From: an uncultured Litoreibacter sp.
GTDB lineage: Bacteria > Pseudomonadota > Alphaproteobacteria > Rhodobacterales > Rhodobacteraceae
Assembly: GCA_947492995.1 (NCBI GenBank)
Contig: CANLOU010000003.1
Span: 620,001 to 684,000 of the forward strand
DNA: 64,000 bases
Reading direction: 5' to 3'
Shown: piece by piece, positions 1 to 64,000 of the stretch
How the letters are laid out: every line of letters starts with the position of its first letter
Numbering within the stretch: position 1 is the stretch's first letter
Translations under genes and position numbers: made by a program
The notes under the pieces: generated by a model
Seen by the model: the letters and a program-made list of their open reading frames with translations, nothing else
Database searches by the model: none
Told to the model about the DNA's origin: nothing

Positions 1-1134
1 GTAGGAGGCCGTATCAACCCCGTCGCCGCCATCAATCTCATCCGCACCAAGCCCGCCAACAAGCACATCATCACCCGCGCCGCCGCTTATGGAATCGTCA
101 CCTTCCATTCCGCTCAACCGGTTTGCGACCGCGCTGCCAACCAGGATGTCGCGGTAGGTCGTGCCGATCACGTTCTCGATGTTTTCCAAGACATCGCCCG
201 CGCCGGAAGCGCCGCCGCCAAGGCCGGTTGTCAGATCCACGGTGACTGCCCCGCCGAACCCGTAGCGCGAATAGTAGGAAACCGTGTCTACGCCGTCGCC
301 GCCATCCATGAAATCCGCGTGACCATCGCCCATGATAAGGTCGTCGCCGCCAAGGCCATAGATACGATCGCTGTTCGCGCCTCCGGACAGAATATCGTTT
401 TGATTGCCCCCATAAATGAGGTCATCGCCGCCGCCGCCAAAAAATCGGTTCTCGCGGTCCAATGCGCCGTACATCCTGTCTAACCCATTGGTCCCCTGCG
501 CCGCTTCAAAATTCAGAATGACGTGTTCATTGCCACCGGTGTCTATGAACAGCTGGTTCTCGAAATCAATGGTCGTCAGCCCGCCAAGCGAGCCTGCGTA
601 AAAGAAGTCTTCGCCGTCGCCGCCGTCAATGACCAAGCTGTTCTGAGGACCGAAGGTGCGCGCATGCTGGTACCTGTCGTCGCCCCCGCCGAGATCAATC
701 TCGGTCGCGGCGTAAAGAAAATTATGCTCGTAATTCTCGGTCCCGGACGTGCCAACAACCACCGCAGCTTCCGCATAAATGGCGTCAAGGAAATCGTTTG
801 CCTGCCCTTGCAGCAGCGCATTGACATGCGTCTGGAACGTGGCACCATCGAGGTTGGTGTCGGTGATGCTGCCGGCGAAATACACACGATCATTCACCCA
901 CAGCTCCATCCCCGTGATGGTGCCGCCGACGATTGCGTTATTTTCGATTTGCAGGTCCGCGCCAGACAAAACCATCGTCTTGATAACCGCAGAAAACTGC
1001 GTGCTATGCCACGTCAGGATGACGCCGCCCTCATATGGCTCAAGCTTGTAAAAAAGGGTGCTGGATGAATCGATAATTCTATTTAGAAAAAAGTAGTCCA
1101 GGTCGTAATTTCCAATTGGCGTATAAATACCCAT
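1..1134 (-). CDS. RTX-type calcium-binding repeat protein, 5' part (378 codons visible)
   Basis: The gene enters from the left edge, so its C-terminus is missing. The first ~140 residues are non-repetitive. After that come Gly/Asp-rich nonapeptides of the hemolysin type (GGGGDDLIYGG, GLGGDDLIMGD, GGAGDDVLVGG and similar) interleaved with DGVDTVSY/DGVDTASY segments typical of RTX beta-rolls. Such proteins bind Ca2+ outside the cell and are usually exported by type I secretion through a C-terminal signal, which cannot be seen here. No N-terminal signal peptide is present, as expected for that route. The ATG at 1134 has no good Shine-Dalgarno of its own and shares a base with the stop of a short upstream reading frame. 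The frame is open up to 1152, so a TTG at 1146 is an alternative start. Enzymatic function, if any, is unknown. Confidence 0.85.
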   Translation of the reverse strand, partial: MGIYTPIGNYDLDYFFLNRIIDSSSTLFYKLEPYEGGVILTWHSTQFSAVIKTMVLSGADLQIENNAIVGGTITGMELWVNDRVYFAGSITDTNLDGATFQTHVNALLQGQANDFLDAIYAEAAVVVGTSGTENYEHNFLYAATEIDLGGGDDRYQHARTFGPQNSLVIDGGDGEDFFYAGSLGGLTTIDFENQLFIDTGGNEHVILNFEAAQGTNGLDRMYGALDRENRFFGGGGDDLIYGGNQNDILSGGANSDRIYGLGGDDLIMGDGHADFMDGGDGVDTVSYYSRYGFGGAVTVDLTTGLGGGASGAGDVLENIENVIGTTYRDILVGSAVANRLSGMEGDDSISGGAGDDVLVGGLGADEIDGGDGVDTASY

Positions 1135-1175
1135 TACGTCATCCAATGCATCTTATGTGAAACGCCGTTAATCAT
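1134..1175 (-). CDS. possible 13-codon leader peptide upstream of the RTX gene
   Basis: A perfect AGGAGG (1184-1179) stands three bases before an ATG that opens a 13-codon frame (MINGVSHKMHWMT). Its TAA overlaps the ATG of the RTX gene by one base (TAATG), the arrangement used for translational coupling. The RTX start itself lies 44 bases from the AGGAGG. The 3-base spacing is shorter than optimal, so the peptide may be poorly translated or the arrangement may be chance. Confidence 0.35.
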   Translation of the reverse strand: MINGVSHKMHWMT

Positions 1176-1194
1176 GCGCCTCCTAACCTCTTAT

Positions 1195-1212
1195 TTTGGG
1201 TCAGGACCCAAA
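1195..1212. promoter_or_regulatory. 18-bp dyad upstream of the RTX gene, candidate operator
   Basis: TTTGGGTC-AG-GACCCAAA is a perfect 8+8 inverted repeat lying about 10 bases before the AGGAGG that precedes the RTX transcript. The two-base spacer makes it a better protein-binding dyad than an RNA hairpin. No regulator is assigned. Confidence 0.35.
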
Positions 1213-1652
1213 CGTCAATAGCCGGTCGGGCCGACCGCCCCCGTATAGCGGCGACCTTTGGATTGCCACTGCAATGGGGCCTTGAGCTGATCCCAGAAAA
1301 TCCACAGCTTGATTTCTTTGGGTTGGTTGTGGCCCTGGCTCAGGCCGTTGGAGTGGGGTGGGGATAGGTGAGAGGGGCTTCTATGGCGTCGAAGGGCTGC
1401 ATTGCTGGACAGAGCGGTCGTTCGGATTTGGAAAAATCCGCTTCGAAGCGGATTGGGGCAAACGTCTTCGAAGACGTTTTTGAGCACGAATTGCAATTCG
1501 TGCGTACAAGGCCGTTCGAACGGCCTTTTCCCGCTACGGGCTCAAAGCGGATAGTCGATGCATTCCTCTGGGAATTTGCACCAAGTCCAAAACAGCAAAA
1601 CACCCGCGCGGTTTTCACGGCGCGGGTGTCGGGTATTGATAGTGAACTGTCT
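1213..1652. other. intergenic region with no convincing gene
   Basis: On the minus strand, 1215-1340 reads as an open stretch ending in SKGRRYTGAVGPTGY. It looks protein-like but has no plausible start, because the frame runs back into the palindrome array. It may be the remnant of a gene. The rest holds the four palindromes (1435-1527) and, at 1605-1627, GC-rich sequence after the gcrA stop including the repeated word CGCGGGTGTCGGG/ACCCGCGCGG, which may act as the gcrA terminator. Confidence 0.4.
1435..1527. repeat. array of four perfect 20-bp palindromes
   Basis: Four different 20-bp perfect palindromes sit in a row at 1435-1454 (AATCCGCTTC/GAAGCGGATT), 1460-1479 (AAACGTCTTC/GAAGACGTTT), 1484-1503 (GCACGAATTG/CAATTCGTGC) and 1508-1527 (AAGGCCGTTC/GAACGGCCTT). 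Spacers are 5, 4 and 4 bases, giving a period of 24-25 bp. Three share a TTCGAA centre and the third has TTGCAA. They lie between the 3' end of gcrA and the RTX gene. Their arms differ in sequence, so the constant property is the symmetry and spacing. Confidence 0.9.
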
Positions 1653-2219
1653 CTACCGCCGGCGGTCGCGGCGAGCGGACATGGGTTGGAAGGCGACGCC
1701 GACATGGGCCTCGCAATAGGGTTTGCCCTGCTGCACGGTCAGGCCGCAGAACCAGAAATCATCAGTCGCCGGATCGCCGACGGGCCATTTGCAGGTGCGT
1801 TCGGTCAGCTGCATCACGCTGAGCTTCTTGGCCTTCTTTTCGACCTCGCGCACGGAGGCGAGCGCCTCGGGGCTGATCTCGTTGGCCGAGGGCTGCGGGG
1901 GCAGGGGCTTGCCAGCGGTTACGACCAGCTTGGGGCGTGGGATGATTTTGGCAGGCTCCAGCGTGGTGGGCTTGGGGTCGGGCGTGGAGGCCGCGACCTT
2001 GGGCTTCTCGGCGGCCTTGGGCTTGGCGGCGGCTTTTTCCTTGGCGGCGGGCTTGGATGCCCCACCACCGCCTGCGCGGTTGGACAGGCCCAGACGATGC
2101 ACCTTGCCGATCACCGCGTTGCGGGTCACGCCGCCAAGTTCCTTGGCGATTTGGGAGGCCGATTTGCCCTCGCCCCACATTTTTTTCAGAACGTCTACGC
2201 GGTCATCAGTCCAGGACAT
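1653..2219 (-). CDS. gcrA: GcrA family cell-cycle regulator
   Basis: 188 residues beginning MSWTDDRVDVLKKMWGEGKSA. The N-terminal helix-turn-helix (residues 1-45, including SASQIAKELGGVTRNAVIGKVHRLGLSNR) is the hallmark of GcrA. A Lys/Ala/Pro-rich linker (about 50-115) leads to a conserved C-terminal segment with CKWPVGDP and FCG...YCEAHVGVAFQP. GcrA in Caulobacter binds domain 2 of sigma-70 and stimulates promoters carrying methylated GANTC sites. The start at 2219 is preferred over an in-frame ATG 12 codons upstream because MSWTDDRV is the usual family N-terminus and an AGAAGG-like ribosome site precedes it. A GANTC cluster occurs in this window before rpoD. Confidence 0.95.
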   Translation of the reverse strand: MSWTDDRVDVLKKMWGEGKSASQIAKELGGVTRNAVIGKVHRLGLSNRAGGGGASKPAAKEKAAAKPKAAEKPKVAASTPDPKPTTLEPAKIIPRPKLVVTAGKPLPPQPSANEISPEALASVREVEKKAKKLSVMQLTERTCKWPVGDPATDDFWFCGLTVQQGKPYCEAHVGVAFQPMSARRDRRR

Positions 2220-2466
2220 GTATGTGCCTTCTTTTTGAATCGAGAAGCCGCCCATGAGGTGAGCGGCGTTGTTGCGCTGTATTTTAAGGGTTGGGTGCGG
2301 CGGTTACAAGGCTCTTGCTTTGATCTGGGCTTTGCGGCTACACCGCCTGCATGATGAACGATGCACATACCATTGTATTGCGACGCCGACGCTAAGACCG
2401 TCCGCCGTTGATCCCGTTTGGGTTTCCTCGAACACCACTTTCTCAAATTGACACCATCCAAGAAAT

Positions 2467-2481
2467 CCTGACAGTCAGGAC
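2467..2481. promoter_or_regulatory. 15-bp dyad before argD, candidate operator
   Basis: TCCTGAC-A-GTCAGGA is a perfect 7+1+7 inverted repeat 28 bases before the argD ATG. No known arginine regulator consensus is matched with confidence. The rest of the 290-bp gap between gcrA and argD shows no gene. Confidence 0.3.
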
Positions 2482-2509
2482 TTCGTTTTATGCGTAAAGG
2501 AACACGCTC

Positions 2510-3688
2510 ATGATCCCGTCTATTATGCCGACCTACGGCCGCGCCAAGATGACTTTTGAAAAAGGCGAAGGCAGCTGGCTGATCGAGCGAGACGGGACCC
2601 GCTATCTGGATTTTGGCGGCGGGATTGCGGTGACGGGTCTGGGCCATGCCCATCCCGATCTGGTGAAGGTCGTGCAGGAGCAGGCGGCGGCGTTGTGGCA
2701 TACGTCGAACCTGTACAACATTCCTGCGCAGCAGGAGCTGGCCGACAAGCTGGTGGCCGAGACCTTTGCCGACACATGCTTTTTCACCAATTCCGGCGCG
2801 GAAGCGATGGAATGCGCGTTGAAGACGGCGCGGAAATACTGGTCCGCAAAGGGGCAGCCGGAGCGGGTAAATATCATCACCTTTACGGGGTCTTTCCACG
2901 GGCGGACCCTGGCAACCATTTCGGCGGCGGCCTCTGACAAGCTGACCGCAGGGTTTGGGCCGATGCTGCCGGGGATCATCAATCTGGAGATGGGCGACCA
3001 CGAGGCTTTGACGGCGGCGATGGACGACACTGTGGCCGCGGTGGTGGTGGAGCCGGTGCAGGGGGAGGGCGGGATTATCCCGCTGCCGGACGCCTGCCTG
3101 AAGGGGCTGCGTGATCTGTGCGACAGCACCGGGGCGCTGATGATTTGTGACGAAATTCAATGCGGTATGGGACGGACAGGCAAGCTGTTTGCCCATGAAT
3201 GGGCCGGCGTTGTGCCCGACATCATGGCCGTGGCCAAAGGCATCGGGAACGGGTTCCCGCTGGGCGCTTGTCTGGCGACCGAGGACGCCGCAAGCGGCAT
3301 GACACCCGGCACGCATGGGTCGACCTATGGCGGCAACCCGATGGCCTGCGCCGTTGGCGCGGCGGTGATGGATCATATCGCGGATGACGCATTTCTGGCG
3401 GAGGTGAGCCGCAAATCCGGCTTGTTGCGGCAAAAGCTGGAGGGGCTGGTGGCCTCCCACCCCGACGTGTTCGAGCTGGTGCGCGGGGCCGGGCTGATGA
3501 TTGGCCTGAAGTGCAAAGTGCCGAATTTGGATGTGATTAACGCGGGCTACGGCGAACATATTTTGACCATTCCGGGGGGCGACAACGTCATCCGCATTTT
3601 GCCTGCGCTCAACATTGGCGACGACGAGATTGCGGAAGGTGTGGCGCGGCTGGACCGGGCCGCATCCGCAGTGGAGGCAAGCCTGTGA
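2510..3688 (+). CDS. argD: acetylornithine aminotransferase
   Basis: 392 residues, the usual ArgD length. Class III PLP aminotransferase that interconverts N-acetylglutamate semialdehyde and N-acetylornithine in arginine synthesis. Seen in the sequence: [16 protein letters not shown] (about 93-108) for phosphate binding, [12 protein letters not shown] (213-224) with the ring-stacking Asp, and [14 protein letters not shown] with the Schiff-base Lys at 243. The downstream argF start (GTG) overlaps the argD stop as GTGA, so the two are translationally coupled. This argD-argF order is common in alphaproteobacteria. Some family members also act on succinyldiaminopimelate or succinylornithine. Confidence 0.95.
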
Positions 3689-4590
3689 AGCATTTTCTGG
3701 ACATTCATACGACCTCGCCCGCTGATCTGCGGCGGATCATTGACACGGGCCGCATCATCAAAGAGGCGCGGGCCGGCAAACCCAAAGGCGCGTTGGATCA
3801 GGACACGCCGCTGAAAGATCATGTGGTGGCGCTGATCTTTGAAAAGCCGTCCACCCGGACGCGGGTCAGCTTTGATGTCGGCGTGCGGCAGATGGGCGGG
3901 TCGACCATGGTGCTGTCGGGGGCCGACATGCAGCTGGGGCATGGCGAGACCATTGCCGACACGGCGCAGGTTCTGTCGCGCTACGTGGATCTGATTATGA
4001 TGCGGACGTTCGAGGAAGACACGCTTTTGGAGATGGCGGAACACGCCACCGTGCCGGTCATCAACGGGCTGACCAACCGCACCCATCCCTGCCAGATCAT
4101 GGCGGACATCCTGACGTTCGAGGAACATAACGGGCCAATCAAAGGCAAGAAGGTTGTGTGGTCGGGCGACGGCAACAACGTCTTTGCCAGCTTCGCCCAT
4201 GCGGCCAAGCAGTTTGAATTTGATCTGGTGTTTACGGGGCCTCCGCCCCTTGACCCTGAGCGCAGCCTGGACGGGCTTTACACGACCGTGCGCGACCCGC
4301 ATGAGGCCGTGGATGGTGCGGATCTGGTGGTCACAGACACCTGGGTGTCGATGCATGACCCGCAATCGGCGCGGGAACGCCGCCACAACCAACTGCGCGG
4401 CTATCAGGTGAACAAGGCGCTCATGGACAGCGCCAAGCCGGATGCATTGTTCATGCATTGCCTGCCCGCGCATCGCGACGACGAGGCGACATCGGAGGTG
4501 ATGGACGGGCCGAACTCGGTCATTTTTGACGAGGCGGAGAACCGATTGCATGCGCAGAAGGCCGTGATGAAGTGGTGTTTGGAGAGCTGA
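3685..4590 (+). CDS. argF: ornithine carbamoyltransferase
   Basis: 301 residues. Transfers the carbamoyl group from carbamoyl phosphate to ornithine to give citrulline. The carbamoyl-phosphate loop STRTR (56-60) in [20 protein letters not shown] (about 133-140) and the ornithine/carbamoyl site HCLPAHR near the C-terminus are all present. It starts with GTG, overlapping the argD stop by four bases, which fits a two-gene arginine operon. A REP-like hairpin follows the stop. Confidence 0.95.
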
Positions 4591-4599
4591 GGTTTTTGA

Positions 4600-4626
4600 G
4601 TAAGGTGGGTTGATTGCCCACCTTAC
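4600..4626. repeat. REP-like inverted repeat (GGTGGG family), copy 1
   Basis: GTAAGGTGGG-7 nt-CCCACCTTAC, a 10-bp stem, lies between argF and the next gene. It belongs to a family with further copies inside valS (18830-18848) and at 34333-34379. There is no T-run, so it is not a canonical terminator. Confidence 0.7.
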
Positions 4627-4638
4627 GGACTGGACCTG

Positions 4639-5337
4639 ATGATGATCGAAGAACCGCCACGGCTGAAGATCAAGTCCGAACGCAAGCGGCCGAGTGACGC
4701 GCAGATTGCGGCCTTTCAGGGCGTGCCGACCGGGTTTGTGGTGGACGCGATGCATGGCAAGGGGGCCATGTCGGGCACAATCGCACCGATCGGGTTCGGG
4801 CGTGACATGGACTGCGTGGCAGCGGGGCCCGCGCTGACGGCGGACAACCGTCCTTCGGACATTATGGGGACTTTGGCTGCGTTGAATTTCCTGCAAACCG
4901 GCGATGTGCTGGTTGCGGGCTTTAGCGGGTTTCAGGGCTGCGCCTCCGCCGGGGACCGGGTGTCGCGGATGATAAAGAATTGCGGCGGGGCCGGCTTTGT
5001 CAGCGACGGGCCGATGCGGGACTACGCAGGCATTGTGGAGGTTGGGCTGCCGTGCTGGTGCACGGGGTTAACCCCCAATTCGCCCTACGTGTCGGGGCCG
5101 GCCACGGTGGGGCTGCCGGTGGATATTGGCGGCGTGCGCGTCGAGACGGGCGACATGGTCGTGGCGGATCAAGACGGCGTGGTTGTGGTGCCATTTGCCC
5201 AGATTGACGCGGTGATTGCGGCGCTGGACGGCGTGCGCGCGGCGGAAGAGGCGTTGGATGCCGAGATTTCTGGCGGCTTGAAATTCCCGGACGGTGTGGC
5301 GCAGATCATCGAGGGCGACGACGTCACCTACGTGTAA
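4639..5337 (+). CDS. RraA family protein (HMG aldolase/oxaloacetate decarboxylase-like)
   Basis: 232 residues of the RraA/dimethylmenaquinone-methyltransferase-like fold. Visible are the conserved N-terminal ...TGFVVDAMHGKGAM, the core GDVLVAGFSGF...AGDRVSRMIKNCGGAGFVSDGPMRD, in which the Gly-rich stretch and Arg-Asp supply the metal/pyruvate site of class II HMG/CHA aldolases, and GDMVVADQDGVVVVP. Family members are either divalent-metal aldolases or RNase E inhibitors. The intact G-x20-R-D motif favours an aldolase or decarboxylase. Two consecutive ATGs (4639, 4642) are possible starts. It may be read through from argDF, but nothing ties it to arginine metabolism. Confidence 0.8.
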   Translation: MMIEEPPRLKIKSERKRPSDAQIAAFQGVPTGFVVDAMHGKGAMSGTIAPIGFGRDMDCVAAGPALTADNRPSDIMGTLAALNFLQTGDVLVAGFSGFQGCASAGDRVSRMIKNCGGAGFVSDGPMRDYAGIVEVGLPCWCTGLTPNSPYVSGPATVGLPVDIGGVRVETGDMVVADQDGVVVVPFAQIDAVIAALDGVRAAEEALDAEISGGLKFPDGVAQIIEGDDVTYV

Positions 5338-5341
5338 AAAG

Positions 5342-5374
5342 ACCGCGCCGCGCATACGCAAGTTCTGGCGCGGT
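5342..5374 (+). terminator. weak hairpin after the RraA-like gene
   Basis: ACCGCGCC and GGCGCGGT can pair over a 17-base loop just after the stop. The following sequence is AT-rich (ATCATATATTTCATTT) but lacks a clean T-run. Confidence 0.35.
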
Positions 5375-5501
5375 GGATCATATATTTCATTTAAAAACAA
5401 ATTGGTAACAGGTTTGTCAGGGATGTGATCCTGCCGCGGTCTGCCGCGTATCCCTCTTCACATGCCAATTGGGCATGGACAAATTTAGGGAGAAACCTGA
5501 C

Positions 5502-6008
5502 ATGAAAACATTGATCCAAGCCGCCGCCATTGCCGTTGCAACCGCCGGTGCCGCGCAAGCCGCCACCATCGCCGAAATCGCCTCGGGCGACGAACGGTTC
5601 TCGACGCTTGTGGCGGCTGTTGGCGCCGCTGGCCTTGTTGACACGCTCAACAGCGAAGGCCCGTTCACCGTGTTTGCCCCCGTGAACGAGGCGTTTGCCG
5701 CCTTGCCGGACGGCACCGTTGAGACATTGCTGAAGCCCGAAAACAAAGACCAGCTGACCGACGTGCTGCTGTACCACGTCGACGACCGCAACCTGACCGC
5801 AGAGCAGATCCCTGGCGGGTCGAACTACTTTAAGCCAGTGCTGGCCTCTGAGCGGCTATGCATCACCAAGGGCGCGGACGGCGTGTCCATCGCGGATGGC
5901 ACCGGCGAGAGCGCGAATGTGGTGATCGCCAATATCAAGGCCGACAATGGCGTGATCCATGTGATCGACAAAGTGCTGCTGCCCGGCACGCGTCCGGCCT
6001 GCCATTAG
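5502..6008 (+). CDS. secreted fasciclin-domain protein
   Basis: 168 residues. The N-terminus MKTLIQAAAIAVATAGAAQA is a Sec signal peptide with cleavage after AQA. The mature part is one fasciclin (FAS1) domain with its two hallmarks: FTVFAPVNEAFAALP (H1 region, about 54-68) and a C-terminal NGVIHVIDKVLLP (H2 region). FAS1 proteins mediate cell-surface or matrix adhesion, and the bacterial ones are usually periplasmic or secreted. An in-frame ATG at 5469 exists, but the signal peptide and AGGGAG upstream support 5502. A strong terminator follows, so it is probably monocistronic. Confidence 0.92.
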   Translation: MKTLIQAAAIAVATAGAAQAATIAEIASGDERFSTLVAAVGAAGLVDTLNSEGPFTVFAPVNEAFAALPDGTVETLLKPENKDQLTDVLLYHVDDRNLTAEQIPGGSNYFKPVLASERLCITKGADGVSIADGTGESANVVIANIKADNGVIHVIDKVLLPGTRPACH

Positions 6009-6057
6009 GCTGACCCCGAAAGCGGGCCCTGAAGGCGGGCCTTGGCCGGTTGATTGC

Positions 6058-6089
6058 AACGCGGCGCCTGTAAGGGGCGTCGCGTTTTT
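6058..6089 (+). terminator. Rho-independent terminator of the fasciclin gene
   Basis: AACGCGGCGCC pairs with GGCGTCGCGTT (one G-T wobble) and is followed directly by TTTTT. Confidence 0.85.
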
Positions 6090-6112
6090 AGGTATTTATG
6101 CCAAGATGAAAC
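6090..6112 (+). repeat. dispersed GTATTT..CCAA.ATGAAAC repeat
   Basis: AGGTATTTATGCCAAGATGAAAC follows the fasciclin terminator. It resembles, more distantly, the GAGTATTT...CCAAA(A/T)...GAAA copies at 16842, 16896, 20176, 20353 and 42856. Confidence 0.45.
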
Positions 6113-6115
6113 GGC

Positions 6116-6601
6116 TCAGGGCGTCATGATGATGCAGGTGGTGGAGCCTGTGGCATAGAGCTTTTGATCCTCGACCCCCACGATTTTGCCTGTGGAGACC
6201 CCCGTGGAGCGGCCCGCGTGGTCGGTGGTGCCGATGCAATCGACCTGCGTGCCTTTGGGGATGGCGCGGATGATGTTCAGCTTCAGCTCCAGCGTCGTGT
6301 AGACCGACCCCTTTGGCACCTTGGTCATGATGGCGCAGGCCATGGCGCTGTCGAGGATGGTGGCGTACCAGCCGCCATGGATCGTGCCGACCGGGTTCAT
6401 ATGGTTGAAATCCGGCGCGCCGCGAAATGTGACGGAGCCGTCTTCGACCGCGTGAAGCTGGAAGCCGAGCGTTTGCGCGATGGGGGCGGAGGGGATTTTG
6501 CCATCCAGAATGCCGCGCATGAAATCGAAGCCCGACATGGACAGGACCGTGTCGCGGTCAGGCAGCTCTGATGCATCTTTTGCGAAGAAGATATTGGTCA
6601 T
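6116..6601 (-). CDS. PaaI family thioesterase (hotdog fold)
   Basis: 161 residues. The core MNPVGTIHGGWYATILDSAMACAIMTKVPKG is the hotdog acyl-CoA thioesterase signature, with the HGG loop and the Asp of the active site. The segment TTLELKLNIIRAIPKGTQVDC and the C-terminal AGRSTGVSTGKIV...LYATGSTTCIIM complete the fold. Such enzymes hydrolyse aryl- or acyl-CoA thioesters in the cytoplasm. The substrate cannot be told from sequence. Transcribed convergently with the fasciclin gene and possibly downstream of metF, from which it is separated by 70 bp. Confidence 0.85.
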   Translation of the reverse strand: MTNIFFAKDASELPDRDTVLSMSGFDFMRGILDGKIPSAPIAQTLGFQLHAVEDGSVTFRGAPDFNHMNPVGTIHGGWYATILDSAMACAIMTKVPKGSVYTTLELKLNIIRAIPKGTQVDCIGTTDHAGRSTGVSTGKIVGVEDQKLYATGSTTCIIMTP

Positions 6602-6671
6602 GATGCGCCTGCCCCCTACGATGTTTTGAGGACGGTAGGAGGCAGGCGCGGGTGGTGCAAGCGGCTTTGTG

Positions 6672-7535
6672 TCAGGCGACCTGTGCGAGGTCGACCTGCG
6701 GCGACAGCCCCATAGCGACGCAGATGTCGCGGGTCAGCTCGGGGCGGTTGAGGGTGTAGAAATGCAGATGCTCCGCGCCGCCTTCGGTCAGCTCGGTGCA
6801 AAGCTCGGTGGCGATGGCGGTGGCCAGCAGGTCCTCGCGGTTGTCGCGCCTGGCGGTCTCGAACGCCTCGTTCAGCCATGCGGGGATATGCGCGCCGCAG
6901 CGTTTGGCGAATTTGGCGGTGTTGGTCCAGTTCTCAATCGGCAGGATGCCGGGCAGGATGGGCTTGTCGATGCCCGCTTTGACGCAGGCGTCGCGGAACC
7001 GGAAGAAAGTGTCAGCCTCAAAGAAGAACTGCGTGATGGCTTCGTCCGCGCCCGCATCGAACTTGGCCTTGAGGTAGTCGATGTCTTGCGCGGTGTTCAA
7101 TGCTTCGGGGTGCGGGTCGGGGTAGGCACCGACGCGGATGGTGAAATCGCCCGCGTCTTTGAGGCCCCCGATGAGGTCCACAGAGGAGGTGAAACCGCCT
7201 TCGGTGGGTTGAAACATCTCGCCATTGGGCGCGTCGCCGCGCAGGGCCACGATGTCGGTGACGCCTGCCTTGGCATAGTCGGCGGCGATTTGCAGCGTTT
7301 CTTCGCGGGTGGCGTCCACGCAGGTCAGGTGGGCCGCGACGGTCAAGCCGGTGGTTTTGTGGATGGTGGAGACGGCCTCATGCGTCAGAGCCCGCGTGGT
7401 GCCGCCCGCGCCATAGGTGACGGAGACGAAGTCGGGCGCGTAGGGGGCGAGCACGTTGAGCGTGTCCCAAAGCCGGAAGGACCCTGCGAGGTCTTTGGGC
7501 GGGAAGAATTCAAATGAGATGCTGGGGCGCGACAT
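6672..7535 (-). CDS. metF: methylenetetrahydrofolate reductase
   Basis: 287 residues starting MSRPSISFEFFPPKD, the typical MetF N-terminus. It reduces 5,10-methylene-THF to 5-methyl-THF with a flavin cofactor, supplying the methyl group for methionine. Visible motifs are SFEFFPPK, VSVTYGAGGTTR, HLTCVDATREE, IVALRGDAP and GADEAITQFFFEADTFFRFRDAC. The start at 7535 is chosen over an in-frame ATG at 7577 because of that N-terminus. It is divergent from metR with a MetR-type box between them, so control by MetR and homocysteine is likely. It also uses the one-carbon units released by the sarcosine oxidase encoded later in the window. Confidence 0.96.
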   Translation of the reverse strand: MSRPSISFEFFPPKDLAGSFRLWDTLNVLAPYAPDFVSVTYGAGGTTRALTHEAVSTIHKTTGLTVAAHLTCVDATREETLQIAADYAKAGVTDIVALRGDAPNGEMFQPTEGGFTSSVDLIGGLKDAGDFTIRVGAYPDPHPEALNTAQDIDYLKAKFDAGADEAITQFFFEADTFFRFRDACVKAGIDKPILPGILPIENWTNTAKFAKRCGAHIPAWLNEAFETARRDNREDLLATAIATELCTELTEGGAEHLHFYTLNRPELTRDICVAMGLSPQVDLAQVA

Positions 7536-7587
7536 GCTGGGATTTCCTTGTGGAGGGGTCAAGCAGGGTTGTCTCACAGGCCGCCAT

Positions 7588-7602
7588 ATGAAACAAATTC
7601 AT
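7588..7602. promoter_or_regulatory. MetR binding site in the metF-metR divergent region
   Basis: ATGAAACAAATTCAT contains TGAA-N5-TTCA, the established MetR consensus, within a symmetric 15-bp word. It lies 28 bases before the metR ATG and 53 before the metF ATG. A degenerate half-site (GAGTTTCA) follows near 7621. Confidence 0.8.
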
Positions 7603-7629
7603 AACTTTCAAGATTAACATGAGTTTCAC

Positions 7630-8538
7630 ATGCATATCGAATTTAGGCACCTGCGCACGGTCAAGGCCATCCATGATTGCGGGGGGCTGGCCAAGGCGGC
7701 GGAGCAACTCAACATCACGCAATCGGCGCTGTCCCATCAGATCAAGGGGCTGGAGGATCAGGCGGGAATGGAGTTGTTCATCAGGCGGTCCAAGCCGATG
7801 AAGCTGTCGCCTGCAGGGATGCGCCTGCTGCGTGCCGCGGAACGGATATTGCCGGAGGTTGCGGCGTTGCAGGAGGAATTCGTCTCGCTCAGGATGGGCA
7901 AGACGGGGCGACTGCATATCGCGATTGAGTGCCACGCCTGCTTTGAATGGCTGTTTCCTGTGCTGGAAGGCTTCCGGCAAAGCTGGCCGGATATTGACGT
8001 GGATATTCGGCCCGGCCTGTCCTTTGACGGGTTGCCCGCGCTTTTGCGCGAGGAGGTGGATTTGGTGGTGTCGTCTGACCCCGAAGACCTGCCCGGCGTG
8101 GATTTTACGCCCTTGTTTGATTACGAGCCGGTTTTTGTCGCGTCGTCGCAGAACCCGCTGGCGCAGAAGGATTTTATCGTGGCCGAGAATCTGAGGGATC
8201 AGATGCTGATTACCTACCCGGTGGACCGCACCCGACTGGACGTGTTCACCGAATTGCTGATCCCGGCGGGCGTTGAGCCACGGGCGATCCGGCAGGTGGA
8301 ATTGACTGCAGTGATCTTGTTGCTGGTGGCGTCCAACCGCGGTGTGGCGGTGCTGCCTGACTGGGTGGTGCGGGAGGTGCGGTACAATTCGGATTACGTG
8401 ACGCGGCCGCTGACCAAGGAGGGCAAGACCAAGCGGCTTTACGCGGCGACGCGCAGCGAGGACACGCATAAGCCGTTCATGTCCAACGTCATCCGGCTGG
8501 CGCGGACGGAGCCTGTGAAGCTGCAGCGGACCGCGTGA
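7630..8538 (+). CDS. metR: LysR family regulator MetR
   Basis: 302 residues. An N-terminal winged HTH (residues about 4-62: LRTVKAIHDCGGLAKAAEQLNITQSALSHQIKGLE) is followed by a LysR co-inducer domain whose sequence (IECHACFEWLFPVLEGFRQSWPDIDVDI; TYPVDRTRLDVFTELLIPAGVEP) is characteristic of MetR. MetR activates met genes with homocysteine as co-inducer. Its divergent placement opposite metF with a TGAA-N5-TTCA site between them supports the name and predicts autoregulation. Confidence 0.93.
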   Translation: MHIEFRHLRTVKAIHDCGGLAKAAEQLNITQSALSHQIKGLEDQAGMELFIRRSKPMKLSPAGMRLLRAAERILPEVAALQEEFVSLRMGKTGRLHIAIECHACFEWLFPVLEGFRQSWPDIDVDIRPGLSFDGLPALLREEVDLVVSSDPEDLPGVDFTPLFDYEPVFVASSQNPLAQKDFIVAENLRDQMLITYPVDRTRLDVFTELLIPAGVEPRAIRQVELTAVILLLVASNRGVAVLPDWVVREVRYNSDYVTRPLTKEGKTKRLYAATRSEDTHKPFMSNVIRLARTEPVKLQRTA

Positions 8539-8666
8539 GGCGACTGCGGCGCGGGGGACTCACTTTTTGACGTTGTTTGAGGCCCGCGCAGTTGGGCGTT
8601 GTTTGGGCGGGTTTGTCGGTGGCAGGATGTTCGCCAAACCCAAGACCAAATAACGAGCGCAGCCTT

Positions 8667-9242
8667 ATGTCTTTGAAATCCCTCTATTTCGCCGCTGTTG
8701 CGGGTGTCTTTGTCATTGGCGGTGTGTTGTGGCTTTGGGGCCAGCCGCTGATTTGTACCTGCGGCGAGGTGAAGCTGTGGGTGGGCTCGGTCTTTGACAG
8801 CGGCAACTCGCAGCATATCGCGGATTGGTACACGATGAGCCACATCCTGCACGGGGTGCTGATTGCGCTGATTGGGCGGCTGGCCTTCCCGCGCGTGCGT
8901 TTTGAATGGCTGTTTTTGACCGCGATTGTGACCGGCGTGGGCTGGGAAATTGTGGAACATACCGACTTTGTATTGGACGCGTTCCGCGCGACCACCATCA
9001 ACCAAGGTTATACGGGTGACAGCGTTCTGAACGCCGTGGCGGACTATATCTGGATGATGGGTGGGTTCTTTGCGGCTTCCGCGATGCGCACGGTGTTTGT
9101 GCTGATCGTCGTGCTGGGGCTGGAGCTGACGGCGGCGATCTCGGCGCGCGACAGCCTGGTGTTGAGCACCATCATGCTGGTCTACCCGATTGAGGGCATT
9201 GAGGACTGGCAGCAGGACATCAACCCCAACAAGACCGAGTGA
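8667..9242 (+). CDS. DUF2585 family membrane protein
   Basis: 191 residues with four to five hydrophobic helices (YFAAVAGVFVIGGVLWLWG; WYTMSHILHGVLIALIGRL; WLFLTAIVTGVGWEIVEHTDF; FVLIVVLGLEL). The block WYTMSHILHGVL...GWEIVEHTDFVLDAFRATTINQGYTGDSVLNAVAD is strongly conserved in the UPF0314/DUF2585 family, whose function is unknown. The start is placed at 8667, at MSLKSLYF; upstream in-frame codons give an implausible extension. Its stop abuts, with no spacer, the stop of the convergent transporter gene. Confidence 0.85.
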   Translation: MSLKSLYFAAVAGVFVIGGVLWLWGQPLICTCGEVKLWVGSVFDSGNSQHIADWYTMSHILHGVLIALIGRLAFPRVRFEWLFLTAIVTGVGWEIVEHTDFVLDAFRATTINQGYTGDSVLNAVADYIWMMGGFFAASAMRTVFVLIVVLGLELTAAISARDSLVLSTIMLVYPIEGIEDWQQDINPNKTE

Positions 9243-10163
9243 CTAGACGGCAGGCGGGGCGACGCGGGACATGCGCTGCTCGCGGAAGATGATGTAGAGG
9301 CCGGATGCGATGGTGATGGCGATGCCAATCTGGGCCAGCCCGTTGGGCCAGTCGCGGAAGATGGCGAAGCCGATCAGGGTGGCGACGGGGATTTCCAGAT
9401 ATTGCATGGGGGCCAGCGTGGCCGACGGCGCGTAGCGCAGGGACCATGTCATCAGCAGATGCGCGAATGTGCCCAGCGTGCCGATGAGGGCGAGGAGGCC
9501 AAGGTCGATGTTGGAGGGCGTGACCCAGTCGAGCATGCCTGCGGCCTTGCCACCAAACAGCAGGTAGATGGCCCCGAGGATCGCGCAGGCGATGACGCCT
9601 GAGATCGCTTGCATGGAGATGGGGTCGACATCTTTGGCGACTTGGCGCGTGACCAGCATGAACAGCGAGAAGACGACGGCCACGAAAAGGGGCAAGAGCG
9701 CGGGCGCGCCGACGGCGGCAAAACTGGGTTGGATGACGAACAGCGTGCCGATGAAGCCGATGATGCAGGCGATGAGGCGGCGGGGGCCGACCTCCTCGCC
9801 GAGCACGTATTTACCAAGGAGCAACATGATGAAGGGCATGACGAAGGCGATGGCGACCGTGTCGGCCAGCGGCATGTAGCGCAGCGCGGTGAACATGGCC
9901 CCGATGCCCAGCATGTGCAGCACCGTGCGCAGGGCGGTGAGCTTGAGCACCCGCGCCGACATTTTGAATGTGCGGGCGGTGAAGATCACCAGCGGGATCA
10001 GCAGGACCGCCTGAACGCCGAAGCGGGTGATGAGCAGCTGGCCCAGCGGGATGGTTTCGCCCAACACCTTGGCCAGCGCGTCACCCATGGGGGCGAGGAT
10101 ACAGAAGCCCAACATCAAGAGGATGCCGAGGGAAGGGCGGTCTGCTGTGGACAGGGCATTCAT
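9243..10163 (-). CDS. EamA/DMT family permease
   Basis: 306 residues with ten predicted transmembrane segments in two EamA repeats, the drug/metabolite transporter architecture. The first repeat contains LGILLMLGFCILAPMGDALAKVLG and LRYMPLADTVAIAFVMPFIMLLLGKYVLGE. The second contains LRYAPSATLAPMQYLEIPVATLIGFAIFRDWPNGLAQIGIAITIASGLYI. Substrate unknown; relatives export amino acids, nucleosides or drugs. Divergent from the inositol phosphatase gene across a region holding a 16-bp palindrome. Confidence 0.9.
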   Translation of the reverse strand: MNALSTADRPSLGILLMLGFCILAPMGDALAKVLGETIPLGQLLITRFGVQAVLLIPLVIFTARTFKMSARVLKLTALRTVLHMLGIGAMFTALRYMPLADTVAIAFVMPFIMLLLGKYVLGEEVGPRRLIACIIGFIGTLFVIQPSFAAVGAPALLPLFVAVVFSLFMLVTRQVAKDVDPISMQAISGVIACAILGAIYLLFGGKAAGMLDWVTPSNIDLGLLALIGTLGTFAHLLMTWSLRYAPSATLAPMQYLEIPVATLIGFAIFRDWPNGLAQIGIAITIASGLYIIFREQRMSRVAPPAV

Positions 10164-10184
10164 AGGTCAGAGCCTATGCCCTAA

Positions 10185-10200
10185 ATTGCCAGCTGGCAAT
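10185..10200. promoter_or_regulatory. 16-bp perfect palindrome in a divergent promoter region
   Basis: ATTGCCAGCTGGCAAT lies 22 bases upstream of the permease ATG and 83 bases before the phosphatase ATG. Its symmetry and place suggest an operator, but no regulator gene is adjacent. Confidence 0.4.
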
Positions 10201-10282
10201 CACGCGCTGCGCGAAAGGGGTTTAACTTGAGACGGGTGGGGGCTATACGCGCGGCCTGATCCCCCTTTTAAGGACCGCCATC

Positions 10283-11077
10283 ATGCAAGGCAGCGCAAAT
10301 CTTAACGTCATGGTGAAAGCCGCCCGCGCGGCAGGCCGCTCGCTGGTAAAAGACTTCCGCGAAGTGGAGAACCTGCAAGTGTCGATGAAGGGCGCGGGCG
10401 ATTTTGTATCCAAGGCGGATTTGGCGGCGGAAGAGATCATCCGCGAGCAACTGATGGAAGCCCGCCCGACCTATGGCTGGCTGGGCGAGGAGAGCAAAGA
10501 GGTCGAGGGCGCAGACCCGACGCGGCGCTGGATCGTGGACCCGCTGGACGGCACCACCAACTTTTTGCACGGCATGCCACATTGGGCGGTGTCGATTGCG
10601 TTGGAACATAAGGGCGAGATCGTGTCGGCCGTGGTCTATGACGCCGCCAAAGACGAGATGTTCTTTGCCGAAAAAGGGTCGGGCGCGTGGCTGAATGACA
10701 AGACCCGTTTGCGGGTCTCGGGGCGGTCAAAAATGATCGAAAGCGTATTTGCGACGGGCATACCGTTTGGCGGGTCAAAATACCTGCCCGCGTCTTTGAA
10801 AGACCAAGCAGGCTTGGCCCCGCAATGCGCTGGTATCCGCCGCTGGGGCGCGGCCGCGCTGGATTTGGCCTATGTCGCGGCGGGCCGCTATGACGGCTAT
10901 TGGGAACGTGGCCTCAACATTTGGGACATTGCGGGTGGCGTGCTGTTGGTCAAGGAAGCCGGCGGATTTATTGAGCCGATCCGAGAGGGGCAAAACCTGA
11001 TTGAGGATGGCCATCTGATCTGCGCCAACCCGGAGATTTTCCCGGCCTTTGCCAAGGAAATCCGTGCGCGCGACTAA
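10283..11077 (+). CDS. suhB: inositol monophosphatase family protein (SuhB-like)
   Basis: 264 residues. Li+-sensitive phosphatase fold with all metal sites visible: GEES (68-71), WIVDPLDGTTNFLHG (83-97, DPLDGT metal loop) and WERGLNIWDIAGGVLLVKEAGG (C-terminal WD-x-A-G motif). It hydrolyses inositol-1-phosphate or related sugar phosphates. SuhB in enterobacteria also joins rRNA antitermination complexes. AAGGA precedes the ATG. Two hairpins follow before the convergent ygfZ-like gene. Confidence 0.92.
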   Translation: MQGSANLNVMVKAARAAGRSLVKDFREVENLQVSMKGAGDFVSKADLAAEEIIREQLMEARPTYGWLGEESKEVEGADPTRRWIVDPLDGTTNFLHGMPHWAVSIALEHKGEIVSAVVYDAAKDEMFFAEKGSGAWLNDKTRLRVSGRSKMIESVFATGIPFGGSKYLPASLKDQAGLAPQCAGIRRWGAAALDLAYVAAGRYDGYWERGLNIWDIAGGVLLVKEAGGFIEPIREGQNLIEDGHLICANPEIFPAFAKEIRARD

Positions 11078-11080
11078 ACT

Positions 11081-11133
11081 GTGCAGCTAAAGCTGCGCGT
11101 GATATTTTGCGTTCTTGGAGAGCTTTGCTCTCC
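11081..11133. terminator. two hairpins between convergent genes
   Basis: GTGCAGCT-AA-AGCTGCGC (11081-11098, one T-G wobble) and GGAGAGC-TTT-GCTCTCC (11117-11133) stand between suhB and the convergent ygfZ-like gene. Neither has a strong T-run on the plus strand, though GATATTTTG follows the first. They may serve as bidirectional terminators. Confidence 0.5.
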
Positions 11134-11161
11134 GCCACGCGGGCATCCTCTCAGAGTATTT

Positions 11162-11923
11162 TCAACCAGCTGGAGGGGCGAATGTGAGCGTCGCCCCGTC
11201 CGCCGTCATGGTGCCTGTGGCGCGGTCAAACCGCAGATAGGCCAGCGCGGTATTGCCTGATTGGGAGTGGAGCGTGCCGACCGGTTTGTCACCCGCCATG
11301 ATGGGGGTCCCGGGGGCGGCCGATCCTGTGATGGAGACCCGCGCCAGGCCCTTGCGCAGCTGGGTCTTGTGTTTCATGCGCGCGGTGACCTCCTGACCGA
11401 CATAGCACCCCTTTTTGAAGTCGACGCCGTTCAGGGCCTCGAAGTTGAGTTCGAGGATGTAGCTGTCATCGGGGATCAACTCGATATTGGTTTCGGGAAC
11501 ATGGTGGGCGACGCGCAGCGCGTCCCAGTCGATTTGGGGTTCCGTGCCGTCTTCACCGTAAGCCCGCCACCCCAGTGCCGGGTGGCGCGGGTCTGCAAAG
11601 GCTGTGGCTGGCGCGTGGCCTGTGCCACGTGTCACGCGTGTCTCGACCGGGGCGATGGTTACATCTGCGCGCAGCCGGTACATGGTGAGGCGTTTGAGAA
11701 GAGGCGCGGCCAGATCGGTGTGAACGTCGATGAGAATGTCGCGGCCATCGGGCACAAGAAAGAAATCGGCAAGGTATTTGCCCTGCGGCGACAGCAAGGC
11801 CGCATAGACGAGCCCGTCGCTCAGCCTGGCCACATCATTGGTCACCAGCCCCTGCAGGAACGAGACGGCATCCGCCCCGCTTACCTTCAGGACCTGACGG
11901 TTGGGGTCGCGTTCACCAGCCAT
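11162..11923 (-). CDS. ygfZ: YgfZ/GcvT-like folate-binding protein
   Basis: 253 residues. The motif KKGCYVGQEVTAR (170-182) is the K-G-C-[FY]-x-G-Q-E signature of YgfZ, a tetrahydrofolate-binding GcvT paralogue that supports maturation of some Fe-S enzymes and tRNA modification. The N-terminal DAVSFLQGLVTNDVARL and the C-terminal NTALAYLRFDRA also fit. The start at 11923 is chosen on a GAGGGA upstream. An in-frame ATG at 11953 lacks one. Longer upstream extension would run through the oppositely oriented glycosyltransferase gene. Confidence 0.88.
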   Translation of the reverse strand: MAGERDPNRQVLKVSGADAVSFLQGLVTNDVARLSDGLVYAALLSPQGKYLADFFLVPDGRDILIDVHTDLAAPLLKRLTMYRLRADVTIAPVETRVTRGTGHAPATAFADPRHPALGWRAYGEDGTEPQIDWDALRVAHHVPETNIELIPDDSYILELNFEALNGVDFKKGCYVGQEVTARMKHKTQLRKGLARVSITGSAAPGTPIMAGDKPVGTLHSQSGNTALAYLRFDRATGTMTADGATLTFAPPAG

Positions 11924-11992
11924 CGCTTTGGGTCTCCCTCTTTGTGCCTGCATGACATATAGGACTGCCTTATCCAGACCAACAGGGGCCAC

Positions 11993-12673
11993 ATGGCTGC
12001 GCGATTGTCCATCATCATTCCGACGCTTAACGCGCAAGCGGCATTGCCCGCAACGCTGGATTGTTTGCTGCCGGGGGTGGCGCAGGGCGTGATCCGGGAG
12101 CTGATCGTGAGTGACGGCGGCAGCGTCGATCAAACCATCGCCTTGGCCAAGGATGCGGGCGCGGAAATCGTCACCGGGCAGGCGGGTCGCGGCGGCCAGC
12201 TGAAACGTGGGGCCGAGGCCGCGCGCGGCGAGTGGCTTTTGTTCCTGCATGCCGACACGCATCTTCCGCCAGATTGGGTTGGGGCCGTATGTGTGCAGAT
12301 GAAAAAGGACCGCGCGGCGGTTTTTCGTCTGAGCTTCCGCGCAACCGGTTTGATGGCGCATGTGACCGCTGGCTGGGCCAATTGGCGCAGCCGTGTCTTG
12401 GGGCTGCCTTACGGCGATCAGGGGCTGCTGATCTCGCGGCAATTATATGACGCAGTTGGCGGCTATGCGGACCAGCCCCTGATGGAAGACGTGGCCATTG
12501 CACGCGCCTTGCGCGGGCGGATCGAGATGCTGGCTGAAACCGCCAGCACCGACGCGTCGCGCTATGAGCAGGGCGGGTGGCTGCGGCGCGGCGGGCGCAA
12601 CCTATTGACGCTGACCCGCTACATGCTGGGGGCCGATCCGGCGCGTCTTGCTGCAGGCTATCACAAAAGCTGA
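11993..12673 (+). CDS. family 2 glycosyltransferase, arsenosugar-biosynthesis type
   Basis: 226 residues. GT-A fold: SIIIPTLNAQAALPATLDCL at the start, SDGGSVDQT for nucleotide binding, and WLLFLHADTHLP carrying the metal-binding HAD/DxD-like motif. RGGQLKRGAEAARGEW, LPYGDQGLLISRQLYDAVGGY and PLMEDVAIARALR match the subfamily called TIGR04283 (glycosyltransferase of arsenosugar gene clusters). No ars gene or partner DUF2064/TIGR04282 gene is adjacent, so the substrate remains open. Divergent from the ygfZ-like gene. Confidence 0.82.
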   Translation: MAARLSIIIPTLNAQAALPATLDCLLPGVAQGVIRELIVSDGGSVDQTIALAKDAGAEIVTGQAGRGGQLKRGAEAARGEWLLFLHADTHLPPDWVGAVCVQMKKDRAAVFRLSFRATGLMAHVTAGWANWRSRVLGLPYGDQGLLISRQLYDAVGGYADQPLMEDVAIARALRGRIEMLAETASTDASRYEQGGWLRRGGRNLLTLTRYMLGADPARLAAGYHKS

Positions 12674-12742
12674 TGGCTTGGTGATTGACGCTTGTGGATG
12701 CGGGGCCTACCTCTGGGCGAACCGCATGAAAGGACGCCCCCG

Positions 12743-13942
12743 ATGACGCTTGCCAATGGCCGCCACACGCTTGCAATTCCGGGACCTTCCGTGATGCCGG
12801 ACCGCGTCTTGCAGGCCATGCACCGCGCAGCCCCCAACATTTATACCGGTGAGCTGATCGACATTGCGGCCAGCATCGTGCCTGACCTCAAGGCAGTGGC
12901 GCAGACGCGCCACCACGTGGCGATGTATATCGGCAACGGGCATGCCGCATGGGAAGCGGCTTTGGTCAACGTGCTGAATGTGGGCGACGCCGTTTTGGTG
13001 CCGGCGACCGGCAATTTCTCGCATGGCTGGGCCGGCATGGCGGAGCGGATCGGCGCGGTGCCCCAGATCATTGACTTTGGCAAGCGGTCGGCGTTGGATC
13101 CGGCGCTGGTTGCGGAGGCGCTTGACGGGGACAAAGCCCACCGGATCAAGGCGGTTTTGTGCGTGCAGACAGACACCGCGACCTCGGCCAAGTCGGATGT
13201 TGCCGCCTTGCGCAAGGCGATGGATGCCACCGGGCACCCGGCGCTTTTGATGGTTGATTGCATCGCCTGCCTGGGATGCGACGAGATGCGTATGGACGAC
13301 TGGGGCGTCGACGTGATGGTGGCGGGGTGCCAGAAGGGCCTGATGACCCCGCCGGGCATGGCGTTTGTTTTCTTCAACGACAAGGCCGCCGCGCGCCGCA
13401 AAACGCTGGAGCGGGTATCGAGCTACTGGGATTGGGAGCCTCGCGCGAACCCCGCGCAGTTTTACCAGTATTGGTGCGGCACCGCGCCGACGCATCACCT
13501 GTACGGGCTGCGCGAGGCGCTTGACATGATCGTGCATGAAGAGGGCCTGGAGGCCGTCTGGCAGCGCCATGGGGTGCTGGCCCGCGCTGTCTGGGCGGCG
13601 CTGGATGCGTGGTCCGCGCAAGGCCCGATCGAGATGAACATACCGGACGCCAAGGTGCGCTCAAATGCCGTGACATCCGTTCGGATCGGGGCGCCCACCG
13701 GAACGCAGCTGCGTGACTGGCTGACGGAGCAGGCAGGCGTGACGCTGGGGATCGGGCTTGGCATGGCGGACCCTGACGACCCGGCCTGGCATGGCTTCTT
13801 TCGGATTGGTCATATGGGGCACCTCAACCCGCATATGTTGTTGGGCACGCTTGGCAGCATCGAAGCGGGGCTCAACGCGTTGCAAATTCCGCATGGCGCG
13901 GGCGCGTTGGAAGCGGCGGCGAAAGCCTGCGCCGCAGGCTAA
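12743..13942 (+). CDS. PLP aminotransferase of the alanine/serine-glyoxylate family
   Basis: 399 residues, class V aminotransferase fold. MTLANGRHTLAIPGPSVMPDRVLQAMHR is the typical N-terminus of serine/alanine-glyoxylate transaminases. MVDCIACLGCDEMRMDDWGVDVMVAGCQKGLMTPPGMAF includes the PLP-binding Asp and the Schiff-base Lys at 198. Such enzymes transfer the amino group of serine, alanine or aspartate to glyoxylate, giving glycine. The start at 12743 follows GAAAGGA; the frame is open 51 bases further up without support. It overlaps the convergent downstream gene by four bases. Confidence 0.87.
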   Translation: MTLANGRHTLAIPGPSVMPDRVLQAMHRAAPNIYTGELIDIAASIVPDLKAVAQTRHHVAMYIGNGHAAWEAALVNVLNVGDAVLVPATGNFSHGWAGMAERIGAVPQIIDFGKRSALDPALVAEALDGDKAHRIKAVLCVQTDTATSAKSDVAALRKAMDATGHPALLMVDCIACLGCDEMRMDDWGVDVMVAGCQKGLMTPPGMAFVFFNDKAAARRKTLERVSSYWDWEPRANPAQFYQYWCGTAPTHHLYGLREALDMIVHEEGLEAVWQRHGVLARAVWAALDAWSAQGPIEMNIPDAKVRSNAVTSVRIGAPTGTQLRDWLTEQAGVTLGIGLGMADPDDPAWHGFFRIGHMGHLNPHMLLGTLGSIEAGLNALQIPHGAGALEAAAKACAAG

Positions 13943-14325
13943 GGCGCGACGCTATGGCCGGCCTTTTCAAGCAGTGCCAAGGCGGTGCCAAGATCGCCTT
14001 GTTTGACCAACACATGCTCGCCGTCAAACGTGCAGAGCACAAACACGCCGATCCCGTTTTCTGACAAAGGGGCAATCAGGCTGAGAACAATGCCAGCCGC
14101 GTCAAACTCGAATGGGCCGACGGAGCGCAGGCAGGCCCAACCGCGATCGCTCTCAACGTCCGCTGGCACGCGAGATTGCAGGCAGACCAATGTCAGCTCG
14201 TCATCGGCGCGGACCATGGCGCTGAAGCCGGGGCCGTTGAACCAGTCCGGCAAATCGGACTGCGCTGGCAAACGCGAGACCGCAAACTGGCCCTCGACCA
14301 CCTGTACCTTTATGGGCTGCGCCAT
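13939..14325 (-). CDS. ACT-domain protein
   Basis: 128 residues. The segments VKVQ-like strand, MVRADDELTLVCLQSRVP, WACLRSVGPFEFDAAGIVLSLIAPLSENGIGVFVLCTFDGEHVLV resemble the ACT/CASTOR-type small proteins, which bind amino acids. The pattern GPFEFDAAGI...APLSENGIGVF...TFDGEHVLV is their signature. A regulatory or sensing role is inferred only from the fold. The stop overlaps the stop of the convergent aminotransferase gene by four bases. A small membrane protein gene lies 6 bp upstream, so the two are probably one transcript. Confidence 0.75.
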   Translation of the reverse strand: MAQPIKVQVVEGQFAVSRLPAQSDLPDWFNGPGFSAMVRADDELTLVCLQSRVPADVESDRGWACLRSVGPFEFDAAGIVLSLIAPLSENGIGVFVLCTFDGEHVLVKQGDLGTALALLEKAGHSVAP

Positions 14326-14331
14326 GGCTTC

Positions 14332-14517
14332 CTAGTCCTCGGTCGGCAAAACCGCGATGCCGATGCGCACGACTAGGGCGGTGGCCAGAGACGCCAGATA
14401 GCCATAGGCGGCCCAAAGCGCGAACAACGCCAAAAACAGCACAATCCCGGCCATCCAAAGGAACGGCTTTGTATAATTTTCCACGGTGCCTGTCGGGCGT
14501 CTTGGCTCGTAGCTCAT
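14332..14517 (-). CDS. small single-span membrane protein
   Basis: 61 residues (MSYEPRRPTGTVENYTKPFLWMAGIVLFL...). A short charged N-terminus is followed by two adjacent hydrophobic stretches (FLWMAGIVLFLALFALWAAYGYLASLATALVV), possibly one hairpin. No family recognised. It sits 6 bp before the ACT-domain gene and 27 bp downstream of the aminotransferase gene stop on the same strand side, with compact operon-like spacing. Confidence 0.65.
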   Translation of the reverse strand: MSYEPRRPTGTVENYTKPFLWMAGIVLFLALFALWAAYGYLASLATALVVRIGIAVLPTED

Positions 14518-14544
14518 GAGGCAAACCTTAGCGTGAAATCTGGA

Positions 14545-15657
14545 TCAGGGAAGGGCCTTTGCCGCCTCCAGCGCTTTGGGCAGCGCCGCCGCAAACAGAT
14601 CAAGATCCGCGTCGCGCCCGCAGCTGACGCGGATGCATCTGTCCTGGGGGGCCACAAAAGGCATCCTTACGAAGATGCCGCGTTCGATCAGCTGGGCCAG
14701 AACCGCCCGGGCAAAATCGCCGTCACCGCCGCAATCTATGGCCACGAAATTGGTGGCGGAGGGCAAGGCGCGCAGCCCGTTTTCGGCTGCAATCGACGCG
14801 ATGCGCGCGCGGGCGGACGCAACCCGCTGTTTGATGTCAGCCAGATAGGGTTGGTCCTGAAGCGCCGCCAGCGCGCCCGCCTGGCTGATGCGGCACATGC
14901 CAAAATGATTGCGAATTTTGTTAAACGCGTCGATCAGCGCGGGATGCCCGATGGCGTAGCCGACCCGGCCCCCCGCCATGCCATATCCTTTGGAAAAGGT
15001 CCGCATCCTGACCACCCGTTCGTCATCGGGTCGCAGCGGTGGAATGGCGGTTTCGGGGGCGAGGTCACAATAGGCCTCGTCCAATATCATTACGCAGCCA
15101 TCGGGGACCGCCTCGATCATGGTCTCGACGGTCTCGGCGTCATGCCAACTGCCCATAGGGTTGTCGGGGTTGGAGAGATACACCAGCTTTGCATCGACCT
15201 CCTGCGCCGTGGCAACAAGGCTTTGAGGGTCCTCTGTGTCGCCTTTGTAGGGGACCTTGTGCAATGCGCCCCCAAACCCCGCAACGTGGTAGTTGAATGT
15301 CGGGTAGGCTCCGTCGCTGGTCACGACCGCGTCGCCCGGTCCCACGAGCAGGCGCACGAGGTAGCTCAGCAAGCAGTCGATGCCCTCGCCGACCATTATG
15401 TGATCTGCGTCGATCCCATGATGTGCGGCCAGAGCCTGACGCAGGTCGTGGCTTTCCGGATCGCCATACATCCACACCTCTGATGCGGCGCGCTGCATGG
15501 CCTCTATGGCTTTCGGGGATGGGCCATAAACGCTTTCATTTGCTCCTAGGCGGGTCTCGAACGGTGCGCCGCGCAGGCGCTCCTGCGCCTCGGGTCCGAC
15601 AAAGGGCACGGAGGCGGGGAGCGTTTGGGCGAGCGGGGTGTAGCGAGGTCCTGTCAT
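14545..15657 (-). CDS. histidinol-phosphate aminotransferase-like PLP enzyme
   Basis: 370 residues, class I/II aminotransferase of the HisC type. LGANESVYGPSPKAIEAM near the N-terminus, YLSNPDNPMGSWHD (about 160-172), ILDEAYCDLAPE (191-202) and the PLP lysine in RTFSKGYGMAGGRVGYAIG (K223) are all present. HisC and aromatic aminotransferases share these motifs. No his gene is adjacent, so a role with histidinol phosphate or an aromatic 2-oxo acid cannot be decided. The start at 15657 (MTGPRYTPLAQ) is favoured over an ATG 69 bases upstream. Confidence 0.85.
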   Translation of the reverse strand: MTGPRYTPLAQTLPASVPFVGPEAQERLRGAPFETRLGANESVYGPSPKAIEAMQRAASEVWMYGDPESHDLRQALAAHHGIDADHIMVGEGIDCLLSYLVRLLVGPGDAVVTSDGAYPTFNYHVAGFGGALHKVPYKGDTEDPQSLVATAQEVDAKLVYLSNPDNPMGSWHDAETVETMIEAVPDGCVMILDEAYCDLAPETAIPPLRPDDERVVRMRTFSKGYGMAGGRVGYAIGHPALIDAFNKIRNHFGMCRISQAGALAALQDQPYLADIKQRVASARARIASIAAENGLRALPSATNFVAIDCGGDGDFARAVLAQLIERGIFVRMPFVAPQDRCIRVSCGRDADLDLFAAALPKALEAAKALP

Positions 15658-15752
15658 GGCGGCAGTCAAACCAGATGCGGCAAGGCGTGCAACCTTGAAA
15701 TATGTTTGCGCCACCCATACATGCAAATCATTCGCAACTGAGGAGGGTAGAT

Positions 15753-15917
15753 ATGCCCCAACTCACTCGCCGCGGTTTCATCGCCGCCTCACTTGCTGCA
15801 GGGACGGCCCGCAGCCTGCCGCAGTTGGCCAAGGCCCCGCCTGCACGCCGCATCCTGACTTTGGTCTATGACAAATCTGTGGGCGCTATGCGCGCTGTGG
15901 AGCGCGTCGTAAGGTAA
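15753..15917 (+). CDS. very small Tat-exported protein
   Basis: 54 residues: MPQLTRRGFIAASLAAGTARSLPQLAKAPPARR... The start carries a twin-arginine motif (TRRGFIAASLAAG) and is preceded by GAGGAGGG, an excellent ribosome site at good distance, so translation looks real. The mature part would be only about 25 residues (ARRILTLVYDKSVGAMRAVERVVR). It may be a truncated relic of a longer Tat substrate or a genuine small protein conserved in relatives. Function unknown. Confidence 0.65.
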   Translation: MPQLTRRGFIAASLAAGTARSLPQLAKAPPARRILTLVYDKSVGAMRAVERVVR

Positions 15918-15956
15918 TGCTGGTTTAGGCAGGGCGACGGTCATAGGCTTAACCTC

Positions 15957-16724
15957 ATGAGCCTTGTCCAAACCGAAATCTCGGACCGCATCGCCCGCGT
16001 GACCCTCACGCGTCCAGACAAAATGAACGCCGTCAGCTTGGATATGCTGGACGCGGTGATTGACGCGGCACATGCCCTGCGCGGCGCGCCGATCAGCTGT
16101 GTTGTGCTGTCCGGGGAGGGCAAGGCGTTTTGCGCCGGCATTGATATTATGTCGCTGTCGGGCCTGCTTGGGCAGGATATGAAGGATGTGTTGGTCAAAC
16201 GAACCCATGGGGATGCGAACCGGTTTCAAGAATTTGCCTTGGCGTGGCGCGCACTTGAGGTGCCGGTTATCGCGGCGCTGCACGGGGTGTGTTTCGGGGC
16301 CGGCCTGCAACTGGCGGCGGCGGCGGATATTCGGGTCGCGGCACCTGACACCAAATTGTCGATCATGGAAATGAAATGGGGCCTGATCCCTGATATGGGC
16401 GGGATGGTCGTGCTGCCACATTTGTTGCGCAGTGACGTGCTGCGGCGGCTGACATATACGGCAGAAATTTTCGACGCGCGTCAGGCGGAAACCTGGGGCC
16501 TTATCACCGAGATTGCCGACGACCCTGCGGCCCGCGCGATGGCGCTTGCGCATCAGATCGCAGGGCAGTCCCCGAGCGCCATAAGTTCGGCCAAGCGGTT
16601 GATAGGTATGGCAGAAACTGGCGCGGAGGCTGATGTCTTGATGGCGGAATCCGTCGAGCAGGCAGGGTTGATCGGGACGCCGGACCAAATGGCGGCAATT
16701 GCGCGCGGGATGGCAAAGACATAG
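15957..16724 (+). CDS. enoyl-CoA hydratase/isomerase (crotonase) family protein
   Basis: 255 residues. Crotonase fold with oxyanion-hole segments GEGKAFCAGIDIMSL (about 55-69) and ALHGVCFGAGLQLAAAADIRVAAPDTKLSIMEMKWGLIPDMGGMVVLPHL (about 103-152). The second catalytic glutamate of true enoyl-CoA hydratases is replaced here by MKWGLIPDMGG, a pattern shared with several uncharacterised crotonases, so hydration, isomerisation or hydrolysis of an acyl-CoA are all possible. A GGCGACC/GGTCGCC hairpin follows. Confidence 0.85.
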   Translation: MSLVQTEISDRIARVTLTRPDKMNAVSLDMLDAVIDAAHALRGAPISCVVLSGEGKAFCAGIDIMSLSGLLGQDMKDVLVKRTHGDANRFQEFALAWRALEVPVIAALHGVCFGAGLQLAAAADIRVAAPDTKLSIMEMKWGLIPDMGGMVVLPHLLRSDVLRRLTYTAEIFDARQAETWGLITEIADDPAARAMALAHQIAGQSPSAISSAKRLIGMAETGAEADVLMAESVEQAGLIGTPDQMAAIARGMAKT

Positions 16725-16751
16725 GCGACCAGAATTTTCATTCCGGTCGCC
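16723..16751 (+). terminator. hairpin after the crotonase gene
   Basis: GGCGACC pairs with GGTCGCC (C allowed in between) across a 14-base loop starting at the stop codon. It is followed by CTGAAAAAAG rather than a T-run. Confidence 0.4.
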
Positions 16752-16841
16752 CTGAAAAAAGATCACTCTCCAAGAGGTCTCCATCCGGTCCGGTCATCGG
16801 CTCTCCAGCCTGTACCGGATCCTCAGCCTAGCACCGACCTA

Positions 16842-16920
16842 TTTCCATTTGGTTAAAAATACTCACATCGCAGCGCCTGCTGTTGGCGGGGGATTTGAGT
16901 ATTTGAAAACCAAATGGAAA
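16842..16920. repeat. inverted pair of the GAGTATTT dispersed repeat
   Basis: The arms 16842-16865 (TTTCCATTTGGTT...ATACTCA) and 16896-16920 (TGAGTATTT...CCAAATGGAAA) are near-perfect reverse complements around a 30-base centre. They lie between the convergent crotonase and valS genes. A further exact copy of the 24-base arm sits at 42856-42879. Confidence 0.85.
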
Positions 16921-16927
16921 CAGGGGC

Positions 16928-19900
16928 TTATCCCAGCTCAGCCAACCTTGCGAGGGCGGCGGACAGCTTGGTGTGCTCTTCTTGGCGGGCGGCGAGATTG
17001 GCTTGGGCTTCCTCGACGACGTCCGGCGGGGCGGAGGCCACGAATTTGGGGTTGTTCAGGCGTCCGCGCAGCCCGCCAAGCTCTTTGTCCAACTTGCCTA
17101 AGCTCTTCTCCAGCCTCGATTTTTCGGCGCTGACGTCGACGATGCCGGCCAGAGGAAGCGCGAAGTTGCCGCCGGCGACGGGGATGGAGACTGACCCTTT
17201 GGGGGCCTCGCCGCGGCTTACATCGCCGAGACGGGCCAGCTTCTTGATGAGGGACGCGTTGTTTTCAAAGGCTTTTTGCCCCAGCGCGTCCAACTCAACC
17301 TGAACCAAGGGCACTTCCAAAGAGGCCGGCACGTTCATCTCGCCACGCGCCGAGCGGACGAATTCGATCAAGGTGATGACCCAGTTCATCTCTCGGTCTG
17401 CATTTTCATCAACCAAATCAGCGGCTTGGTAGGTCGGCCAGTTGGTCACCGCCAGCATCGCATCGCGTTTGAAGGTCTCGGCCCAAAGCTCTTCGGTGAT
17501 GAAGGGCATCGTCGGGTGCAGCATGACCATGCATTGGTCCAAAACCCAGCCCATAACCTCCCGCGTTTCGGCTTTCTGAGCGTCAGAACCGTCGTAAAAT
17601 AAGGGCTTGGACAGCTCGACATACCAGTCGCAGACCTTGCCCCAAACGAATTTATACAGCGCGTCGGCGGCGTCGTTGAAGCGGTAGGCCTCAAGGGCTG
17701 CGTCGACCGTTTCGCGGGCCTTGGCGGTCTCCCCGATGATCCATTTGTTAACGGTTTCGGCGGGATGTGTATTTGATGTGTATTTCGTATGTATTTCATG
17801 CGCATTCGTGTCGGCGCTGTAGACCTCGTTCATTTCCGCAAAGCGCACGGCGTTCCACAGCTTGGTGCCAAAATTGCGGTAGCCCGCGATGCGCTGGGTG
17901 TCGAGCTTCAACACCCCGCCAAGCGAGGCCATCGCCGCGTTGGTGAACCGCAGCGCGTCGGCGCCGAACTCGTCGATGATGTCGAGCGGGTCGACGACGT
18001 TGCCGGTGGATTTCGACATCTTCTTGCCCTTGGCGTCGCGCACGAGGCCGTGGAGGTAGACGGTGTCGAAGGGGACTTGGTCGACGACGGCCAGCTGCAT
18101 CATCATCATGCGGGCGACCCAGAAGAACAGAATGTCCTGACCGGTGATCAGCGTCGAGGTCGGGAAGTATTTTTTGTACTCCTCCGTTTCCTCGGGCCAG
18201 CCCAGCGTGCCGATGGGCCAGAGGCCGGAGGAGAACCATGTGTCGAGGACGTCGGGGTCGCGGAACAACACTGCAGAAGGCGCAGCTATGTCTGCCTCAG
18301 AATGCGATCGCTCTGCGAGATCCCCGAAGAGTTCTTGCGCAATGCCGCTATCTGGTAATTCATCAGGGAAGGGTTCTTTTGGCCAGCCATGTGCCGATCT
18401 GCGCTGCTCCCAGTCCTGTTTATAGGCCGGGCGATCTAGTTCGTAGATCAGATAGTCACCAGTTGGCTTATAGTAATCGTTTGCCAAAGCCTTAACCTCA
18501 TCAATCGAGGCTCCACAGAACACCTTGTGGTTTGAAAAATCTCTCGTCCCGTCTGAGTTAACTGCGGGCCCATACCAAACCGGAATTTGATGCCCCCACC
18601 ACAATTGGCGCGAGATGCACCACGGCTCGATGTTTTCCAGCCAGTGGAAATACACCTTCTTGTCACCCTCAGGCATGATGCGGGTGCGGCCGTCATTGAC
18701 CGCGTCCAGCGCGGGCTGGACGATTTGGGAGGTGTCGACGAACCACTGATCCGTCAGCATCGGCTCGATCACCACTTTGGAGCGGTCGCCGAAAGGCTGC
18801 ATGATGGGTTTGTTTTCAACCATCGGAAAGGTGGGCAAATTGCCCACCCTACGGTCGGGATCGGCCTCGGCCTCTGGGTCGTAGTCGGGGTTGGGGATCA
18901 TCACGGCGAGGCCTTCATCGGTGATGTCCTGGACCACGGCCTTGCGCGCCTCGAACCGGTCGAGGCCGCGATAGGCTTCGGGCACCAGGTTCATGGCGGC
19001 GATCATGGCCTCGTCGAACTCCTGCTCGCCATTGGCGATGGCTTGGGCGATTGCGGCTTCTTCCGCATAGGGTTTGCCGTCGGCGCGCATAGCACCTTTC
19101 GTGTCCATCAGCGAATACATCGGGATGCCGCCGCGTTTGGCGACCTCGTAGTCGTTGAAGTCATGCGCGCCGGTGATTTTCACGGCGCCAGACCCGAAAT
19201 TCATGTCAGGGTAGTCGTCGGTGATAATGGGGATCAGGCGGCGGTGTTCCTTGGGGCCAACCGGAATTTCGCAGAGCTTGCCCACGATGGGGGCATACCG
19301 CGCGTCATCTGGATGCACCGCGACCGCGCCGTCGCCGAGCATGGTTTCGGGCCGCGTCGTGGCGATGGAGATATAGTCTCGGGTTTCGCGCAAAACCTCG
19401 ACGCCGTCCTCGTCCTTCTCGACATATTCATAGGTCTCCCCGCCTGCGAGCGGGTATTTGAAGTGCCACATGTGGCCGGGGGTTTCGACGTTCTCGACCT
19501 CCAGGTCCGAGATCGCGGTTTCGAAATGCGGGTCCCAGTTGACGAGGCGCTTGCCGCGGTAGATCAGGCCCTTGTTGTACATCTCGACAAAGACCTTGAT
19601 GACGGCGTCGTGGAAATTGCCGTCATTGCCTGCGGGCGCGCCGGGGGCGCCGGACATGGTGAAGGCCTCGCGCGAATAGTCACATGACGCACCAAGGCGC
19701 TTGAGCTGGTTGATGATGGTGCCGCCGGATTCGGCCTTCCAGTCCCAGACCTTTTCGAGGAACTTTTCGCGCCCCATCTCGGTGCGTTTGGGCTGCTGCG
19801 TTTCCATCAACTGGCGCTCAACCACCATTTGCGTGGCGATGCCCGCGTGATCCGTGCCGGGCTGCCACAGCGTGTCATAGCCCTGCATCCGCTTCCAGCG

Positions 19901-20098
19901 GATCAGAATGTCCTGCAGCGTGTTGTTGAAGGCGTGGCCCATGTGCAAAACGCCCGTCACATTGGGGGGCGGGATCATGATGCAGAAAGTCTCCGCGCGC
20001 GACGCATTTGCGCCCGCCTTGAAGCAGCCTGCTTTTTCCCAAGCCGCCGACAGCCGCGCCTCGGCCTCCGCCGCATTGAATGTCTTTTCCATCGCCAT
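16928..20098 (-). CDS. valS: valyl-tRNA synthetase
   Basis: 1056 residues. Charges tRNA-Val. Class I signature HMGH (52-55) in [17 protein letters not shown] and KMSKS (about 693-697) in [14 protein letters not shown] are present, as are the editing-domain block ([21 protein letters not shown]) and a C-terminal coiled-coil arm rich in Leu/Lys/Glu. The enzyme is longer than most relatives. Two segments look inserted: about residues 400-425, which encode a REP-like hairpin in frame, and about 540-613 ([14 protein letters not shown]...[11 protein letters not shown]), which uses less GC-rich codons. The start at 20098 (MAMEKTFN) is preferred; the frame is open to 20275 but that part is intergenic in character. 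Confidence 0.95.
18830..18848. repeat. REP-like inverted repeat inside valS, copy 2
   Basis: GGTGGGCAA-A-TTGCCCACC is a 9-bp perfect stem lying in frame within valS, where it codes for V-G-N-L-P-T (about residues 418-423). It is followed on the plus strand by CTACGG, as in the intergenic copy at 34333 (in inverted order). Confidence 0.8.
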
Positions 20099-20175
20099 GC
20101 CAGAATATCCCAATTCGCTTTGCGCACGGTCTACCCAATGGGCCGGGGAAGGGGAAGGTGGCATCCGGCTGGTTT

Positions 20176-20377
20176 GTGAGTATTTGGGCCAAAACGAAAC
20201 CTGTATACCCGATTTTAACGGTGGGCGGCCTATTCCGGTAGCGCGGTACAGGCGGGAGCGCCGATGGCCGTCCAAGACGAAGCCGCCCCGTCTGACAGGC
20301 CTCGATGTTGCATCGCCCAGTCAGGCGGGGTGCCTTTGCCACGGGGTCAGCTGTTTCGTTTTGGCCAAAATACTCAC
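20176..20377. repeat. 202-bp segment bounded by 25-bp inverted repeats
   Basis: Left arm 20176-20200 and right arm 20353-20377 are 25-bp inverted repeats with one mismatch (GTGAGTATTT[G/T]GGCC, then AAAACGAAAC). The 152-bp interior (20201-20352) holds no convincing gene. The right arm supplies the TGA stop of the HD-domain gene. No target-site duplication is visible. The arms belong to the same family as those at 16842-16920. Confidence 0.8.
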
Positions 20378-20976
20378 TCTTCGGCTGCGGTAAGCGGTTC
20401 GCGGTGGCCGGGTCGGATGACGTCCGGGTTGTAGGGGGCGCGGGCGAAGACCTCGCGGACCATGTTTCGGAAAAATTCAACATCCTCGTGCGGGTAGCCG
20501 GGGTCAAAAGACGCCTGATCCCATCGCTCGCAGAAGGTGGCGCAATCGTCGAAATAGATGTGGCCCCTATAGGCGTCGCGCTTGTGCTGGTTGCCGCCCA
20601 CATGGTGGCCGTAATAGAGCATCTGGAAGTCGCCATGCTTTTCGACCACCCATGTGCATTGCTCCCGCACGAAGGGCTTCAGGATGGCGGCCGCGTATTC
20701 GTCATGATTGTAGGGCGCGAAAATGTCGCCGATGTCATGCAGCAGCGCCGACACCACCCAATCCACATCCGCCCCGTCGCGATGCGCCCGCGTGGCCGAC
20801 TGCAAGGAATGGCCAAGCCGCGTGACCTGATAGCCCGACAGGCTTTCATCCAGCGACACCAGCGCATTGAGCAGCCGGTCGGCGGTGCCGGAGGCATATT
20901 CAACCTCCAACGGGTGCAGCAGGTCATAGTCGGCCTTGTCGCCGTCTTTCATGGCGGTGAATTTGACGCGGTCCAT
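20374..20976 (-). CDS. HD-domain protein, possible mixed-valence diiron oxygenase
   Basis: 200 residues from MDRVKFTAMKDGDK. HD-fold metal ligands are visible: H56 in RLGHSLQSATRAHRDG, the H80-D81 doublet in SALLHDIGD, and further histidines at H91, H114 (EKHGDF) and H124-H125, with Asp residues near 143-153. The H-x-L-Q-x-A segment and the 24-residue gap between H56 and H80 resemble PhnZ/TmpB-type oxygenases more than ordinary phosphohydrolases. In those enzymes an HD protein cleaves the C-P bond after hydroxylation by a partner 2-oxoglutarate oxygenase. The next upstream gene on this strand is just such a PhyH-type oxygenase. The specific substrate is an inference; a plain HD hydrolase remains possible. 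Confidence 0.75.
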   Translation of the reverse strand: MDRVKFTAMKDGDKADYDLLHPLEVEYASGTADRLLNALVSLDESLSGYQVTRLGHSLQSATRAHRDGADVDWVVSALLHDIGDIFAPYNHDEYAAAILKPFVREQCTWVVEKHGDFQMLYYGHHVGGNQHKRDAYRGHIYFDDCATFCERWDQASFDPGYPHEDVEFFRNMVREVFARAPYNPDVIRPGHREPLTAAEE

Positions 20977-21153
20977 CTTGGGGCCTCCATGTTGCACGCA
21001 AAAACCCTGCCGCAGAACATGCGGTGGGGCCAGCCTCTTTGCGACATGGGGCGTCAGAATTTGCCGTCCTCGGTGCGCAGCAGATTACAGATCGCGGTCG
21101 GGGCGTCCGCCAAGGCTCGCTGAGCGGCCGCGACGCCGCGAGGGGCGATGCGA

Positions 21154-22029
21154 TCAGGCGTAGAGACCAGTGTCGTTTTTGGCGCCTTCCATCATCACTT
21201 TGGCCTGCTCCTTGCGGATGGCATCGTAGCGCTCCACCGCGTCGGGTTCGAAATTCGCGGCTGGCGGCGGGATCAGGCTGGCGCGGCCAGATGTGTCTGA
21301 CCCGCGCGCCAGCATGACGTCCGTTTTGCCCTCGGCTGGCACCACATCGGGGCGCATATAGCGCACCACCGCCGCGATGCGGCGATCATCGCTGGTGTTG
21401 GGGCCGGACCCGTGGATCGTCAGCCCGTGATGCAGGCTCATCTGGCCGGGGTGAATTTCGATGTTCACCTTGTCGGCCTCGTCCACGTCAACACGAACCT
21501 CCTGACCCCGCGACAAAAGGTTATTGTCATCATAGGTGTCTTCATGGGGCAGGATGGCCTGCTTGTGAGAGCCGCGCACAAAATCCATGCATCCCGAGGC
21601 CGGGGTGGCGGGCGACAAAGCGATCCACGCCGTCACCAAGCCATCAATGGCCCCCAATCCCCAATAGGTCAGGTCCTGATGCATCGACACGACCTGAGTT
21701 GTACGAGGCTCCTTGATGAAGAATTCCGCCGAGAAGATTAGAATGTCGGGGCCAAGAACCCCCTCCACCGCGTCCAGCACGCCTTTGTGCGTCGCGATGC
21801 GGTGGGCGAGGGGCATCACGATATTGGCGTTGATCCGTTTGTAGGTATTGAGCGGCAATGGCAGGCCCGCATCCAGCCAGTCGCGTTCAATGGCCTCCAG
21901 CTCGGCACGCATGCGCCGTGCTTCGGCAGGCGCCATCACAGGCAGAGGGAACAGATAGCCATCGTCCCAGTATTGGCGCGCCAAGGAGCGGGGCAACGCC
22001 CCATTGTCGAGCATGAGTGAAGAAAGCAT
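21154..22029 (-). CDS. phytanoyl-CoA dioxygenase (PhyH) family oxygenase
   Basis: 291 residues. Fe(II)/2-oxoglutarate oxygenase of the PhyH type. The facial triad is visible as H117-x-D119 in VVSMHQDLTYWGLGA and a distal His in MSLHHGLTIHGSGPNTSDDRRIA, where the Arg would bind 2-oxoglutarate. Members hydroxylate acyl-CoAs, ectoine, or 2-aminoethylphosphonate (PhnY). AAGGAGG lies eight bases before the ATG at 22029. The HD-domain gene follows 177 bp downstream on the same strand. No phosphonate transporter (phnCDE) is seen in the window. Confidence 0.85.
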   Translation of the reverse strand: MLSSLMLDNGALPRSLARQYWDDGYLFPLPVMAPAEARRMRAELEAIERDWLDAGLPLPLNTYKRINANIVMPLAHRIATHKGVLDAVEGVLGPDILIFSAEFFIKEPRTTQVVSMHQDLTYWGLGAIDGLVTAWIALSPATPASGCMDFVRGSHKQAILPHEDTYDDNNLLSRGQEVRVDVDEADKVNIEIHPGQMSLHHGLTIHGSGPNTSDDRRIAAVVRYMRPDVVPAEGKTDVMLARGSDTSGRASLIPPPAANFEPDAVERYDAIRKEQAKVMMEGAKNDTGLYA

Positions 22030-22171
22030 TGGCGGGTCCTCCTTCCCAAACCAAAATGGATTGTTGCGGGGAGGTCTTTTCAGATTGCGACACGGGGTGA
22101 TGTCGCGATTTGGCAAGCGGCGCTGCCGCCGTTATTTGGGTGAGGCGCACACAGGCAGGCCCGGCTTGGGT

Positions 22172-23290
22172 CTACCCGCGCAGCCGTTTCATATCTGGGT
22201 GTCGCACCCAAGGCATGCGCCTGCTCAGGCCGCGCTTGCGCTCAAACAGGCTTTCATGCGCGGTTTCGGACGGGTCCAAGCCCACCTGCCGCGCCCGACG
22301 GCCAAGAAACATCTTGCCCCAGCTGCGAAACGTGCCGACGGAGGGCGCGTTGACGTCCTGCGGATAGCGGTCCTGCCAATTGTCGGGCAGCGGCAATCCG
22401 CAGCTTTCGGCATTTTCCAGCATCCAGACCAGCGGGATATTGGACAAGCCGCGAGCAGGCTCATACCCGGTCAGATGCCCGCCCACATCGCCGTGGCTGC
22501 CCGCAAACCACACCTGTTTGAGCGTGCCTTTGAAATCGGGATCGCTGGCCCACAACACGGGAGAGAACGCCTTGCGGGTTTCGTTCAGCGCCAGCGCGTG
22601 AAACCCGTTGCGCACCGTCTCGCCAAGGTGATGGGAGTGAAATTCATGCTCCACCGGCGAAAATCGCCACAAGATGGGGGCGCGGAAGCCCAGCGCCCGG
22701 ACCGTGTCCCAGACGCCGACCATCTCAACAGGGGCGTCCTCGTGGCAATGTGCCGCGCGGAAGGAGGACGCGACCAAGCTGTCAGGGTCCAAACGGTAAT
22801 GGCGATACGCCTGACGGACGTTGCGTTCCGTCGCATGGTCGGCCTTCAGCAGCCCCACGCGGTCGATGACGCCCGCCAGACTGCGCACCGCGTAGGCCCC
22901 GCGCGAGTAGCCGAATAGAAATATCTTGTCGCCGGGGCGATAGCGCGACGCAATGAAGCCGTAGGCGCGGCGGATCTGGCGGTTGATGCCCACGCCCGCC
23001 AGCACGTCGATGGCGCGCGAAAAGCCCTGCCATTGGATGCCGGCCTCGTATTTCAACGACACCGCCTTGTTGGGGGCCATGCTTGAAATCAGCTGGAACG
23101 TGCGGCCTGCATTGGTCTCGTAGCCTTCCGCCAGCGACGACATGGTGCCGTCAAGAATGATGACATGGGTGACCGGGCCACGCTGCCCCTCAGCCGATGG
23201 ATGCACCGTCTTTTCGCCAGGCCCGAAGCCCGCAAGATGTTTGAGACGGTTCGACATGGACAAGCCATGCCCAAATAGTCTTTTCATCAT
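22172..23290 (-). CDS. DUF2235 family alpha/beta hydrolase
   Basis: About 372 residues. VTHVIILDGTMSSLAEG near the N-terminus and FLFGYSRGAYAVRSLAGVIDRVGLL, with the nucleophile in G-x-S-x-G (GYSRG), define DUF2235. VEMVGVWDTVRALGF and QVWFAGSHGDVGGHLTG supply the expected Asp and His. The family includes the Tle1 phospholipase effectors of type VI secretion. Here no T6SS gene is near, so a housekeeping lipase or peptidoglycan/lipid hydrolase is as likely. The start is uncertain: ATGs at 23305, 23290, 23287 and 23257 all lack a clear ribosome site. Confidence 0.82.
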   Translation of the reverse strand: MMKRLFGHGLSMSNRLKHLAGFGPGEKTVHPSAEGQRGPVTHVIILDGTMSSLAEGYETNAGRTFQLISSMAPNKAVSLKYEAGIQWQGFSRAIDVLAGVGINRQIRRAYGFIASRYRPGDKIFLFGYSRGAYAVRSLAGVIDRVGLLKADHATERNVRQAYRHYRLDPDSLVASSFRAAHCHEDAPVEMVGVWDTVRALGFRAPILWRFSPVEHEFHSHHLGETVRNGFHALALNETRKAFSPVLWASDPDFKGTLKQVWFAGSHGDVGGHLTGYEPARGLSNIPLVWMLENAESCGLPLPDNWQDRYPQDVNAPSVGTFRSWGKMFLGRRARQVGLDPSETAHESLFERKRGLSRRMPWVRHPDMKRLRG

Positions 23291-23382
23291 CTTAGGGAGG
23301 CGCACGGTGGTAGGTCTCTTTCGGCAACGGGTGTCGGCCCAGTTTAGGCCAAGACATCAAGAGCCGCCACCGGATGCCAGGA

Positions 23383-23718
23383 CTAATTCATCAGCGCAAA
23401 CATCACCGATGCCAACCCGTAGCCGATCAGCATTTCCAACACCACAATGTTGAGCATGATGCGCCGGAACCGATGGGCGAGGACCACAAGCAGCAAGGAA
23501 AACAGCAGCAAGTGGAACCCGACCGCAAAGCTCATGGCGGTGAAATAGTAATAGGCGTCCGGCCCGAAATCGGGCTCCAACACCACCTGCGTGTCGACGC
23601 GCGCAGCGAAAGACAGGGGGACGAGGATCAACCCCAGAAGGACGGCCAGAAAGATCTTCCATCCGGAAAATGCGGGGCGAACGGGCGCGGGCTGCGTGTT
23701 TGGATCGGCGTAGGCCAT
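23383..23718 (-). CDS. small membrane protein of unknown function
   Basis: 111 residues with a proline-rich N-terminus (MAYADPNTQPAPVRPAFSG) and three hydrophobic helices (WKIFLAVLLGLILVPLSFAA; FTAMSFAVGFHLLLFSLLLVVLAHRF; IMLNIVVLEMLIGYGLASVMFAL). No family recognised. It stands alone between the DUF2235 gene and the CoxL-like gene. Confidence 0.65.
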   Translation of the reverse strand: MAYADPNTQPAPVRPAFSGWKIFLAVLLGLILVPLSFAARVDTQVVLEPDFGPDAYYYFTAMSFAVGFHLLLFSLLLVVLAHRFRRIMLNIVVLEMLIGYGLASVMFALMN

Positions 23719-23868
23719 GATGCGGCAAGTCTCTTGTAACGCCCCCGTTTGCCAATGAACGGGACAATTTTGGCGAAATTAGGGACAGCTTCGGGACCGT
23801 TTCGCGCCTGCGACGCGCCTGCGACGGGCCTAAAGGGCGCGGCCCTGAGAGCTTGCGCACATGCCGGG

Positions 23869-26172
23869 CTATTCCGCCGCGATGGCTTGGCCGTGCAGCC
23901 AGCCCCAGACGCGGTGTGGGGTGAAGGGCATGTCCACATGGGTGACGCCCTGATCCCACATCGCATCCAGCGCGGCGTTGGCCACGGCCGCGAGCGCGCC
24001 GACTGTTCCGGCCTCCCCGCAGCCCTTCATGCCCAGCACATTGGCCGTTGAGGGCACGGGTTCAGAGTAGAACGCGATCATCGGCACGTCGTCGGCGCGG
24101 GGCATGCCGTAATCCATGAAGGTGGCGGTCAGCAGCTGGCCGTCTTCGTCATAGACGACGTTTTCGGTGATGGCCTGGCCAATGCCTTGCACCACGCCAC
24201 CATGGACCTGACCCTCCGCCAGCATCGGGTTCATCAGCACGCCGAAATCGTCCACCACAGTGTATTTGACCACGCGGGTCACGCCGGTGGCGGGGTCGAT
24301 CTCCAACTCGCAGATGTGGCAGCCGTTGGGGAAGGACCGCCCCGGCAGGGTGGTGCTTTGGGAGGTGGTGAGCAGGTCCGTCTCACCGGCCTCGGCGGCC
24401 TTATCAGCCGCCTCGATCAGGGTCATCACCATGTTGGACCCGTCCGCGCGGAAGGTGCCGTCCTCAAAGGCGACCTCATCCACGCCAAGCTGATCGGCCA
24501 CAAAGGGCTTGAAGCGGTCGATGATGCTTTCGCCGGTGGCTTTGATCGCGGTGCCTTGCGTGGTGACAGATCGCGACCCGCCGGTGCCGCCGCCATGTTT
24601 GATCTGGTCGCTGTCGCCTTGCACGATCTCGATCGCGTCGAGCGGCACGCCGGTATATTCGTGCAGCAGCTGGCGGTAGACGGTTTCATGGCCTTGGCCG
24701 TTGGATTGCGTGCCGACAAACAGCTTGGCAGTACCGTGGCCCGTGAATTCCACCTTGGCCGTCTCATCGGGGGAGCCGAGGATGCTTTCGATGTAATAAC
24801 AGACGCCTACGCCGCGTAGCTTACCCTCTTTTGCTGCGGCCTCTCGCCGTGCGGCGAAGCCCTGCATGTCGGCCTCCGTCTCGGCGCGTTTCAGAACCTT
24901 GTGGAAATCGCCAACATCATAGGTCTCGCCTGTGACGGTGTCGTATGGGAACTGGTCGGCGCTGATGAAGTTGCGGCGACGCAAATCCATGGCATCCACC
25001 CCAAGCTCGCGGGCGGCGTAATCCATGGCGCGTTCCAGCACGTAGATCGCCTCTGGCCGGCCCGCGCCACGATAGGCATCGACCTGCGTCGTGTTGGTGT
25101 AGACGCCACGGTTGCGGAACCAAGCGGTCTGCACATCATAGACGCCCATCAACACGCGGCTGGCCAGATCGGACTGGATGAACTGCGCAAAGCCCGAGTT
25201 GTACGCCCCCATATTGGACGTGGTATCAACGCGGTAGGCGATGATCTTCAAGTCCTTGTCGAAGGCGAATTCAACGGTCGATGTCAGATCGCGCCCGCCA
25301 TTGTCGCTGAGCATGGATTCGGTGCGTTCCGCTTGCCAGCGCACCGGCTTTCCGAGGCTGTGGGCGGCGTGGGCCACGCAGAAATATTCAGGGTAATCAA
25401 AGGCTTTCATGCCAAAGCCGCCACCAACATCCGGGTTGGTCACGCGCACGTCTTCGGCCGCCAAGCCCAACGCCTTGGCGATTGAGGATTTGGTGCCCCA
25501 CACGCCTTGACCGGAATAGCAGATATGCAACCTTTCGCCGTCCATCTCGGCGTAGCAGCCGCGCGGTTCCATCGCGTTGGCAATCACACGGTTGTCGCCG
25601 ATGTCGACCTTGGTGGTGTGGGCGGCCTTTGAAAAAGCGGCCTCCGTCGCGTCCTTGTCGCCCACCGCCCAGTCATAGGCGACGTTGTCGGGGGCTTCGG
25701 GATGAATAGTGGGCCCGCCCGGGGCCAGCGCCATGGATCTGTCCAGATCGTCATAATCGAACATAATCAAGTCAGCGGCGTCTTTTGCCTGCGCCATCGT
25801 GTCTGCAATCACGACGGCGATCGGCTCGCCCACGAACCGGACCCTGCCGGTTGCAAGCAATGGCCGCGCCGGGTCCGCGCCCATCGAGCCATCCTGATTC
25901 TTGATGAGGGAGGCCGCCATGCGGTTCTTGATCCCGGCCGCCTCCAGATCTTGCGCCGTCAAAACCATATGCACGCCGTCCGCGTCCCGCGCGTCTGCAA
26001 CGTCCAGCTCGGTGATGTCGCCATGGGCCACCGACGAGCGGAATACATAAGCGTAAAGCGCCCCCTCGGGCGCGATGTCGTCGAGATAGCGGCCCTCGCC
26101 AGTCAGAAACCGTGCATCTTCGAACCGGCGGATAGGTTGGGACGTTCCGAATTTTGTGGCTTGGCTGTTCAT
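23869..26172 (-). CDS. form II CoxL-like molybdenum hydroxylase large subunit
   Basis: 767 residues. Xanthine dehydrogenase/carbon monoxide dehydrogenase large-subunit family: GQPIRRFEDARFLTGEGRYLDDI at the start, the molybdopterin-binding NPDVGGGFGMKAFDYPEY, and QSNGQGHETVYRQLLHEYTGVP. The active-site loop reads AYRGAGR (about 366-372), the form II (BMS) signature. True aerobic CO dehydrogenases (form I) have AYXCSFR, so CO oxidation is not supported. The usual medium (FAD) and small (2Fe-2S) subunits are not adjacent. AAGGAGC precedes the ATG at 26172. The physiological substrate is unknown. Confidence 0.9.
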   Translation of the reverse strand: MNSQATKFGTSQPIRRFEDARFLTGEGRYLDDIAPEGALYAYVFRSSVAHGDITELDVADARDADGVHMVLTAQDLEAAGIKNRMAASLIKNQDGSMGADPARPLLATGRVRFVGEPIAVVIADTMAQAKDAADLIMFDYDDLDRSMALAPGGPTIHPEAPDNVAYDWAVGDKDATEAAFSKAAHTTKVDIGDNRVIANAMEPRGCYAEMDGERLHICYSGQGVWGTKSSIAKALGLAAEDVRVTNPDVGGGFGMKAFDYPEYFCVAHAAHSLGKPVRWQAERTESMLSDNGGRDLTSTVEFAFDKDLKIIAYRVDTTSNMGAYNSGFAQFIQSDLASRVLMGVYDVQTAWFRNRGVYTNTTQVDAYRGAGRPEAIYVLERAMDYAARELGVDAMDLRRRNFISADQFPYDTVTGETYDVGDFHKVLKRAETEADMQGFAARREAAAKEGKLRGVGVCYYIESILGSPDETAKVEFTGHGTAKLFVGTQSNGQGHETVYRQLLHEYTGVPLDAIEIVQGDSDQIKHGGGTGGSRSVTTQGTAIKATGESIIDRFKPFVADQLGVDEVAFEDGTFRADGSNMVMTLIEAADKAAEAGETDLLTTSQSTTLPGRSFPNGCHICELEIDPATGVTRVVKYTVVDDFGVLMNPMLAEGQVHGGVVQGIGQAITENVVYDEDGQLLTATFMDYGMPRADDVPMIAFYSEPVPSTANVLGMKGCGEAGTVGALAAVANAALDAMWDQGVTHVDMPFTPHRVWGWLHGQAIAAE

Positions 26173-26233
26173 GGCGGGTGCTCCTTGCGCTACGGGCAAA
26201 ACACTAGCGGCACCGGCCCCGCTGTCCAGTGCC

Positions 26234-26695
26234 TCAGGAGGTCATTTTTTGATCTTCGGCGGCCACTTCGTCATGCAGTTGCTGGGCGCGTTCGGGCGAG
26301 ACGCCCAGCACGGCTTCAATCTGGTGCAGGATGCGGTCCTCTTCTTCGTGTTCGACCCCATCGGCGAAGACAACGCGCCACAAGGCGCGCAGGGTTTCCT
26401 CGGCCTCCTCGGCACCGACCGCGTCCTTCAGGATGCCGACCAGTTCGTCAGTGTTGGGCATTTCTTCTTCCAGCCGTTCGCAGGCGGCCCGCATCTTGGC
26501 GGCTTCCAGTTGGTCCAACCCGTTGCGTTCCGCCAGCACCTTGTCGATCAGCTCGATTTCTTCGAACAGGTAGGCTTTGTCGGCTTGGGCGGCGCGGACC
26601 ATCAACGTGCCCATGGCATGACGCGCATCGGACTCGGGCAGGGGCGTTTCATACCCTTGCGGGTTCTTGAATAAGGCGAGGAGACGGTCAAACAT
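26234..26695 (-). CDS. TerB-like protein
   Basis: 153 residues beginning MFDRLLALFKNPQGYETPLPESDARHAMGTLMVRAAQADKAYLFEEIELIDKVLAER. All-helical, acidic, with the TerB/DjlA-like arrangement AxxDxxxxxxE and ADGVEHEEEDRILHQIEAVLGVSPE near the C-terminus, as in the COG4103 uncharacterised family. The family was named after tellurite resistance, but most members, including this one, have no ter neighbours. It lies 63 bp downstream of hrpB on the same strand. Confidence 0.78.
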   Translation of the reverse strand: MFDRLLALFKNPQGYETPLPESDARHAMGTLMVRAAQADKAYLFEEIELIDKVLAERNGLDQLEAAKMRAACERLEEEMPNTDELVGILKDAVGAEEAEETLRALWRVVFADGVEHEEEDRILHQIEAVLGVSPERAQQLHDEVAAEDQKMTS

Positions 26696-26758
26696 GTGCA
26701 AACCCTTTGTGTCGGTTGGCAAAGTCGTAGCGCGGCTTGGCGCGTTTGGCAAAGCCCC

Positions 26759-29137
26759 TCAGGTGCCGCGCGGCTTGGCGCGCACAGTGGGTTCGGCTTT
26801 GGTCGGGTCTTCGGGCCACGGGTGGCGCGGGTAGCGCCCCCGCATGTCCTTGCGCACATCGGCGTAGGAATTGGCCCAGAAGCCTGGCAAATCTTGCGTC
26901 ACCTGCACCGGCTTCTGGCCGGGTGAGAGCAAGGTGATTTTCAACGGCAGCCGGTCGGGCCCCACGGTGGGGTGGGCGTTGCAGCCAAACATTTCCTGCA
27001 AGCGCACCTCAATCCCCGGCGCGTCACCCTCGTAGTTGACCGCCGCCTTGCGGCCCAACGGGGTCTTAATATGCGATGGCGCCAGCCGGTCCATAACCTG
27101 CTGGGTGTCCCACTCGAGGCTGGCCTTGAGCGCGGCGGCCACATCCACCAACTTCAGGTCGGCGGCGGTCTTCTTGCCGCCCAGATAGGGCAGCAGCCAG
27201 TCTTCCAATGTAGCCAGCAGCCCTGCGTCGGACCAATCGACCGCGTCCCCCAGATATTGCCCGCGGGCGCGCAACAGCGTCGCGGCCTTGCTCCAGGTCA
27301 ACGCGCCCAACCCAAGGTCCCGCACGCCCTCCAGCAGCGCCTCGGCCACAGCATCCGCGTCCGCATCGGGCCACAGCCGGTCATCCAGCACCAGCGCGCC
27401 AAACATCTCTTGTTTGCGGGTGAGCACGCGGCCCTCGCGCCGCGACCATGCGCAGACGTCGCGCCAAGCGATCTGATCGGCGTAAAGCCCGCGCAGCTCC
27501 GCCTCGCTTATGACGGCGGCGCTGCGCACCTTTGCTTCACGCGCGTCGCCGTCCAAATCGGCCACAGCCAGCAGCCGCTGGCTGGCAAGCGCGTCATCCG
27601 GCGCGACCACCGCGCCTTTACCGCCTGACAGGTGATACCGCGCGTCGCCGCCGTTGCGCCGCAGCCCGACCCGGTCGGGATAGGCCAGTGCCACCATTTC
27701 CCCCACTGACCGTTGCGGCCCCTTTGCGTAGCGGCTCAGCCGCTTGGCTTCGGCCATGACGTCGCGGGGCAATGGCCCCCTGAGGCGCGCCGCCAGATCC
27801 AATGGCTGCGCGCCCGAGGGCCGCGCCGCCATCACGGCGGCCAGCTTTGCGCCGTCGGATCGTGCCAACATGTGGGCCAGTCTTGGGTGCAAAGGCACCC
27901 GCGCCAGCTTGCGCCCATGCTCGGTGATCCGCCCGTGGCCGTCTAACGCACCCAGCTTTGCCAGAACGTTCCGCGCGGCCCCAAAGGCGCCCTCGGGCGG
28001 GGGCGTCAGCAACGCCAAATCCGCAGGTGCAGCACCCCATGCCGCCAAATCCAACGCCAGACCGGCCAGATCCGCCGTTTCGATCTCGGGCGGCGCGAAT
28101 GCGCCCATCACGCCCTCTTCGGCCCGGGTCCACAGCCGGTAGCACACGCCCTGGGCCACGCGCCCCGCGCGGCCCTGCCGTTGGGTGCATTCCGCTTTTG
28201 AGGCGCGTTCCGTCACCAGCCGCGACATACCAGAGCCCGCGTCATACCGCGCCCTGCGTGCCAGGCCGGCATCCACCACCACCCGGACGTCCTCGATGGT
28301 CAAAGAGGTCTCGGCAATGGACGTGGCCAGCACCACCTTGCGCGTGCCCTTCGGGGCCGGGGAAATCGCTGCGCGCTGCTCGGCAAAGGGCAGGGCGCCG
28401 TATAACGGGCGCACCACCACGCCGTCAGGTAGGCTCAATGCGCCTGCCACCCGCATGATTTCTCCGGCACCCGGCAAAAACACCAAGACCCCGCCTTGGG
28501 TGTCTGCCACCGCCGTCTCAATCAAGGCGGCCACGTCAAATTCCAGCCGCCCGCCCGCCCGGCGGGGCGTGTCCAGCCACCGGGTCTCCACTGGAAAGCT
28601 TTGCCCTTGGGAGGTCACGACCGGCGCGCCCCCCAGCAGCGCCGCCACGGGCTCCGCGTCCAGCGTCGCCGACATCACCAGCAGTTTCAGGTCCTCTCGC
28701 AGCGCGCCGCGCGTCTCCCAGACCAGCGCCAATCCAAGATCACCGTTCAGGGACCGTTCGTGAAACTCGTCAAACACGACGCAGCCAACGCCCGGCAATT
28801 CGGGGTCGGCCTGCACCATGCGAGTCAAGACGCCCTCGGTCACCACCTCGATGCGGGTGGCGGGCGAGGTCTTGGTGTCGCCGCGCATCCGGTAGCCAAC
28901 AGTCTGGCCTACTGGTTCTCCCAGCATTGAAGCCATCCGCTCCGCTGCCGCCCGCGCCGCCAGGCGCCGGGGCTCCAACATCACGAGCCGCCCTTTAAAC
29001 GCGCCGGCCTCCAGCAGGGCCAACGGCACCCGGGTGGTCTTGCCCGCGCCCGGCGGCGCCTGCAAAACGCAAACGCCCTCACCCGTCATATGACCGGTAA
29101 GGGCGTCTATCACATCTTCTATGGGCAAGCGGCTCAT
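26759..29137 (-). CDS. hrpB: ATP-dependent RNA helicase HrpB
   Basis: 792 residues, normal for HrpB. DExH helicase with Walker A APPGAGKTTRVP (25-36), DEFHERSLNGDLG (motif II), MSATLD (motif III), VLATSIAETSLTIEDVRVVVDAG (motif V) and QRQGRAGRVAQGVCYRLW (motif VI), followed by the HA2 domain and the HrpB-specific C-terminus with PWPEDPTKAEPT. Biological role poorly known; it is not required for growth in E. coli. A 44-bp dispersed repeat lies upstream. Confidence 0.96.
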   Translation of the reverse strand: MSRLPIEDVIDALTGHMTGEGVCVLQAPPGAGKTTRVPLALLEAGAFKGRLVMLEPRRLAARAAAERMASMLGEPVGQTVGYRMRGDTKTSPATRIEVVTEGVLTRMVQADPELPGVGCVVFDEFHERSLNGDLGLALVWETRGALREDLKLLVMSATLDAEPVAALLGGAPVVTSQGQSFPVETRWLDTPRRAGGRLEFDVAALIETAVADTQGGVLVFLPGAGEIMRVAGALSLPDGVVVRPLYGALPFAEQRAAISPAPKGTRKVVLATSIAETSLTIEDVRVVVDAGLARRARYDAGSGMSRLVTERASKAECTQRQGRAGRVAQGVCYRLWTRAEEGVMGAFAPPEIETADLAGLALDLAAWGAAPADLALLTPPPEGAFGAARNVLAKLGALDGHGRITEHGRKLARVPLHPRLAHMLARSDGAKLAAVMAARPSGAQPLDLAARLRGPLPRDVMAEAKRLSRYAKGPQRSVGEMVALAYPDRVGLRRNGGDARYHLSGGKGAVVAPDDALASQRLLAVADLDGDAREAKVRSAAVISEAELRGLYADQIAWRDVCAWSRREGRVLTRKQEMFGALVLDDRLWPDADADAVAEALLEGVRDLGLGALTWSKAATLLRARGQYLGDAVDWSDAGLLATLEDWLLPYLGGKKTAADLKLVDVAAALKASLEWDTQQVMDRLAPSHIKTPLGRKAAVNYEGDAPGIEVRLQEMFGCNAHPTVGPDRLPLKITLLSPGQKPVQVTQDLPGFWANSYADVRKDMRGRYPRHPWPEDPTKAEPTVRAKPRGT

Positions 29138-29186
29138 CGGCCTTGTCTAGCGCCCCATCGGTAAAGACACAGCTACTTTTTGCTAA

Positions 29187-29230
29187 AAATATGCCGGGGG
29201 AGGAGCGCCAGCGACGGGGGCAGAGCCCCC
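29187..29230 (+). repeat. 44-bp dispersed repeat, copy 1
   Basis: It starts AAATATGCCGGGGGAGGAGC and ends GGGGGCAGAGCCCCC, the end forming a 6-bp stem over AGA. Copy 2 at 31099-31142 matches at 42 of 44 positions. This copy lies between hrpB and the DUF3108 gene. Confidence 0.9.
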
Positions 29231-29276
29231 CAATTCAAGACGTCGAAGCCCGTGCCCCCCCCTTCAAGCCCCTTCT

Positions 29277-29978
29277 TTACTGCCGCGTCATCGTGGCGTT
29301 GCCATACAGCGTCTGGGTCACAACCTTTTCCACGCGGTACCGCCCGTCGCTTGTCGGCGCATAATACAGGTTGAAGGGGAACCGGGTCTTCTCGGCCATG
29401 TCCTCGGCGGAAAAGCCCTTCAGGCGCCGGTATTCGCCGTCACATTTGATCATATTCCCATCCGCGCGCGGGGACCGCAGCTGCACTTGCGAGCGCCGCT
29501 TGCCGTCAAACATTTGCACATTCAGCTTGCACACATCCGCCTTGTCGACGTCGCGAAAGGCCGCGTAGATCGCGGTCTGCGGATCCACCGTGCCTTTTTG
29601 CGATGCCGGGTTCAGATCGCCGATAGACCCCGCCACGACCTTCGGGACGCCGCCTGAATAGGTCATCGTTGTCTTTGAGGCGCGCTTGCCGGTATCGGCA
29701 TTCTCGTCATATCGCGTGGGCCGGAAGGTGGAACCAGATACGGAGCCTTTGGACGATGCCGTGTATTTCAGGGATTTGACCAGCCCGACCAGCCCGCCTG
29801 ATCTCAGGGTGCCGGTGGTGGTGTAGGACCCGCCGCTCTCGCTGCCCTTCACGGTCAATGTTCCGGCCGTGATCCCGCGAATAGCGACGTTGAACACCGC
29901 GTTTGTGGACCCGTCCGCCAGCGCGGGCGCTCCGCTCAAACAGCCTGCCGCCATCACTCCAAACAAAAATCGTTTCAT
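29277..29978 (-). CDS. secreted DUF3108 protein
   Basis: 233 residues with a Sec signal peptide (MKRFLFGVMAAGCLSGAPALA, cleavage after ALA). The mature protein matches the DUF3108 pattern: FNVAIRGITAGTLTVKG...GLVGLVKSLKYTASSKGSV...FRPTRYDENADTGKR, then DPQTAIYAAFR and a C-terminal FPFNLYYAPTSDGRYRVEKVVTQ. Function of the family is unknown; it is periplasmic and all-beta. Its 5' end lies 83 bp from meaB, which is transcribed divergently. Confidence 0.82.
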   Translation of the reverse strand: MKRFLFGVMAAGCLSGAPALADGSTNAVFNVAIRGITAGTLTVKGSESGGSYTTTGTLRSGGLVGLVKSLKYTASSKGSVSGSTFRPTRYDENADTGKRASKTTMTYSGGVPKVVAGSIGDLNPASQKGTVDPQTAIYAAFRDVDKADVCKLNVQMFDGKRRSQVQLRSPRADGNMIKCDGEYRRLKGFSAEDMAEKTRFPFNLYYAPTSDGRYRVEKVVTQTLYGNATMTRQ

Positions 29979-30061
29979 GTCCTGTTACCTCGCAGATGCA
30001 ATTCTTTGCTTGCCCCTTCATATTGGGGCTTCCACAAAGGGGTAACACCCCCTGCCGCAGT

Positions 30062-31081
30062 ATGTCTGGGGAAAAACAAGCGAAAGACCGCGCAGCGTTG
30101 AAACATATTGAAGAATTGGCAGCAAAACTGGTCGCAGGCGAACGCCGCGCGCTGAGCCGCGCGATCACGCTGGCCGAAAGCGGCCGCGACGACCACCAGA
30201 TCGAGGCACAGGCCCTGCTGCAAAAGGCCGCTGAGGGGGGCAGGCAGGCCTTGCGCATCGGTTTGTCCGGCACACCTGGCGTTGGCAAATCCACCTTTAT
30301 CGAGGCCTTTGGCATGTTCCTCACGGGGCTTGGCCTCAAAGTTGCGGTGCTGGCGGTTGATCCCAGCTCAACCCGCTCTGGCGGCTCGATTTTGGGCGAT
30401 AAAACCCGCATGGACCGTCTGTCGCGCGATCCCAATGCCTTTATCCGCCCTTCTCCGTCGCAGTCGCATTTGGGCGGCGTCGCGCGGCGCACCCGGGCGG
30501 TGGTGGCGCTGTGCGAGGCGGCGGGATTTGATGTGGTTCTAATCGAGACTGTGGGCGTGGGCCAATCCGAGACGATGGTGGCCGAGATGTCGGATATTTT
30601 CACGCTGCTCTTGGCCCCTGCGGGCGGCGATGAGCTGCAAGGCGTCAAACGCGGCATCATGGAAATCGCCGACCTCATTCTGGTCAACAAGGCTGATGGT
30701 GATCTCAAACCGCAGGCGATCCGCACCACGGCTGATTATGCCGGGGCGCTCAGGCTGCTGAGAAAACGCGCCCAGGACCCCGAGGGCTTCCCGAAGGCGC
30801 AGCCTGTCTCGGCGCTGGAAGAACAGGGGCTGGCGCAGGTGTGGGACGACATCAGCCACCTCACCAGCTGGCGCAAGGACCACGGCCACTGGGACAGGCG
30901 TCGCGCGGCACAGGCCGTGCATTGGTTCGAGGAAGAGGTCCGCACCGGCCTTCTGGCCAGATTGCAAACCGATCCCGCCATCCGCGCTGAAATGCAGGCC
31001 CTCTCGGAACAGGTCCACAAGGGTTCCGCCACACCAGATGTCGCCGCACTTAAGATATTGGCGCAAATCAAAGCCCGCTAG
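30062..31081 (+). CDS. meaB: MeaB/ArgK GTPase, chaperone of methylmalonyl-CoA mutase
   Basis: 339 residues. G3E-type GTPase: P-loop SGTPGVGKSTFIE (69-81), switch segment VDPSSTRSGGSILGDKTRMDRL, ETVGVGQSE and the base-recognition NKAD. It protects and reloads adenosylcobalamin mutases. The mutase itself is not in the window, although mcmA usually lies elsewhere in Rhodobacterales. MSGEKQAK at 30062 is taken as the start although no Shine-Dalgarno is obvious; the frame continues upstream over the DUF3108 signal-peptide region. Some members of the family serve isobutyryl- or ethylmalonyl-CoA mutase. Confidence 0.92.
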   Translation: MSGEKQAKDRAALKHIEELAAKLVAGERRALSRAITLAESGRDDHQIEAQALLQKAAEGGRQALRIGLSGTPGVGKSTFIEAFGMFLTGLGLKVAVLAVDPSSTRSGGSILGDKTRMDRLSRDPNAFIRPSPSQSHLGGVARRTRAVVALCEAAGFDVVLIETVGVGQSETMVAEMSDIFTLLLAPAGGDELQGVKRGIMEIADLILVNKADGDLKPQAIRTTADYAGALRLLRKRAQDPEGFPKAQPVSALEEQGLAQVWDDISHLTSWRKDHGHWDRRRAAQAVHWFEEEVRTGLLARLQTDPAIRAEMQALSEQVHKGSATPDVAALKILAQIKAR

Positions 31082-31098
31082 CTCCATCATTGTTCCAG

Positions 31099-31142
31099 AA
31101 ATATCCCGGGGGAGGAGCGTCAGCGACGGGGGCAGAGCCCCC
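31099..31142 (+). repeat. 44-bp dispersed repeat, copy 2
   Basis: Same element as 29187-29230 with two substitutions, placed 17 bp after the meaB stop. Its GGGGGC-AGA-GCCCCC end could act in transcript termination or stability. Confidence 0.9.
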
Positions 31143-31297
31143 TGAATAAACATGCGCCGCGTGAGCGGCCCAATTTAGCAACGCCGCCCGCCATTCCCCG
31201 CTTGACGCCCCAAGACAAGCTGGCTAAACCGCGCGGACAGAATTCAAAGCCCCGCACATGCGGTGCATCCGCTATCTACGATCAAAAAGGAAACGCC

Positions 31298-31585
31298 ATG
31301 TCTCGCGTATGCGAACTGACTGCCAAAGGCCCGATGACTGGCAACAATGTCAGCCACGCCAAGAACCGCACCCGTCGCCGGTTTCTGCCGAACCTCAATG
31401 ATGTGACGCTGACATCCGACACGCTCGGTCAGTCGTTCAAATTCCGCATCTCGGCGGCAGCGCTTCGCACCGTCGATCACCGCGGCGGCCTTGACGGCTT
31501 CATGGCGAAGGCCAAAGACGCGGAACTGTCGGCCAAAGCGCTGAAGGTCAAAAAAGACATCGCAAAGGCGCAAGCCGAGGCCTAA
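31298..31585 (+). CDS. rpmB: 50S ribosomal protein L28
   Basis: 95 residues: [38 protein letters not shown]. The L28 signature (CELTGKxPMxGNxVSHAxxxTKRRFxPN) is clear, with the longer alphaproteobacterial C-terminus ([20 protein letters not shown]...). AAAAGGA lies before the ATG. rpmG is not adjacent. A strong hairpin follows. Confidence 0.97.
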
Positions 31586-31607
31586 GCCTAACGCGACAGT
31601 CCAATGC

Positions 31608-31642
31608 CAAACGGCCTCGTCCCCATCGGACGGGGCCGTTTG
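31608..31642 (+). terminator. rpmB terminator hairpin
   Basis: CAAACGGCC pairs with GGCCGTTTG and encloses an inner CGTCC-CCATC-GGACG helix, giving a long composite stem. The 3' flank (CGTTTGGTC) has only a short T stretch. Confidence 0.75.
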
Positions 31643-31730
31643 CGTTTGGTCGCTCATAATGTCGCTCATAATCACGTGTGCGGCGGCTTGGCCCCTTTCC
31701 ATCCCGCACTGGTTTGCATATCCACGCCTT

Positions 31731-32075
31731 ATGACGCTGCTGCGCACATTCATGTTGGCCTTGATGGCTCTGGCGATGGTCCTGACCTCAGGTACCATGG
31801 CGCTGGCCCGCACCGCGCCGGACGGGCAGAGCATCGTCATCTGTACCGGTATGGGCCTGTCCACCGTGACTGTGGATGCCGATGGCAACGAGGTTGATCC
31901 CAGCCCGATCTGCCCCGATTGCGTGATGCATAGCCTTGCGTTGCTCAACGGGGACGTGCAGGTGCGCGGCACGGCCAAGATGGTGTCGTTTCTTCAGCCC
32001 ACTCGCTACACCCCCGAGACCGTGTCCTTTGAAGTGGTGCAGGCCGCGTCGCGCGGCCCCCCTTTGGCTGTGTAG
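31731..32075 (+). CDS. DUF2946-like secreted protein before the copper chaperone
   Basis: 114 residues. MTLLRTFMLALMALAMVLTSGTMALA is a signal peptide. The mature part contains VICTGMGLSTVTVDADGNEVDPSPICPDCVMH, a cysteine-rich pattern (ICTG...CPDC) found in small proteins that accompany copper genes (DUF2946 type). It lies 48 bp before the PCu(A)C gene on the same strand, so periplasmic metal handling is likely. An ATG at 31659 is in frame, but the signal peptide supports 31731. Confidence 0.65.
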   Translation: MTLLRTFMLALMALAMVLTSGTMALARTAPDGQSIVICTGMGLSTVTVDADGNEVDPSPICPDCVMHSLALLNGDVQVRGTAKMVSFLQPTRYTPETVSFEVVQAASRGPPLAV

Positions 32076-32123
32076 ACGCGCCCAATACCCACCCCCTACA
32101 CATCTTTTTCTAAGGACAATCAC

Positions 32124-32642
32124 ATGTCTCTCAAATCCTGTATCCTTGCGCTGTCCCTGTCGGTCGCGCCCCTTGCTGCTTTGGCCGATGAGGCCAAGAT
32201 CATGGTCATGGACCCCTATGCGCGCAGCTCTACCCCGTCGGCAAAATCCGGCGCCATCTTTCTGGAACTGATGAATAACGGGGCTGCGGATCGGTTGATA
32301 TCCGCCTCCACTCCGGTTGCCAGGATGACCCAGCTGCACACCCACCAAGAAGATGCCAATGGCGTCATGAGAATGATCCATGTCGAGCAGGGCTTTGAGG
32401 TCCCGATGCATGGCTCATTGAAGCTGGCCCGTGGCGGCGATCACGTCATGCTGATGGGGCTCACCGCGCCGTTGGAAGATGGGGATACGATCCCGCTGAC
32501 CCTGACCTTTGAAAAGGCGGGCGAGGTGACGGTTGAGGTCAAAATTGACCAAACCCGAAAGCCCGAGGCGCATGGCGGCCATGGTGACCACGGGGCTGCA
32601 CATGGTGACGGGCATGGGGCGCACAAGGCGGAAGACAGCTAG
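32124..32642 (+). CDS. periplasmic copper chaperone PCu(A)C
   Basis: 172 residues with a signal peptide (MSLKSCILALSLSVAPLAALA). The domain carries the Cu(I) ligands of the H-x10-M-x21-H-x-M type: LHTHQEDANGVMRMIHVEQG (H72/H74, M84) and GGDHVMLMGL (H107, M109). A His/Gly-rich C-terminal tail (HGGHGDHGAAHGDGHGAH) is an additional metal-binding extension. PCu(A)C delivers copper to the CuA centre of cytochrome oxidase, often with Sco. Sco is not adjacent here. A hairpin terminator follows. Confidence 0.93.
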   Translation: MSLKSCILALSLSVAPLAALADEAKIMVMDPYARSSTPSAKSGAIFLELMNNGAADRLISASTPVARMTQLHTHQEDANGVMRMIHVEQGFEVPMHGSLKLARGGDHVMLMGLTAPLEDGDTIPLTLTFEKAGEVTVEVKIDQTRKPEAHGGHGDHGAAHGDGHGAHKAEDS

Positions 32643-32663
32643 CGTGCGCTCTGCAGGCGCACG
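32643..32663 (+). terminator. hairpin after the copper chaperone gene
   Basis: CGTGCGC-TCTGCAG-GCGCACG followed by TTTAATG. Directly after it stands the 14-bp palindrome TAATGCATGCATTA (32666-32679). Confidence 0.65.
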
Positions 32664-32824
32664 TTTAATGCATGCATTATATGTCGCGTCATGGGTGGAT
32701 GCTGCGTCAAAATGGCCAAAACGGCAATAATCGTCCAAAACGAGGCCTCTACACACATTTCCCTCTTTTGGGTGGGACAGTCGGGGGGTAAGGAAAACCA
32801 TACCATCTCCCCAAGGCTCACCCA

Positions 32825-33316
32825 ATGGCTCAGCGCGTCCTTTTCGTATGTCTCGGCAATATCTGCCGCTCGCCATTGGCGGAAGGCGTGCTGCGCCGCC
32901 ATATGCAGGATGCCGGGTTAGACCTGACGGTTGACAGCGCTGCCACGGGGGGCTGGCACGAGGGCAATCCACCTGACGCGCGCGCCATCGTGGCTGCGCG
33001 GGAGCATGGGTTTGACATCTCAAAGACGGTGGCCCGCAGGGTCCGGTCCGAAGACTACACCGACTTTGACCTCATTTTGGCGATGGACGATGACAATCTG
33101 TCAGAGCTGTTGCGCCGCGCCCCGTCGCAATGTTCGGCACGCATCGACAAGCTGACCAGCTTTTGTGCGGACGGGGTCCGCCGCGACATCCCTGATCCCT
33201 ATTACACGGGCAAGTTCGACCCGGTGATTGCGCAGATCGAGCAGGCGGTGGTGGGGCTGTTGCCTTACCTGAAGGCCGAGCAGGACCGCTCCGCCGACGA
33301 CGCAAACACTTTGTAA
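32825..33316 (+). CDS. low-molecular-weight protein tyrosine phosphatase
   Basis: 163 residues. The P-loop VCLGNICRSPLAEG carries the catalytic Cys9 and Arg15 (C-x5-R-S), and IPDPYYTGKFD supplies the general-acid Asp. The family dephosphorylates tyrosine kinases of exopolysaccharide systems or other small substrates; some are arsenate reductases, but the arsenate-specific cysteines are absent. Its last 52 bp overlap the 3' end of the convergent lipoprotein gene. Confidence 0.93.
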   Translation: MAQRVLFVCLGNICRSPLAEGVLRRHMQDAGLDLTVDSAATGGWHEGNPPDARAIVAAREHGFDISKTVARRVRSEDYTDFDLILAMDDDNLSELLRRAPSQCSARIDKLTSFCADGVRRDIPDPYYTGKFDPVIAQIEQAVVGLLPYLKAEQDRSADDANTL

Positions 33317-33636
33317 CGCTTCCAGAACGCCTCGTTGCGTGGGTTGTCCGACTGGCGGGTGTCCTGCGCCTTTTGCGGGTTCGGGAAGAAGCTGGCCGCC
33401 AGCGACTGGTCGCTTGAGGACAGCTGGGTGTTGGCCACCGCCTGAATGCAGCCGCAAAGCTGCCGGTTCGACGCCTTGCGGTCCGAGCGGTTGCAGGCGT
33501 TCGAAATAGGCCCGGTCGCAAAGCTGGCCTGAGAGCCGCCCCCGCCGCCCGTTGGCGTTGCAAGCCGGCCGCCTCCGCAGCCAGCCAGCACCAGCGACAG
33601 GCCCAAAGCCGCCGCGATTTTGATCTTCTGGGTCAT
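33265..33636 (-). CDS. small lipoprotein conserved in Rhodobacterales
   Basis: 123 residues with a lipobox (ALGLSLVLAGC, acylated Cys20). The mature part has a Gly-rich linker and then SNACNRSDRKASNRQLCGCIQAVANTQLSSSDQSLAASFFPNPQKAQDTRQSDNPRNEAFWKRYKVFASSAERSC. This block with four or five cysteines is common in Rhodobacterales proteins often labelled arginine transporter without evidence. Function unknown. It overlaps the phosphatase gene tail to tail. Confidence 0.8.
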   Translation of the reverse strand: MTQKIKIAAALGLSLVLAGCGGGRLATPTGGGGGSQASFATGPISNACNRSDRKASNRQLCGCIQAVANTQLSSSDQSLAASFFPNPQKAQDTRQSDNPRNEAFWKRYKVFASSAERSCSAFR

Positions 33637-33727
33637 GGTCCGCCCCTCATATGCGTGGCCTCACTGGCCCGCGTTGCCTCATATGCCCGCATGTTGGTCC
33701 GCAGGTCATCGCTTCGGTGCAGCTTAC

Positions 33728-33760
33728 AAAAAAACCGCGGCGAAACGCAATCGCCGCGGT
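33728..33760 (-). terminator. Rho-independent terminator for the 33824-34129 gene
   Basis: On the minus strand ACCGCGGCGA pairs with TCGCCGCGGT over a 7-base loop and is followed by seven T. This is a textbook terminator. Confidence 0.9.
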
Positions 33761-33823
33761 GGTCACATTTTGTAGCAGGGGGGAGGCAGGGGCCAACATA
33801 GGCAGCCCCGCGCCGATGGCGGC

Positions 33824-34129
33824 TTAGAAGCTGTTGGCTTCGGCCTCATCTTGAAGGAACTGACCGCCCGTGGGGCCGGTCACGCCTTGTGGGGGCTCAA
33901 TCGAGTCGCCGGTGGTCACGCCGGGGCGGCGGCTCTTGATGAGCTTTGTATTGGCCTCAGAATAGCCTGCGGAGCGCACAATGCCAGTACCACGGTTTGC
34001 GCGGTAGTTGATCGGGTTGGAATAGCTGCCCGTGTAGCCGTCAACATGCGTGTGGACAAAGCCCACAAGCTGGTCGGCGGAAGCGGCAGAGGCAGTCAGG
34101 CAGAGGGCGGCGGCAGCAATACGGAACAT
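33824..34129 (-). CDS. small secreted protein of unknown function
   Basis: 101 residues with a signal peptide (MFRIAAAALCLTASAASA, cleavage after ASA). The mature part (DQLVGFVHTHVDGYTGSYSNPINYRANRGTGIVRSAGYSEANTKLIKS...) is polar with many Tyr, Asn and Gly. No family recognised. A strong terminator follows at 33728-33760, so the gene is its own transcription unit. Confidence 0.65.
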   Translation of the reverse strand: MFRIAAAALCLTASAASADQLVGFVHTHVDGYTGSYSNPINYRANRGTGIVRSAGYSEANTKLIKSRRPGVTTGDSIEPPQGVTGPTGGQFLQDEAEANSF

Positions 34130-34330
34130 ATGAATAATCCTTTGGCAGGGGTGGCAGAACAGATGTCAGTTAACATCCGTTAATGAGTCGCGCCCGTCAA
34201 GTTATTGCCGTATTTCAAGGGGTTACGCGGCTTATTTGGTGTGTTGCGCGAGCTAAACCGCTATCCCTGCGTTCATTGTTTCCGCCCCGGAAACGCGAGC
34301 CGCCACGCCCCCGCCACATTTGCCCTGACC

Positions 34331-34379
34331 GTAGGGTGGGTGATTCACCCACCATCCGTAGGGCGGGGTTCACCCCGCC
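34331..34379. repeat. REP-like inverted repeats (GGTGGG/GGCGGGG family), copies 3 and 4
   Basis: GTAGGGTGGGTGA-T-TCACCCACC (stem 34335-34343 with 34345-34353) and GTAGGGCGGGG-TTCA-CCCCGCC (34362-34368 with 34373-34379) stand in tandem at the 3' end of the Ser-Ala repeat gene. They are the same family as 4600-4626 and the copy in valS. Confidence 0.8.
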
Positions 34380-34381
34380 GT

Positions 34382-35857
34382 TTACCCCGACCAAACGTCC
34401 CAGATGCGTTTCAGCAATGACACCAACCAAGCGAAACGCGCCTCACCTTTCTTGGCCTTGTCCAGGTACAGCCCAATCTGGGTAAGCCAATGGGTCAGCA
34501 CAGCCATGGCGTATTTCGATGGGGGTTTCCCGGCCTCGATCGTCTCTGCAAGATGCTCAATCGCTTCTTGCGCGTCGTCTTCCAGCACATCAGCAAGCTC
34601 TTTGCCCGCTTTTCGCAGGTCTCGGGCCGTGTCGTTTGATACCGACTGAGGCGTGGCCAACTTCCCATAGACTTCAATGTGTTTGGCTACGGTCGGGTCG
34701 GCCTCCGCGAAGATCGCGACATGAGCTTTAAGCTGATTGCACAGGTGCATGGTCGCCAATGCATCCGGGTAGGCCCCAGATTGAAACTTCGCGTCGAGCG
34801 AGACATGAACCTGATGAAACGTGGGGCCAAGATGGCGCGCTTCTTTTGGGAGCGTCTCCAACGCGAACTTGAGAAGAAGCACTTCTTCGTCATCCGCCTT
34901 AAGCGCATTCGGTCTGCTGGTATCTAACGCATGACCAAGCGCCGCCTGAATGCTCTGATGAGCAAAATCAACGGGGTCAGTCGGTGTGTCACTGCTATGG
35001 TCGAGTTCAAACTTCTTACTTTCGAAGTTATGAACCAAAGGTTGTGCAACCTCTGTTCGAGCCAAAATCAGCTTTGCACGCTTGCCGTCGAAACGAGCAC
35101 TTTCCTCAAGCGGATCGTGAGGGTCTTCAAAAGCTATTGTCGTTTCTTTTAGGTATGCAGTCTCGATCTCTCGGATCGCCTCTGCAACCGCTGCAGCACC
35201 GCTCTCCCAAACCTCATCAGCGATGAGCGCAATCCTCTCCTGCAAAGTCCAATCCAACGGCGTGCCGTCCAGAAAGCCTTGATGCCATTTCTTCCAGAAC
35301 GCCCAGTCGGGTCCAGCGGTTTGTGTGAAGTCGTCCCAAGCGGGTTTTAAAACACCCAAAATCCCTTGATTGTACCAAAGGCGCGGTGAGAAGGCGGAAT
35401 GGGCATCCTGCGAAATCGCATCCGAGCAATCTTGATAAGTGGCGGAATGGGCGGCGGGACGGACGGAATAGCCGGAACCGGCGGTGTGGGCGGAAAGGGC
35501 GGCGGAATGGGCAGAACGGGCGGAAAGGGCGGAATAGCCGGAAATGGCGGCGGAAAGGGCGGAACGGGCGGAATGGGCGGCGGAAAGGGCGGAACCGGCG
35601 GCGGAAAGGGCGGAAAGGGCGGAATGGGCGGAACGGGCGGCATCTTTCACATCATCGGTTGGCGCAAGAACAGCAACCGCTGATGTGAGAATGGCACGTC
35701 CTGTCAATAGGGCAAGTATTTCGAGGCGGGGCTCATCAAGCTTGCTAAGAACCGCTGGAAAGGCCCTTAGGCTGGCCCGCGCGGCAATGGCAATGTGCAC
35801 AGGTTGCTCCTGCGTTTCTAGCCACTCTTTGAATTCCTCGTCGTCTGTGACCGCCAT
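34382..35857 (-). CDS. large Ser-Ala triplet-repeat protein of unknown function
   Basis: 491 residues. An ordinary N-terminal region (1-72) is followed by a low-complexity run (73-139) of triplets [L/H/R/Y]-S-A, sometimes with an extra Ala. It is built from 9-bp units GGCGGAANG on the plus strand. Then comes a helical domain with [48 protein letters not shown] and a Glu/Ala-rich helical C-terminus ending [14 protein letters not shown]. No signal peptide and no membrane span is obvious. I know no defined family, though similar Ser-Ala-rich proteins with a W..W..G.PLDW..ERIALI segment occur in other bacteria. It borders lepA, with REP-like repeats at its 3' end. Confidence 0.75.
35441..35641. 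repeat. imperfect 9-bp tandem repeat coding for Ser-Ala triplets
   Basis: About 200 bp of GGCGGAAAG, GGCGGAATG and GGCGGAACG units with occasional extra GGC or variant codons. Because the period is 9, all three frames of both strands stay open, producing spurious Gly-rich frames on the plus strand. Unit gain or loss would keep the gene in frame. Confidence 0.9.
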
Positions 35858-36072
35858 TTAGCTTCGCGTGTTTGAAAAACCTAAAACCAAGTTCTAGGTC
35901 ACATGTAGGAGTTGCCGCACTCAATTACACCTTTGTTTTTGGAAGGTGTGTCGGCAGCTGCCGCGAATTTATCCGTAGTTACGGCTTTCGATTGAGGACT
36001 GCCTCACAGGCACCAACCACCCCACACCCAATTCCCATTGACCGCACCCCCAAACCCCACCATATCAACGCC

Positions 36073-37872
36073 ATGACCGAGCTTTCACATATCCGCAATT
36101 TCTCCATCGTGGCGCATATCGACCACGGCAAATCCACGCTGGCCGACCGGTTGATCCAGGAGACCAACACCGTTGCCGCGCGGGACATGAAAGAGCAGAT
36201 GCTCGACAGCATGGATATCGAGCGGGAGCGCGGCATCACCATCAAGGCCAACACCGTGCGCATCGACTACAAAGCCGATGACGGGCAGGACTATGTGCTC
36301 AACCTCATCGACACCCCCGGCCACGTGGATTTCGCGTATGAGGTCAGCCGCTCCATGCGCGCCGTGGAGGGCTCGCTGCTGGTGGTGGACTCGTCCCAAG
36401 GGGTCGAGGCGCAGACCTTGGCCAATGTCTATCACGCCATCGACGCCGACCACGACATCGTGCCGGTGCTGAACAAGATCGACCTGCCCGCCTCTGACTG
36501 CGACCGCGTGGCGGAGCAGATTGAGGACGTCATCGGCATCGATGCCACCGGCGCCATTCAGGTCTCCGCCAAGACGGGGCAGGGCATCCACGAGACGCTG
36601 GAGGCCATCGTCAAGGAACTGCCCGCGCCCAAGGGCACCCGAGACGCGCCGCTCAAGGCCATGCTGGTGGACAGCTGGTACGACAGCTACCTCGGCGTCA
36701 TCGTGCTGGTCCGCATCATCGACGGCGTGCTGAAGAAGGGCGACCGCATCAAGATGATGTCGAACGACAGCACGCACCATGTCGACCGCATCGGCGTCTT
36801 CAAGCCCGAACGCGAGGATATCGCGGAGCTTGGCCCGGGCGAAATCGGCTTCCTCACCGCCTCCATCAAACAGGTGCGCGACACCCGCGTCGGCGACACC
36901 ATCACCCACGAGAAGAAAGGCACCACCGAGCCGCTGCCAGGCTTCAAGCCCTCCCAGCCGGTGGTGTTCTGTGGCTTGTTCCCGGTGGACTCGGCCCAGT
37001 TCGAAGACCTGCGCGACGCCATCGAGAAACTGGCCCTGAACGACGCGTCTTTCAGCTACGAGATGGAAACCTCCGCGGCGCTTGGCTTCGGCTTCCGCTG
37101 CGGCTTCCTTGGCCTTCTGCATCTGGAGGTTATCCGCGACCGGATCGAGCGCGAATATGACATCGAGCTTATCACCACCGCGCCGTCGGTCATCTATCAC
37201 GTCCACATGCAGGACGGCGAAATGGTCGAGCTGCACAACCCCGCCGACATGCCCGATCTGGCCCATGTCGACCACCTTCAGGAACCGCGCATCAAGGCGA
37301 CCATCTTGGTGCCGGACGAGTATCTGGGCGACGTGCTGAAGCTCTGTCAGGACCGCCGCGGCATTCAGGAGGACCTGACCTATGCCGGCTCCCGCGCGAT
37401 GGTGGTCTACGACCTGCCGCTGAACGAGGTGGTCTTCGATTTCTACGACCGCCTGAAATCCGTCACCAAGGGCTACGCGTCGTTTGACTACCAAATGACC
37501 GGCTACCGGCAGGACCGTTTGGTCAAGATGCAAATTTTGGTCAATGACGAGCCGGTCGACGCACTCTCCATCATGGTCCACCACGACCGTGCCGAGACGA
37601 GGGGACGGGCGATGGTTGAGAAGCTGAAGGACCTGATCCCCCGCCACATGTTCAAAATCCCAATCCAAGCCGCTATCGGTGGCCGGATTATTGCCCGCGA
37701 GACGTTGGCCGCCATGCGCAAAGACGTGACCGCAAAGTGTTACGGCGGGGATGCGTCCCGTAAACGCAAGCTGCTGGACAAGCAGAAGGCGGGTAAAAAG
37801 AAGATGCGGCAGTTCGGGAAAGTGGATATACCTCAAGAGGCGTTTATTTCGGCGTTGAAGATGGATGGGTAG
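36073..37872 (+). CDS. lepA: elongation factor 4 (LepA)
   Basis: 599 residues, the standard length. Translational GTPase with [14 protein letters not shown] (P-loop, about 14-27), [11 protein letters not shown] (switch I), DTPGHVDF (switch II), NKIDLP (G4) and the LepA-specific C-terminus [41 protein letters not shown]. The start [19 protein letters not shown] at 36073 is the family N-terminus; the open frame upstream to 35872 is not conserved in type. The gene for the NTase-like protein begins three bases after the stop with no terminator between. Confidence 0.97.
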
Positions 37873-37875
37873 GCA

Positions 37876-38442
37876 TTGAATTCTATTGACGACCTTCAAA
37901 ATGAATTGAGTGCGCTGACCTCCGACCAGTTTGTGTCTCAACACATCTTTGAAAGAGTTCCGTTTGTTTTTGAAGGCAATTGGAACAGTTATCGGTTATG
38001 GACTGCAAAAGCAGCTGAGTTGTTAGACGTAGATCCAAAGAGTATAGCTATTGTAGGAAGCGGTGCGTGTGGGTATAGTCTTAATCCCAACAAGGCTTTC
38101 AAGAAATTTGATCGAAACTCCGACATCGATTTGGCCGTAGTCTCAGGCCATCATTTCGATGTAGCTTGGCGAAGTTTGCGGCGGACGAAAATATCAAAAG
38201 CCCAGAACCCAAAAGAGCGCGAAGCTATAACTGATCACAGAACTCGCCTGATATATTGGGGCTGCATAGCAACTGATAAGGTTTTGAGATTTTTACCATT
38301 TGCTTCACAATGGGGCAATGCGGCAATAAAGCTTTCTGGCTATGAGCCGGTAGACGGACGCGTAGTAAACTTTAGACTTTATAAGGATTATGAGTCCCTG
38401 AGGGGGTATCAAATCAACTCACTTACAGGGGTAAGACGATGA
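37876..38442 (+). CDS. nucleotidyltransferase-like protein in a low-GC operon
   Basis: 188 residues. The segment SIAIVGSGACGYSLNPNKAFKKFDRNSDIDLAVVS (57-90) shows the G-S...D-x-D pattern of the polymerase-beta-like nucleotidyltransferase fold (G61-S62, D83, D85), but the 20-residue gap between GS and DID is longer than in minimal NTases. No third acidic residue can be placed with certainty. The start is TTG at 37876, three bases after the lepA stop, and no in-frame ATG follows nearby. GC content and codon use (many AAA, AAT, TTT, ATA) differ sharply from neighbours, indicating transfer. The stop overlaps the start of the DUF262 gene as ATGA. A defence role is only inferred. Confidence 0.75.
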   Translation: MNSIDDLQNELSALTSDQFVSQHIFERVPFVFEGNWNSYRLWTAKAAELLDVDPKSIAIVGSGACGYSLNPNKAFKKFDRNSDIDLAVVSGHHFDVAWRSLRRTKISKAQNPKEREAITDHRTRLIYWGCIATDKVLRFLPFASQWGNAAIKLSGYEPVDGRVVNFRLYKDYESLRGYQINSLTGVRR

Positions 38443-39497
38443 TGGATCAGAAGTTCCTTGAGTCGACGACACGAACGATTTCGTGGCTGTCAAAACGGGA
38501 CCAAGCGAATGAGCTGGTATTGCAACCCACTTTTCAACGTAACGCCGTTTGGAGTGAGAAGCAGAAGTCATTTCTAATTGATACCATACTCCGCGGTTAT
38601 CCAGTGCCCGAGCTGTATATGCAGGACTTCACAGACTCCAACGGCGATGATACTTATGTTGTTGTGGACGGTCAGCAAAGAATTCGTGCATGTCTAAGTT
38701 ATTTGGCAGATGAATTCAGATTGAATGAAGATGACAGTTCGGATTTTGGAGAGCTGAAGTTTTCTAAACTTTCTGAAGAGCAACGAAAAAAAATCTACAA
38801 CTACAAGTTTGTTGTGCGTACTCTTCCGGAAATGCCACAAGAAGAACTTCGTGCAATGTTCCTTAGGATCAACAGGAACTCAGTTTCCTTGACTCCTCAA
38901 GAACTTAGGCACGCTACCTATTGGGGTGAGTTTATTAGTTGTTGTGCGTCACTTGCTGATAATGAGATTTGGTCTGAGTTGGCAATTTTTTCGCCAAACA
39001 ACATTCGACGTATGGCAGATATTGAGTTTATTAGTGAAATCGTTTCAGCTATTGTCGGTGGTCTTCAGAACAAGAAAGACAATTTAGATACATTCTACGT
39101 GACGTATGAAGAATCTTTCGAAGATAGAGCTCTTATTGAGGCGAGGTTCAATAAGACATTATCTGAGATCGGAATGCTTCTACCCAATCTGTCGAAGACT
39201 AGGTGGAGAAAAAAATCAGACTTCTACTCGTTATTTTTGGTTTTGTATCGCTGGTCGTCCTCCTATCCTCTAGCGAGTGATATCCGCAAAGAATTGGGCG
39301 AGGCCCTCAGTGGAATGGCAGAAGAAATCGACGCTTTCGCTACTGCTGATGAAACTAATCAGGAAAGTCATACCCCCGAAATAAGGCGCTATTACCGATC
39401 CGTGGTCCAATCCGGTGCTGATCTTGGGAATCGCAAAGTTCGGGATACAGAAATCGAAAGAGTGGTTAAAGAAGTTCTCGACGAGGAGACCGACTGA
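38439..39497 (+). CDS. DUF262 domain protein (GmrSD/ParB-Srx-like NTPase)
   Basis: 352 residues. LQPTFQRNAVWSEKQKSFLIDTILRGYPVPELYM (28-61) and VVVDGQQRIRACLSYL (74-89) are the PxFQR-x-x-W and DGQQR signatures of DUF262, the domain that powers the GmrSD modification-dependent nuclease and several other defence proteins. ELRAMFLRINRNSVSLTPQELRHATYWGEF is the following conserved helix block. The C-terminal part (about 200-352) is helical; no DUF1524 HNH nuclease motif (DHxxP) is seen, so a nuclease activity is not shown. It is coupled by a 4-base overlap to the NTase-like gene and shares its low GC. Confidence 0.85.
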   Translation: MMDQKFLESTTRTISWLSKRDQANELVLQPTFQRNAVWSEKQKSFLIDTILRGYPVPELYMQDFTDSNGDDTYVVVDGQQRIRACLSYLADEFRLNEDDSSDFGELKFSKLSEEQRKKIYNYKFVVRTLPEMPQEELRAMFLRINRNSVSLTPQELRHATYWGEFISCCASLADNEIWSELAIFSPNNIRRMADIEFISEIVSAIVGGLQNKKDNLDTFYVTYEESFEDRALIEARFNKTLSEIGMLLPNLSKTRWRKKSDFYSLFLVLYRWSSSYPLASDIRKELGEALSGMAEEIDAFATADETNQESHTPEIRRYYRSVVQSGADLGNRKVRDTEIERVVKEVLDEETD

Positions 39498-39631
39498 AGA
39501 GCGAACAATCGCACTACCGAGTGATCTCTATTCGCAGCCACCCGTGACATCTTACCCCCTCGTTTCCCCCTGACCCCCTCCCTACATTGGGGTATTGTTC
39601 ATGCAACGAAATTCTTGAGGGGACCCCGCCC

Positions 39632-39967
39632 ATGTTCAAATTCCTGTTTGGCAAGAAGCCAGTCGAAGCCGTCAAAGAAACCCAGCGGGAGACCGTGACC
39701 CGCGCGATGGGGGAGGTGAATGAGATCCTCGCCCTCATGGCCGTGAAGGCCAATGTGTCCGTGGACCTCAACACCGGGTTGGTCAATATCGAGCTGCCCC
39801 AGCAGATGCCGGATGAAGCCCTCGCGCTGCCGGCGCCGGAGGAAAAGCCGGAGCCTGAGATGGCTGAGGAGAAGGCCGAGGACGCGCCCGAGGCGGAGGC
39901 GGAGGCGAAAGACGACGACGCGCCTGCCGAGAAAGCGGAAGACACCCCTGCCGAGAAAGCTGCCTGA
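39632..39967 (+). CDS. acidic Ala/Glu-rich small protein
   Basis: 111 residues starting MFKFLFGKKPVEAVKETQRETVTRAMGEVNEILALMAVKANVSVDLNTGLVNIELPQQMPDEALALPAPE, followed by a strongly acidic Ala/Glu/Asp tail (about 68-111) typical of disordered regions. The globular N-terminal half looks conserved in type, but I recognise no family. The start at 39632 follows GAGGGGA. The next gene overlaps or nearly abuts its stop, so the two form an operon. Confidence 0.7.
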   Translation: MFKFLFGKKPVEAVKETQRETVTRAMGEVNEILALMAVKANVSVDLNTGLVNIELPQQMPDEALALPAPEEKPEPEMAEEKAEDAPEAEAEAKDDDAPAEKAEDTPAEKAA

Positions 39968-39978
39968 TCCGGCTCTTC

Positions 39979-40302
39979 GTGCTTTTGACGGCGGGCATCT
40001 TGCTGGCCGCGTGTAGCGGACCCATCCATCTGGGCAACCCGCTGACCCTGCCGGTGCGGGGGCTTGCCTCCGCTTTGGAAAACGCCAGCTACAACGCGCA
40101 GCGTCGGGAGGTGAAGGCGTGGATCACCGCGAACGAGGCGGCGATGCGGGCGGAGCGCTTTGGCGGGGCCATCACCGCCGAGCTGTTGGCGACCGTGCCG
40201 CCGGAAGTGCGCGAGAAGGTCCGGCGAGAGCTGCGAGAGGCCGCCAGCTTCCCCGATTTCACCGAGCGCGCGACGGTCATTGTCATGGTGCATCGCGACT
40301 GA
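39979..40302 (+). CDS. small lipoprotein or secreted protein
   Basis: 107 residues from a GTG at 39979 (LLTAGILLAACSGPIHLGNPLTLPVRGLASALENASYNAQRREVKAWITANEAAM...). The hydrophobic start ending in LLAAC is a lipobox. A CTG at 39964, overlapping the upstream stop as CTGA, would add five residues (LIRLF) and give a better signal peptide, so the true start is uncertain. The mature part is helical and charged. Function unknown. Confidence 0.65.
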   Translation: MLLTAGILLAACSGPIHLGNPLTLPVRGLASALENASYNAQRREVKAWITANEAAMRAERFGGAITAELLATVPPEVREKVRRELREAASFPDFTERATVIVMVHRD

Positions 40303-40559
40303 GTCGCGGCAAAACGCGCGCGAAACTGGCGTGATCGGCTGTAACAAATCCAAAACCCTCGCCGCAACGCCGCGCCAAAATATGCGCCTGCGGCAAGCGG
40401 GCCGCCTCGCTGCACAATTCCGAACCGTCCCCAAATCATCCACAGACCCGTCCCCCGCCAAGGCAGGATTTTGTCCCCAAGAAATGCGCGGGGTTTTGCA
40501 GAATGTGTTTGTCAGACCGCCTGCGTCGCCACAACCTGTTCCCACCGCAGCAAAGTTCA
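40303..40559. other. intergenic stretch without a recognised gene
   Basis: 257 bp after the small lipoprotein gene. No start with a ribosome site opens a convincing frame. It leads into the structured RNA candidate and may contain that RNA's promoter or 5' part. Confidence 0.4.
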
Positions 40560-40895
40560 TTGAACGGCGCGGTGGACGCAAAGACCCTCCGAGGGAACTG
40601 GCGCAAGGGGATAGGGGCTTCGGCCTCAGGCCCTGAGTGTAAAGACCACGGGGATGCAGGTCGGACCGTATGGGGGTGACAAGCCTCGAAGCGGAAGGGC
40701 GGTGTCAGCAGGGGACATGCGGGGGATCGCAGATTTTCGGATCGGTGGTTTCGGCTGAAAGGGGCAACCCTTGAAGGCAAGCTGGGCCGGCAATCGCCCT
40801 CTGGGGGGATGATAGGTTCAAGGAAGGCGTCAGGGCGTGCCGCAAGGCACGAGCGCGAAGGTTTCGGCCGGAGCACCTGACGCTTTTTCTTTTTG
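40560..40895 (+). ncRNA. candidate structured non-coding RNA with Rho-independent end
   Basis: The stretch has no credible coding frame but many local helices. GGGGC-TTCG-GCCTC (40614-40627) closes a UUCG tetraloop with C-G. AAGGG-GCAA-CCCTT (40759-40772) and CGTGCC-GCAA-GGCACG (40836-40851) close GNRA tetraloops. The last one and a small CGAA-GGT-TTCG hairpin sit inside GCGTCAGG...CCTGACGC (40827-40834 with 40876-40883), followed at once by TTTTTCTTTTT. That gives a branched 3' domain and an intrinsic terminator. It does not match the conserved cores of RNase P RNA, tmRNA, SRP RNA or 6S RNA as I know them. The 5' end is a guess. Confidence 0.45.
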
Positions 40896-40955
40896 TGATG
40901 CAACATCCGCCACAAAACCCTGTACCGCACGATCCCACTGGGGCAGATGTAGTGC

Positions 40956-41639
40956 ATGCGCATCCTTTTGATCCTTTTGTTGCTGTGCCAGCCCGCCGTC
41001 GCGCAATCGCGCTACGAGCTGGACAATTCGCTGCGGGACCGGGCCAAGTGGAAGTCCTTTGGCGTCAAGGATTGGGTGACGGGCGATCCGATTGAACGGG
41101 CGCGGGCTGGGCGGGGCAGAGTGCAGACCTTTGAGCTGAAGGCCATCGGCGGCAGCACCCCAGTGGCGCGGCTGAAATCACTGATTGCGGTCGCCGAAGC
41201 CGGGCCCAAGGGCTATGATGCGGTGCATGTTGGCGGCCCCAGAAAGCCGCCGAAACGGCCCACCCAGATGACCCTGCGCGAGATCGCGGCCTGGGTGAAA
41301 GCCACGCCGGGCCAGCCGCATGCGATCGGGCGGTACCAGATCATCCCGTCCACAATGCGGGAGCTGATCCGGCGCTCCGGCTTCTCCCCACAGACGCGGT
41401 ATTCGCCGCAGGTGCAGGACGCCTTTGCCGACATATTGCTGGCCGATGCCGGGCTGCAGAAGTTCCAAAAGGGCCGCATCTCGCGCAAGCGGTTCATGAA
41501 CAATCTGGCCCGCATCTGGGCCGGGCTGCCGACGTCGAATGGCAAAAGCTATTATGACGGCTACGCGGGCAACCGGGCCACGATCACGCTGGCGTTTTAC
41601 CGCCAGCAGATGGCCAAGTTCTTCCCAGCCTCAAGCTGA
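40956..41639 (+). CDS. secreted lysozyme-like muramidase
   Basis: 227 residues with a signal peptide (MRILLILLLLCQPAVAQ). The body follows the phage-type muramidase pattern (GH104-like): LIAVAEAGPKGYDAVHVGG with the likely catalytic Glu81, TLREIAAWVKATPGQPHAIGRYQIIPSTMRELIRRSGF, and YSPQVQDAFADILLADAGLQKF. Bacterial relatives are periplasmic peptidoglycan hydrolases. No phage genes are adjacent, so this is probably a domesticated envelope enzyme. The last nine bases overlap the convergent hydrolase gene. Confidence 0.8.
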   Translation: MRILLILLLLCQPAVAQSRYELDNSLRDRAKWKSFGVKDWVTGDPIERARAGRGRVQTFELKAIGGSTPVARLKSLIAVAEAGPKGYDAVHVGGPRKPPKRPTQMTLREIAAWVKATPGQPHAIGRYQIIPSTMRELIRRSGFSPQTRYSPQVQDAFADILLADAGLQKFQKGRISRKRFMNNLARIWAGLPTSNGKSYYDGYAGNRATITLAFYRQQMAKFFPASS

Positions 41640-42386
41640 CAGGAACACCCGGATGGCGGCCTCGAACTCGCGCGGCTTTTCGGCGTGCAGCCAGTGGCCG
41701 GCACCCGGCAGCTTGGCGAAGCGGGCCGCCGGGAAAAGCGGTTTGATCGTTGCGCGGTGCTCGGGCAGCACATAATCGGACGCGGCGCCTGACAGGAACA
41801 GGGCGGGCTTGTCGAACTGGCCTGCGACATCGGGGAAGCCGATGATCTTGGGCATCTCGGCGTCCAGCACATCGAAGTTCAGCCGCCACTGCTGTGCCTT
41901 GACGTCAAGCGATTGCAACAGAAAGGCGCGGACGCCATCCTCTGCCACATGGGTTGCCAATTGCCGGTCCGCGTCGCCGCGGGTTTTGACCTGCGAGAGG
42001 TCAATTTTTCGCATATATTCAATGAGATGCGACTGAGTGTGGCCATAACCCACTGGCGCAATGTCGGCTATGACAAGGCGGTCCACAAGGTCCGGGCGGG
42101 ACAGGGCCAAAACCATTGCCGCCTTGCCACCCATGGAATGGCCAAGCACATGCGCGCGCCCGATGTCGTCCAGCACCTCGGCCAGATCATCCGCCATATC
42201 GGCGTAGCTTTGGGTGGCCCCGCGCGGGCTGTCGCCGTGGTTGCGCATGTCGACGGCTACCACGTGGAAGGCGTCCGACAAGCGTTTGGCGATGACCCCC
42301 CAGTTGCGCGCCGAGCCAAACAGCCCATGCGCGATCAACAGGCGGGGCGCGTCGGGCGCGCCATATGTGACGGTTTTCAGCATCAT
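41631..42386 (-). CDS. alpha/beta-fold hydrolase (YbfF-like esterase)
   Basis: 251 residues. AHGLFGSARNWGVIAKRLS (oxyanion loop), VDMRNHGDSP, the nucleophile elbow LGHSMGGKAAM (Ser84) and GAGHWLHAEKPREF with the catalytic His (about 231) are all present. The sequence pattern resembles the YbfF/ABHD11 esterases of short acyl esters. Cytoplasmic; substrate unknown. Overlaps the muramidase gene tail to tail by nine bases. Confidence 0.88.
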   Translation of the reverse strand: MMLKTVTYGAPDAPRLLIAHGLFGSARNWGVIAKRLSDAFHVVAVDMRNHGDSPRGATQSYADMADDLAEVLDDIGRAHVLGHSMGGKAAMVLALSRPDLVDRLVIADIAPVGYGHTQSHLIEYMRKIDLSQVKTRGDADRQLATHVAEDGVRAFLLQSLDVKAQQWRLNFDVLDAEMPKIIGFPDVAGQFDKPALFLSGAASDYVLPEHRATIKPLFPAARFAKLPGAGHWLHAEKPREFEAAIRVFLSA

Positions 42387-42470
42387 CTGCGGCCTAGCAC
42401 GCGGGCAGGGGGCTTGGAAAGCGCAGCGCCGCAGTTGTAAGGAGGGGCAGTCTTCTTAGGTGAGCGAGTC

Positions 42471-42842
42471 GTGGAACCCATCGTCATTCAGCAATTGACC
42501 AAGCGCATTTTTGAGCTGCTTGAGACGACCATGAATGCCAAGGGGCGGACCTTGGAAAAGCGGCTGGCCTATGTTCAGCGCAAATTGCCGGGACGGGTCA
42601 AACGCGCGGGCAAGGTCTTGGTCGACGCGCAAGGCATGGCCGACAGCCCAAGGCTGGCGATGCAGCTGGACAGCGAGACGGTCAGCGCGGCCTATGACGA
42701 GATGGAACGTTACCTCAAGGAGCTGGATGTGGCGGCGGAAAAATCGCGCAAGCGCTACAACTTTTGGGCCGCCGTCGCCGCGCAGTTCTTGCTGGTTGTG
42801 GGCGCGTTGGTCGCCTTATTGGTCTGGCTGGACTACCTCTGA
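42471..42842 (+). CDS. small protein with C-terminal membrane anchor
   Basis: 123 residues from a GTG (VEPIVIQQLTKRIFELLETTMNAKGRTLEKRLAYVQRKLPGRVKRAGKVLVDAQGMADSPRLAMQLD...). The soluble part is basic and helical, and residues about 98-121 (FWAAVAAQFLLVVGALVALLVWLDYL) form one transmembrane helix, so it may be a tail-anchored cytoplasmic protein. No family recognised. GTG is the first good start. A GAGTATTT repeat copy follows the stop. Confidence 0.65.
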   Translation: MEPIVIQQLTKRIFELLETTMNAKGRTLEKRLAYVQRKLPGRVKRAGKVLVDAQGMADSPRLAMQLDSETVSAAYDEMERYLKELDVAAEKSRKRYNFWAAVAAQFLLVVGALVALLVWLDYL

Positions 42843-42855
42843 GCGCGGTCGGTTT

Positions 42856-42879
42856 TGAGTATTTTTAACCAAATGGAAA
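42856..42879 (+). repeat. GAGTATTT dispersed repeat, single copy
   Basis: TGAGTATTTTTAACCAAATG followed by GAAA is the exact reverse complement of the left arm at 16842-16865, and CAGGG follows here as at 16921. It lies 13 bp after a stop codon. Confidence 0.85.
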
Positions 42880-42929
42880 CAGGGCGCCCCGCTTAAGAGG
42901 CACCCTGATTTTGTTTAATGGACCTTTGT

Positions 42930-43841
42930 TTAGTGGGCCGGCTTGATGAATGTGTCGTTGCGCAGGTCGCGCATAGCCTGATGCAGCTCTTCTTGTGTGT
43001 TCATCACGATGGGGCCGTGCCACGCAACGGGTTCTTCAATCGGCGCACCTGAGATGAGCAGGAAGCGGACGCCCTGTTCACCGGCCTGCACCGTCACCTC
43101 GTCGCCGGTGCCGAACTGGACCAGCGTGCGGTCGCCGGAGAGGTCGCGGATATTGACCTCTTCGCCTTGCACTTCCTTTTCAAGCAAGATGCCTGCGGGC
43201 TGCGACGCGTCGCGGAAATTGCCGGCACCTTCAAACACATAGGCGAAGGCGCGGCGGTAGGTGTCGACCTTGAAGGTCTTGCGCACACCCGCCGGAACCG
43301 AGATGTCGAGAAATTGCGGATCGGCGGCGATGCCATCCACCGGGCCGCGTTTGCCCCAAAATTCGCCAATGACCACGCGCACCTTGGTGCCGTCATCGTC
43401 GATGATCTCGGGGATTTCGGTGCCTTCGACATCTTGATAGCGCGGTGCCGTCATTTTCAGGGAGCCGGGCAGGTTGGCCCAAAGCTGAAAGCCGTGCATC
43501 TGGCCTTGCGCGTTCCCCTTTGGCATCTCTTGGTGGAGAATGCCGGAGCCCGCAGTCATCCATTGCACCGCCCCATCTTTCAGGGTGCCAGTGTTGCCAA
43601 GGCTGTCGCCATGTTCGACCTCGCCTTTCAGCACGTAAGTGATGGTCTCGATGCCGCGATGGGGATGCCAGGGGAAGCCGCGCTCGTAATGGGCAGGCAC
43701 GTCATTTCGGAAATCATCCATCATCAGGAACGGGTCCAGCATGGTGGGATCGGTGAAGCCGAAGGCGCGGTGCAGATGCACGCCCGCGCCCTCCATAGTG
43801 GGGACGGCTTGGGAAGTGTCTTTGACGGGTCTTATGGACAT
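42930..43841 (-). CDS. pirin family protein
   Basis: 303 residues, bicupin. The iron ligands match pirin by position and spacing: H59 and H61 in WHPHRGIETITYVLKGEVEHGDSLG, and H103 with E105 in GILHQEMP. MLDPFLMMDDFRNDVPAHYERGFPWHPHRG is the family signature. Bacterial pirins include quercetin 2,3-dioxygenases and regulators of pyruvate dehydrogenase, so the activity here is open. GGAGGA precedes the ATG. Confidence 0.93.
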   Translation of the reverse strand: MSIRPVKDTSQAVPTMEGAGVHLHRAFGFTDPTMLDPFLMMDDFRNDVPAHYERGFPWHPHRGIETITYVLKGEVEHGDSLGNTGTLKDGAVQWMTAGSGILHQEMPKGNAQGQMHGFQLWANLPGSLKMTAPRYQDVEGTEIPEIIDDDGTKVRVVIGEFWGKRGPVDGIAADPQFLDISVPAGVRKTFKVDTYRRAFAYVFEGAGNFRDASQPAGILLEKEVQGEEVNIRDLSGDRTLVQFGTGDEVTVQAGEQGVRFLLISGAPIEEPVAWHGPIVMNTQEELHQAMRDLRNDTFIKPAH

Positions 43842-44011
43842 GGGATGGTCCTCCTTTGCACCAGAGTTAGGGATGGTGCGGGCTGTTCACAATCTCATGG
43901 GCGAACCGTTTCTGTGCGATTTTGCGATTGGACCGTCGCAAACAGGTGCGACATGTCGTGCGCAGCCGCCAAGCTGCGCGCAACACAAAGTTTGAAGGTA
44001 AGGAACGTGGC

Positions 44012-44968
44012 ATGAAAATCGGGTTTATCGGCTTGGGGAATGTGGGCGGCAAGCTGTCGGGCTCCTTGATCCGCAACGGGCTGGACGTCACCGTGCGCGA
44101 TCTGGATGCGGCGCTGGTGGCGACGGCTGTCGCGCGTGGGGCCAAATCGGCAGGCTCGCCGCGTGAGATGATGGCGGCCTGCGACGTGGTCATCACCTGC
44201 CTGCCACATCCGACCATTTCGGCGGCGGTGGTGGAAGGTGAGGATGGCCTGCTGGAGGCCTGCGGGCCGGGCAAGATCTGGCTGGAGATGTCGACCACGG
44301 ATGAGGCGGAGATCAAGCGCCTTGGGGCCAAGGTGATCGCAACTGGTGCCGCAGCGGTGGATTGCCCTGTCTCTGGCGGCTGCCATAGGGCGGATACGGG
44401 CAACATCTCGATCTTTGCGGGCTGCGACCGCGCGACCTTTGAACGGGTGCTGCCGCTGCTGACCACGATGGGGCGGCGGGTGCTGCACACGGGCGATCTG
44501 GGCACGGCGAGCATGTTGAAGGTGATGACCAACTATCTGGCGACGGCCAACCTGCTGAGCGTGTGCGAGGCGTTGGTCGTGTCGAAAGCGGCGGGCATGG
44601 ATTTGGCGACGACCTATGAGGCGATCAAGATTTCAAGCGGCACGTCCTTTGCGCATGAGACCGAGAGCCAAGTGATCCTGAACGGGTCGCGTTGCGTGGA
44701 TTTCACCATGGATCTGGTGCTCAAAGACATTGGGCTGTTCCAGGAGATTGCGGACCGCAACGGCGTGCCGCTGGAGATTTCGCCCAAGCTGATCGACATC
44801 TTCAAGGACGGGCAGGCGCGGTACGGGGAGCGCGCGCAGTCGGATGACATTATCCGGCGTTTGGAGGAGGCGACAGGGCTGGACATCCGCGCCCCGGGCT
44901 TCCCTGCCGAGCTGGTTGATGATGAAGCGGAAGAGGCGGGCTATGAGGTTGTGCCCAATCGCGGTTGA
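44012..44968 (+). CDS. NAD(P)-dependent beta-hydroxyacid dehydrogenase
   Basis: 318 residues of the 3-hydroxyisobutyrate dehydrogenase family. Nucleotide-binding MKIGFIGLGNVGGKLSGSLIRNG, DVVITCLPHP, the substrate loop DCPVSGGCHRADTG and the catalytic Lys in ASMLKVMTNYLATANLL are present. Substrates of relatives include 3-hydroxyisobutyrate, tartronate semialdehyde and gamma-hydroxybutyrate. The start at 44012 follows AAGGAACG. The C-terminal tail (PGFPAELVDDEAEEAGYEVVPNRG) extends beyond shorter members. Confidence 0.88.
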   Translation: MKIGFIGLGNVGGKLSGSLIRNGLDVTVRDLDAALVATAVARGAKSAGSPREMMAACDVVITCLPHPTISAAVVEGEDGLLEACGPGKIWLEMSTTDEAEIKRLGAKVIATGAAAVDCPVSGGCHRADTGNISIFAGCDRATFERVLPLLTTMGRRVLHTGDLGTASMLKVMTNYLATANLLSVCEALVVSKAAGMDLATTYEAIKISSGTSFAHETESQVILNGSRCVDFTMDLVLKDIGLFQEIADRNGVPLEISPKLIDIFKDGQARYGERAQSDDIIRRLEEATGLDIRAPGFPAELVDDEAEEAGYEVVPNRG

Positions 44969-45024
44969 GACCGCGCGGCGCAAGCGTTATGCGGTTGGTC
45001 AAGCTCTAGCAAAGGCCACGCCGC

Positions 45025-45510
45025 ATGTCTGACGTTATCACCGGGATTGTCCCCTCCGCCCCGCGCCGAATGTTTGGCACGGGCATGCTGTATGGTTTGG
45101 GGGTCGTGCTGCTTTATGTGGCGGTGACCAACCCGCCATCGCCCGCCTTGGCTCTGTTTCTCATCGGCATGGGGGGCTTGTCGATTTTTGGCGGGTATAA
45201 GATGTGGCAAGCGACCGGGTTCATGATCGAGTTGACCGAGGACGAGCTGCGCTTGTCCGACGGACGGCTGATCTGCAAAACCGAGGACATCCACAAGATT
45301 GACCGGTCGTTTTTCGCGTTCAAACCATCGAACGGGTTTTTGGTGACCACGAAAGTGAGCTACCCGGCGACGTGGTCGCCGGGATTGCTGTGGCGGTTTG
45401 GCAAACGGATTGGGATCGGCGGGGTGACGCCGGCCTCAGAAGGCAAAGTCATGGCCGACACTTTGGCGGCGATGGTCGCCACGCGCGATGGGAACGTACC
45501 GGGCCTTTAG
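45025..45510 (+). CDS. membrane protein with PH-like cytoplasmic part
   Basis: 161 residues. Two transmembrane helices near the N-terminus (MFGTGMLYGLGVVLLYVAV; ALALFLIGMGGLSIFGGYKMW) precede a domain (TGFMIELTEDELRLSDGRLICKTEDIHKIDRSFFAFKPSNGFLV...) resembling the PH-like beta sandwich of small bacterial membrane proteins. Function unknown. It converges on the glutamate dehydrogenase gene across a 422-bp hairpin-rich gap. Confidence 0.72.
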   Translation: MSDVITGIVPSAPRRMFGTGMLYGLGVVLLYVAVTNPPSPALALFLIGMGGLSIFGGYKMWQATGFMIELTEDELRLSDGRLICKTEDIHKIDRSFFAFKPSNGFLVTTKVSYPATWSPGLLWRFGKRIGIGGVTPASEGKVMADTLAAMVATRDGNVPGL

Positions 45511-45932
45511 ACACCAAAACTCTTGTCAAAGAGTTTTGGTGCAAGAATTTTCGATCGAAAATTCTTGCACTTCCACCCGCGCAGCCTGTTGGCTGCGCGG
45601 GGGACGGTGTCTCGGTCCTGTCGTTAAGAAAGGTGGCGCCACCCTGATTGGCATCATGGGTTTTGCGGTTCCCGCCTGAGCTATTACACCCAAACCGGCC
45701 TTGCCTTGTCACCGGTGATCGCAAGGCAGCCCATATGCGAACTGCCGCAATCCCTCTTTGCCTTTTGCGACGGTTGATGGCCGTCGCTGGATCCGAGGGC
45801 GGGTTTACCCGCTCTTTTGAAAGGGAAGGTTAACCATGCGTGCGCTGCGCGGGTGGTTGGCGCAACGTTTAGGTGTTTTTGCCAGTCCGAGTGGCAAAAA
45901 CAGTCCGGGGGACTGTTTTGCGAGGAAGAAAC
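45511..45932. repeat. hairpin-packed intergenic region between convergent genes
   Basis: No convincing gene. Hairpins in order: CACCAAAACTCTT-GTCA- AAGAGTTTTGGTG (45512-45541, 13-bp stem); a perfect 32-bp palindrome at 45539-45570 centred on TTTCGATCGAAA; CCCGCGCAGCC-TGTT-GGCTGCGCGGG (45576-45601, 11-bp stem); GGTGGCGCCACC (45632-45643); GCGGGT-TT-ACCCGC followed by TCTTTT (45799-45818); then GTTTTTGCCA...TGGCAAAAAC (45875-45901) and AAAACAGTCC-GGG-GGACTGTTTT (45897-45919), which overlap and exclude each other. The first can terminate the upstream gene and the last pair the dehydrogenase gene. Confidence 0.85.
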
Positions 45933-47363
45933 TCAGAGACCTTTCGCGCGGTAGCTGCCCGCGATCCGCTCGATTGAGACCAGATAGGCGGCCATGCGCA
46001 GGTCCTCGACGTCGTCACGTTCATGCCAGACCTTGCGCATCGCCTGATAGGCCGTGCGCATCGTGTCATCGAGGCCGGAGCGCACCAATTGCAGCTCGCC
46101 CGCGCCTTGCAGGAATTTATCCTTGAAATCCTTGGACAATTCCCAGCCAAGCCCCTTGTCAGCAGACAGGCGTTCGAGTTCCTCGATCAGCAGGCGGTGG
46201 TTGGCCTCCTCCTGTCGCTTCTCCATCCGCCCAAAGCGGATGTGGCTGAGGTTTTTGACCCATTCGAAATAGGACACCGTGACCCCGCCCGCATTGGCAT
46301 AGAGATCGGGGATGATGACGCAGCCCTTTTTGCGCAGGATGTCGTCGGCCCCCGCGGTCACGGGGCCGTTGGCGGCCTCGATAATGAGCGGGGCCTTGAT
46401 GGCGTTGGCGTTGCCCATGTGAATGACGCCTTCGAGCGCCGCTGGAATCAGGATGTCGCAGTCAAGCTCCAACAGGCGGGAGCCGTCTTCAGCATAAGTG
46501 CCCTTGGCAAAGCCTTTGACGCCGCCGGTGGCCCCGATATGCGCGCGCAGGTCTTCGATGTTGATGCCGGCTTCGTCGTGAATTGCGCCGTCACGTTCGA
46601 TGACTGCGGTGATAAGCGCGCCATCCTCTTCGCTGAGGAACTTGGCGGCGTGGTAGCCTACATTGCCCAGGCCCTGCACCACGACGCGTTTACCCTTGAG
46701 CGTGCCGGTCAGGCCGGCCTTTTCCATGTCTTCGGGATAGCGAAAGAATTCCTGCAGCGCGTATTCGACGCCGCGGCCGGTGGCTTCCGTGCGGCCTTGA
46801 ATGCCGCCCGCGTTGATCGGCTTGCCGGTCACGCAGGCCCGCGCGTTGATGTCGGTGGTGTTCATGCGCGCATATTGGTCCGCCATCCACGCCATTTCGC
46901 GTTCGCCGGTGCCCATGTCGGGGGCAGGGACGTTCTGGGAGGGGTGGATCAGGTCGCGTTTGGCCAGCTCGTAGGCGAAGCGGCGGGTGATTTGTTCCAG
47001 CTCGTGCTCGTCCCATTCGTTGGGGTCGATCCGCAACCCGCCTTTGGAGCCGCCGAACGGGGTTTCGACGAGCGCACATTTGAACGTCATCAGGGCGGCC
47101 AGCGCCTCGACCTCGTCTTGATGCACCGCCATGGCGAAGCGGATGCCGCCTTTGACCGGTTCCATATGTTCCGAGTGCACCGCGCGGTAGCCGGTGAAGG
47201 TGTGGATGGTGCCGCGCAGGCGGACGCCGAAACGCACGGTGTAGGTCGCGTTGCAGACGCGGATCTTTTCCTCAAGCCCTGGGGACAGGTCCATGAGCTT
47301 CACGGCCCGGCTGTACATAAGTTCAACGGAGTCGCGGAAGGATGGCTCTTGGGTGGTGCTCAT
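45933..47363 (-). CDS. Glu/Leu/Phe/Val dehydrogenase (glutamate dehydrogenase type)
   Basis: 476 residues. Family signature HSEHMEPVKGGIRFAMAVHQDEVEALAALMTFKCALVETPFGGSKGG holds the substrate and catalytic lysines, and VVVQGLGNVGYHAAKFLSEEDGA is the dinucleotide fold. The catalytic Asp lies in NVPAPDMGTGEREMAWM. The most likely reaction is reversible oxidative deamination of glutamate to 2-oxoglutarate. The enzyme lacks the large extra domain of the NAD-GDH L_180 type. Coenzyme preference is not decided. The ATG at 47363 has AGAGGG upstream. Confidence 0.9.
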   Translation of the reverse strand: MSTTQEPSFRDSVELMYSRAVKLMDLSPGLEEKIRVCNATYTVRFGVRLRGTIHTFTGYRAVHSEHMEPVKGGIRFAMAVHQDEVEALAALMTFKCALVETPFGGSKGGLRIDPNEWDEHELEQITRRFAYELAKRDLIHPSQNVPAPDMGTGEREMAWMADQYARMNTTDINARACVTGKPINAGGIQGRTEATGRGVEYALQEFFRYPEDMEKAGLTGTLKGKRVVVQGLGNVGYHAAKFLSEEDGALITAVIERDGAIHDEAGINIEDLRAHIGATGGVKGFAKGTYAEDGSRLLELDCDILIPAALEGVIHMGNANAIKAPLIIEAANGPVTAGADDILRKKGCVIIPDLYANAGGVTVSYFEWVKNLSHIRFGRMEKRQEEANHRLLIEELERLSADKGLGWELSKDFKDKFLQGAGELQLVRSGLDDTMRTAYQAMRKVWHERDDVEDLRMAAYLVSIERIAGSYRAKGL

Positions 47364-47698
47364 GATGGACCCTCTTTGCTGGAAAAGATTAAGAAGTGAT
47401 CGAACTGACCGATAATAAGGCAGAGTGTAAACATGTGGTTATTTCGAGTGTAACCACCATTTTCATTTATCCACAGCGTTTTCCGTTTTTTGGAATTTTG
47501 CGCCCGGATTGGGGAGATTGGAGCCCGGTTGGAAACAGCGCGCGCCCCCAAGGTTAACTGTTTATTAACAGGCAGTTAATCTGCCCTGTTTTGAACATTT
47601 TTCGCCTAATTCTAGCCACACTGATCGGGTCAGATGATGGGCGGACGAATCTCGTCCTATGTAGCTTTTTGCGCGTGCTGGCGCAGGGAAGGACAGTC
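47364..47698. other. divergent intergenic region between glutamate dehydrogenase and tad genes
   Basis: 335 bp without a gene. AT-rich compared with the surroundings. It contains the triple TTAA motif at 47554-47579 and must hold promoters for both neighbours. Confidence 0.6.
47554..47579. promoter_or_regulatory. triple CtrA-type half-sites upstream of tad genes
   Basis: Three TTAA words at 47554, 47565 and 47576 are each separated by seven bases (TTAA-CTGTTTA-TTAA-CAGGCAG-TTAA). TTAA-N7-TTAA is the CtrA consensus. The first pair is fully symmetric (GTTAA...TTAAC). The motif lies 120 bp before the TadG-like start. CtrA controls motility and pilus genes in this order of bacteria. Confidence 0.65.
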
Positions 47699-49414
47699 AT
47701 GAGTGGCTCGAAAAGATCATTGTTAAGCAGTACCGGCCTTGGCCGCGTTCTCCGCCGTGTGGCGGGATTCAAAAGGGAAGAAGGCGGCGCGATGATCGTG
47801 TTTGGCCTGACCATCTTTGTGATGATGCTTTGGATTGGCGGCATGGCCGTCGACTTCATGCGTTTCGAGCATGACCGCGCCCGTGTGCAATACACACTTG
47901 ACCGCGCGGCACTTGCGGCGGCCTCGTTGAACCAACCGCTCAACTGCCAGGACGTTGCGCGCGACTATTTCGACAAGGCGGGCCTCAACACATCAAGCGT
48001 GACCGTCACCGGGACATGTTCCGCGCTGTCGAAAACGGTTCGGGTCGACGCTGACACCAAGGTGAAAAGCCTGTTCATCAACCTGCTGGGCATCGAGACG
48101 ATGACAGCCTCCGGCTCCAGCACCGCCGAAGAAAACATTCAAGACGTCGAGATCAGCATGATCCTCGACGTGTCCGGCTCTATGGGCTGGGACGACGCGA
48201 CGGGGGGGCAGTCCAAACTGGACGCGCTCAAGACCGCGGCGAACGAATTCATTGACGCGCTTTTGATCTCGGACAATGCCGACCGCGTGTCGATCAACAT
48301 CATTCCGTACAACATGCAGGTGAATGCCGGCGAAGACGTGCTGGACCTGTTGAACGTGACAAACGAGCATAACGAGTCCCACTGCATTGATTTCAAAGCC
48401 GATGACTTCGAAACTGTGGAGATCAGCAAAGACGTCGAAGAAGGTGTTGGGCTTGGTGACCTGAGCCTTGACGGAACCACCGTCATGGGCACTACGGATG
48501 ACCTGCAACGCACGGGGCATTTTGACCCTTTCTACACAACGATTGACCACCCAAACACCAGCTCGGATGATGACTCTGAGCGGTTGTGGAACTGCCCAAT
48601 CGACGAGGCGTCCGAGATCATGCTCATGTCGCAGGATGCGACTGAGCTGAAAGCAAAGATCAACAGCCTGGAGGCTGGCGGCAACACGTCCATTGATCTG
48701 GGTGTCAAATGGGGCTCGTTCTTCCTGAACCCGAGCGCCGAGGTACTTTTGGACAATCTGCCGTCTAACTCCTCGCAATTGACCGGCCCAATCGACACGG
48801 CCTTTCAGGATCGTCCCTATGCCTATGACCGCGAGAACACGATCAAGATCATGGTTGTGATGACCGATGGCCAGAACACCACGCAGTACATGCTGGACGA
48901 AGACTTTGCGACCGGCAGCTCTGACATATGGCTGGACCCGGATTCGACCTGGTTGTCGCATTACAAGCCACGCCCCGGCTGGAGCAACGACTACTTCATG
49001 TCGAAAGGCAACTACCACAACGATTACTTCAACGGCTATCGCTACAATCATGGTGATGACGACCGCCTGTCGTGGCAGGAATTGTGGAGCATGATGGGTG
49101 TGAAATACTATTCATACTACTATCACTATGCCCGCGACTGGGATGCCGACGAGTATTACGACCGCAACGATGACGTGATGGATTATGTCTATTCGGGCGA
49201 GAAAGACGACCGCCTGGACGACGCCTGCCAAGCCGCCAAGGACCAGAACATCGTGATCTACACGATTGGGTTTGAGGTATCTGACACGTCGGCTCAGGTG
49301 ATGGAGGACTGCGCAAGCACGCCAAGCGACTTCTACCGCGTCGAAGGCACCGAGATTTCGGACGCGTTCAGTTCCATCGCGAAGACCATCCAACGTCTGA
49401 AGCTGACCCAATAA
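47699..49414 (+). CDS. tadG: TadG-like pilus assembly protein with VWA domain
   Basis: 571 residues. The N-terminal EEGGAMIVFGLTIFVMMLWIGGMAVDFMRFEHDRARVQYTLDRAALAAAS is the Tad/pseudopilin helix of the TadG type. From about residue 150 a von Willebrand factor A domain follows with the MIDAS motif DVSGSM (about 157-162). A long acidic, Tyr/Asp/His-rich insertion (about 400-510: YFMSKGNYHNDYFNGYRYNHGDDDR...) is unusual. It anchors or displays pilus components at the inner membrane. GGAAGGA lies before the ATG at 47699. First of three co-directional genes. Confidence 0.88.
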   Translation: MSGSKRSLLSSTGLGRVLRRVAGFKREEGGAMIVFGLTIFVMMLWIGGMAVDFMRFEHDRARVQYTLDRAALAAASLNQPLNCQDVARDYFDKAGLNTSSVTVTGTCSALSKTVRVDADTKVKSLFINLLGIETMTASGSSTAEENIQDVEISMILDVSGSMGWDDATGGQSKLDALKTAANEFIDALLISDNADRVSINIIPYNMQVNAGEDVLDLLNVTNEHNESHCIDFKADDFETVEISKDVEEGVGLGDLSLDGTTVMGTTDDLQRTGHFDPFYTTIDHPNTSSDDDSERLWNCPIDEASEIMLMSQDATELKAKINSLEAGGNTSIDLGVKWGSFFLNPSAEVLLDNLPSNSSQLTGPIDTAFQDRPYAYDRENTIKIMVVMTDGQNTTQYMLDEDFATGSSDIWLDPDSTWLSHYKPRPGWSNDYFMSKGNYHNDYFNGYRYNHGDDDRLSWQELWSMMGVKYYSYYYHYARDWDADEYYDRNDDVMDYVYSGEKDDRLDDACQAAKDQNIVIYTIGFEVSDTSAQVMEDCASTPSDFYRVEGTEISDAFSSIAKTIQRLKLTQ

Positions 49415-49432
49415 GGGCGCGGAGAGTGAGTT

Positions 49433-49966
49433 ATGAGAAACATGTTTAAATTCTGGCACCGCGCGAAGGCAGAGGACGGCAACGCCTCGGTGGAATTCGT
49501 CATCGTGGTGCCGGTGTTCCTGCTGCTCTTCGTCTCGATCTTCGAGCTGGGGATGGCCACGATCCGCACCACCATGCTGGAGCATGGCATGGATATGACC
49601 ATGCGTGACATCCGCCTGAGCACTGGGCAAACCATTTCGCATGACCAGATCCGCGACCGTATCTGCGACCGGGCAGGCCTGCTGAAGAACTGCCACGACT
49701 CGTTGTTGGTGGAGATGGTGCGCATTGACCGCGTTACCTTCGACCTGCCACCAATTCGCGCGACCTGCATCGACAAATCGCCCGAGGCGGCGCTGCCGGT
49801 GACCACCATCACCAATGGCGGCGACAGCGACCTGATGTTTCTTCGCGCCTGTTTCGTGGTTGACCCGCTATACCCGACCTTTGGTCTGGGCGCGATGCTC
49901 AAGAAAGACCCTGCAGGCAACATGCAGATCGTCGCCAGCTCAATCTTTGCGCAGGAGCCTAAGTAA
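49433..49966 (+). CDS. tadE: TadE-like pseudopilin
   Basis: 177 residues. AEDGNASVEFVIVVPVFLLLFVSIFELGMATIRTTMLEHGMDMTMRDIRLS is the TadE pseudopilin signature, with Glu at +5 of the processed helix (G-x-A-S-V-E-F). TadE is processed by the TadV prepilin peptidase and assists Flp pilus assembly. Four cysteines in the C-terminal half suggest disulfides in the periplasm. Its TAA overlaps the ATG of the next gene by one base. Confidence 0.88.
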   Translation: MRNMFKFWHRAKAEDGNASVEFVIVVPVFLLLFVSIFELGMATIRTTMLEHGMDMTMRDIRLSTGQTISHDQIRDRICDRAGLLKNCHDSLLVEMVRIDRVTFDLPPIRATCIDKSPEAALPVTTITNGGDSDLMFLRACFVVDPLYPTFGLGAMLKKDPAGNMQIVASSIFAQEPK

Positions 49967-50652
49967 TGTTTGATATACGTGGAAAAATGAAGCGCGCATG
50001 GATCAACACCGTTGAGCCGCTGCGCCGCGAAGACGGCTCTGTGATGATGGAGGCCGTGATTATCATGCCTTTGTTGGCGGGCTTCTATTGCGCCTCCTTC
50101 GTGTGGTTCGACGTCTTCCGCCAGAAGACGCTGACCATGAAGGCCAGCTACGCGGTCAGCGACGTGCTGTCGCGCCAAAGTACGGTGGACGAGCCGTTCT
50201 TGGACAACATGCACAAGATGCTGGACTACATGATCCCAAGTAACGCGCGCCCCCGGATGCGGGTGTCGTTGATTAGCTATAATGACGACTATGCCGGCGA
50301 AAATGACTACCGCTTGCGCTGGTCTTATGGCCCCTATGGCATGCCGGACCTGACGCAGGCCGATCTGGACAAGGATGTCAGCTGGATCCCGTCTATGGGC
50401 GACGACGAGGTGATCGTGGTGACAGAGACATTCGTCTCCTACCAGCCGATCTTCCGCGTTGGCATCCCTGACCAAATCTTCAAAAACGTGATCGTAACCC
50501 GCCCACGGTTCCATCCGACACTCGACAAGGACGGCGAGTTTGAGCTGGCCTCCAATGTGGATGACGAGGATGATGACGGTGACGGCGATCCGGTCGGGAC
50601 CGAAACCGGCGCGGATGGCGGCGGCGATTCAAGCGACGGTGACGGCGAATAA
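49966..50652 (+). CDS. tadF: TadF-like pseudopilin with acidic tail
   Basis: 228 residues. LRREDGSVMMEAVIIMPLLAGFYCASFVWFDVFRQKTLTMKASYAVSDVLSRQS resembles TadE/F pseudopilins. The end is a long Asp/Gly/Glu-rich tail (from about residue 190: VDDEDDDGDGDPVGTETGADGGGDSS...), likely disordered or Ca2+-binding. Start coupled to the TadE stop (TAATG). The rest of the tad locus is not in the window, and a terminator closes this three-gene unit. Confidence 0.8.
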   Translation: MFDIRGKMKRAWINTVEPLRREDGSVMMEAVIIMPLLAGFYCASFVWFDVFRQKTLTMKASYAVSDVLSRQSTVDEPFLDNMHKMLDYMIPSNARPRMRVSLISYNDDYAGENDYRLRWSYGPYGMPDLTQADLDKDVSWIPSMGDDEVIVVTETFVSYQPIFRVGIPDQIFKNVIVTRPRFHPTLDKDGEFELASNVDDEDDDGDGDPVGTETGADGGGDSSDGDGE

Positions 50653-50676
50653 TCTGCTGACCAAGCAATTGTGAAA

Positions 50677-50704
50677 GCGGCGGCCCATGTGGCCGCCGTT
50701 TTTC
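50677..50704 (+). terminator. terminator of the tad unit
   Basis: CGGCGGCC-CATGT-GGCCGCCG followed by TTTTT. Strong intrinsic terminator. Confidence 0.9.
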
Positions 50705-50805
50705 GTTTTGTCATATTGTTGGTGTTTTTTGTCGCTTGCTCGCATTGAATTTGGGTCGGCGGGATGGTTCTGTCTTCCTGAACACTTGCCGGGGGACATC
50801 CTGAC

Positions 50806-52059
50806 ATGGGCTACAACGCCTTGCGCATTCTCAAAGAGGGTCTCACCGGCAACAAGGGCTGGGGCCCGGTCTGGCGCTCGCCCGAGCCCAAATCTGAGTA
50901 TGATGTGATTATCATCGGCGGCGGGGGGCATGGGCTGTCGACCGCGTATTATCTGGCCAAGAACCACGGCATCACCAATGTCGCGGTGCTGGAAAAGGGC
51001 TATATCGGGTCGGGCAATATCGGTCGCAACACCACGATTGTGCGGGCCAATTACATGCTGCCGGGCAATTCGGAGTTCTATTCGCATTCATTGAAGCTGT
51101 GGGAAAACCTCGAACAGGAGCTGAATTACAACGTGATGATGTCCCAGCGGGGGCAGATCATGCTGTGCCATTCAGACGGCCAGCGCGACGAGTTTGCGCG
51201 GCGTGGCAACATGATGATGAACCAGGGCGACGACGCCGAACTTTGGAGCACCGAGCGCGTCCGCGCCGAGATCCCGTTTCTTGATTTCGACAACACCCGC
51301 TTCCCGATCTATGGCGGGTTGATGCATGGGCGTGGCGGCTCTGCCCGCCACGACGCTGTCGCGTGGGGCTATGCGCGCGGGGCGGACCAGCTGGGCGTGG
51401 ACCTGATCCAGAACTGCGAGGTCACCGGCATCGACGTGGTGGACGGGGTGGTGCAGGGGGTGCAAACGTCCCGCGGGGCGATCCGTGCCAAGCGGGTGGG
51501 CATTGTGACGGCGGGGCGCTCCTCCCAGGTTGCGGCCATGGCGGGGCTCGACGTGCCGATCGAAAGCCACGTGTTGCAGGCCTTTGTGTCCGAGGGGCTG
51601 AAGCCCGCCATCGACCACGTCATCAGCTACGGCATGGGGCATTTCTATATCAGCCAATCCGACAAGGGCGGCTTGGTTTTCGGCGGCGATCTGGATTTCT
51701 ATGCCTCCTACGCGGCGCGGGGCAACCTGCCGATGATGGAGCATGTGATGGAGGCGGGGATGACCCTGATGCCCGCCATCGGCAAGGCCAAGGTGCTGCG
51801 CTCATGGGGCGGGATCATGGACATGACGCCCGATGGGTCATTCATCATCGACCGCACCGAGGTCGACGGGCTCTACATGGATTGCGGCTGGTGTTACGGC
51901 GGCTTCAAGGCGGTGCCCGCATCAGGCTGGTGCATGGCGCATCTGATGGCCGAGGACGCACATCACGAGGTCGCTAAGCGTCACACGTTCGATCGCTTCC
52001 GCACAGGACACGGATTGATGGACGAAGAAGGCACCGGCGCGCAACACAACCTGCACTAA
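50806..52059 (+). CDS. soxB: sarcosine oxidase subunit beta
   Basis: 417 residues. FAD-dependent subunit of heterotetrameric sarcosine oxidase, which oxidatively demethylates sarcosine to glycine with transfer of formaldehyde to tetrahydrofolate. VIIIGGGGHGLSTAYYLAKNHG (35-56) binds FAD; GYIGSGNIGRNTTIVRANYMLPGNSEFY is a SoxB hallmark; HGRGGSARHDAVAWGYA holds the segment with the covalent-FMN histidine; CGWCYGGFKAVPASG lies near the C-terminus. The other subunits follow only after a 2.5-kb interruption at 52072-54596. Confidence 0.96.
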   Translation: MGYNALRILKEGLTGNKGWGPVWRSPEPKSEYDVIIIGGGGHGLSTAYYLAKNHGITNVAVLEKGYIGSGNIGRNTTIVRANYMLPGNSEFYSHSLKLWENLEQELNYNVMMSQRGQIMLCHSDGQRDEFARRGNMMMNQGDDAELWSTERVRAEIPFLDFDNTRFPIYGGLMHGRGGSARHDAVAWGYARGADQLGVDLIQNCEVTGIDVVDGVVQGVQTSRGAIRAKRVGIVTAGRSSQVAAMAGLDVPIESHVLQAFVSEGLKPAIDHVISYGMGHFYISQSDKGGLVFGGDLDFYASYAARGNLPMMEHVMEAGMTLMPAIGKAKVLRSWGGIMDMTPDGSFIIDRTEVDGLYMDCGWCYGGFKAVPASGWCMAHLMAEDAHHEVAKRHTFDRFRTGHGLMDEEGTGAQHNLH

Positions 52060-52071
52060 GGCCGACTGCTT

Positions 52072-53955
52072 CTAGTATTCAATGAGCGAGATCGCCCGTA
52101 GCCGCCGCCTCTCGCGAAGGTCGGCCAGGCGTTTTGCCGCTTCGCTCCACAGGTCCGTGTCGATCAGCACCATCGAGAAACCTCGGTCGGGCAGGTCGGG
52201 ATCAAAATGCAGCCCAAGGACAGCGCCGCACTTGGCCTTGTATCGGCTAAGGCGAAAGACGCTGTTGCGACGAAATAATGGATCTTGAAAGGCGCATTTT
52301 GACGTATCTGTCCGGGCGCGGTCCGGCTCTGCGTACCAGTAATAGACAGGCGCGGAAGAGTCCGACCGACGGCCGTCCGGCTTCTTTTCGATGTGCAGCG
52401 GAGGTCCATAGCGCCCGATAAGCGATGTTAGTGGATCGAGAGGAACATTTGGTGTCCCTTGAAACCACCTTACGACAGCTGCGACCTGCCCACGGTCGCC
52501 GCCAGACGTTCCGAAATGGACTTGCGCGTCTTCGCGGATGCCCGCCCCCAACTCCGCGCTTGCCGTAAATGCTCGGAAAAAGGGGTTCAGGTCGGTGCGG
52601 CAGCTTTCCGCCAAAGGATCAAGCCGTTTGGCTTCAAACGCCGCTAGCGCGGCCTTGTTTTCGTCGGTAAGTCTCCCGTCAGGCCCGCTAAGTCGTTGGC
52701 GTTCCGCATTGATGCGCTGGTAGATGTTGGCATTGACCTCCGAATTGCAGTTTGACGCCCCGGTGGATGTTGATTGCGGCAGGCGGTCTCTCAGGACAAA
52801 AGGCACCTTGCGGGCAGATAGGGCCACCCGGACGTCCGCGCTGGCCATGCCCAACCGGATTCCCAGCACGTCAAACGGGTTATTCACAGTGGCCGCTTTC
52901 GCCTTGGCCAGAACTTCACGCTGTTGGGCGGCTTTCTCCCGGCGGACCACCCCGACATTGGCATAGAGATCTGCCAACGAGATAGTCTTGATCGGCTGGG
53001 TCAGCCCAGCGTCTAGGTACAGGTTCAACTGGTCCGGCACATAGGTCATGGCCCCGTCTGGATCTGACGGAAAGATGATGCGCCCGGCTTCTGCCGCCCA
53101 GACGCGGCGGCGCAGGCGCTCGTCAACGGCGACTTGTTTCAACGCGCGTACAAAGGGGCGGGCAGAGCTCGGCTCAAGCGGCAGGGTGGTCTTCAATTCG
53201 AAATCGACCCTGTTGACGATGTCGAAACCATCATCGCGCGGCACTTGCGTGTTGGTACTGAAGTCGGTTGCGGGGGCCAGCTGTTCTTCGGTGAGGTCGC
53301 TCAGCAACTGCGTTTCGCTGCGGATATTGAGTTGGTTTTTCTCGGTATCAAAAATTCCAAAATCTATGGTCCGAAATGTCAAAACTTTGACAAATCCCCG
53401 CAGCGGCTCGGCCGTGCCATATTCGCGCAGCATCAACTGGTGGAAATCGAACCGGTCGAATTCGTCAATGGAGCCGCGCAAAAATTCCGAGAACACTTGG
53501 GACGAGGCGCCGGCATCGGGCAGTGTCTTTCCCATAGACGCCGCAATCGCCACCCGCGAGGAGGCGTTCAGCAAAAGGCGGCTCAGATCAACGCTATCAC
53601 TAAAAGTCGGCTCCTTGGACTTGCGGTAGTTGCGCAGCGCCCAGAACCGCACCCAAGCCGCGTTGATGCTGGGCAAATCCAATGCAATCGGCGTGCCATA
53701 GGGCGCGATGACGGTGTTAACAGGCATGTCTTGCGTGATTGTGCGGCCATTCGTGCCGATGGCGCTGCGCTGCGTTGTTTGCGCGACGGTGCCGAATGCG
53801 CCCTGCGGGATCAGCAAATAGCCCTCAAGGGCGGGGATCTGGTACGATGCCGAAACAGCGTTTGTCAGATCGGAACCAGCATCCTGCTGCGCGGATGCGC
53901 CAGCACCCATGACACACGATAAAAATAGCCCAACTAAGGCGCTCAAAACACGCAT
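52072..53955 (-). CDS. large secreted protein of unknown function, antisense within the sox locus
   Basis: 627 residues with a signal peptide (MRVLSALVGLFLSCVMGAGASA). The mature protein contains PALEGYLLIPQGAFGTVAQTTQRSAIGTNGRTI, and a domain in the second half (NPFDVLGIRLGMASADVRVAL...YGPPLHIEKK...YYWYAEPDRA) reminiscent of periplasmic lipoproteins that follow the pattern LGIRLGM-x-x-x-D. No family is recognised with confidence. GGAGAACG precedes the ATG at 53955. Its codon use is less GC-rich than that of the sox genes. The stop is 12 bp from the soxB stop, tail to tail. Confidence 0.75.
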   Translation of the reverse strand: MRVLSALVGLFLSCVMGAGASAQQDAGSDLTNAVSASYQIPALEGYLLIPQGAFGTVAQTTQRSAIGTNGRTITQDMPVNTVIAPYGTPIALDLPSINAAWVRFWALRNYRKSKEPTFSDSVDLSRLLLNASSRVAIAASMGKTLPDAGASSQVFSEFLRGSIDEFDRFDFHQLMLREYGTAEPLRGFVKVLTFRTIDFGIFDTEKNQLNIRSETQLLSDLTEEQLAPATDFSTNTQVPRDDGFDIVNRVDFELKTTLPLEPSSARPFVRALKQVAVDERLRRRVWAAEAGRIIFPSDPDGAMTYVPDQLNLYLDAGLTQPIKTISLADLYANVGVVRREKAAQQREVLAKAKAATVNNPFDVLGIRLGMASADVRVALSARKVPFVLRDRLPQSTSTGASNCNSEVNANIYQRINAERQRLSGPDGRLTDENKAALAAFEAKRLDPLAESCRTDLNPFFRAFTASAELGAGIREDAQVHFGTSGGDRGQVAAVVRWFQGTPNVPLDPLTSLIGRYGPPLHIEKKPDGRRSDSSAPVYYWYAEPDRARTDTSKCAFQDPLFRRNSVFRLSRYKAKCGAVLGLHFDPDLPDRGFSMVLIDTDLWSEAAKRLADLRERRRLRAISLIEY

Positions 53956-54083
53956 GATCGTTCTCCGTTCCCTAATCGGAGTGAAACACAAGATTTTGGG
54001 CTTGAGAAGGCACGATGTCGGCGGCAACATCCCCCGTGTCAGGAACCTGCGCGTCGCAGACTGAAAGGCCACGTCATCGTGGC

Positions 54084-54596
54084 ATGGATGAAGGGGAGAT
54101 CGCCATCCGCAGCTTAGTCATCACCGGCCTTCTGGCGCTAACGGCCCCCGCGCAGGCGCAGGACCTGTTGTCGTGCTACGCTCGCAACTATTCCGACGCG
54201 CATCTGGCGCAGAACCCCGATCAGGTGGTGCAATCCATCGTTTTGGCCTTTGAGCGCGGGGCAGGGGATCTTTACGTCACCATGGCCGCCAAGATCGCTG
54301 ATGGCGGCCACGCAAGAGGCGGGCCGTTGGTGGGGCAATGGGTGGATCAGGGGCTCTATTGCTATGAGGGGGAGGCCGACGCGGTTGGTGCGAAATGCGC
54401 CGTCGAATGCGATGGCGGGTCGCTGGAGGTGACCAAAGTCACTGGCGACAGCCTGACGTTTCGAACGCAGTATCTCACCGTTGGCGACACGGAGGAATGC
54501 GGCGGCTCTATAGATTTGGCAGAGCGGCCGGGCCAGCCTGTGTCCTACAAGCTGTCCAAGGCCGATTTTAAGCACTGCGAGGCCCTGCTGCGATGA
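54084..54596 (+). CDS. small secreted cysteine-containing protein coupled to soxD
   Basis: About 170 residues. A hydrophobic start (IAIRSLVITGLLALTAPAQAQ) is a signal peptide, and the mature part (DLLSCYARNYSDAHLAQNPDQVVQSIVLAFERGAGDLYVTMAAKIADGGHARGGPLVGQWVDQGLYCYEGEADAVGAKCAVECDGGSLEV...) has six to eight cysteines. No family recognised. The start could be 54084 or, without its first ten residues, slightly later. Its TGA overlaps the soxD ATG by four bases, so translation of soxD is likely coupled to it. Confidence 0.7.
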   Translation: MDEGEIAIRSLVITGLLALTAPAQAQDLLSCYARNYSDAHLAQNPDQVVQSIVLAFERGAGDLYVTMAAKIADGGHARGGPLVGQWVDQGLYCYEGEADAVGAKCAVECDGGSLEVTKVTGDSLTFRTQYLTVGDTEECGGSIDLAERPGQPVSYKLSKADFKHCEALLR

Positions 54597-54853
54597 GGAT
54601 CAATTGCCCAATCTGCGGTGCGCGTGACCGCCGCGAATTCTACTACATGGGTGCCGACGACTTTCTGGACCGCCCCGAGGCGGGCGATCAGGACGCCATG
54701 CACCGCTACCTTCATATCCGCGAAAACCCCGCGGGCGTCACCCGCGACCTTTGGCACCACGAAGCTGGCTGCGCGTCTTGGCTTGTGGTCGACCGCAACG
54801 TGTCGACGCATGAAATTCTGGGCGTCACCTTGGCGTCGAAGGTGGCGTCATGA
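54593..54853 (+). CDS. soxD: sarcosine oxidase subunit delta
   Basis: 86 residues: MRINCPICGARDRREFYYMGADDFLDRPEAG... SoxD is the small Zn-binding subunit. The ligands C5, C8, H55 or H56 and C60 are present (CPIC...WHHEAGC). It overlaps the upstream small-protein gene and the downstream soxA by four bases each (ATGA). Confidence 0.96.
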   Translation: MRINCPICGARDRREFYYMGADDFLDRPEAGDQDAMHRYLHIRENPAGVTRDLWHHEAGCASWLVVDRNVSTHEILGVTLASKVAS

Positions 54854-57777
54854 GGCTGCCGAACAGGGGGCTGGTTGACCGCTCGAAACGCGTTTCCTTC
54901 ACATTCGACGGTACCAGCTATCAGGGCTTTGAAGGCGACACGCTGGCCTCCGCGCTCTTGGCCAACAACGTCAAGCTGGTCGGGCGGTCGTTCAAATACC
55001 ATCGCCCGCGCGGGATCATGTCCGATGGCAGCCAGGAACCCAACGGGCTGGTGGAGCTGCATCGCGGCACCCAGATCACGCCCAATGTGCGCATGACCCA
55101 GCAGGAGCTGCACGCCTCGCTCAAGGCCCGCTCCCAAAACCATTGGGGCAGTCTTGAATGGGACGTGCTGGAACTGAATGATCTGCTGTCCCCTTTCCTG
55201 AGCGCGGGCTTCTACTACAAGACCTTCATGTGGCCGAAAGCCTTCTGGGAAAAGCTGTATGAGCCGGTGATCCGCCGCGCCGCAGGGCTTGGCAAGCTGT
55301 CGATGCAGGCCAATGACGAGTATTACGAGAAGGCCTTCGCCTTCTGCGACGTGCTGGTCATAGGGTCCGGCCCCGCGGGGCTGATGGCAGCCCTGACCGC
55401 CGCGGGTGCGGGCGCAGATGTGATCTTGTGCGAAGAAGATTTCCGCGCCGGCGGACGCCTGAACTTTGAGACCATCGCGGTCGGCGGCCAGCCCGGGGCC
55501 GCGTGGGCGGAGGCGCAGATCGCAAAGCTGCGCGCCATGCCCAATGTGCGTGTTATGACCCGCACGACGGTGACAGGGGCCTATGACGGCGGCACTTATG
55601 GCGCGGTGCAGCGCGTGTCTCACCATCTGGCGGACGCGCAGGGCGCGCCGGTCGAGACCTTCTGGCGGATCGTCGCCAAAGGCTGCGTCTACGCCGCCGG
55701 CGCGATGGAGCGCCCCGTGGCCTTCCGCAACAATGACCGTCCCGGCGTGATGATGGCCAGCGCCATGCGCGGCTACCTCAACCGCTTCGGGGTGCAGGTG
55801 GGCCAGCGGGCCGTGATCTTCGGCAATAATGACGACGCCTTCCGAACCGCGCAGGATCTGGCGGAGGCAGGGGTTCATATCGCCGCCTATGTCGACAGCC
55901 GCAACGACGCGACGATCAAAGGCGATTTCCCGATCCATTTGGGCAGTCAGGTCTCAAACGTCAAAGGCCGCATGGGGGTCGAAGGCGTGACCATCACCGG
56001 GCCGTCTGGCTCGGATGATGTCATGGCCGATTGTCTGGGCGTCTCGGGCGGCTGGAACCCGACGGTGCATCTGACCTGTCACATGAACGGACGCCCGCAA
56101 TGGAATGAAAACATTGTAGGATTCATCCCCAAGCCGGGGATGATACCGGGTATGGAAGTGGCGGGGGCCGCTGGCGGCACCTTCTCCACCCATGGCTGCA
56201 TGAAGTCCGGCATTTTCCGCGCCAAGGAGGTTCTAAAAGCCCTCGGCATCACCGCCCGCGCGCCGCGCATGCCCGAGGCGGAGGACGCGCCTTACCGGAT
56301 CAAACCGCTCTGGGCTGTCGCGGGTAAGGGCCGCGCTTGGCTCGATTTTCAAAACGATGTGACGGTCAAGGATGTGCAGTTGGCGGCGCAGGAAAATATG
56401 GCCTCGGTCGAGCATATGAAGCGCTACACCACGCAAGGCATGGCCCCCGATCAAGGCAAGAACTCCAATGTGGGCGCGTTGGCGGTGCTGGCCGACGCCA
56501 CGGGGCGCGGCATCCCTGAGACCGGCACCACGACATTTCGTCCCCCCTATATGCCAGTGTCCATCGCCGCGATGGGGGCTGGCGCCCAAGGCGACGGCTT
56601 CGCCCCGCAACGCTACATGACCTCGGACCGCCGCACCCGCCAGATGGCGGCCCCGATGATCGAGGCAGGGCTGTGGTACCGCCCCTCCTATTTCCCCAAA
56701 GCGGGGGAGACGCATTGGCGGCAATCCTGCGACCGCGAGGTCACTATGGTGCGGTCTTCCGTGGGCATCTGCGATGTCTCAACCCTTGGCAAGATCGACG
56801 TGCAAGGCCCTGACGTGGCTGCATTTTTGGACTTCGTCTACACCAACACCTTTTCCACCCTGAAGGTCGGCCGCGTCCGCTACGGTCTGATGCTGCGCGA
56901 AGACGGTCACGTGCTAGATGACGGCACCACCGCGCGATTGGCGGACGATCATTTCGTGATGACCACGACCACCGCTGCCGCCGGGCTGGTCATGCGGCAC
57001 CTTGAATTTGTGCATCAATGCCTGCGACCCGACCTGGATGTGCGCTTCATCTCAACGACGGAGCAATGGGCGCAATTTGCCGTCGCTGGCCCCAGGTCCC
57101 GCGACCTCTTGAACGCCGTGCTAGACACGCCCATCGACAATGACACTTTCCCCTTCATGGCCTGCGGCGAAGTTTCCATCGGCAAGCTCAAAGCCCGGCT
57201 GTTCCGCATCTCCTTCTCCGGTGAGCACGCCTACGAGCTTGCCGTTCCCGCCCGCTACGGCGCATCGCTTTTTGAGGCGTTGCTGGAAGAGGCTGAAAAG
57301 CATGAAGGCGGCGCATACGGCATGGAGGCGCTCAACGTCATGCGGATCGAAAAGGGTTTCATCACCCATGCCGAAATCCATGGCCGCGTCACCGCCTATG
57401 ACATCGGGATGGAGCGGATGATATCGCCCAAGAAAGATTGCATCGGCAAAACCGCCGCGCAACGCCCCGGCCTGCAAGGCGCGCACCGCGAGCAACTGGT
57501 CGGCCTGCAACCCGTCGGCGCGGTGAAGGAGCTGAACGCCGGCGCGTTCCTCTTTGACACGGATGCTGACCCGACCGCCAAAAACCAGCTGGGCTACACC
57601 ACCTCCGTGGGCTTCTCGCCTGAGATGGGGATGCTGGGCATGGCGTTTTTGAAAGACGGGCGCAACCGGATGAACCACACGCTGAAGCTGGTGGATCGCA
57701 TCAGAGACGTCGAAACCTTGGTCGTGGTCTGCGACCCGGTCTTCATGGACAAAGCGGGGGACAAAGCCCGTGGTTAA
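54850..57777 (+). CDS. soxA: sarcosine oxidase subunit alpha
   Basis: 975 residues. An N-terminal ferredoxin-like fold (residues about 8-110: FDGTSYQGFEGDTLASALLANNVKLVGRSFKYHRPRGIM) precedes an NAD/FAD-type binding domain with CDVLVIGSGPAGLMAALTAAGAGADVILCEE (about 167-197). The C-terminal third (about 580-975) is a GcvT-like tetrahydrofolate-binding aminomethyltransferase domain (RVRYGLMLREDGHVLDDGTTARL...FSGEHAYELAVPARYG...). The folate domain traps the one-carbon unit as 5,10-methylene-THF, which metF in this window can reduce. Overlaps soxG by eight bases. Confidence 0.96.
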   Translation: MRLPNRGLVDRSKRVSFTFDGTSYQGFEGDTLASALLANNVKLVGRSFKYHRPRGIMSDGSQEPNGLVELHRGTQITPNVRMTQQELHASLKARSQNHWGSLEWDVLELNDLLSPFLSAGFYYKTFMWPKAFWEKLYEPVIRRAAGLGKLSMQANDEYYEKAFAFCDVLVIGSGPAGLMAALTAAGAGADVILCEEDFRAGGRLNFETIAVGGQPGAAWAEAQIAKLRAMPNVRVMTRTTVTGAYDGGTYGAVQRVSHHLADAQGAPVETFWRIVAKGCVYAAGAMERPVAFRNNDRPGVMMASAMRGYLNRFGVQVGQRAVIFGNNDDAFRTAQDLAEAGVHIAAYVDSRNDATIKGDFPIHLGSQVSNVKGRMGVEGVTITGPSGSDDVMADCLGVSGGWNPTVHLTCHMNGRPQWNENIVGFIPKPGMIPGMEVAGAAGGTFSTHGCMKSGIFRAKEVLKALGITARAPRMPEAEDAPYRIKPLWAVAGKGRAWLDFQNDVTVKDVQLAAQENMASVEHMKRYTTQGMAPDQGKNSNVGALAVLADATGRGIPETGTTTFRPPYMPVSIAAMGAGAQGDGFAPQRYMTSDRRTRQMAAPMIEAGLWYRPSYFPKAGETHWRQSCDREVTMVRSSVGICDVSTLGKIDVQGPDVAAFLDFVYTNTFSTLKVGRVRYGLMLREDGHVLDDGTTARLADDHFVMTTTTAAAGLVMRHLEFVHQCLRPDLDVRFISTTEQWAQFAVAGPRSRDLLNAVLDTPIDNDTFPFMACGEVSIGKLKARLFRISFSGEHAYELAVPARYGASLFEALLEEAEKHEGGAYGMEALNVMRIEKGFITHAEIHGRVTAYDIGMERMISPKKDCIGKTAAQRPGLQGAHREQLVGLQPVGAVKELNAGAFLFDTDADPTAKNQLGYTTSVGFSPEMGMLGMAFLKDGRNRMNHTLKLVDRIRDVETLVVVCDPVFMDKAGDKARG

Positions 57778-58303
57778 GCTCACCGAAACATCCGCCTGCG
57801 CAGGCCTGCTGCCTGTCAGTCATAGCGGCGTCACCCTGCGCGAGCTGGACGCCACTGCCATCACATCCCTTGCGCCCTATAACGGCGCGGAAAAAGCCGT
57901 TTCAACGGCCCTCAAACGGGCCATCGGCGCGGGCCTGCCCGACGCCGGACGGCTGATCGCGGGTCCCAAAGGCTGCATTCTGTGGACCGGCAGGGGCCAG
58001 TATTTCGTGCTCGGCGGCACGCTCCCCAAACTCAAGGCAGCCACAACCGACCAAACCGACGCATGGGCCTGCGTCGCGCTGGAAGGGCCAGCCGCCAGCG
58101 ACGTTCTCGCCCGGTTGTGCCCGCTCGATACCGGCGCGATGGATGAGGGCGACGTGGCGCGGTCGCTCATCGGGCATATGAGCGCGATCATCATCCGCCG
58201 TTCCGATGGCTACGACCTGATGGTCTTCCGGTCGATGGCCCGCACGCTGGTCCACGAGGTCGAAACCGTCATGAAGTCACTCGCAGCGCAGGCGCGGCTC
58301 TAG
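57770..58303 (+). CDS. soxG: sarcosine oxidase subunit gamma
   Basis: 177 residues. SoxG packs against alpha and beta near the folate site. LPVSHSGVTLRELDATAITSLAPYNGAEKAV, the Trp in CILWTGRGQYFVLGG and WACVALEGPAASDVLARLCPLDTGAMDEGDVARSLIGHMSAIIIRR fit the SoxG family. Starts with GTG, overlapping soxA. Last gene of the operon; dnaG follows after 32 bp without an obvious terminator. Confidence 0.93.
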   Translation: MVKLTETSACAGLLPVSHSGVTLRELDATAITSLAPYNGAEKAVSTALKRAIGAGLPDAGRLIAGPKGCILWTGRGQYFVLGGTLPKLKAATTDQTDAWACVALEGPAASDVLARLCPLDTGAMDEGDVARSLIGHMSAIIIRRSDGYDLMVFRSMARTLVHEVETVMKSLAAQARL

Positions 58304-58335
58304 ACTCTTGCCGCGCGCGACCCGATATATGATCC

Positions 58336-60300
58336 ATGAGCCTGCCACCCGGATTTCTTGACGAGCTGAAGACCCGCACTTCCATCGCGCAGGTGGTGGG
58401 GCGCAAGGTCGTGTGGGACGCGCGCAAATCCCAGCCCGGCAAGGGCGACATGTGGGCGCCATGCCCGTTCCATCAGGAAAAATCCGCCTCCTTCCACGTC
58501 GACGACAAGAAGGGCTATTACTACTGCTTCGGCTGCCACGCCAAGGGCGACGCGCTGGGCTTCATCAAGGAGACCGAGAATGTCTCTTTCATGGAAGCCG
58601 TGGAAATCATGGCCCGCGAATGCGGCATGACCATGCCCGCCCGCGACCCCAAGGCCCAAGAAAAGCAGGACCGCCGCGCGGAATTGGCCGACGTCATGGA
58701 AAAGGCCGTGCAGTTCTTCAAGCTGCAGCTGAAAACCAACCAAGGCACCGCCGCCCGCGAATATCTCGCGGGCCGCCAGTTGAACGAGCAGGCGCTGGAC
58801 CGCTGGGAAATCGGCTTTGCGCCGGATGGCTGGCAGAACTTGTGGGACCATCTGACGGGCAAGAACGTCAAGGAGGATCAAATCCTCGCCGCAGGCCTCG
58901 CCAAGGCGTCCACCAAAGGCAAGAAGCCCTATGACACGTTCCGCAACCGGATCATGTACCCGATCCGCGACGCGCGGGGGCGCTGCATCGCGTTTGGCGG
59001 TCGGGCGATGGACCCCAATGACAACGCCAAATACCTGAACTCGCCCGAGACCGAACTGTTCGACAAAGGCCGCTCTCTCTACAACCACGGCCCCGCCCGT
59101 GAAGCGTGCGGCAAAGGCGCGCCGCTGATCGTGGCCGAGGGCTATATGGACGTCATTGCGCTGTCTGAGGCAGGCTTCGGCGCAACCGTCGCCCCCCTAG
59201 GCACCGCCGTGACCGAGATGCAGCTGCAAATGCTCTGGCGCATCGCGCCCGAGCCGATCATCACGCTCGATGGTGACACGGCAGGCCAACGCGCAGCATT
59301 GCGATTGATCGACCTCGCGCTGCCGCTGATTGGCCCCGGCCAGTCGCTGCGCTTCTGTGTTCTGCCCGAGGGCCTTGATCCTGACGATCTGCTCAAGGAC
59401 CAAGGGGCAGGGGCCATGCGTGACCTGGTGCAAAACGCCAAGCCGCTGGTGCATCTGCTGTGGCAACGCGAAACCGATGGCGTGGTACTCGACAGCCCCG
59501 AACGCAGGGCCGCGCTGGATCAGTCGCTGCGGGCTGCCTTGAACAAGATCACCGACGCGGGCCTGCGCAACCACTACGCCGCCGAAATCAAATATCTCCG
59601 CTCAGAACTTTTCGCCGCTCAACGCCCCCAGCGGGAACAAGGCGGGTGGCAGAAGGGCAACAGTGGAAACTGGACCAAATCGGGCAAGGGCAAATTTGCA
59701 AACAAGGGCGTCGCGGTCCCCTCCACCAAGAACTCGCTGCTGGCCCAAAGCACCGATGTGGAGGAACGGGTGCGCGAGGCGGTGATCCTTGCCATCCTCG
59801 TGAACCACCCGAAGCTCATCAACGACTTCCTGTCTGATCTGGAAATTCTTGACTTGCACGGTCCCGACCACCGCGCCCTGATTCAAGGCCTGCTGCGCCA
59901 TGTCGAGGAAACCGACCGCGAGGTGTTGCGTAAAATTTTAGAGGCCGAACTGGGCCCCGCGCCCCTTGAAAAGCTGTATTCTCTGCGCCATGTGCAAACT
60001 GTTCCTGCCACCAGAAGTGGCGCGGATGACGACCTTACCCGAATGACACTGGCAGAGGAGCTGGCCAAACTTGAAGCGCGGCGTGGTGTGCAGCGCGAGG
60101 TGGCTGATGCCGTTGAAGACCTTGCAGGCGTGGCCGATGAGGGGCTGACTTGGCGCGTCGGACAGGCGGCCGGAGCCCGCGAAGCGGCGGACCGGAAAAG
60201 CATGACCGACGAAGATAGTGACGGCGAGGATCGGGGCGCTATGTCCCAGTATCTGCAAAGTCTCATCGATGGTGAGATTTGGGTAAAGAAACGGAAATAA
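58336..60300 (+). CDS. dnaG: DNA primase
   Basis: 654 residues. CHC2 zinc finger with C43, H46, C64 and C67 (PCPFHQEKSASFHVDDKKGYYYCFGCHAKGD), the central RNA-polymerase domain with NRIMYPIRDARGRCIAFGGRAM, TOPRIM motif VAEGYMDVIALSEAGF (about 264-279) and the DGDTAGQRAALR metal site. The C-terminal helicase-binding domain is present in an alphaproteobacterial form. dnaG directly before rpoD is the usual alphaproteobacterial order, lacking rpsU. Confidence 0.97.
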   Translation: MSLPPGFLDELKTRTSIAQVVGRKVVWDARKSQPGKGDMWAPCPFHQEKSASFHVDDKKGYYYCFGCHAKGDALGFIKETENVSFMEAVEIMARECGMTMPARDPKAQEKQDRRAELADVMEKAVQFFKLQLKTNQGTAAREYLAGRQLNEQALDRWEIGFAPDGWQNLWDHLTGKNVKEDQILAAGLAKASTKGKKPYDTFRNRIMYPIRDARGRCIAFGGRAMDPNDNAKYLNSPETELFDKGRSLYNHGPAREACGKGAPLIVAEGYMDVIALSEAGFGATVAPLGTAVTEMQLQMLWRIAPEPIITLDGDTAGQRAALRLIDLALPLIGPGQSLRFCVLPEGLDPDDLLKDQGAGAMRDLVQNAKPLVHLLWQRETDGVVLDSPERRAALDQSLRAALNKITDAGLRNHYAAEIKYLRSELFAAQRPQREQGGWQKGNSGNWTKSGKGKFANKGVAVPSTKNSLLAQSTDVEERVREAVILAILVNHPKLINDFLSDLEILDLHGPDHRALIQGLLRHVEETDREVLRKILEAELGPAPLEKLYSLRHVQTVPATRSGADDDLTRMTLAEELAKLEARRGVQREVADAVEDLAGVADEGLTWRVGQAAGAREAADRKSMTDEDSDGEDRGAMSQYLQSLIDGEIWVKKRK

Positions 60301-60321
60301 GACTGTTCGGGAAACCGACGT

Positions 60322-60374
60322 GCGAATCACTCTGATTCGCGATATTGATTCGGTAACGAATCAGTACGAATCAC
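60322..60374. promoter_or_regulatory. five clustered GANTC sites before rpoD
   Basis: GANTC words stand at 60324, 60334, 60347, 60358 and 60368. The first two form a hairpin (GCGAATCA-CTC-TGATTCGC), the next two another (TGATTCG-GTAA-CGAATCA). GANTC is methylated by CcrM in alphaproteobacteria, and promoters with methylated GANTC recruit GcrA. The cluster lies 45 to 95 bp before the rpoD start. Confidence 0.75.
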
Positions 60375-60418
60375 TTTAGCGAGCCGTAGCCACACATCGC
60401 GTTAGCAGGAGCATTTAC

Positions 60419-62395
60419 ATGGCCCCCAAAGACACAGACGACCAGAAACAGGAACGCGAGGACACCGCTGCCGGTCTCGACATGAGCCAGGCCGCCGTCA
60501 AAAAGATGATCGGCGAAGCGCGACAGCGCGGCTACATCACCTATGACCAGCTGAACCAGGTTCTGCCGCCCGAACAGGTGGCCTCTGAGCAAATCGAAGA
60601 CGTCATGTCGATGCTGTCGGAAATGGGCATCAACATTATCGAAGAAGAAGAAGCCGAAGATGACAGCTCGAAAGAGCTGGTAACCAAAGAGGGCGCGAAA
60701 GAAATCGTGCTCGCAGGGTCCAACACCGAAGCGCTGGACCGCACCGACGATCCCGTCCGCATGTATCTGCGCGAAATGGGCTCGGTCGAGCTGCTGTCGC
60801 GCGAAGGCGAAATTGCGATTGCCAAGCGCATCGAGGCGGGCCGCAAGACCATGATCGAAGGGCTGTGCGAAAGCCCGCTGACTTTCCAGGCGATCACCAT
60901 CTGGCGTGACGAGCTGTTGTCCGAAGACATTCTGCTGCGCGACGTTATTGATCTGGAAACCACCTTTGGCGACCAGCTGGAGGAAGACAGCGAAGAAGAA
61001 AACGTCGTCGCCGCCCCTGGTGCCGAGAAGGCTGAGGGGGCCAAGGAAGAAAAGCAGGAACTCGACGCCGACGGCAACCCGATTGCCAGCGACGACGATG
61101 ATGACGACGAGGACGAACAAGCCAACCTGTCGCTCGCCGCGATGGAAGCCGCGTTGAAGCCGCGCGTGCTGGAAACCTTGGACATTATCGCGGGCGACTA
61201 CGAAAAGCTGGCAGAGATGCAGGATCTGCGGATCTCTGCCGCCATCAACCACGACGACACGTTCTCCAAGAAAGAAGAGACCGCGTATCAAAAGCTGCGT
61301 CAGGAAATCGTTGATCTGGTCAACTCGATGCACCTGCATAACAACCGGATTGAAGCGCTGATCGACCAGCTTTACGGCATCAACCGCCGCATCATGTCCA
61401 TCGACGGCTCCATGGTGAAGCTGGCCGACCAAGCCCGCATCAACCGCCGCGAGTTCATCGACGAATATCGCGGCTACGAGCTGGACCCCGGCTGGGTCGA
61501 CCGCATCTCGGAAAAGACCGGCCGTGGCTGGGTCGCGCTCATCGAAAAATCCCGCGAAAAGGTCGACGACCTGCGCGCTGAAATGGCGCAAGTTGGCCAA
61601 TACGTTGGCGTCGATATCACCGAATTCCGCCGCATCGTCGCGCAAGTGCAGAAGGGCGAGAAAGAAGCCCGCCAGGCCAAGAAGGAAATGGTCGAAGCCA
61701 ACCTGCGCCTCGTCATCTCGATCGCCAAGAAATACACGAACCGTGGCCTGCAATTCCTTGATCTCATTCAGGAAGGCAATATCGGCCTGATGAAGGCCGT
61801 GGACAAGTTTGAATACCGTCGCGGCTATAAGTTCTCCACCTATGCGACGTGGTGGATCCGTCAGGCGATCACCCGCTCTATCGCCGATCAGGCCCGCACG
61901 ATCCGTATTCCGGTCCACATGATCGAGACAATCAACAAGCTGGTCCGCACCGGTCGCCAGATGCTGCATGAAATTGGCCGCGAGCCCACCCCCGAGGAAT
62001 TGGCAGAGAAGCTGCAAATGCCGTTGGAAAAGGTCCGCAAGGTGATGAAAATCGCCAAGGAGCCGATCTCCCTTGAGACGCCCATCGGCGACGAGGAAGA
62101 CAGCCAGCTTGGCGATTTCATCGAGGACAAGAACGCGGTGCTGCCGCTGGACTCGGCCATTCAGGAGAACCTGAAAGAGACCACAACCCGCGTGCTGGCC
62201 TCGCTCACGCCCCGCGAGGAACGCGTGTTGCGCATGCGCTTCGGGATCGGCATGAACACCGACCACACGCTTGAAGAGGTCGGCCAGCAGTTCTCGGTCA
62301 CCCGCGAACGCATCCGCCAAATCGAAGCCAAGGCGCTGCGCAAGCTTAAGCACCCAAGCCGGTCGCGCAAACTGCGCAGCTTCCTGGATCAGTAG
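60419..62395 (+). CDS. rpoD: RNA polymerase sigma factor RpoD
   Basis: 658 residues. Region 1.1 (about 12-90), the acidic non-conserved region (about 180-240, with a run of Asp/Glu), region 2 ([81 protein letters not shown]), region 3 and region 4 with the -35 recognition helix ([42 protein letters not shown]). Housekeeping sigma-70. GAGCA precedes the ATG. The GANTC cluster upstream implies cell-cycle input. The GcrA-interacting region 2 is intact. Confidence 0.98.
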
Positions 62396-62422
62396 TCAGA
62401 AACCACGACGCGAACGATATGC

Positions 62423-62449
62423 ACGTCCCGGTCAGATTGGCCGGGACGT
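62423..62449 (+). terminator. rpoD terminator
   Basis: ACGTCCCGG-TCAGATTGG-CCGGGACGT, a 9-bp GC-rich stem, followed by TTGCTATTTTGG. Confidence 0.75.
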
Positions 62450-62591
62450 TTGCTATTTTGGCGGTGTGACCTCACGGGTCTTCACAATCAGAACAGATTC
62501 CTGCGAAACGCGGGGTGAGCCATGGGACTTTTCGTGGGGCGTCCCTAGGTATCCGCCCAGACCACCCTTAATTCTACGCAGGACCTTCTCT

Positions 62592-63032
62592 ATGACCTCC
62601 ACGACCTCAGTAACCTATGGCCTTTTCGCAACCCGCGTGACGCTCTTCATCTTTATGGCGATGTGGGCATTGCTCAAAATCACGACGCCTGGCTCCTACG
62701 GCGTCAGCGAGAACGGAGCTGGTATTTTTGGCAATTTCTACGGTGTCAGCCTTGGCCAGACCGTCGTCATTATGACAGGTGTGGCACAGGTTGCCTTCCT
62801 GCTGGCCTTTGTCGCCGGGTTTGCGAAATTTGTGACCACGGGTGGCGTCTTGCTGATGAACGCCGTGACGCTTTTGGTGTCCCTGCCGCAGATTGTTCCG
62901 GCGGTTGCCGGCGGGGGAAACATGTTGTTTGTCGCCTCTTTGCCGGTCTTTGGTGCCTCCCTCATGCTGTTCCTCGCGCGGGAGCATGACACGTTCCTGA
63001 GCGTCGGAACTCAAAAAGTGAGCACAGCCTAA
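62592..63032 (+). CDS. small four-helix membrane protein
   Basis: 146 residues with four hydrophobic helices (YGLFATRVTLFIFMAMWALLKI; TVVIMTGVAQVAFLLAFVAGFAKFV; GGVLLMNAVTLLVSLPQIV; MLFVASLPVFGASLMLFLA). The pattern is like small DoxX-type membrane proteins, but no sure family is named. The start at 62592 is taken because the longer open frame would overlap rpoD. AGGACC lies upstream. Confidence 0.75.
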   Translation: MTSTTSVTYGLFATRVTLFIFMAMWALLKITTPGSYGVSENGAGIFGNFYGVSLGQTVVIMTGVAQVAFLLAFVAGFAKFVTTGGVLLMNAVTLLVSLPQIVPAVAGGGNMLFVASLPVFGASLMLFLAREHDTFLSVGTQKVSTA

Positions 63033-63189
63033 CCTCGGCTGACTTGCCCGCGCGGCGTGTTCTGCGCAGGCACATTCAGGTCAATACATCGACTTGACGC
63101 AGCTCTCTGACCGGTTCACCATTCTCAGCCGTGGCGCCCAAACGGCACGGAATGAGGCCATTTAGAAAACCCCATCGGAAGCTATAGCT

Positions 63190-63465
63190 ATGTCCCTTCT
63201 GTCAAAACTCTTCGGCGGCGCGAAAGCCACTGAGACCGCCGCGAAAGGTGAGGACTATCAAGGCTTCACGATTACGCCTGCGCCGATGAAAGAGGGCTCC
63301 AAATATCGTATCTGCGCCGAGATCGGGAAAGAGGTCGACGGTGAAACCCTTACTCATACGCTGGTGCGGGCTGATGTGTTGGACGGGTTCGATGACGCGG
63401 TTGAGGCCTCAATACGCAAAGCCAAGCAGGTCATTGACGAGCAGGGCGAGCGCCTGTTCCGCTAG
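63190..63465 (+). CDS. HlyU family protein
   Basis: 91 residues: MSLLSKLFGGAKATETAAKGEDYQGFTITPAPMKEGSKYRICAEIGKEVDGETLTHTLVRADVLDGFDDAVEASIRKAKQVIDEQGERLF. The body matches PF10115 (HlyU), with YQGFTI.P.P..EG.QYR..G.I.K..DGE..EH.FIRAD as its usual pattern. The family is named transcriptional activator from Vibrio annotation, yet this small domain lacks a helix-turn-helix, so the regulator label should be treated with care. Confidence 0.82.
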   Translation: MSLLSKLFGGAKATETAAKGEDYQGFTITPAPMKEGSKYRICAEIGKEVDGETLTHTLVRADVLDGFDDAVEASIRKAKQVIDEQGERLFR

Positions 63466-63539
63466 GCGTCAGATTTCAAAAATTTTGGAATTTTCTGATC
63501 TTCTGCTAGCCTCCCGCTGTTACAAGGTCGGAGGCACAA

Positions 63540-64000
63540 ATGCGCATTTTGAAATGGGGTCTTGGCGGCATCGCCGTCTTGATCGTCGTCCTTGTCGCCG
63601 TGGGCATGCTGTTGCCACGACAAGTCACCGTCGCACGCAGCATCGAGATTGACGCGCCCGCGGCGGCGATATTTCCGTATATCAACTCGCTCAAGGCCAT
63701 GGGCGATTGGTCGCCTTGGCTTGAGCGCGATCCGAACGTTCAGGTGAGCTTCAACGAGATCGAGGCCGGTGAAGGCGCCAAGATGCAGTGGCAATCCGAG
63801 CAACGCGATGTGGGCAGCGGCCAGCAAGAGATCACAGAATCCAAGCTGAACGAGGCCGTGGTCACCGCACTTGATTTTGGCGAGATGGGCGTGGCGGAAG
63901 CGAAGCTGACCCTCACCGAAGCCGAAGGCCAAACGGAGGTCACTTGGACCCTCGACACCGATATGGGCGCGGGGCCGGTGGGCCGCTGGTTCGGACTGAT
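63540..64000 (+). CDS. SRPBCC family protein, 5' part
   Basis: 153 codons visible; the gene runs off the right edge. A signal anchor (MRILKWGLGGIAVLIVVLVAVGMLLP) is followed by RQVTVARSIEIDAPAAAIFPYINSLKAMGDWSPWLERDPNVQ, the start of a START/SRPBCC (polyketide cyclase-like) domain, with GAKMQWQSEQRDVGSGQQEITESK and VTWTLDTDMG as later strands. Such proteins bind hydrophobic ligands. GGAGG is six bases before the ATG. Confidence 0.85.
   Translation, partial: MRILKWGLGGIAVLIVVLVAVGMLLPRQVTVARSIEIDAPAAAIFPYINSLKAMGDWSPWLERDPNVQVSFNEIEAGEGAKMQWQSEQRDVGSGQQEITESKLNEAVVTALDFGEMGVAEAKLTLTEAEGQTEVTWTLDTDMGAGPVGRWFGL

Follow-up and report, generated by a model that had tools for sequence, protein, structure and literature searches.

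A nucleotidyltransferase-like gene paired with a DUF262 gene behind lepA is probably an undescribed phage-defence system

Several defence systems are built around a DUF262 protein. Menshen contains NsnA, which we take to be its DUF262 gene, and has NsnB and NsnC as further components, one of them an OLD-type nuclease. In PMC10952713 (in part), Menshen is likewise listed with a predicted OLD nuclease, a table gives DUF262 and HEPN as the components of PD-T4-2, and DUF262 proteins without DUF1524 are reported from several defence systems; for BrxU and SspE, a nucleotide-dependent switch of sensing is described there. Two-gene systems with DUF262 are represented by TgvAB and GrwAB, in which both genes are required (PMC12409362, in part), and the 20 common GmrSD clusters in Enterobacteria include single-gene as well as double-DUF262 designs (PMC12373910, in part).

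The locus described here resembles each of these systems in some respect and differs from each in its partner protein or its domains. It lies in the window, i.e. the whole stretch of 64,000 nucleotides from an uncultured Litoreibacter sp. that was analysed, and consists of a gene for a nucleotidyltransferase (NTase)-like protein followed by a gene for a DUF262 protein (table 1). With the type IV systems GmrSD, BrxU and SspE it shares DUF262/GmrSD_N with DGQQR, but it is devoid of DUF1524 or HNH, and its NTase-like partner comes from a separate, conserved upstream gene; classical GmrSD was ruled out, as there is no nuclease domain. Like PD-T4-2 it is small and has a DUF262 protein without DUF1524, which the PADLOC model PD-T4-2_A matches at 2.5e-20, but where PD-T4-2 has HEPN the partner here is NTase-like. 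In PADLOC, the DUF262 protein is matched best by NsnA (5.2e-43), whereas the NTase matches no PADLOC model and there is no generally conserved third gene; identity with Menshen or PD-T4-2 was ruled out because the partner protein gave no match. TgvAB and GrwAB also combine two genes and DUF262, but there DUF262 is present in both proteins, and DUF1524 in one of them. HEPN–MNT toxin–antitoxin modules, finally, have a small NTase gene adjoining its partner, but in our pair this partner is DUF262, and the GS and DxD motifs of the aligned NTases are spaced 17–35 residues apart. Full-text searches of the open literature in PMC, without its supplementary tables (e.g. those of PMC9122126), showed no description of a DUF262–NTase pair. 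It is the NTase as partner that is apparently new, DUF262-based defence being already known.

Table 1. Features of the cassette and its surroundings in the window, and loci elsewhere to which the text refers
Feature	Position or locus	Strand	Remarks
NTase-like protein gene	37876..38442	+	188 aa, TTG start, phrog_32008 family
DUF262/GmrSD_N protein gene	38439..39497	+	352 aa, ATG start, without DUF1524/HNH
ATGA overlap coupling the NTase and DUF262 genes	38439..38442	+	
lepA, host housekeeping gene	35872..37872	+	ORF as listed; 3' end is the insertion point
First host gene 3' of the cassette	39632..39967	+	small acidic ORF with its start set by eye (39587–39967 in the ORF list)
Long DUF262 gene with upstream C5 methyltransferase	L019, L054, L065, L084, L090, L094		
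Cargo behind lepA in relatives: DUF3800	L125		L129 alike by eye
Cargo behind lepA in relatives: Fic	L130		
Cargo behind lepA in relatives: DUF2971	L132		
Cargo behind lepA in relatives: 421-aa protein	L131		start 2 nt past lepA stop

A sequence-only reading of this DNA had described the second protein as a DUF262 protein with FQR..W and DGQQR motifs that lacks the DUF1524 nuclease domain. Both statements hold: Pfam GmrSD_N (PF03235) matches the protein at 5.3e-24, the motifs are F32-Q-R34..W38 and D77-G-Q-Q-R81, with DGQQR recurring in all 79 aligned DUF262 rows, and Pfam finds no DUF1524 in the protein, whose structure model is also without a nuclease of the known GmrSD type. Neither of the two proteins has a Pfam match to a nuclease domain at E <= 10. 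A ParB/Srx-fold NTPase-like domain (approximately residues 8–150) is followed by a helical C-terminal part, and the model matches BrxU, SspE and ParB, the structural alignment with BrxU stopping at residue 419 of its 580 residues. Another DUF262 match in the source genome is located at G000:C1:1356910-1357383 (L165; E 3e-12), in an ORF of 612 aa.

The DUF262 protein might itself be the restriction factor, i.e. a ParB/Srx-type nuclease that nicks or binds DNA, with the NTase as an accessory or DNA-end-modifying protein. NTP-regulated nicking by ParB/Srx domains has been reported (PMC5512222 and PMC12839542, both in part), and a methyltransferase-linked clade as well as an SRA–HNH gene at one locus (see below) point to DNA as the thing that is sensed. 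In GmrSD and BrxU, however, it is DUF1524 that cuts (PMC10952713, in part), and inspection by eye of the invariant DUF262 columns revealed no nuclease motif, which is weak evidence; altogether, we consider such a restriction role of DUF262 unlikely.

The G-S...D-I-D motif claimed for the first protein is indeed there, as G61-S62...S82-D83-I84-D85, and GS...DxD is kept in its relatives. G61, S62, D83 and D85 occur in all 87 aligned rows, GS being in part dictated by the scan pattern [VT]GS[GA]KLGFS, which fixes its own residues; D83 and D85 are present in 69 of 69 rows from the genome scan, and all four residues in 10 of 10 rows that were found without the pattern. D134, at the position of a candidate third catalytic carboxylate, is shared by the window protein and 68 of 83 rows. 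Rows were left out of the underlying alignments (A8–A11) by length. A notion that the window NTase is decayed, since it has no K64, was dropped: K64 is fixed by the pattern, and K stands there in 7 of the 10 pattern-free rows. This loss had counted against the window copy and had no bearing on the family; our estimates did not change once it was dropped.

The predicted structure of the first protein is confident and its structural matches, mostly Pol-beta-type nucleotidyltransferases, agree with the motif in suggesting an NTase, but they are weak and not decisive; Foldseek with the model gave 0 matches at E <= 0.001, and we do not count the missing close match as a sign of a new fold. In the PDB, the NTase profile hit only a designed protein, in stretches with an i-Evalue over 200. 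None of the models of PADLOC 2023, NCBIfam and Pfam gives the NTase a name, and no PADLOC 2023 family matches the window protein at E <= 10; the Nsn models matched none of 10 NTase members. HEPN was not matched by the first protein in either Pfam or PADLOC and is absent among the 20 families listed for 79 relatives.

An NTase next to a putative effector gene is also the two-gene layout of a CBASS-like system, in which the NTase would make a nucleotide messenger and the DUF262 protein, with its nucleotide pocket, would be receptor and effector in one. The PADLOC oligonucleotide-cyclase model (Cyclase) weakly matches 1 of 10 NTase members, but at noise level (E 0.025), and in most loci the NTase-like protein is about 190–230 aa long, whereas CD-NTases are larger. 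Such messenger signalling is very unlikely here.

Both checks named in the sequence-only reading turned out for it: the DUF262 protein has no nuclease of the known GmrSD type, and the pair recurs widely in other genomes, where pairing is near-strict. The genome scan covered 84,980 species genomes with the single peptide pattern given above, so that the portion of the family with this pattern is favoured; of the 117 relatives confirmed, 80 were examined. These 80 loci come from a search for the NTase only, and in 75 of them a DUF262 gene follows immediately on the same strand. Counted among the 75 are L040, where DUF262 is fragmented, and L089, where the NTase is; the others are L031, L050, L062, whose contig ends soon after the NTase, L076 and L091, and in L017 DUF262 runs off the contig. 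As called, i.e. by longest ORF, 74 of the 75 paired loci have the two genes overlapping or no more than 15 nt apart, and 70 loci fall between a 60-nt overlap and a 15-nt gap. Viral contigs contributed 15 loci on 8 distinct contigs, with DUF262 directly downstream in 8 of 8, and among three plasmid records DUF262 is found beside the NTase in two (Pseudoalteromonas and Cronobacter). On an Aliarcobacter plasmid (L004:5869-8528), a DUF4365 protein follows the NTase in place of DUF262, which suggests partner exchange. Chance ORFs were ruled out, given relatives of both proteins with conserved motifs and fixed order.

The distribution of the pair is patchy. Profile searches found it in 3 of 398 genomes of the phylum and, within the family, in 4 of 295 (own genome included in both), and DUF262 adjoins the NTase in all four new loci. 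A phrog_32008 search of 397 genomes of the phylum yielded one further copy, in G191, again with DUF262 adjoining, a copy that reappears among the 80 genome loci as L066; a search for the NTase in 61 genomes, i.e. the own genome and 60 close relatives, returned the window copy and none in the relatives. By DNA similarity, 1 of 5,426 E. coli genomes carries the pair. A tblastn search with three NTases against a phage collection gave no match, and of 4 pattern matches in a single-protein scan of viral contigs none was confirmed.

The two genes are inherited jointly: over 84 loci, NTase and DUF262 distances correlate with r = 0.906 (Mantel test without L017, L040, L066, L089 and the loci lacking DUF262), a value reached by 0 of 2000 permutations, the best of which gave 0.121. 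A tree of 84 DUF262 proteins requires 16 label changes between ten named phylum-level groups, with 9 as the least possible number and 41.1 as the mean after shuffling. The proteins thus group by phylum, though some cross between phyla; the excess changes are no proof of transfer. The window protein belongs to a starred set of 8, where it sits on a long branch and its placement is unsure, long branches meeting at this group; the other seven include those of the viral contigs L018, L020 and L021 and of the plasmid locus L005. At L040, L089 and L090, the module or its methyltransferase is in pieces, suggesting decay in some lineages.

Two translationally coupled genes, one of them for a small NTase, and no widely conserved third gene would also befit a toxin–antitoxin-like pair, in which the NTase nucleotidylates and silences the DUF262 protein and the latter is the toxic effector, freed during infection. 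There is precedent in MntA, which nucleotidylates and silences HepT. MNT–HEPN modules are discussed in PMC3710099 (in part). However, DUF262 is the sensor or gate in characterised GmrSD relatives (PMC10952713, in part), and structure comparison, by which the helical part of the DUF262 protein is only partly covered, found no toxin in this part. We therefore regard a toxin–antitoxin mode of action as rather unlikely.

The genomic surroundings of the pair bear on its role. In E. coli 1500 (L007:3286-4880), it is located in a prophage whose gene order is of the P2 type, with the replication endonuclease gene on one side and the portal gene on the other; on viral contig L020 it is flanked by Phage_GPA and portal genes, with small ORFs between gpA and the pair, and on viral contig L021 by homologues of both gpA- and portal-type genes. 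It is the gpA–gpQ interval of P2-like phages that Rousset et al. described as a hotspot of anti-phage systems (PMC9122126, in part). L015 and L016 are apparently near integrase genes, as judged by eye. At a threshold of 1e-10, 191 PADLOC families matched among 125 neighbour ORFs and 5 among 125 control ORFs, these being profile families, many of them redundant, and the control coming from the window's own phylum, whereas the test loci represent many phyla. The test ORFs were 125 of 139 (143 before edge ORFs were dropped; L066 was left out, as were the duplicates L001, L002, L009–L014 and L022), and the control ORFs 125 of 136 from 20 stretches in 10 genomes. The PADLOC families listed are methyltransferases, in up to 6 neighbour ORFs, and the 25 most frequent of 151 neighbouring Pfam families include C5 methylases (6), Uma2 (4) and integrases (2) alongside ordinary genes.

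In all six loci whose DUF262 protein measures 487–506 aa, a C5 methyltransferase gene lies upstream in the same orientation, with gaps to the pair of –3 to 16 nt except at L090, where it is in pieces (136 nt), and these six form one starred clade in the DUF262 tree. L033, outside this clade, also has a C5 methyltransferase, 11 nt away. Both the P2-type hotspot position and the adjoining methyltransferases support a defence role of the pair. Alternatively, it could be an accessory module without a defence function, e.g. a domesticated repair or RNA-processing pair: no phenotype is known, and many copies reside among ordinary chromosomal genes. Copies in P2-type hotspots and on plasmids as well as the patchy distribution argue against this, making it extremely unlikely.

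Viral contig L019 (2387-6994) has a C5 methyltransferase, the NTase, a long DUF262 protein and an SRA–HNH protein in a row. A longer NTase subfamily (258–265 aa) without a DUF262 neighbour occurs at L050, adjoining SIR2 and Piwi-like genes, and at L076, within a DUF1156/DUF499/SIR2/HerA island. A missing third gene was also sought and no general one exists: of 91 loci, 7 show a further gene on the same strand no more than 30 nt away, including L089 and L050, which are not true third genes. Neighbours that recur locally are the upstream methyltransferase and, in Poribacteria, one gene at position –1 (4 loci) and another at +2 (3 loci).

That the pair is probably a phage-defence system thus follows from its being a fixed pair across many kinds of bacteria and from its place at a site where phages are known to carry antiviral cargo. 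Beyond this, we favour, with about even confidence, a mobile and self-contained module against phages (or mobile elements in general) behind lepA, with DUF262 as its sensor and gate and the NTase as its output; this division of labour, like all of the biochemistry, is what we infer. The module would have been inserted behind lepA as one mobile unit. Its DUF262 protein, with a ParB/sulfiredoxin-type nucleotide pocket and a helical domain, would be the sensor and NTP-hydrolysing gate, recognizing invading DNA or its modification state via a nucleotide-dependent switch. Once activated, it may license the partner NTase, which would move a nucleotide onto an RNA or protein target, so that phage growth stops; the NTase would then fill the place of the DUF1524/HNH nuclease of GmrSD, and in one clade the upstream cytosine methyltransferase would mark self DNA. 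More tentatively, and with some doubt, the pair may represent a widespread immune module, occurring as a bare two-gene cassette or, in one clade, as an operon that resembles restriction-modification and has a cytosine methyltransferase of its own. It would be built on a DNA-sensing NTPase of the restriction type, DUF262, that drives a nucleotidyltransferase and not a nuclease. If so, the outcome of such 'restriction' would be the transfer of a nucleotide to some cellular target and not the cleavage of DNA. The pair is minimal, with two genes, and phylogenetically broad; conserved residues are sharply defined in both proteins, and the copy in E. coli is already inside a known antiviral hotspot. 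It thereby makes directly testable, in a laboratory strain, how DUF262 proteins without DUF1524 stop phages.

In the window itself, the cassette looks foreign. Both ORFs are intact, and the coordinates of the two ATGA-coupled genes and of the TTG start three bases past the lepA stop (TAG, 37870–37872) proved correct; the NTase gene shares the frame of lepA, one stop and one sense codon separating them. The deviant base and codon use that had been noted is borne out by a GC content of 43.6% for the pair versus 0.606 for the window, and by GC3 values of 0.41 (NTase) and 0.44 (DUF262) versus 0.85 for lepA. Among 1,184 pair-sized stretches (about 1.6 kb, in steps of 50 nt, the pair itself left out) none is as low, the minimum being 0.546. 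No terminator-like site was found between lepA and the pair in a site scan, in keeping with the sequence-only reading, and expression of the cassette via the lepA transcript is plausible from this layout. Around the pair, the scan gave 3 promoter-like matches (2.8 by chance), one of them on the + strand at 38284 within the NTase gene, and 4 terminator-like matches (2.5 by chance); a terminator or own promoter 5' of the pair was dropped as a candidate, the scan being at chance level. Flanking direct repeats, i.e. one 21-nt pair with 81% identity (37640–37660 and 39624–39644), were judged too weak.

To call the cassette 'fused' onto the 3' end of lepA was too strong: the end of LepA and its stop are as in 18 relatives of the genus, which have the same C-terminal residues but the last and then a stop. 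The sequence past the stop differs in most of these 18. Over the first kilobase behind lepA, mean GC is 47.6% versus 57.8% farther on in the 17 of 18 fetched relatives long enough for comparison, with a difference of at least 5 points in 12 of the 17 and not in 5. Cargo genes of several families occupy this position (table 1), as do other genes in L123–L140, some of which start about 2–8 nt past the stop, and the start of the first host gene 3' of the cassette is also found behind different cargo in L112 (96% over 28 aa). In this genus, the stretch past the lepA stop is thus a turnover site, variable in content and mostly low in GC. On the upstream side of lepA, the minus strand of the window (34382–35857) carries an ORF of 491 aa containing a long repeat rich in Ala and Ser ([11 protein letters not shown]).
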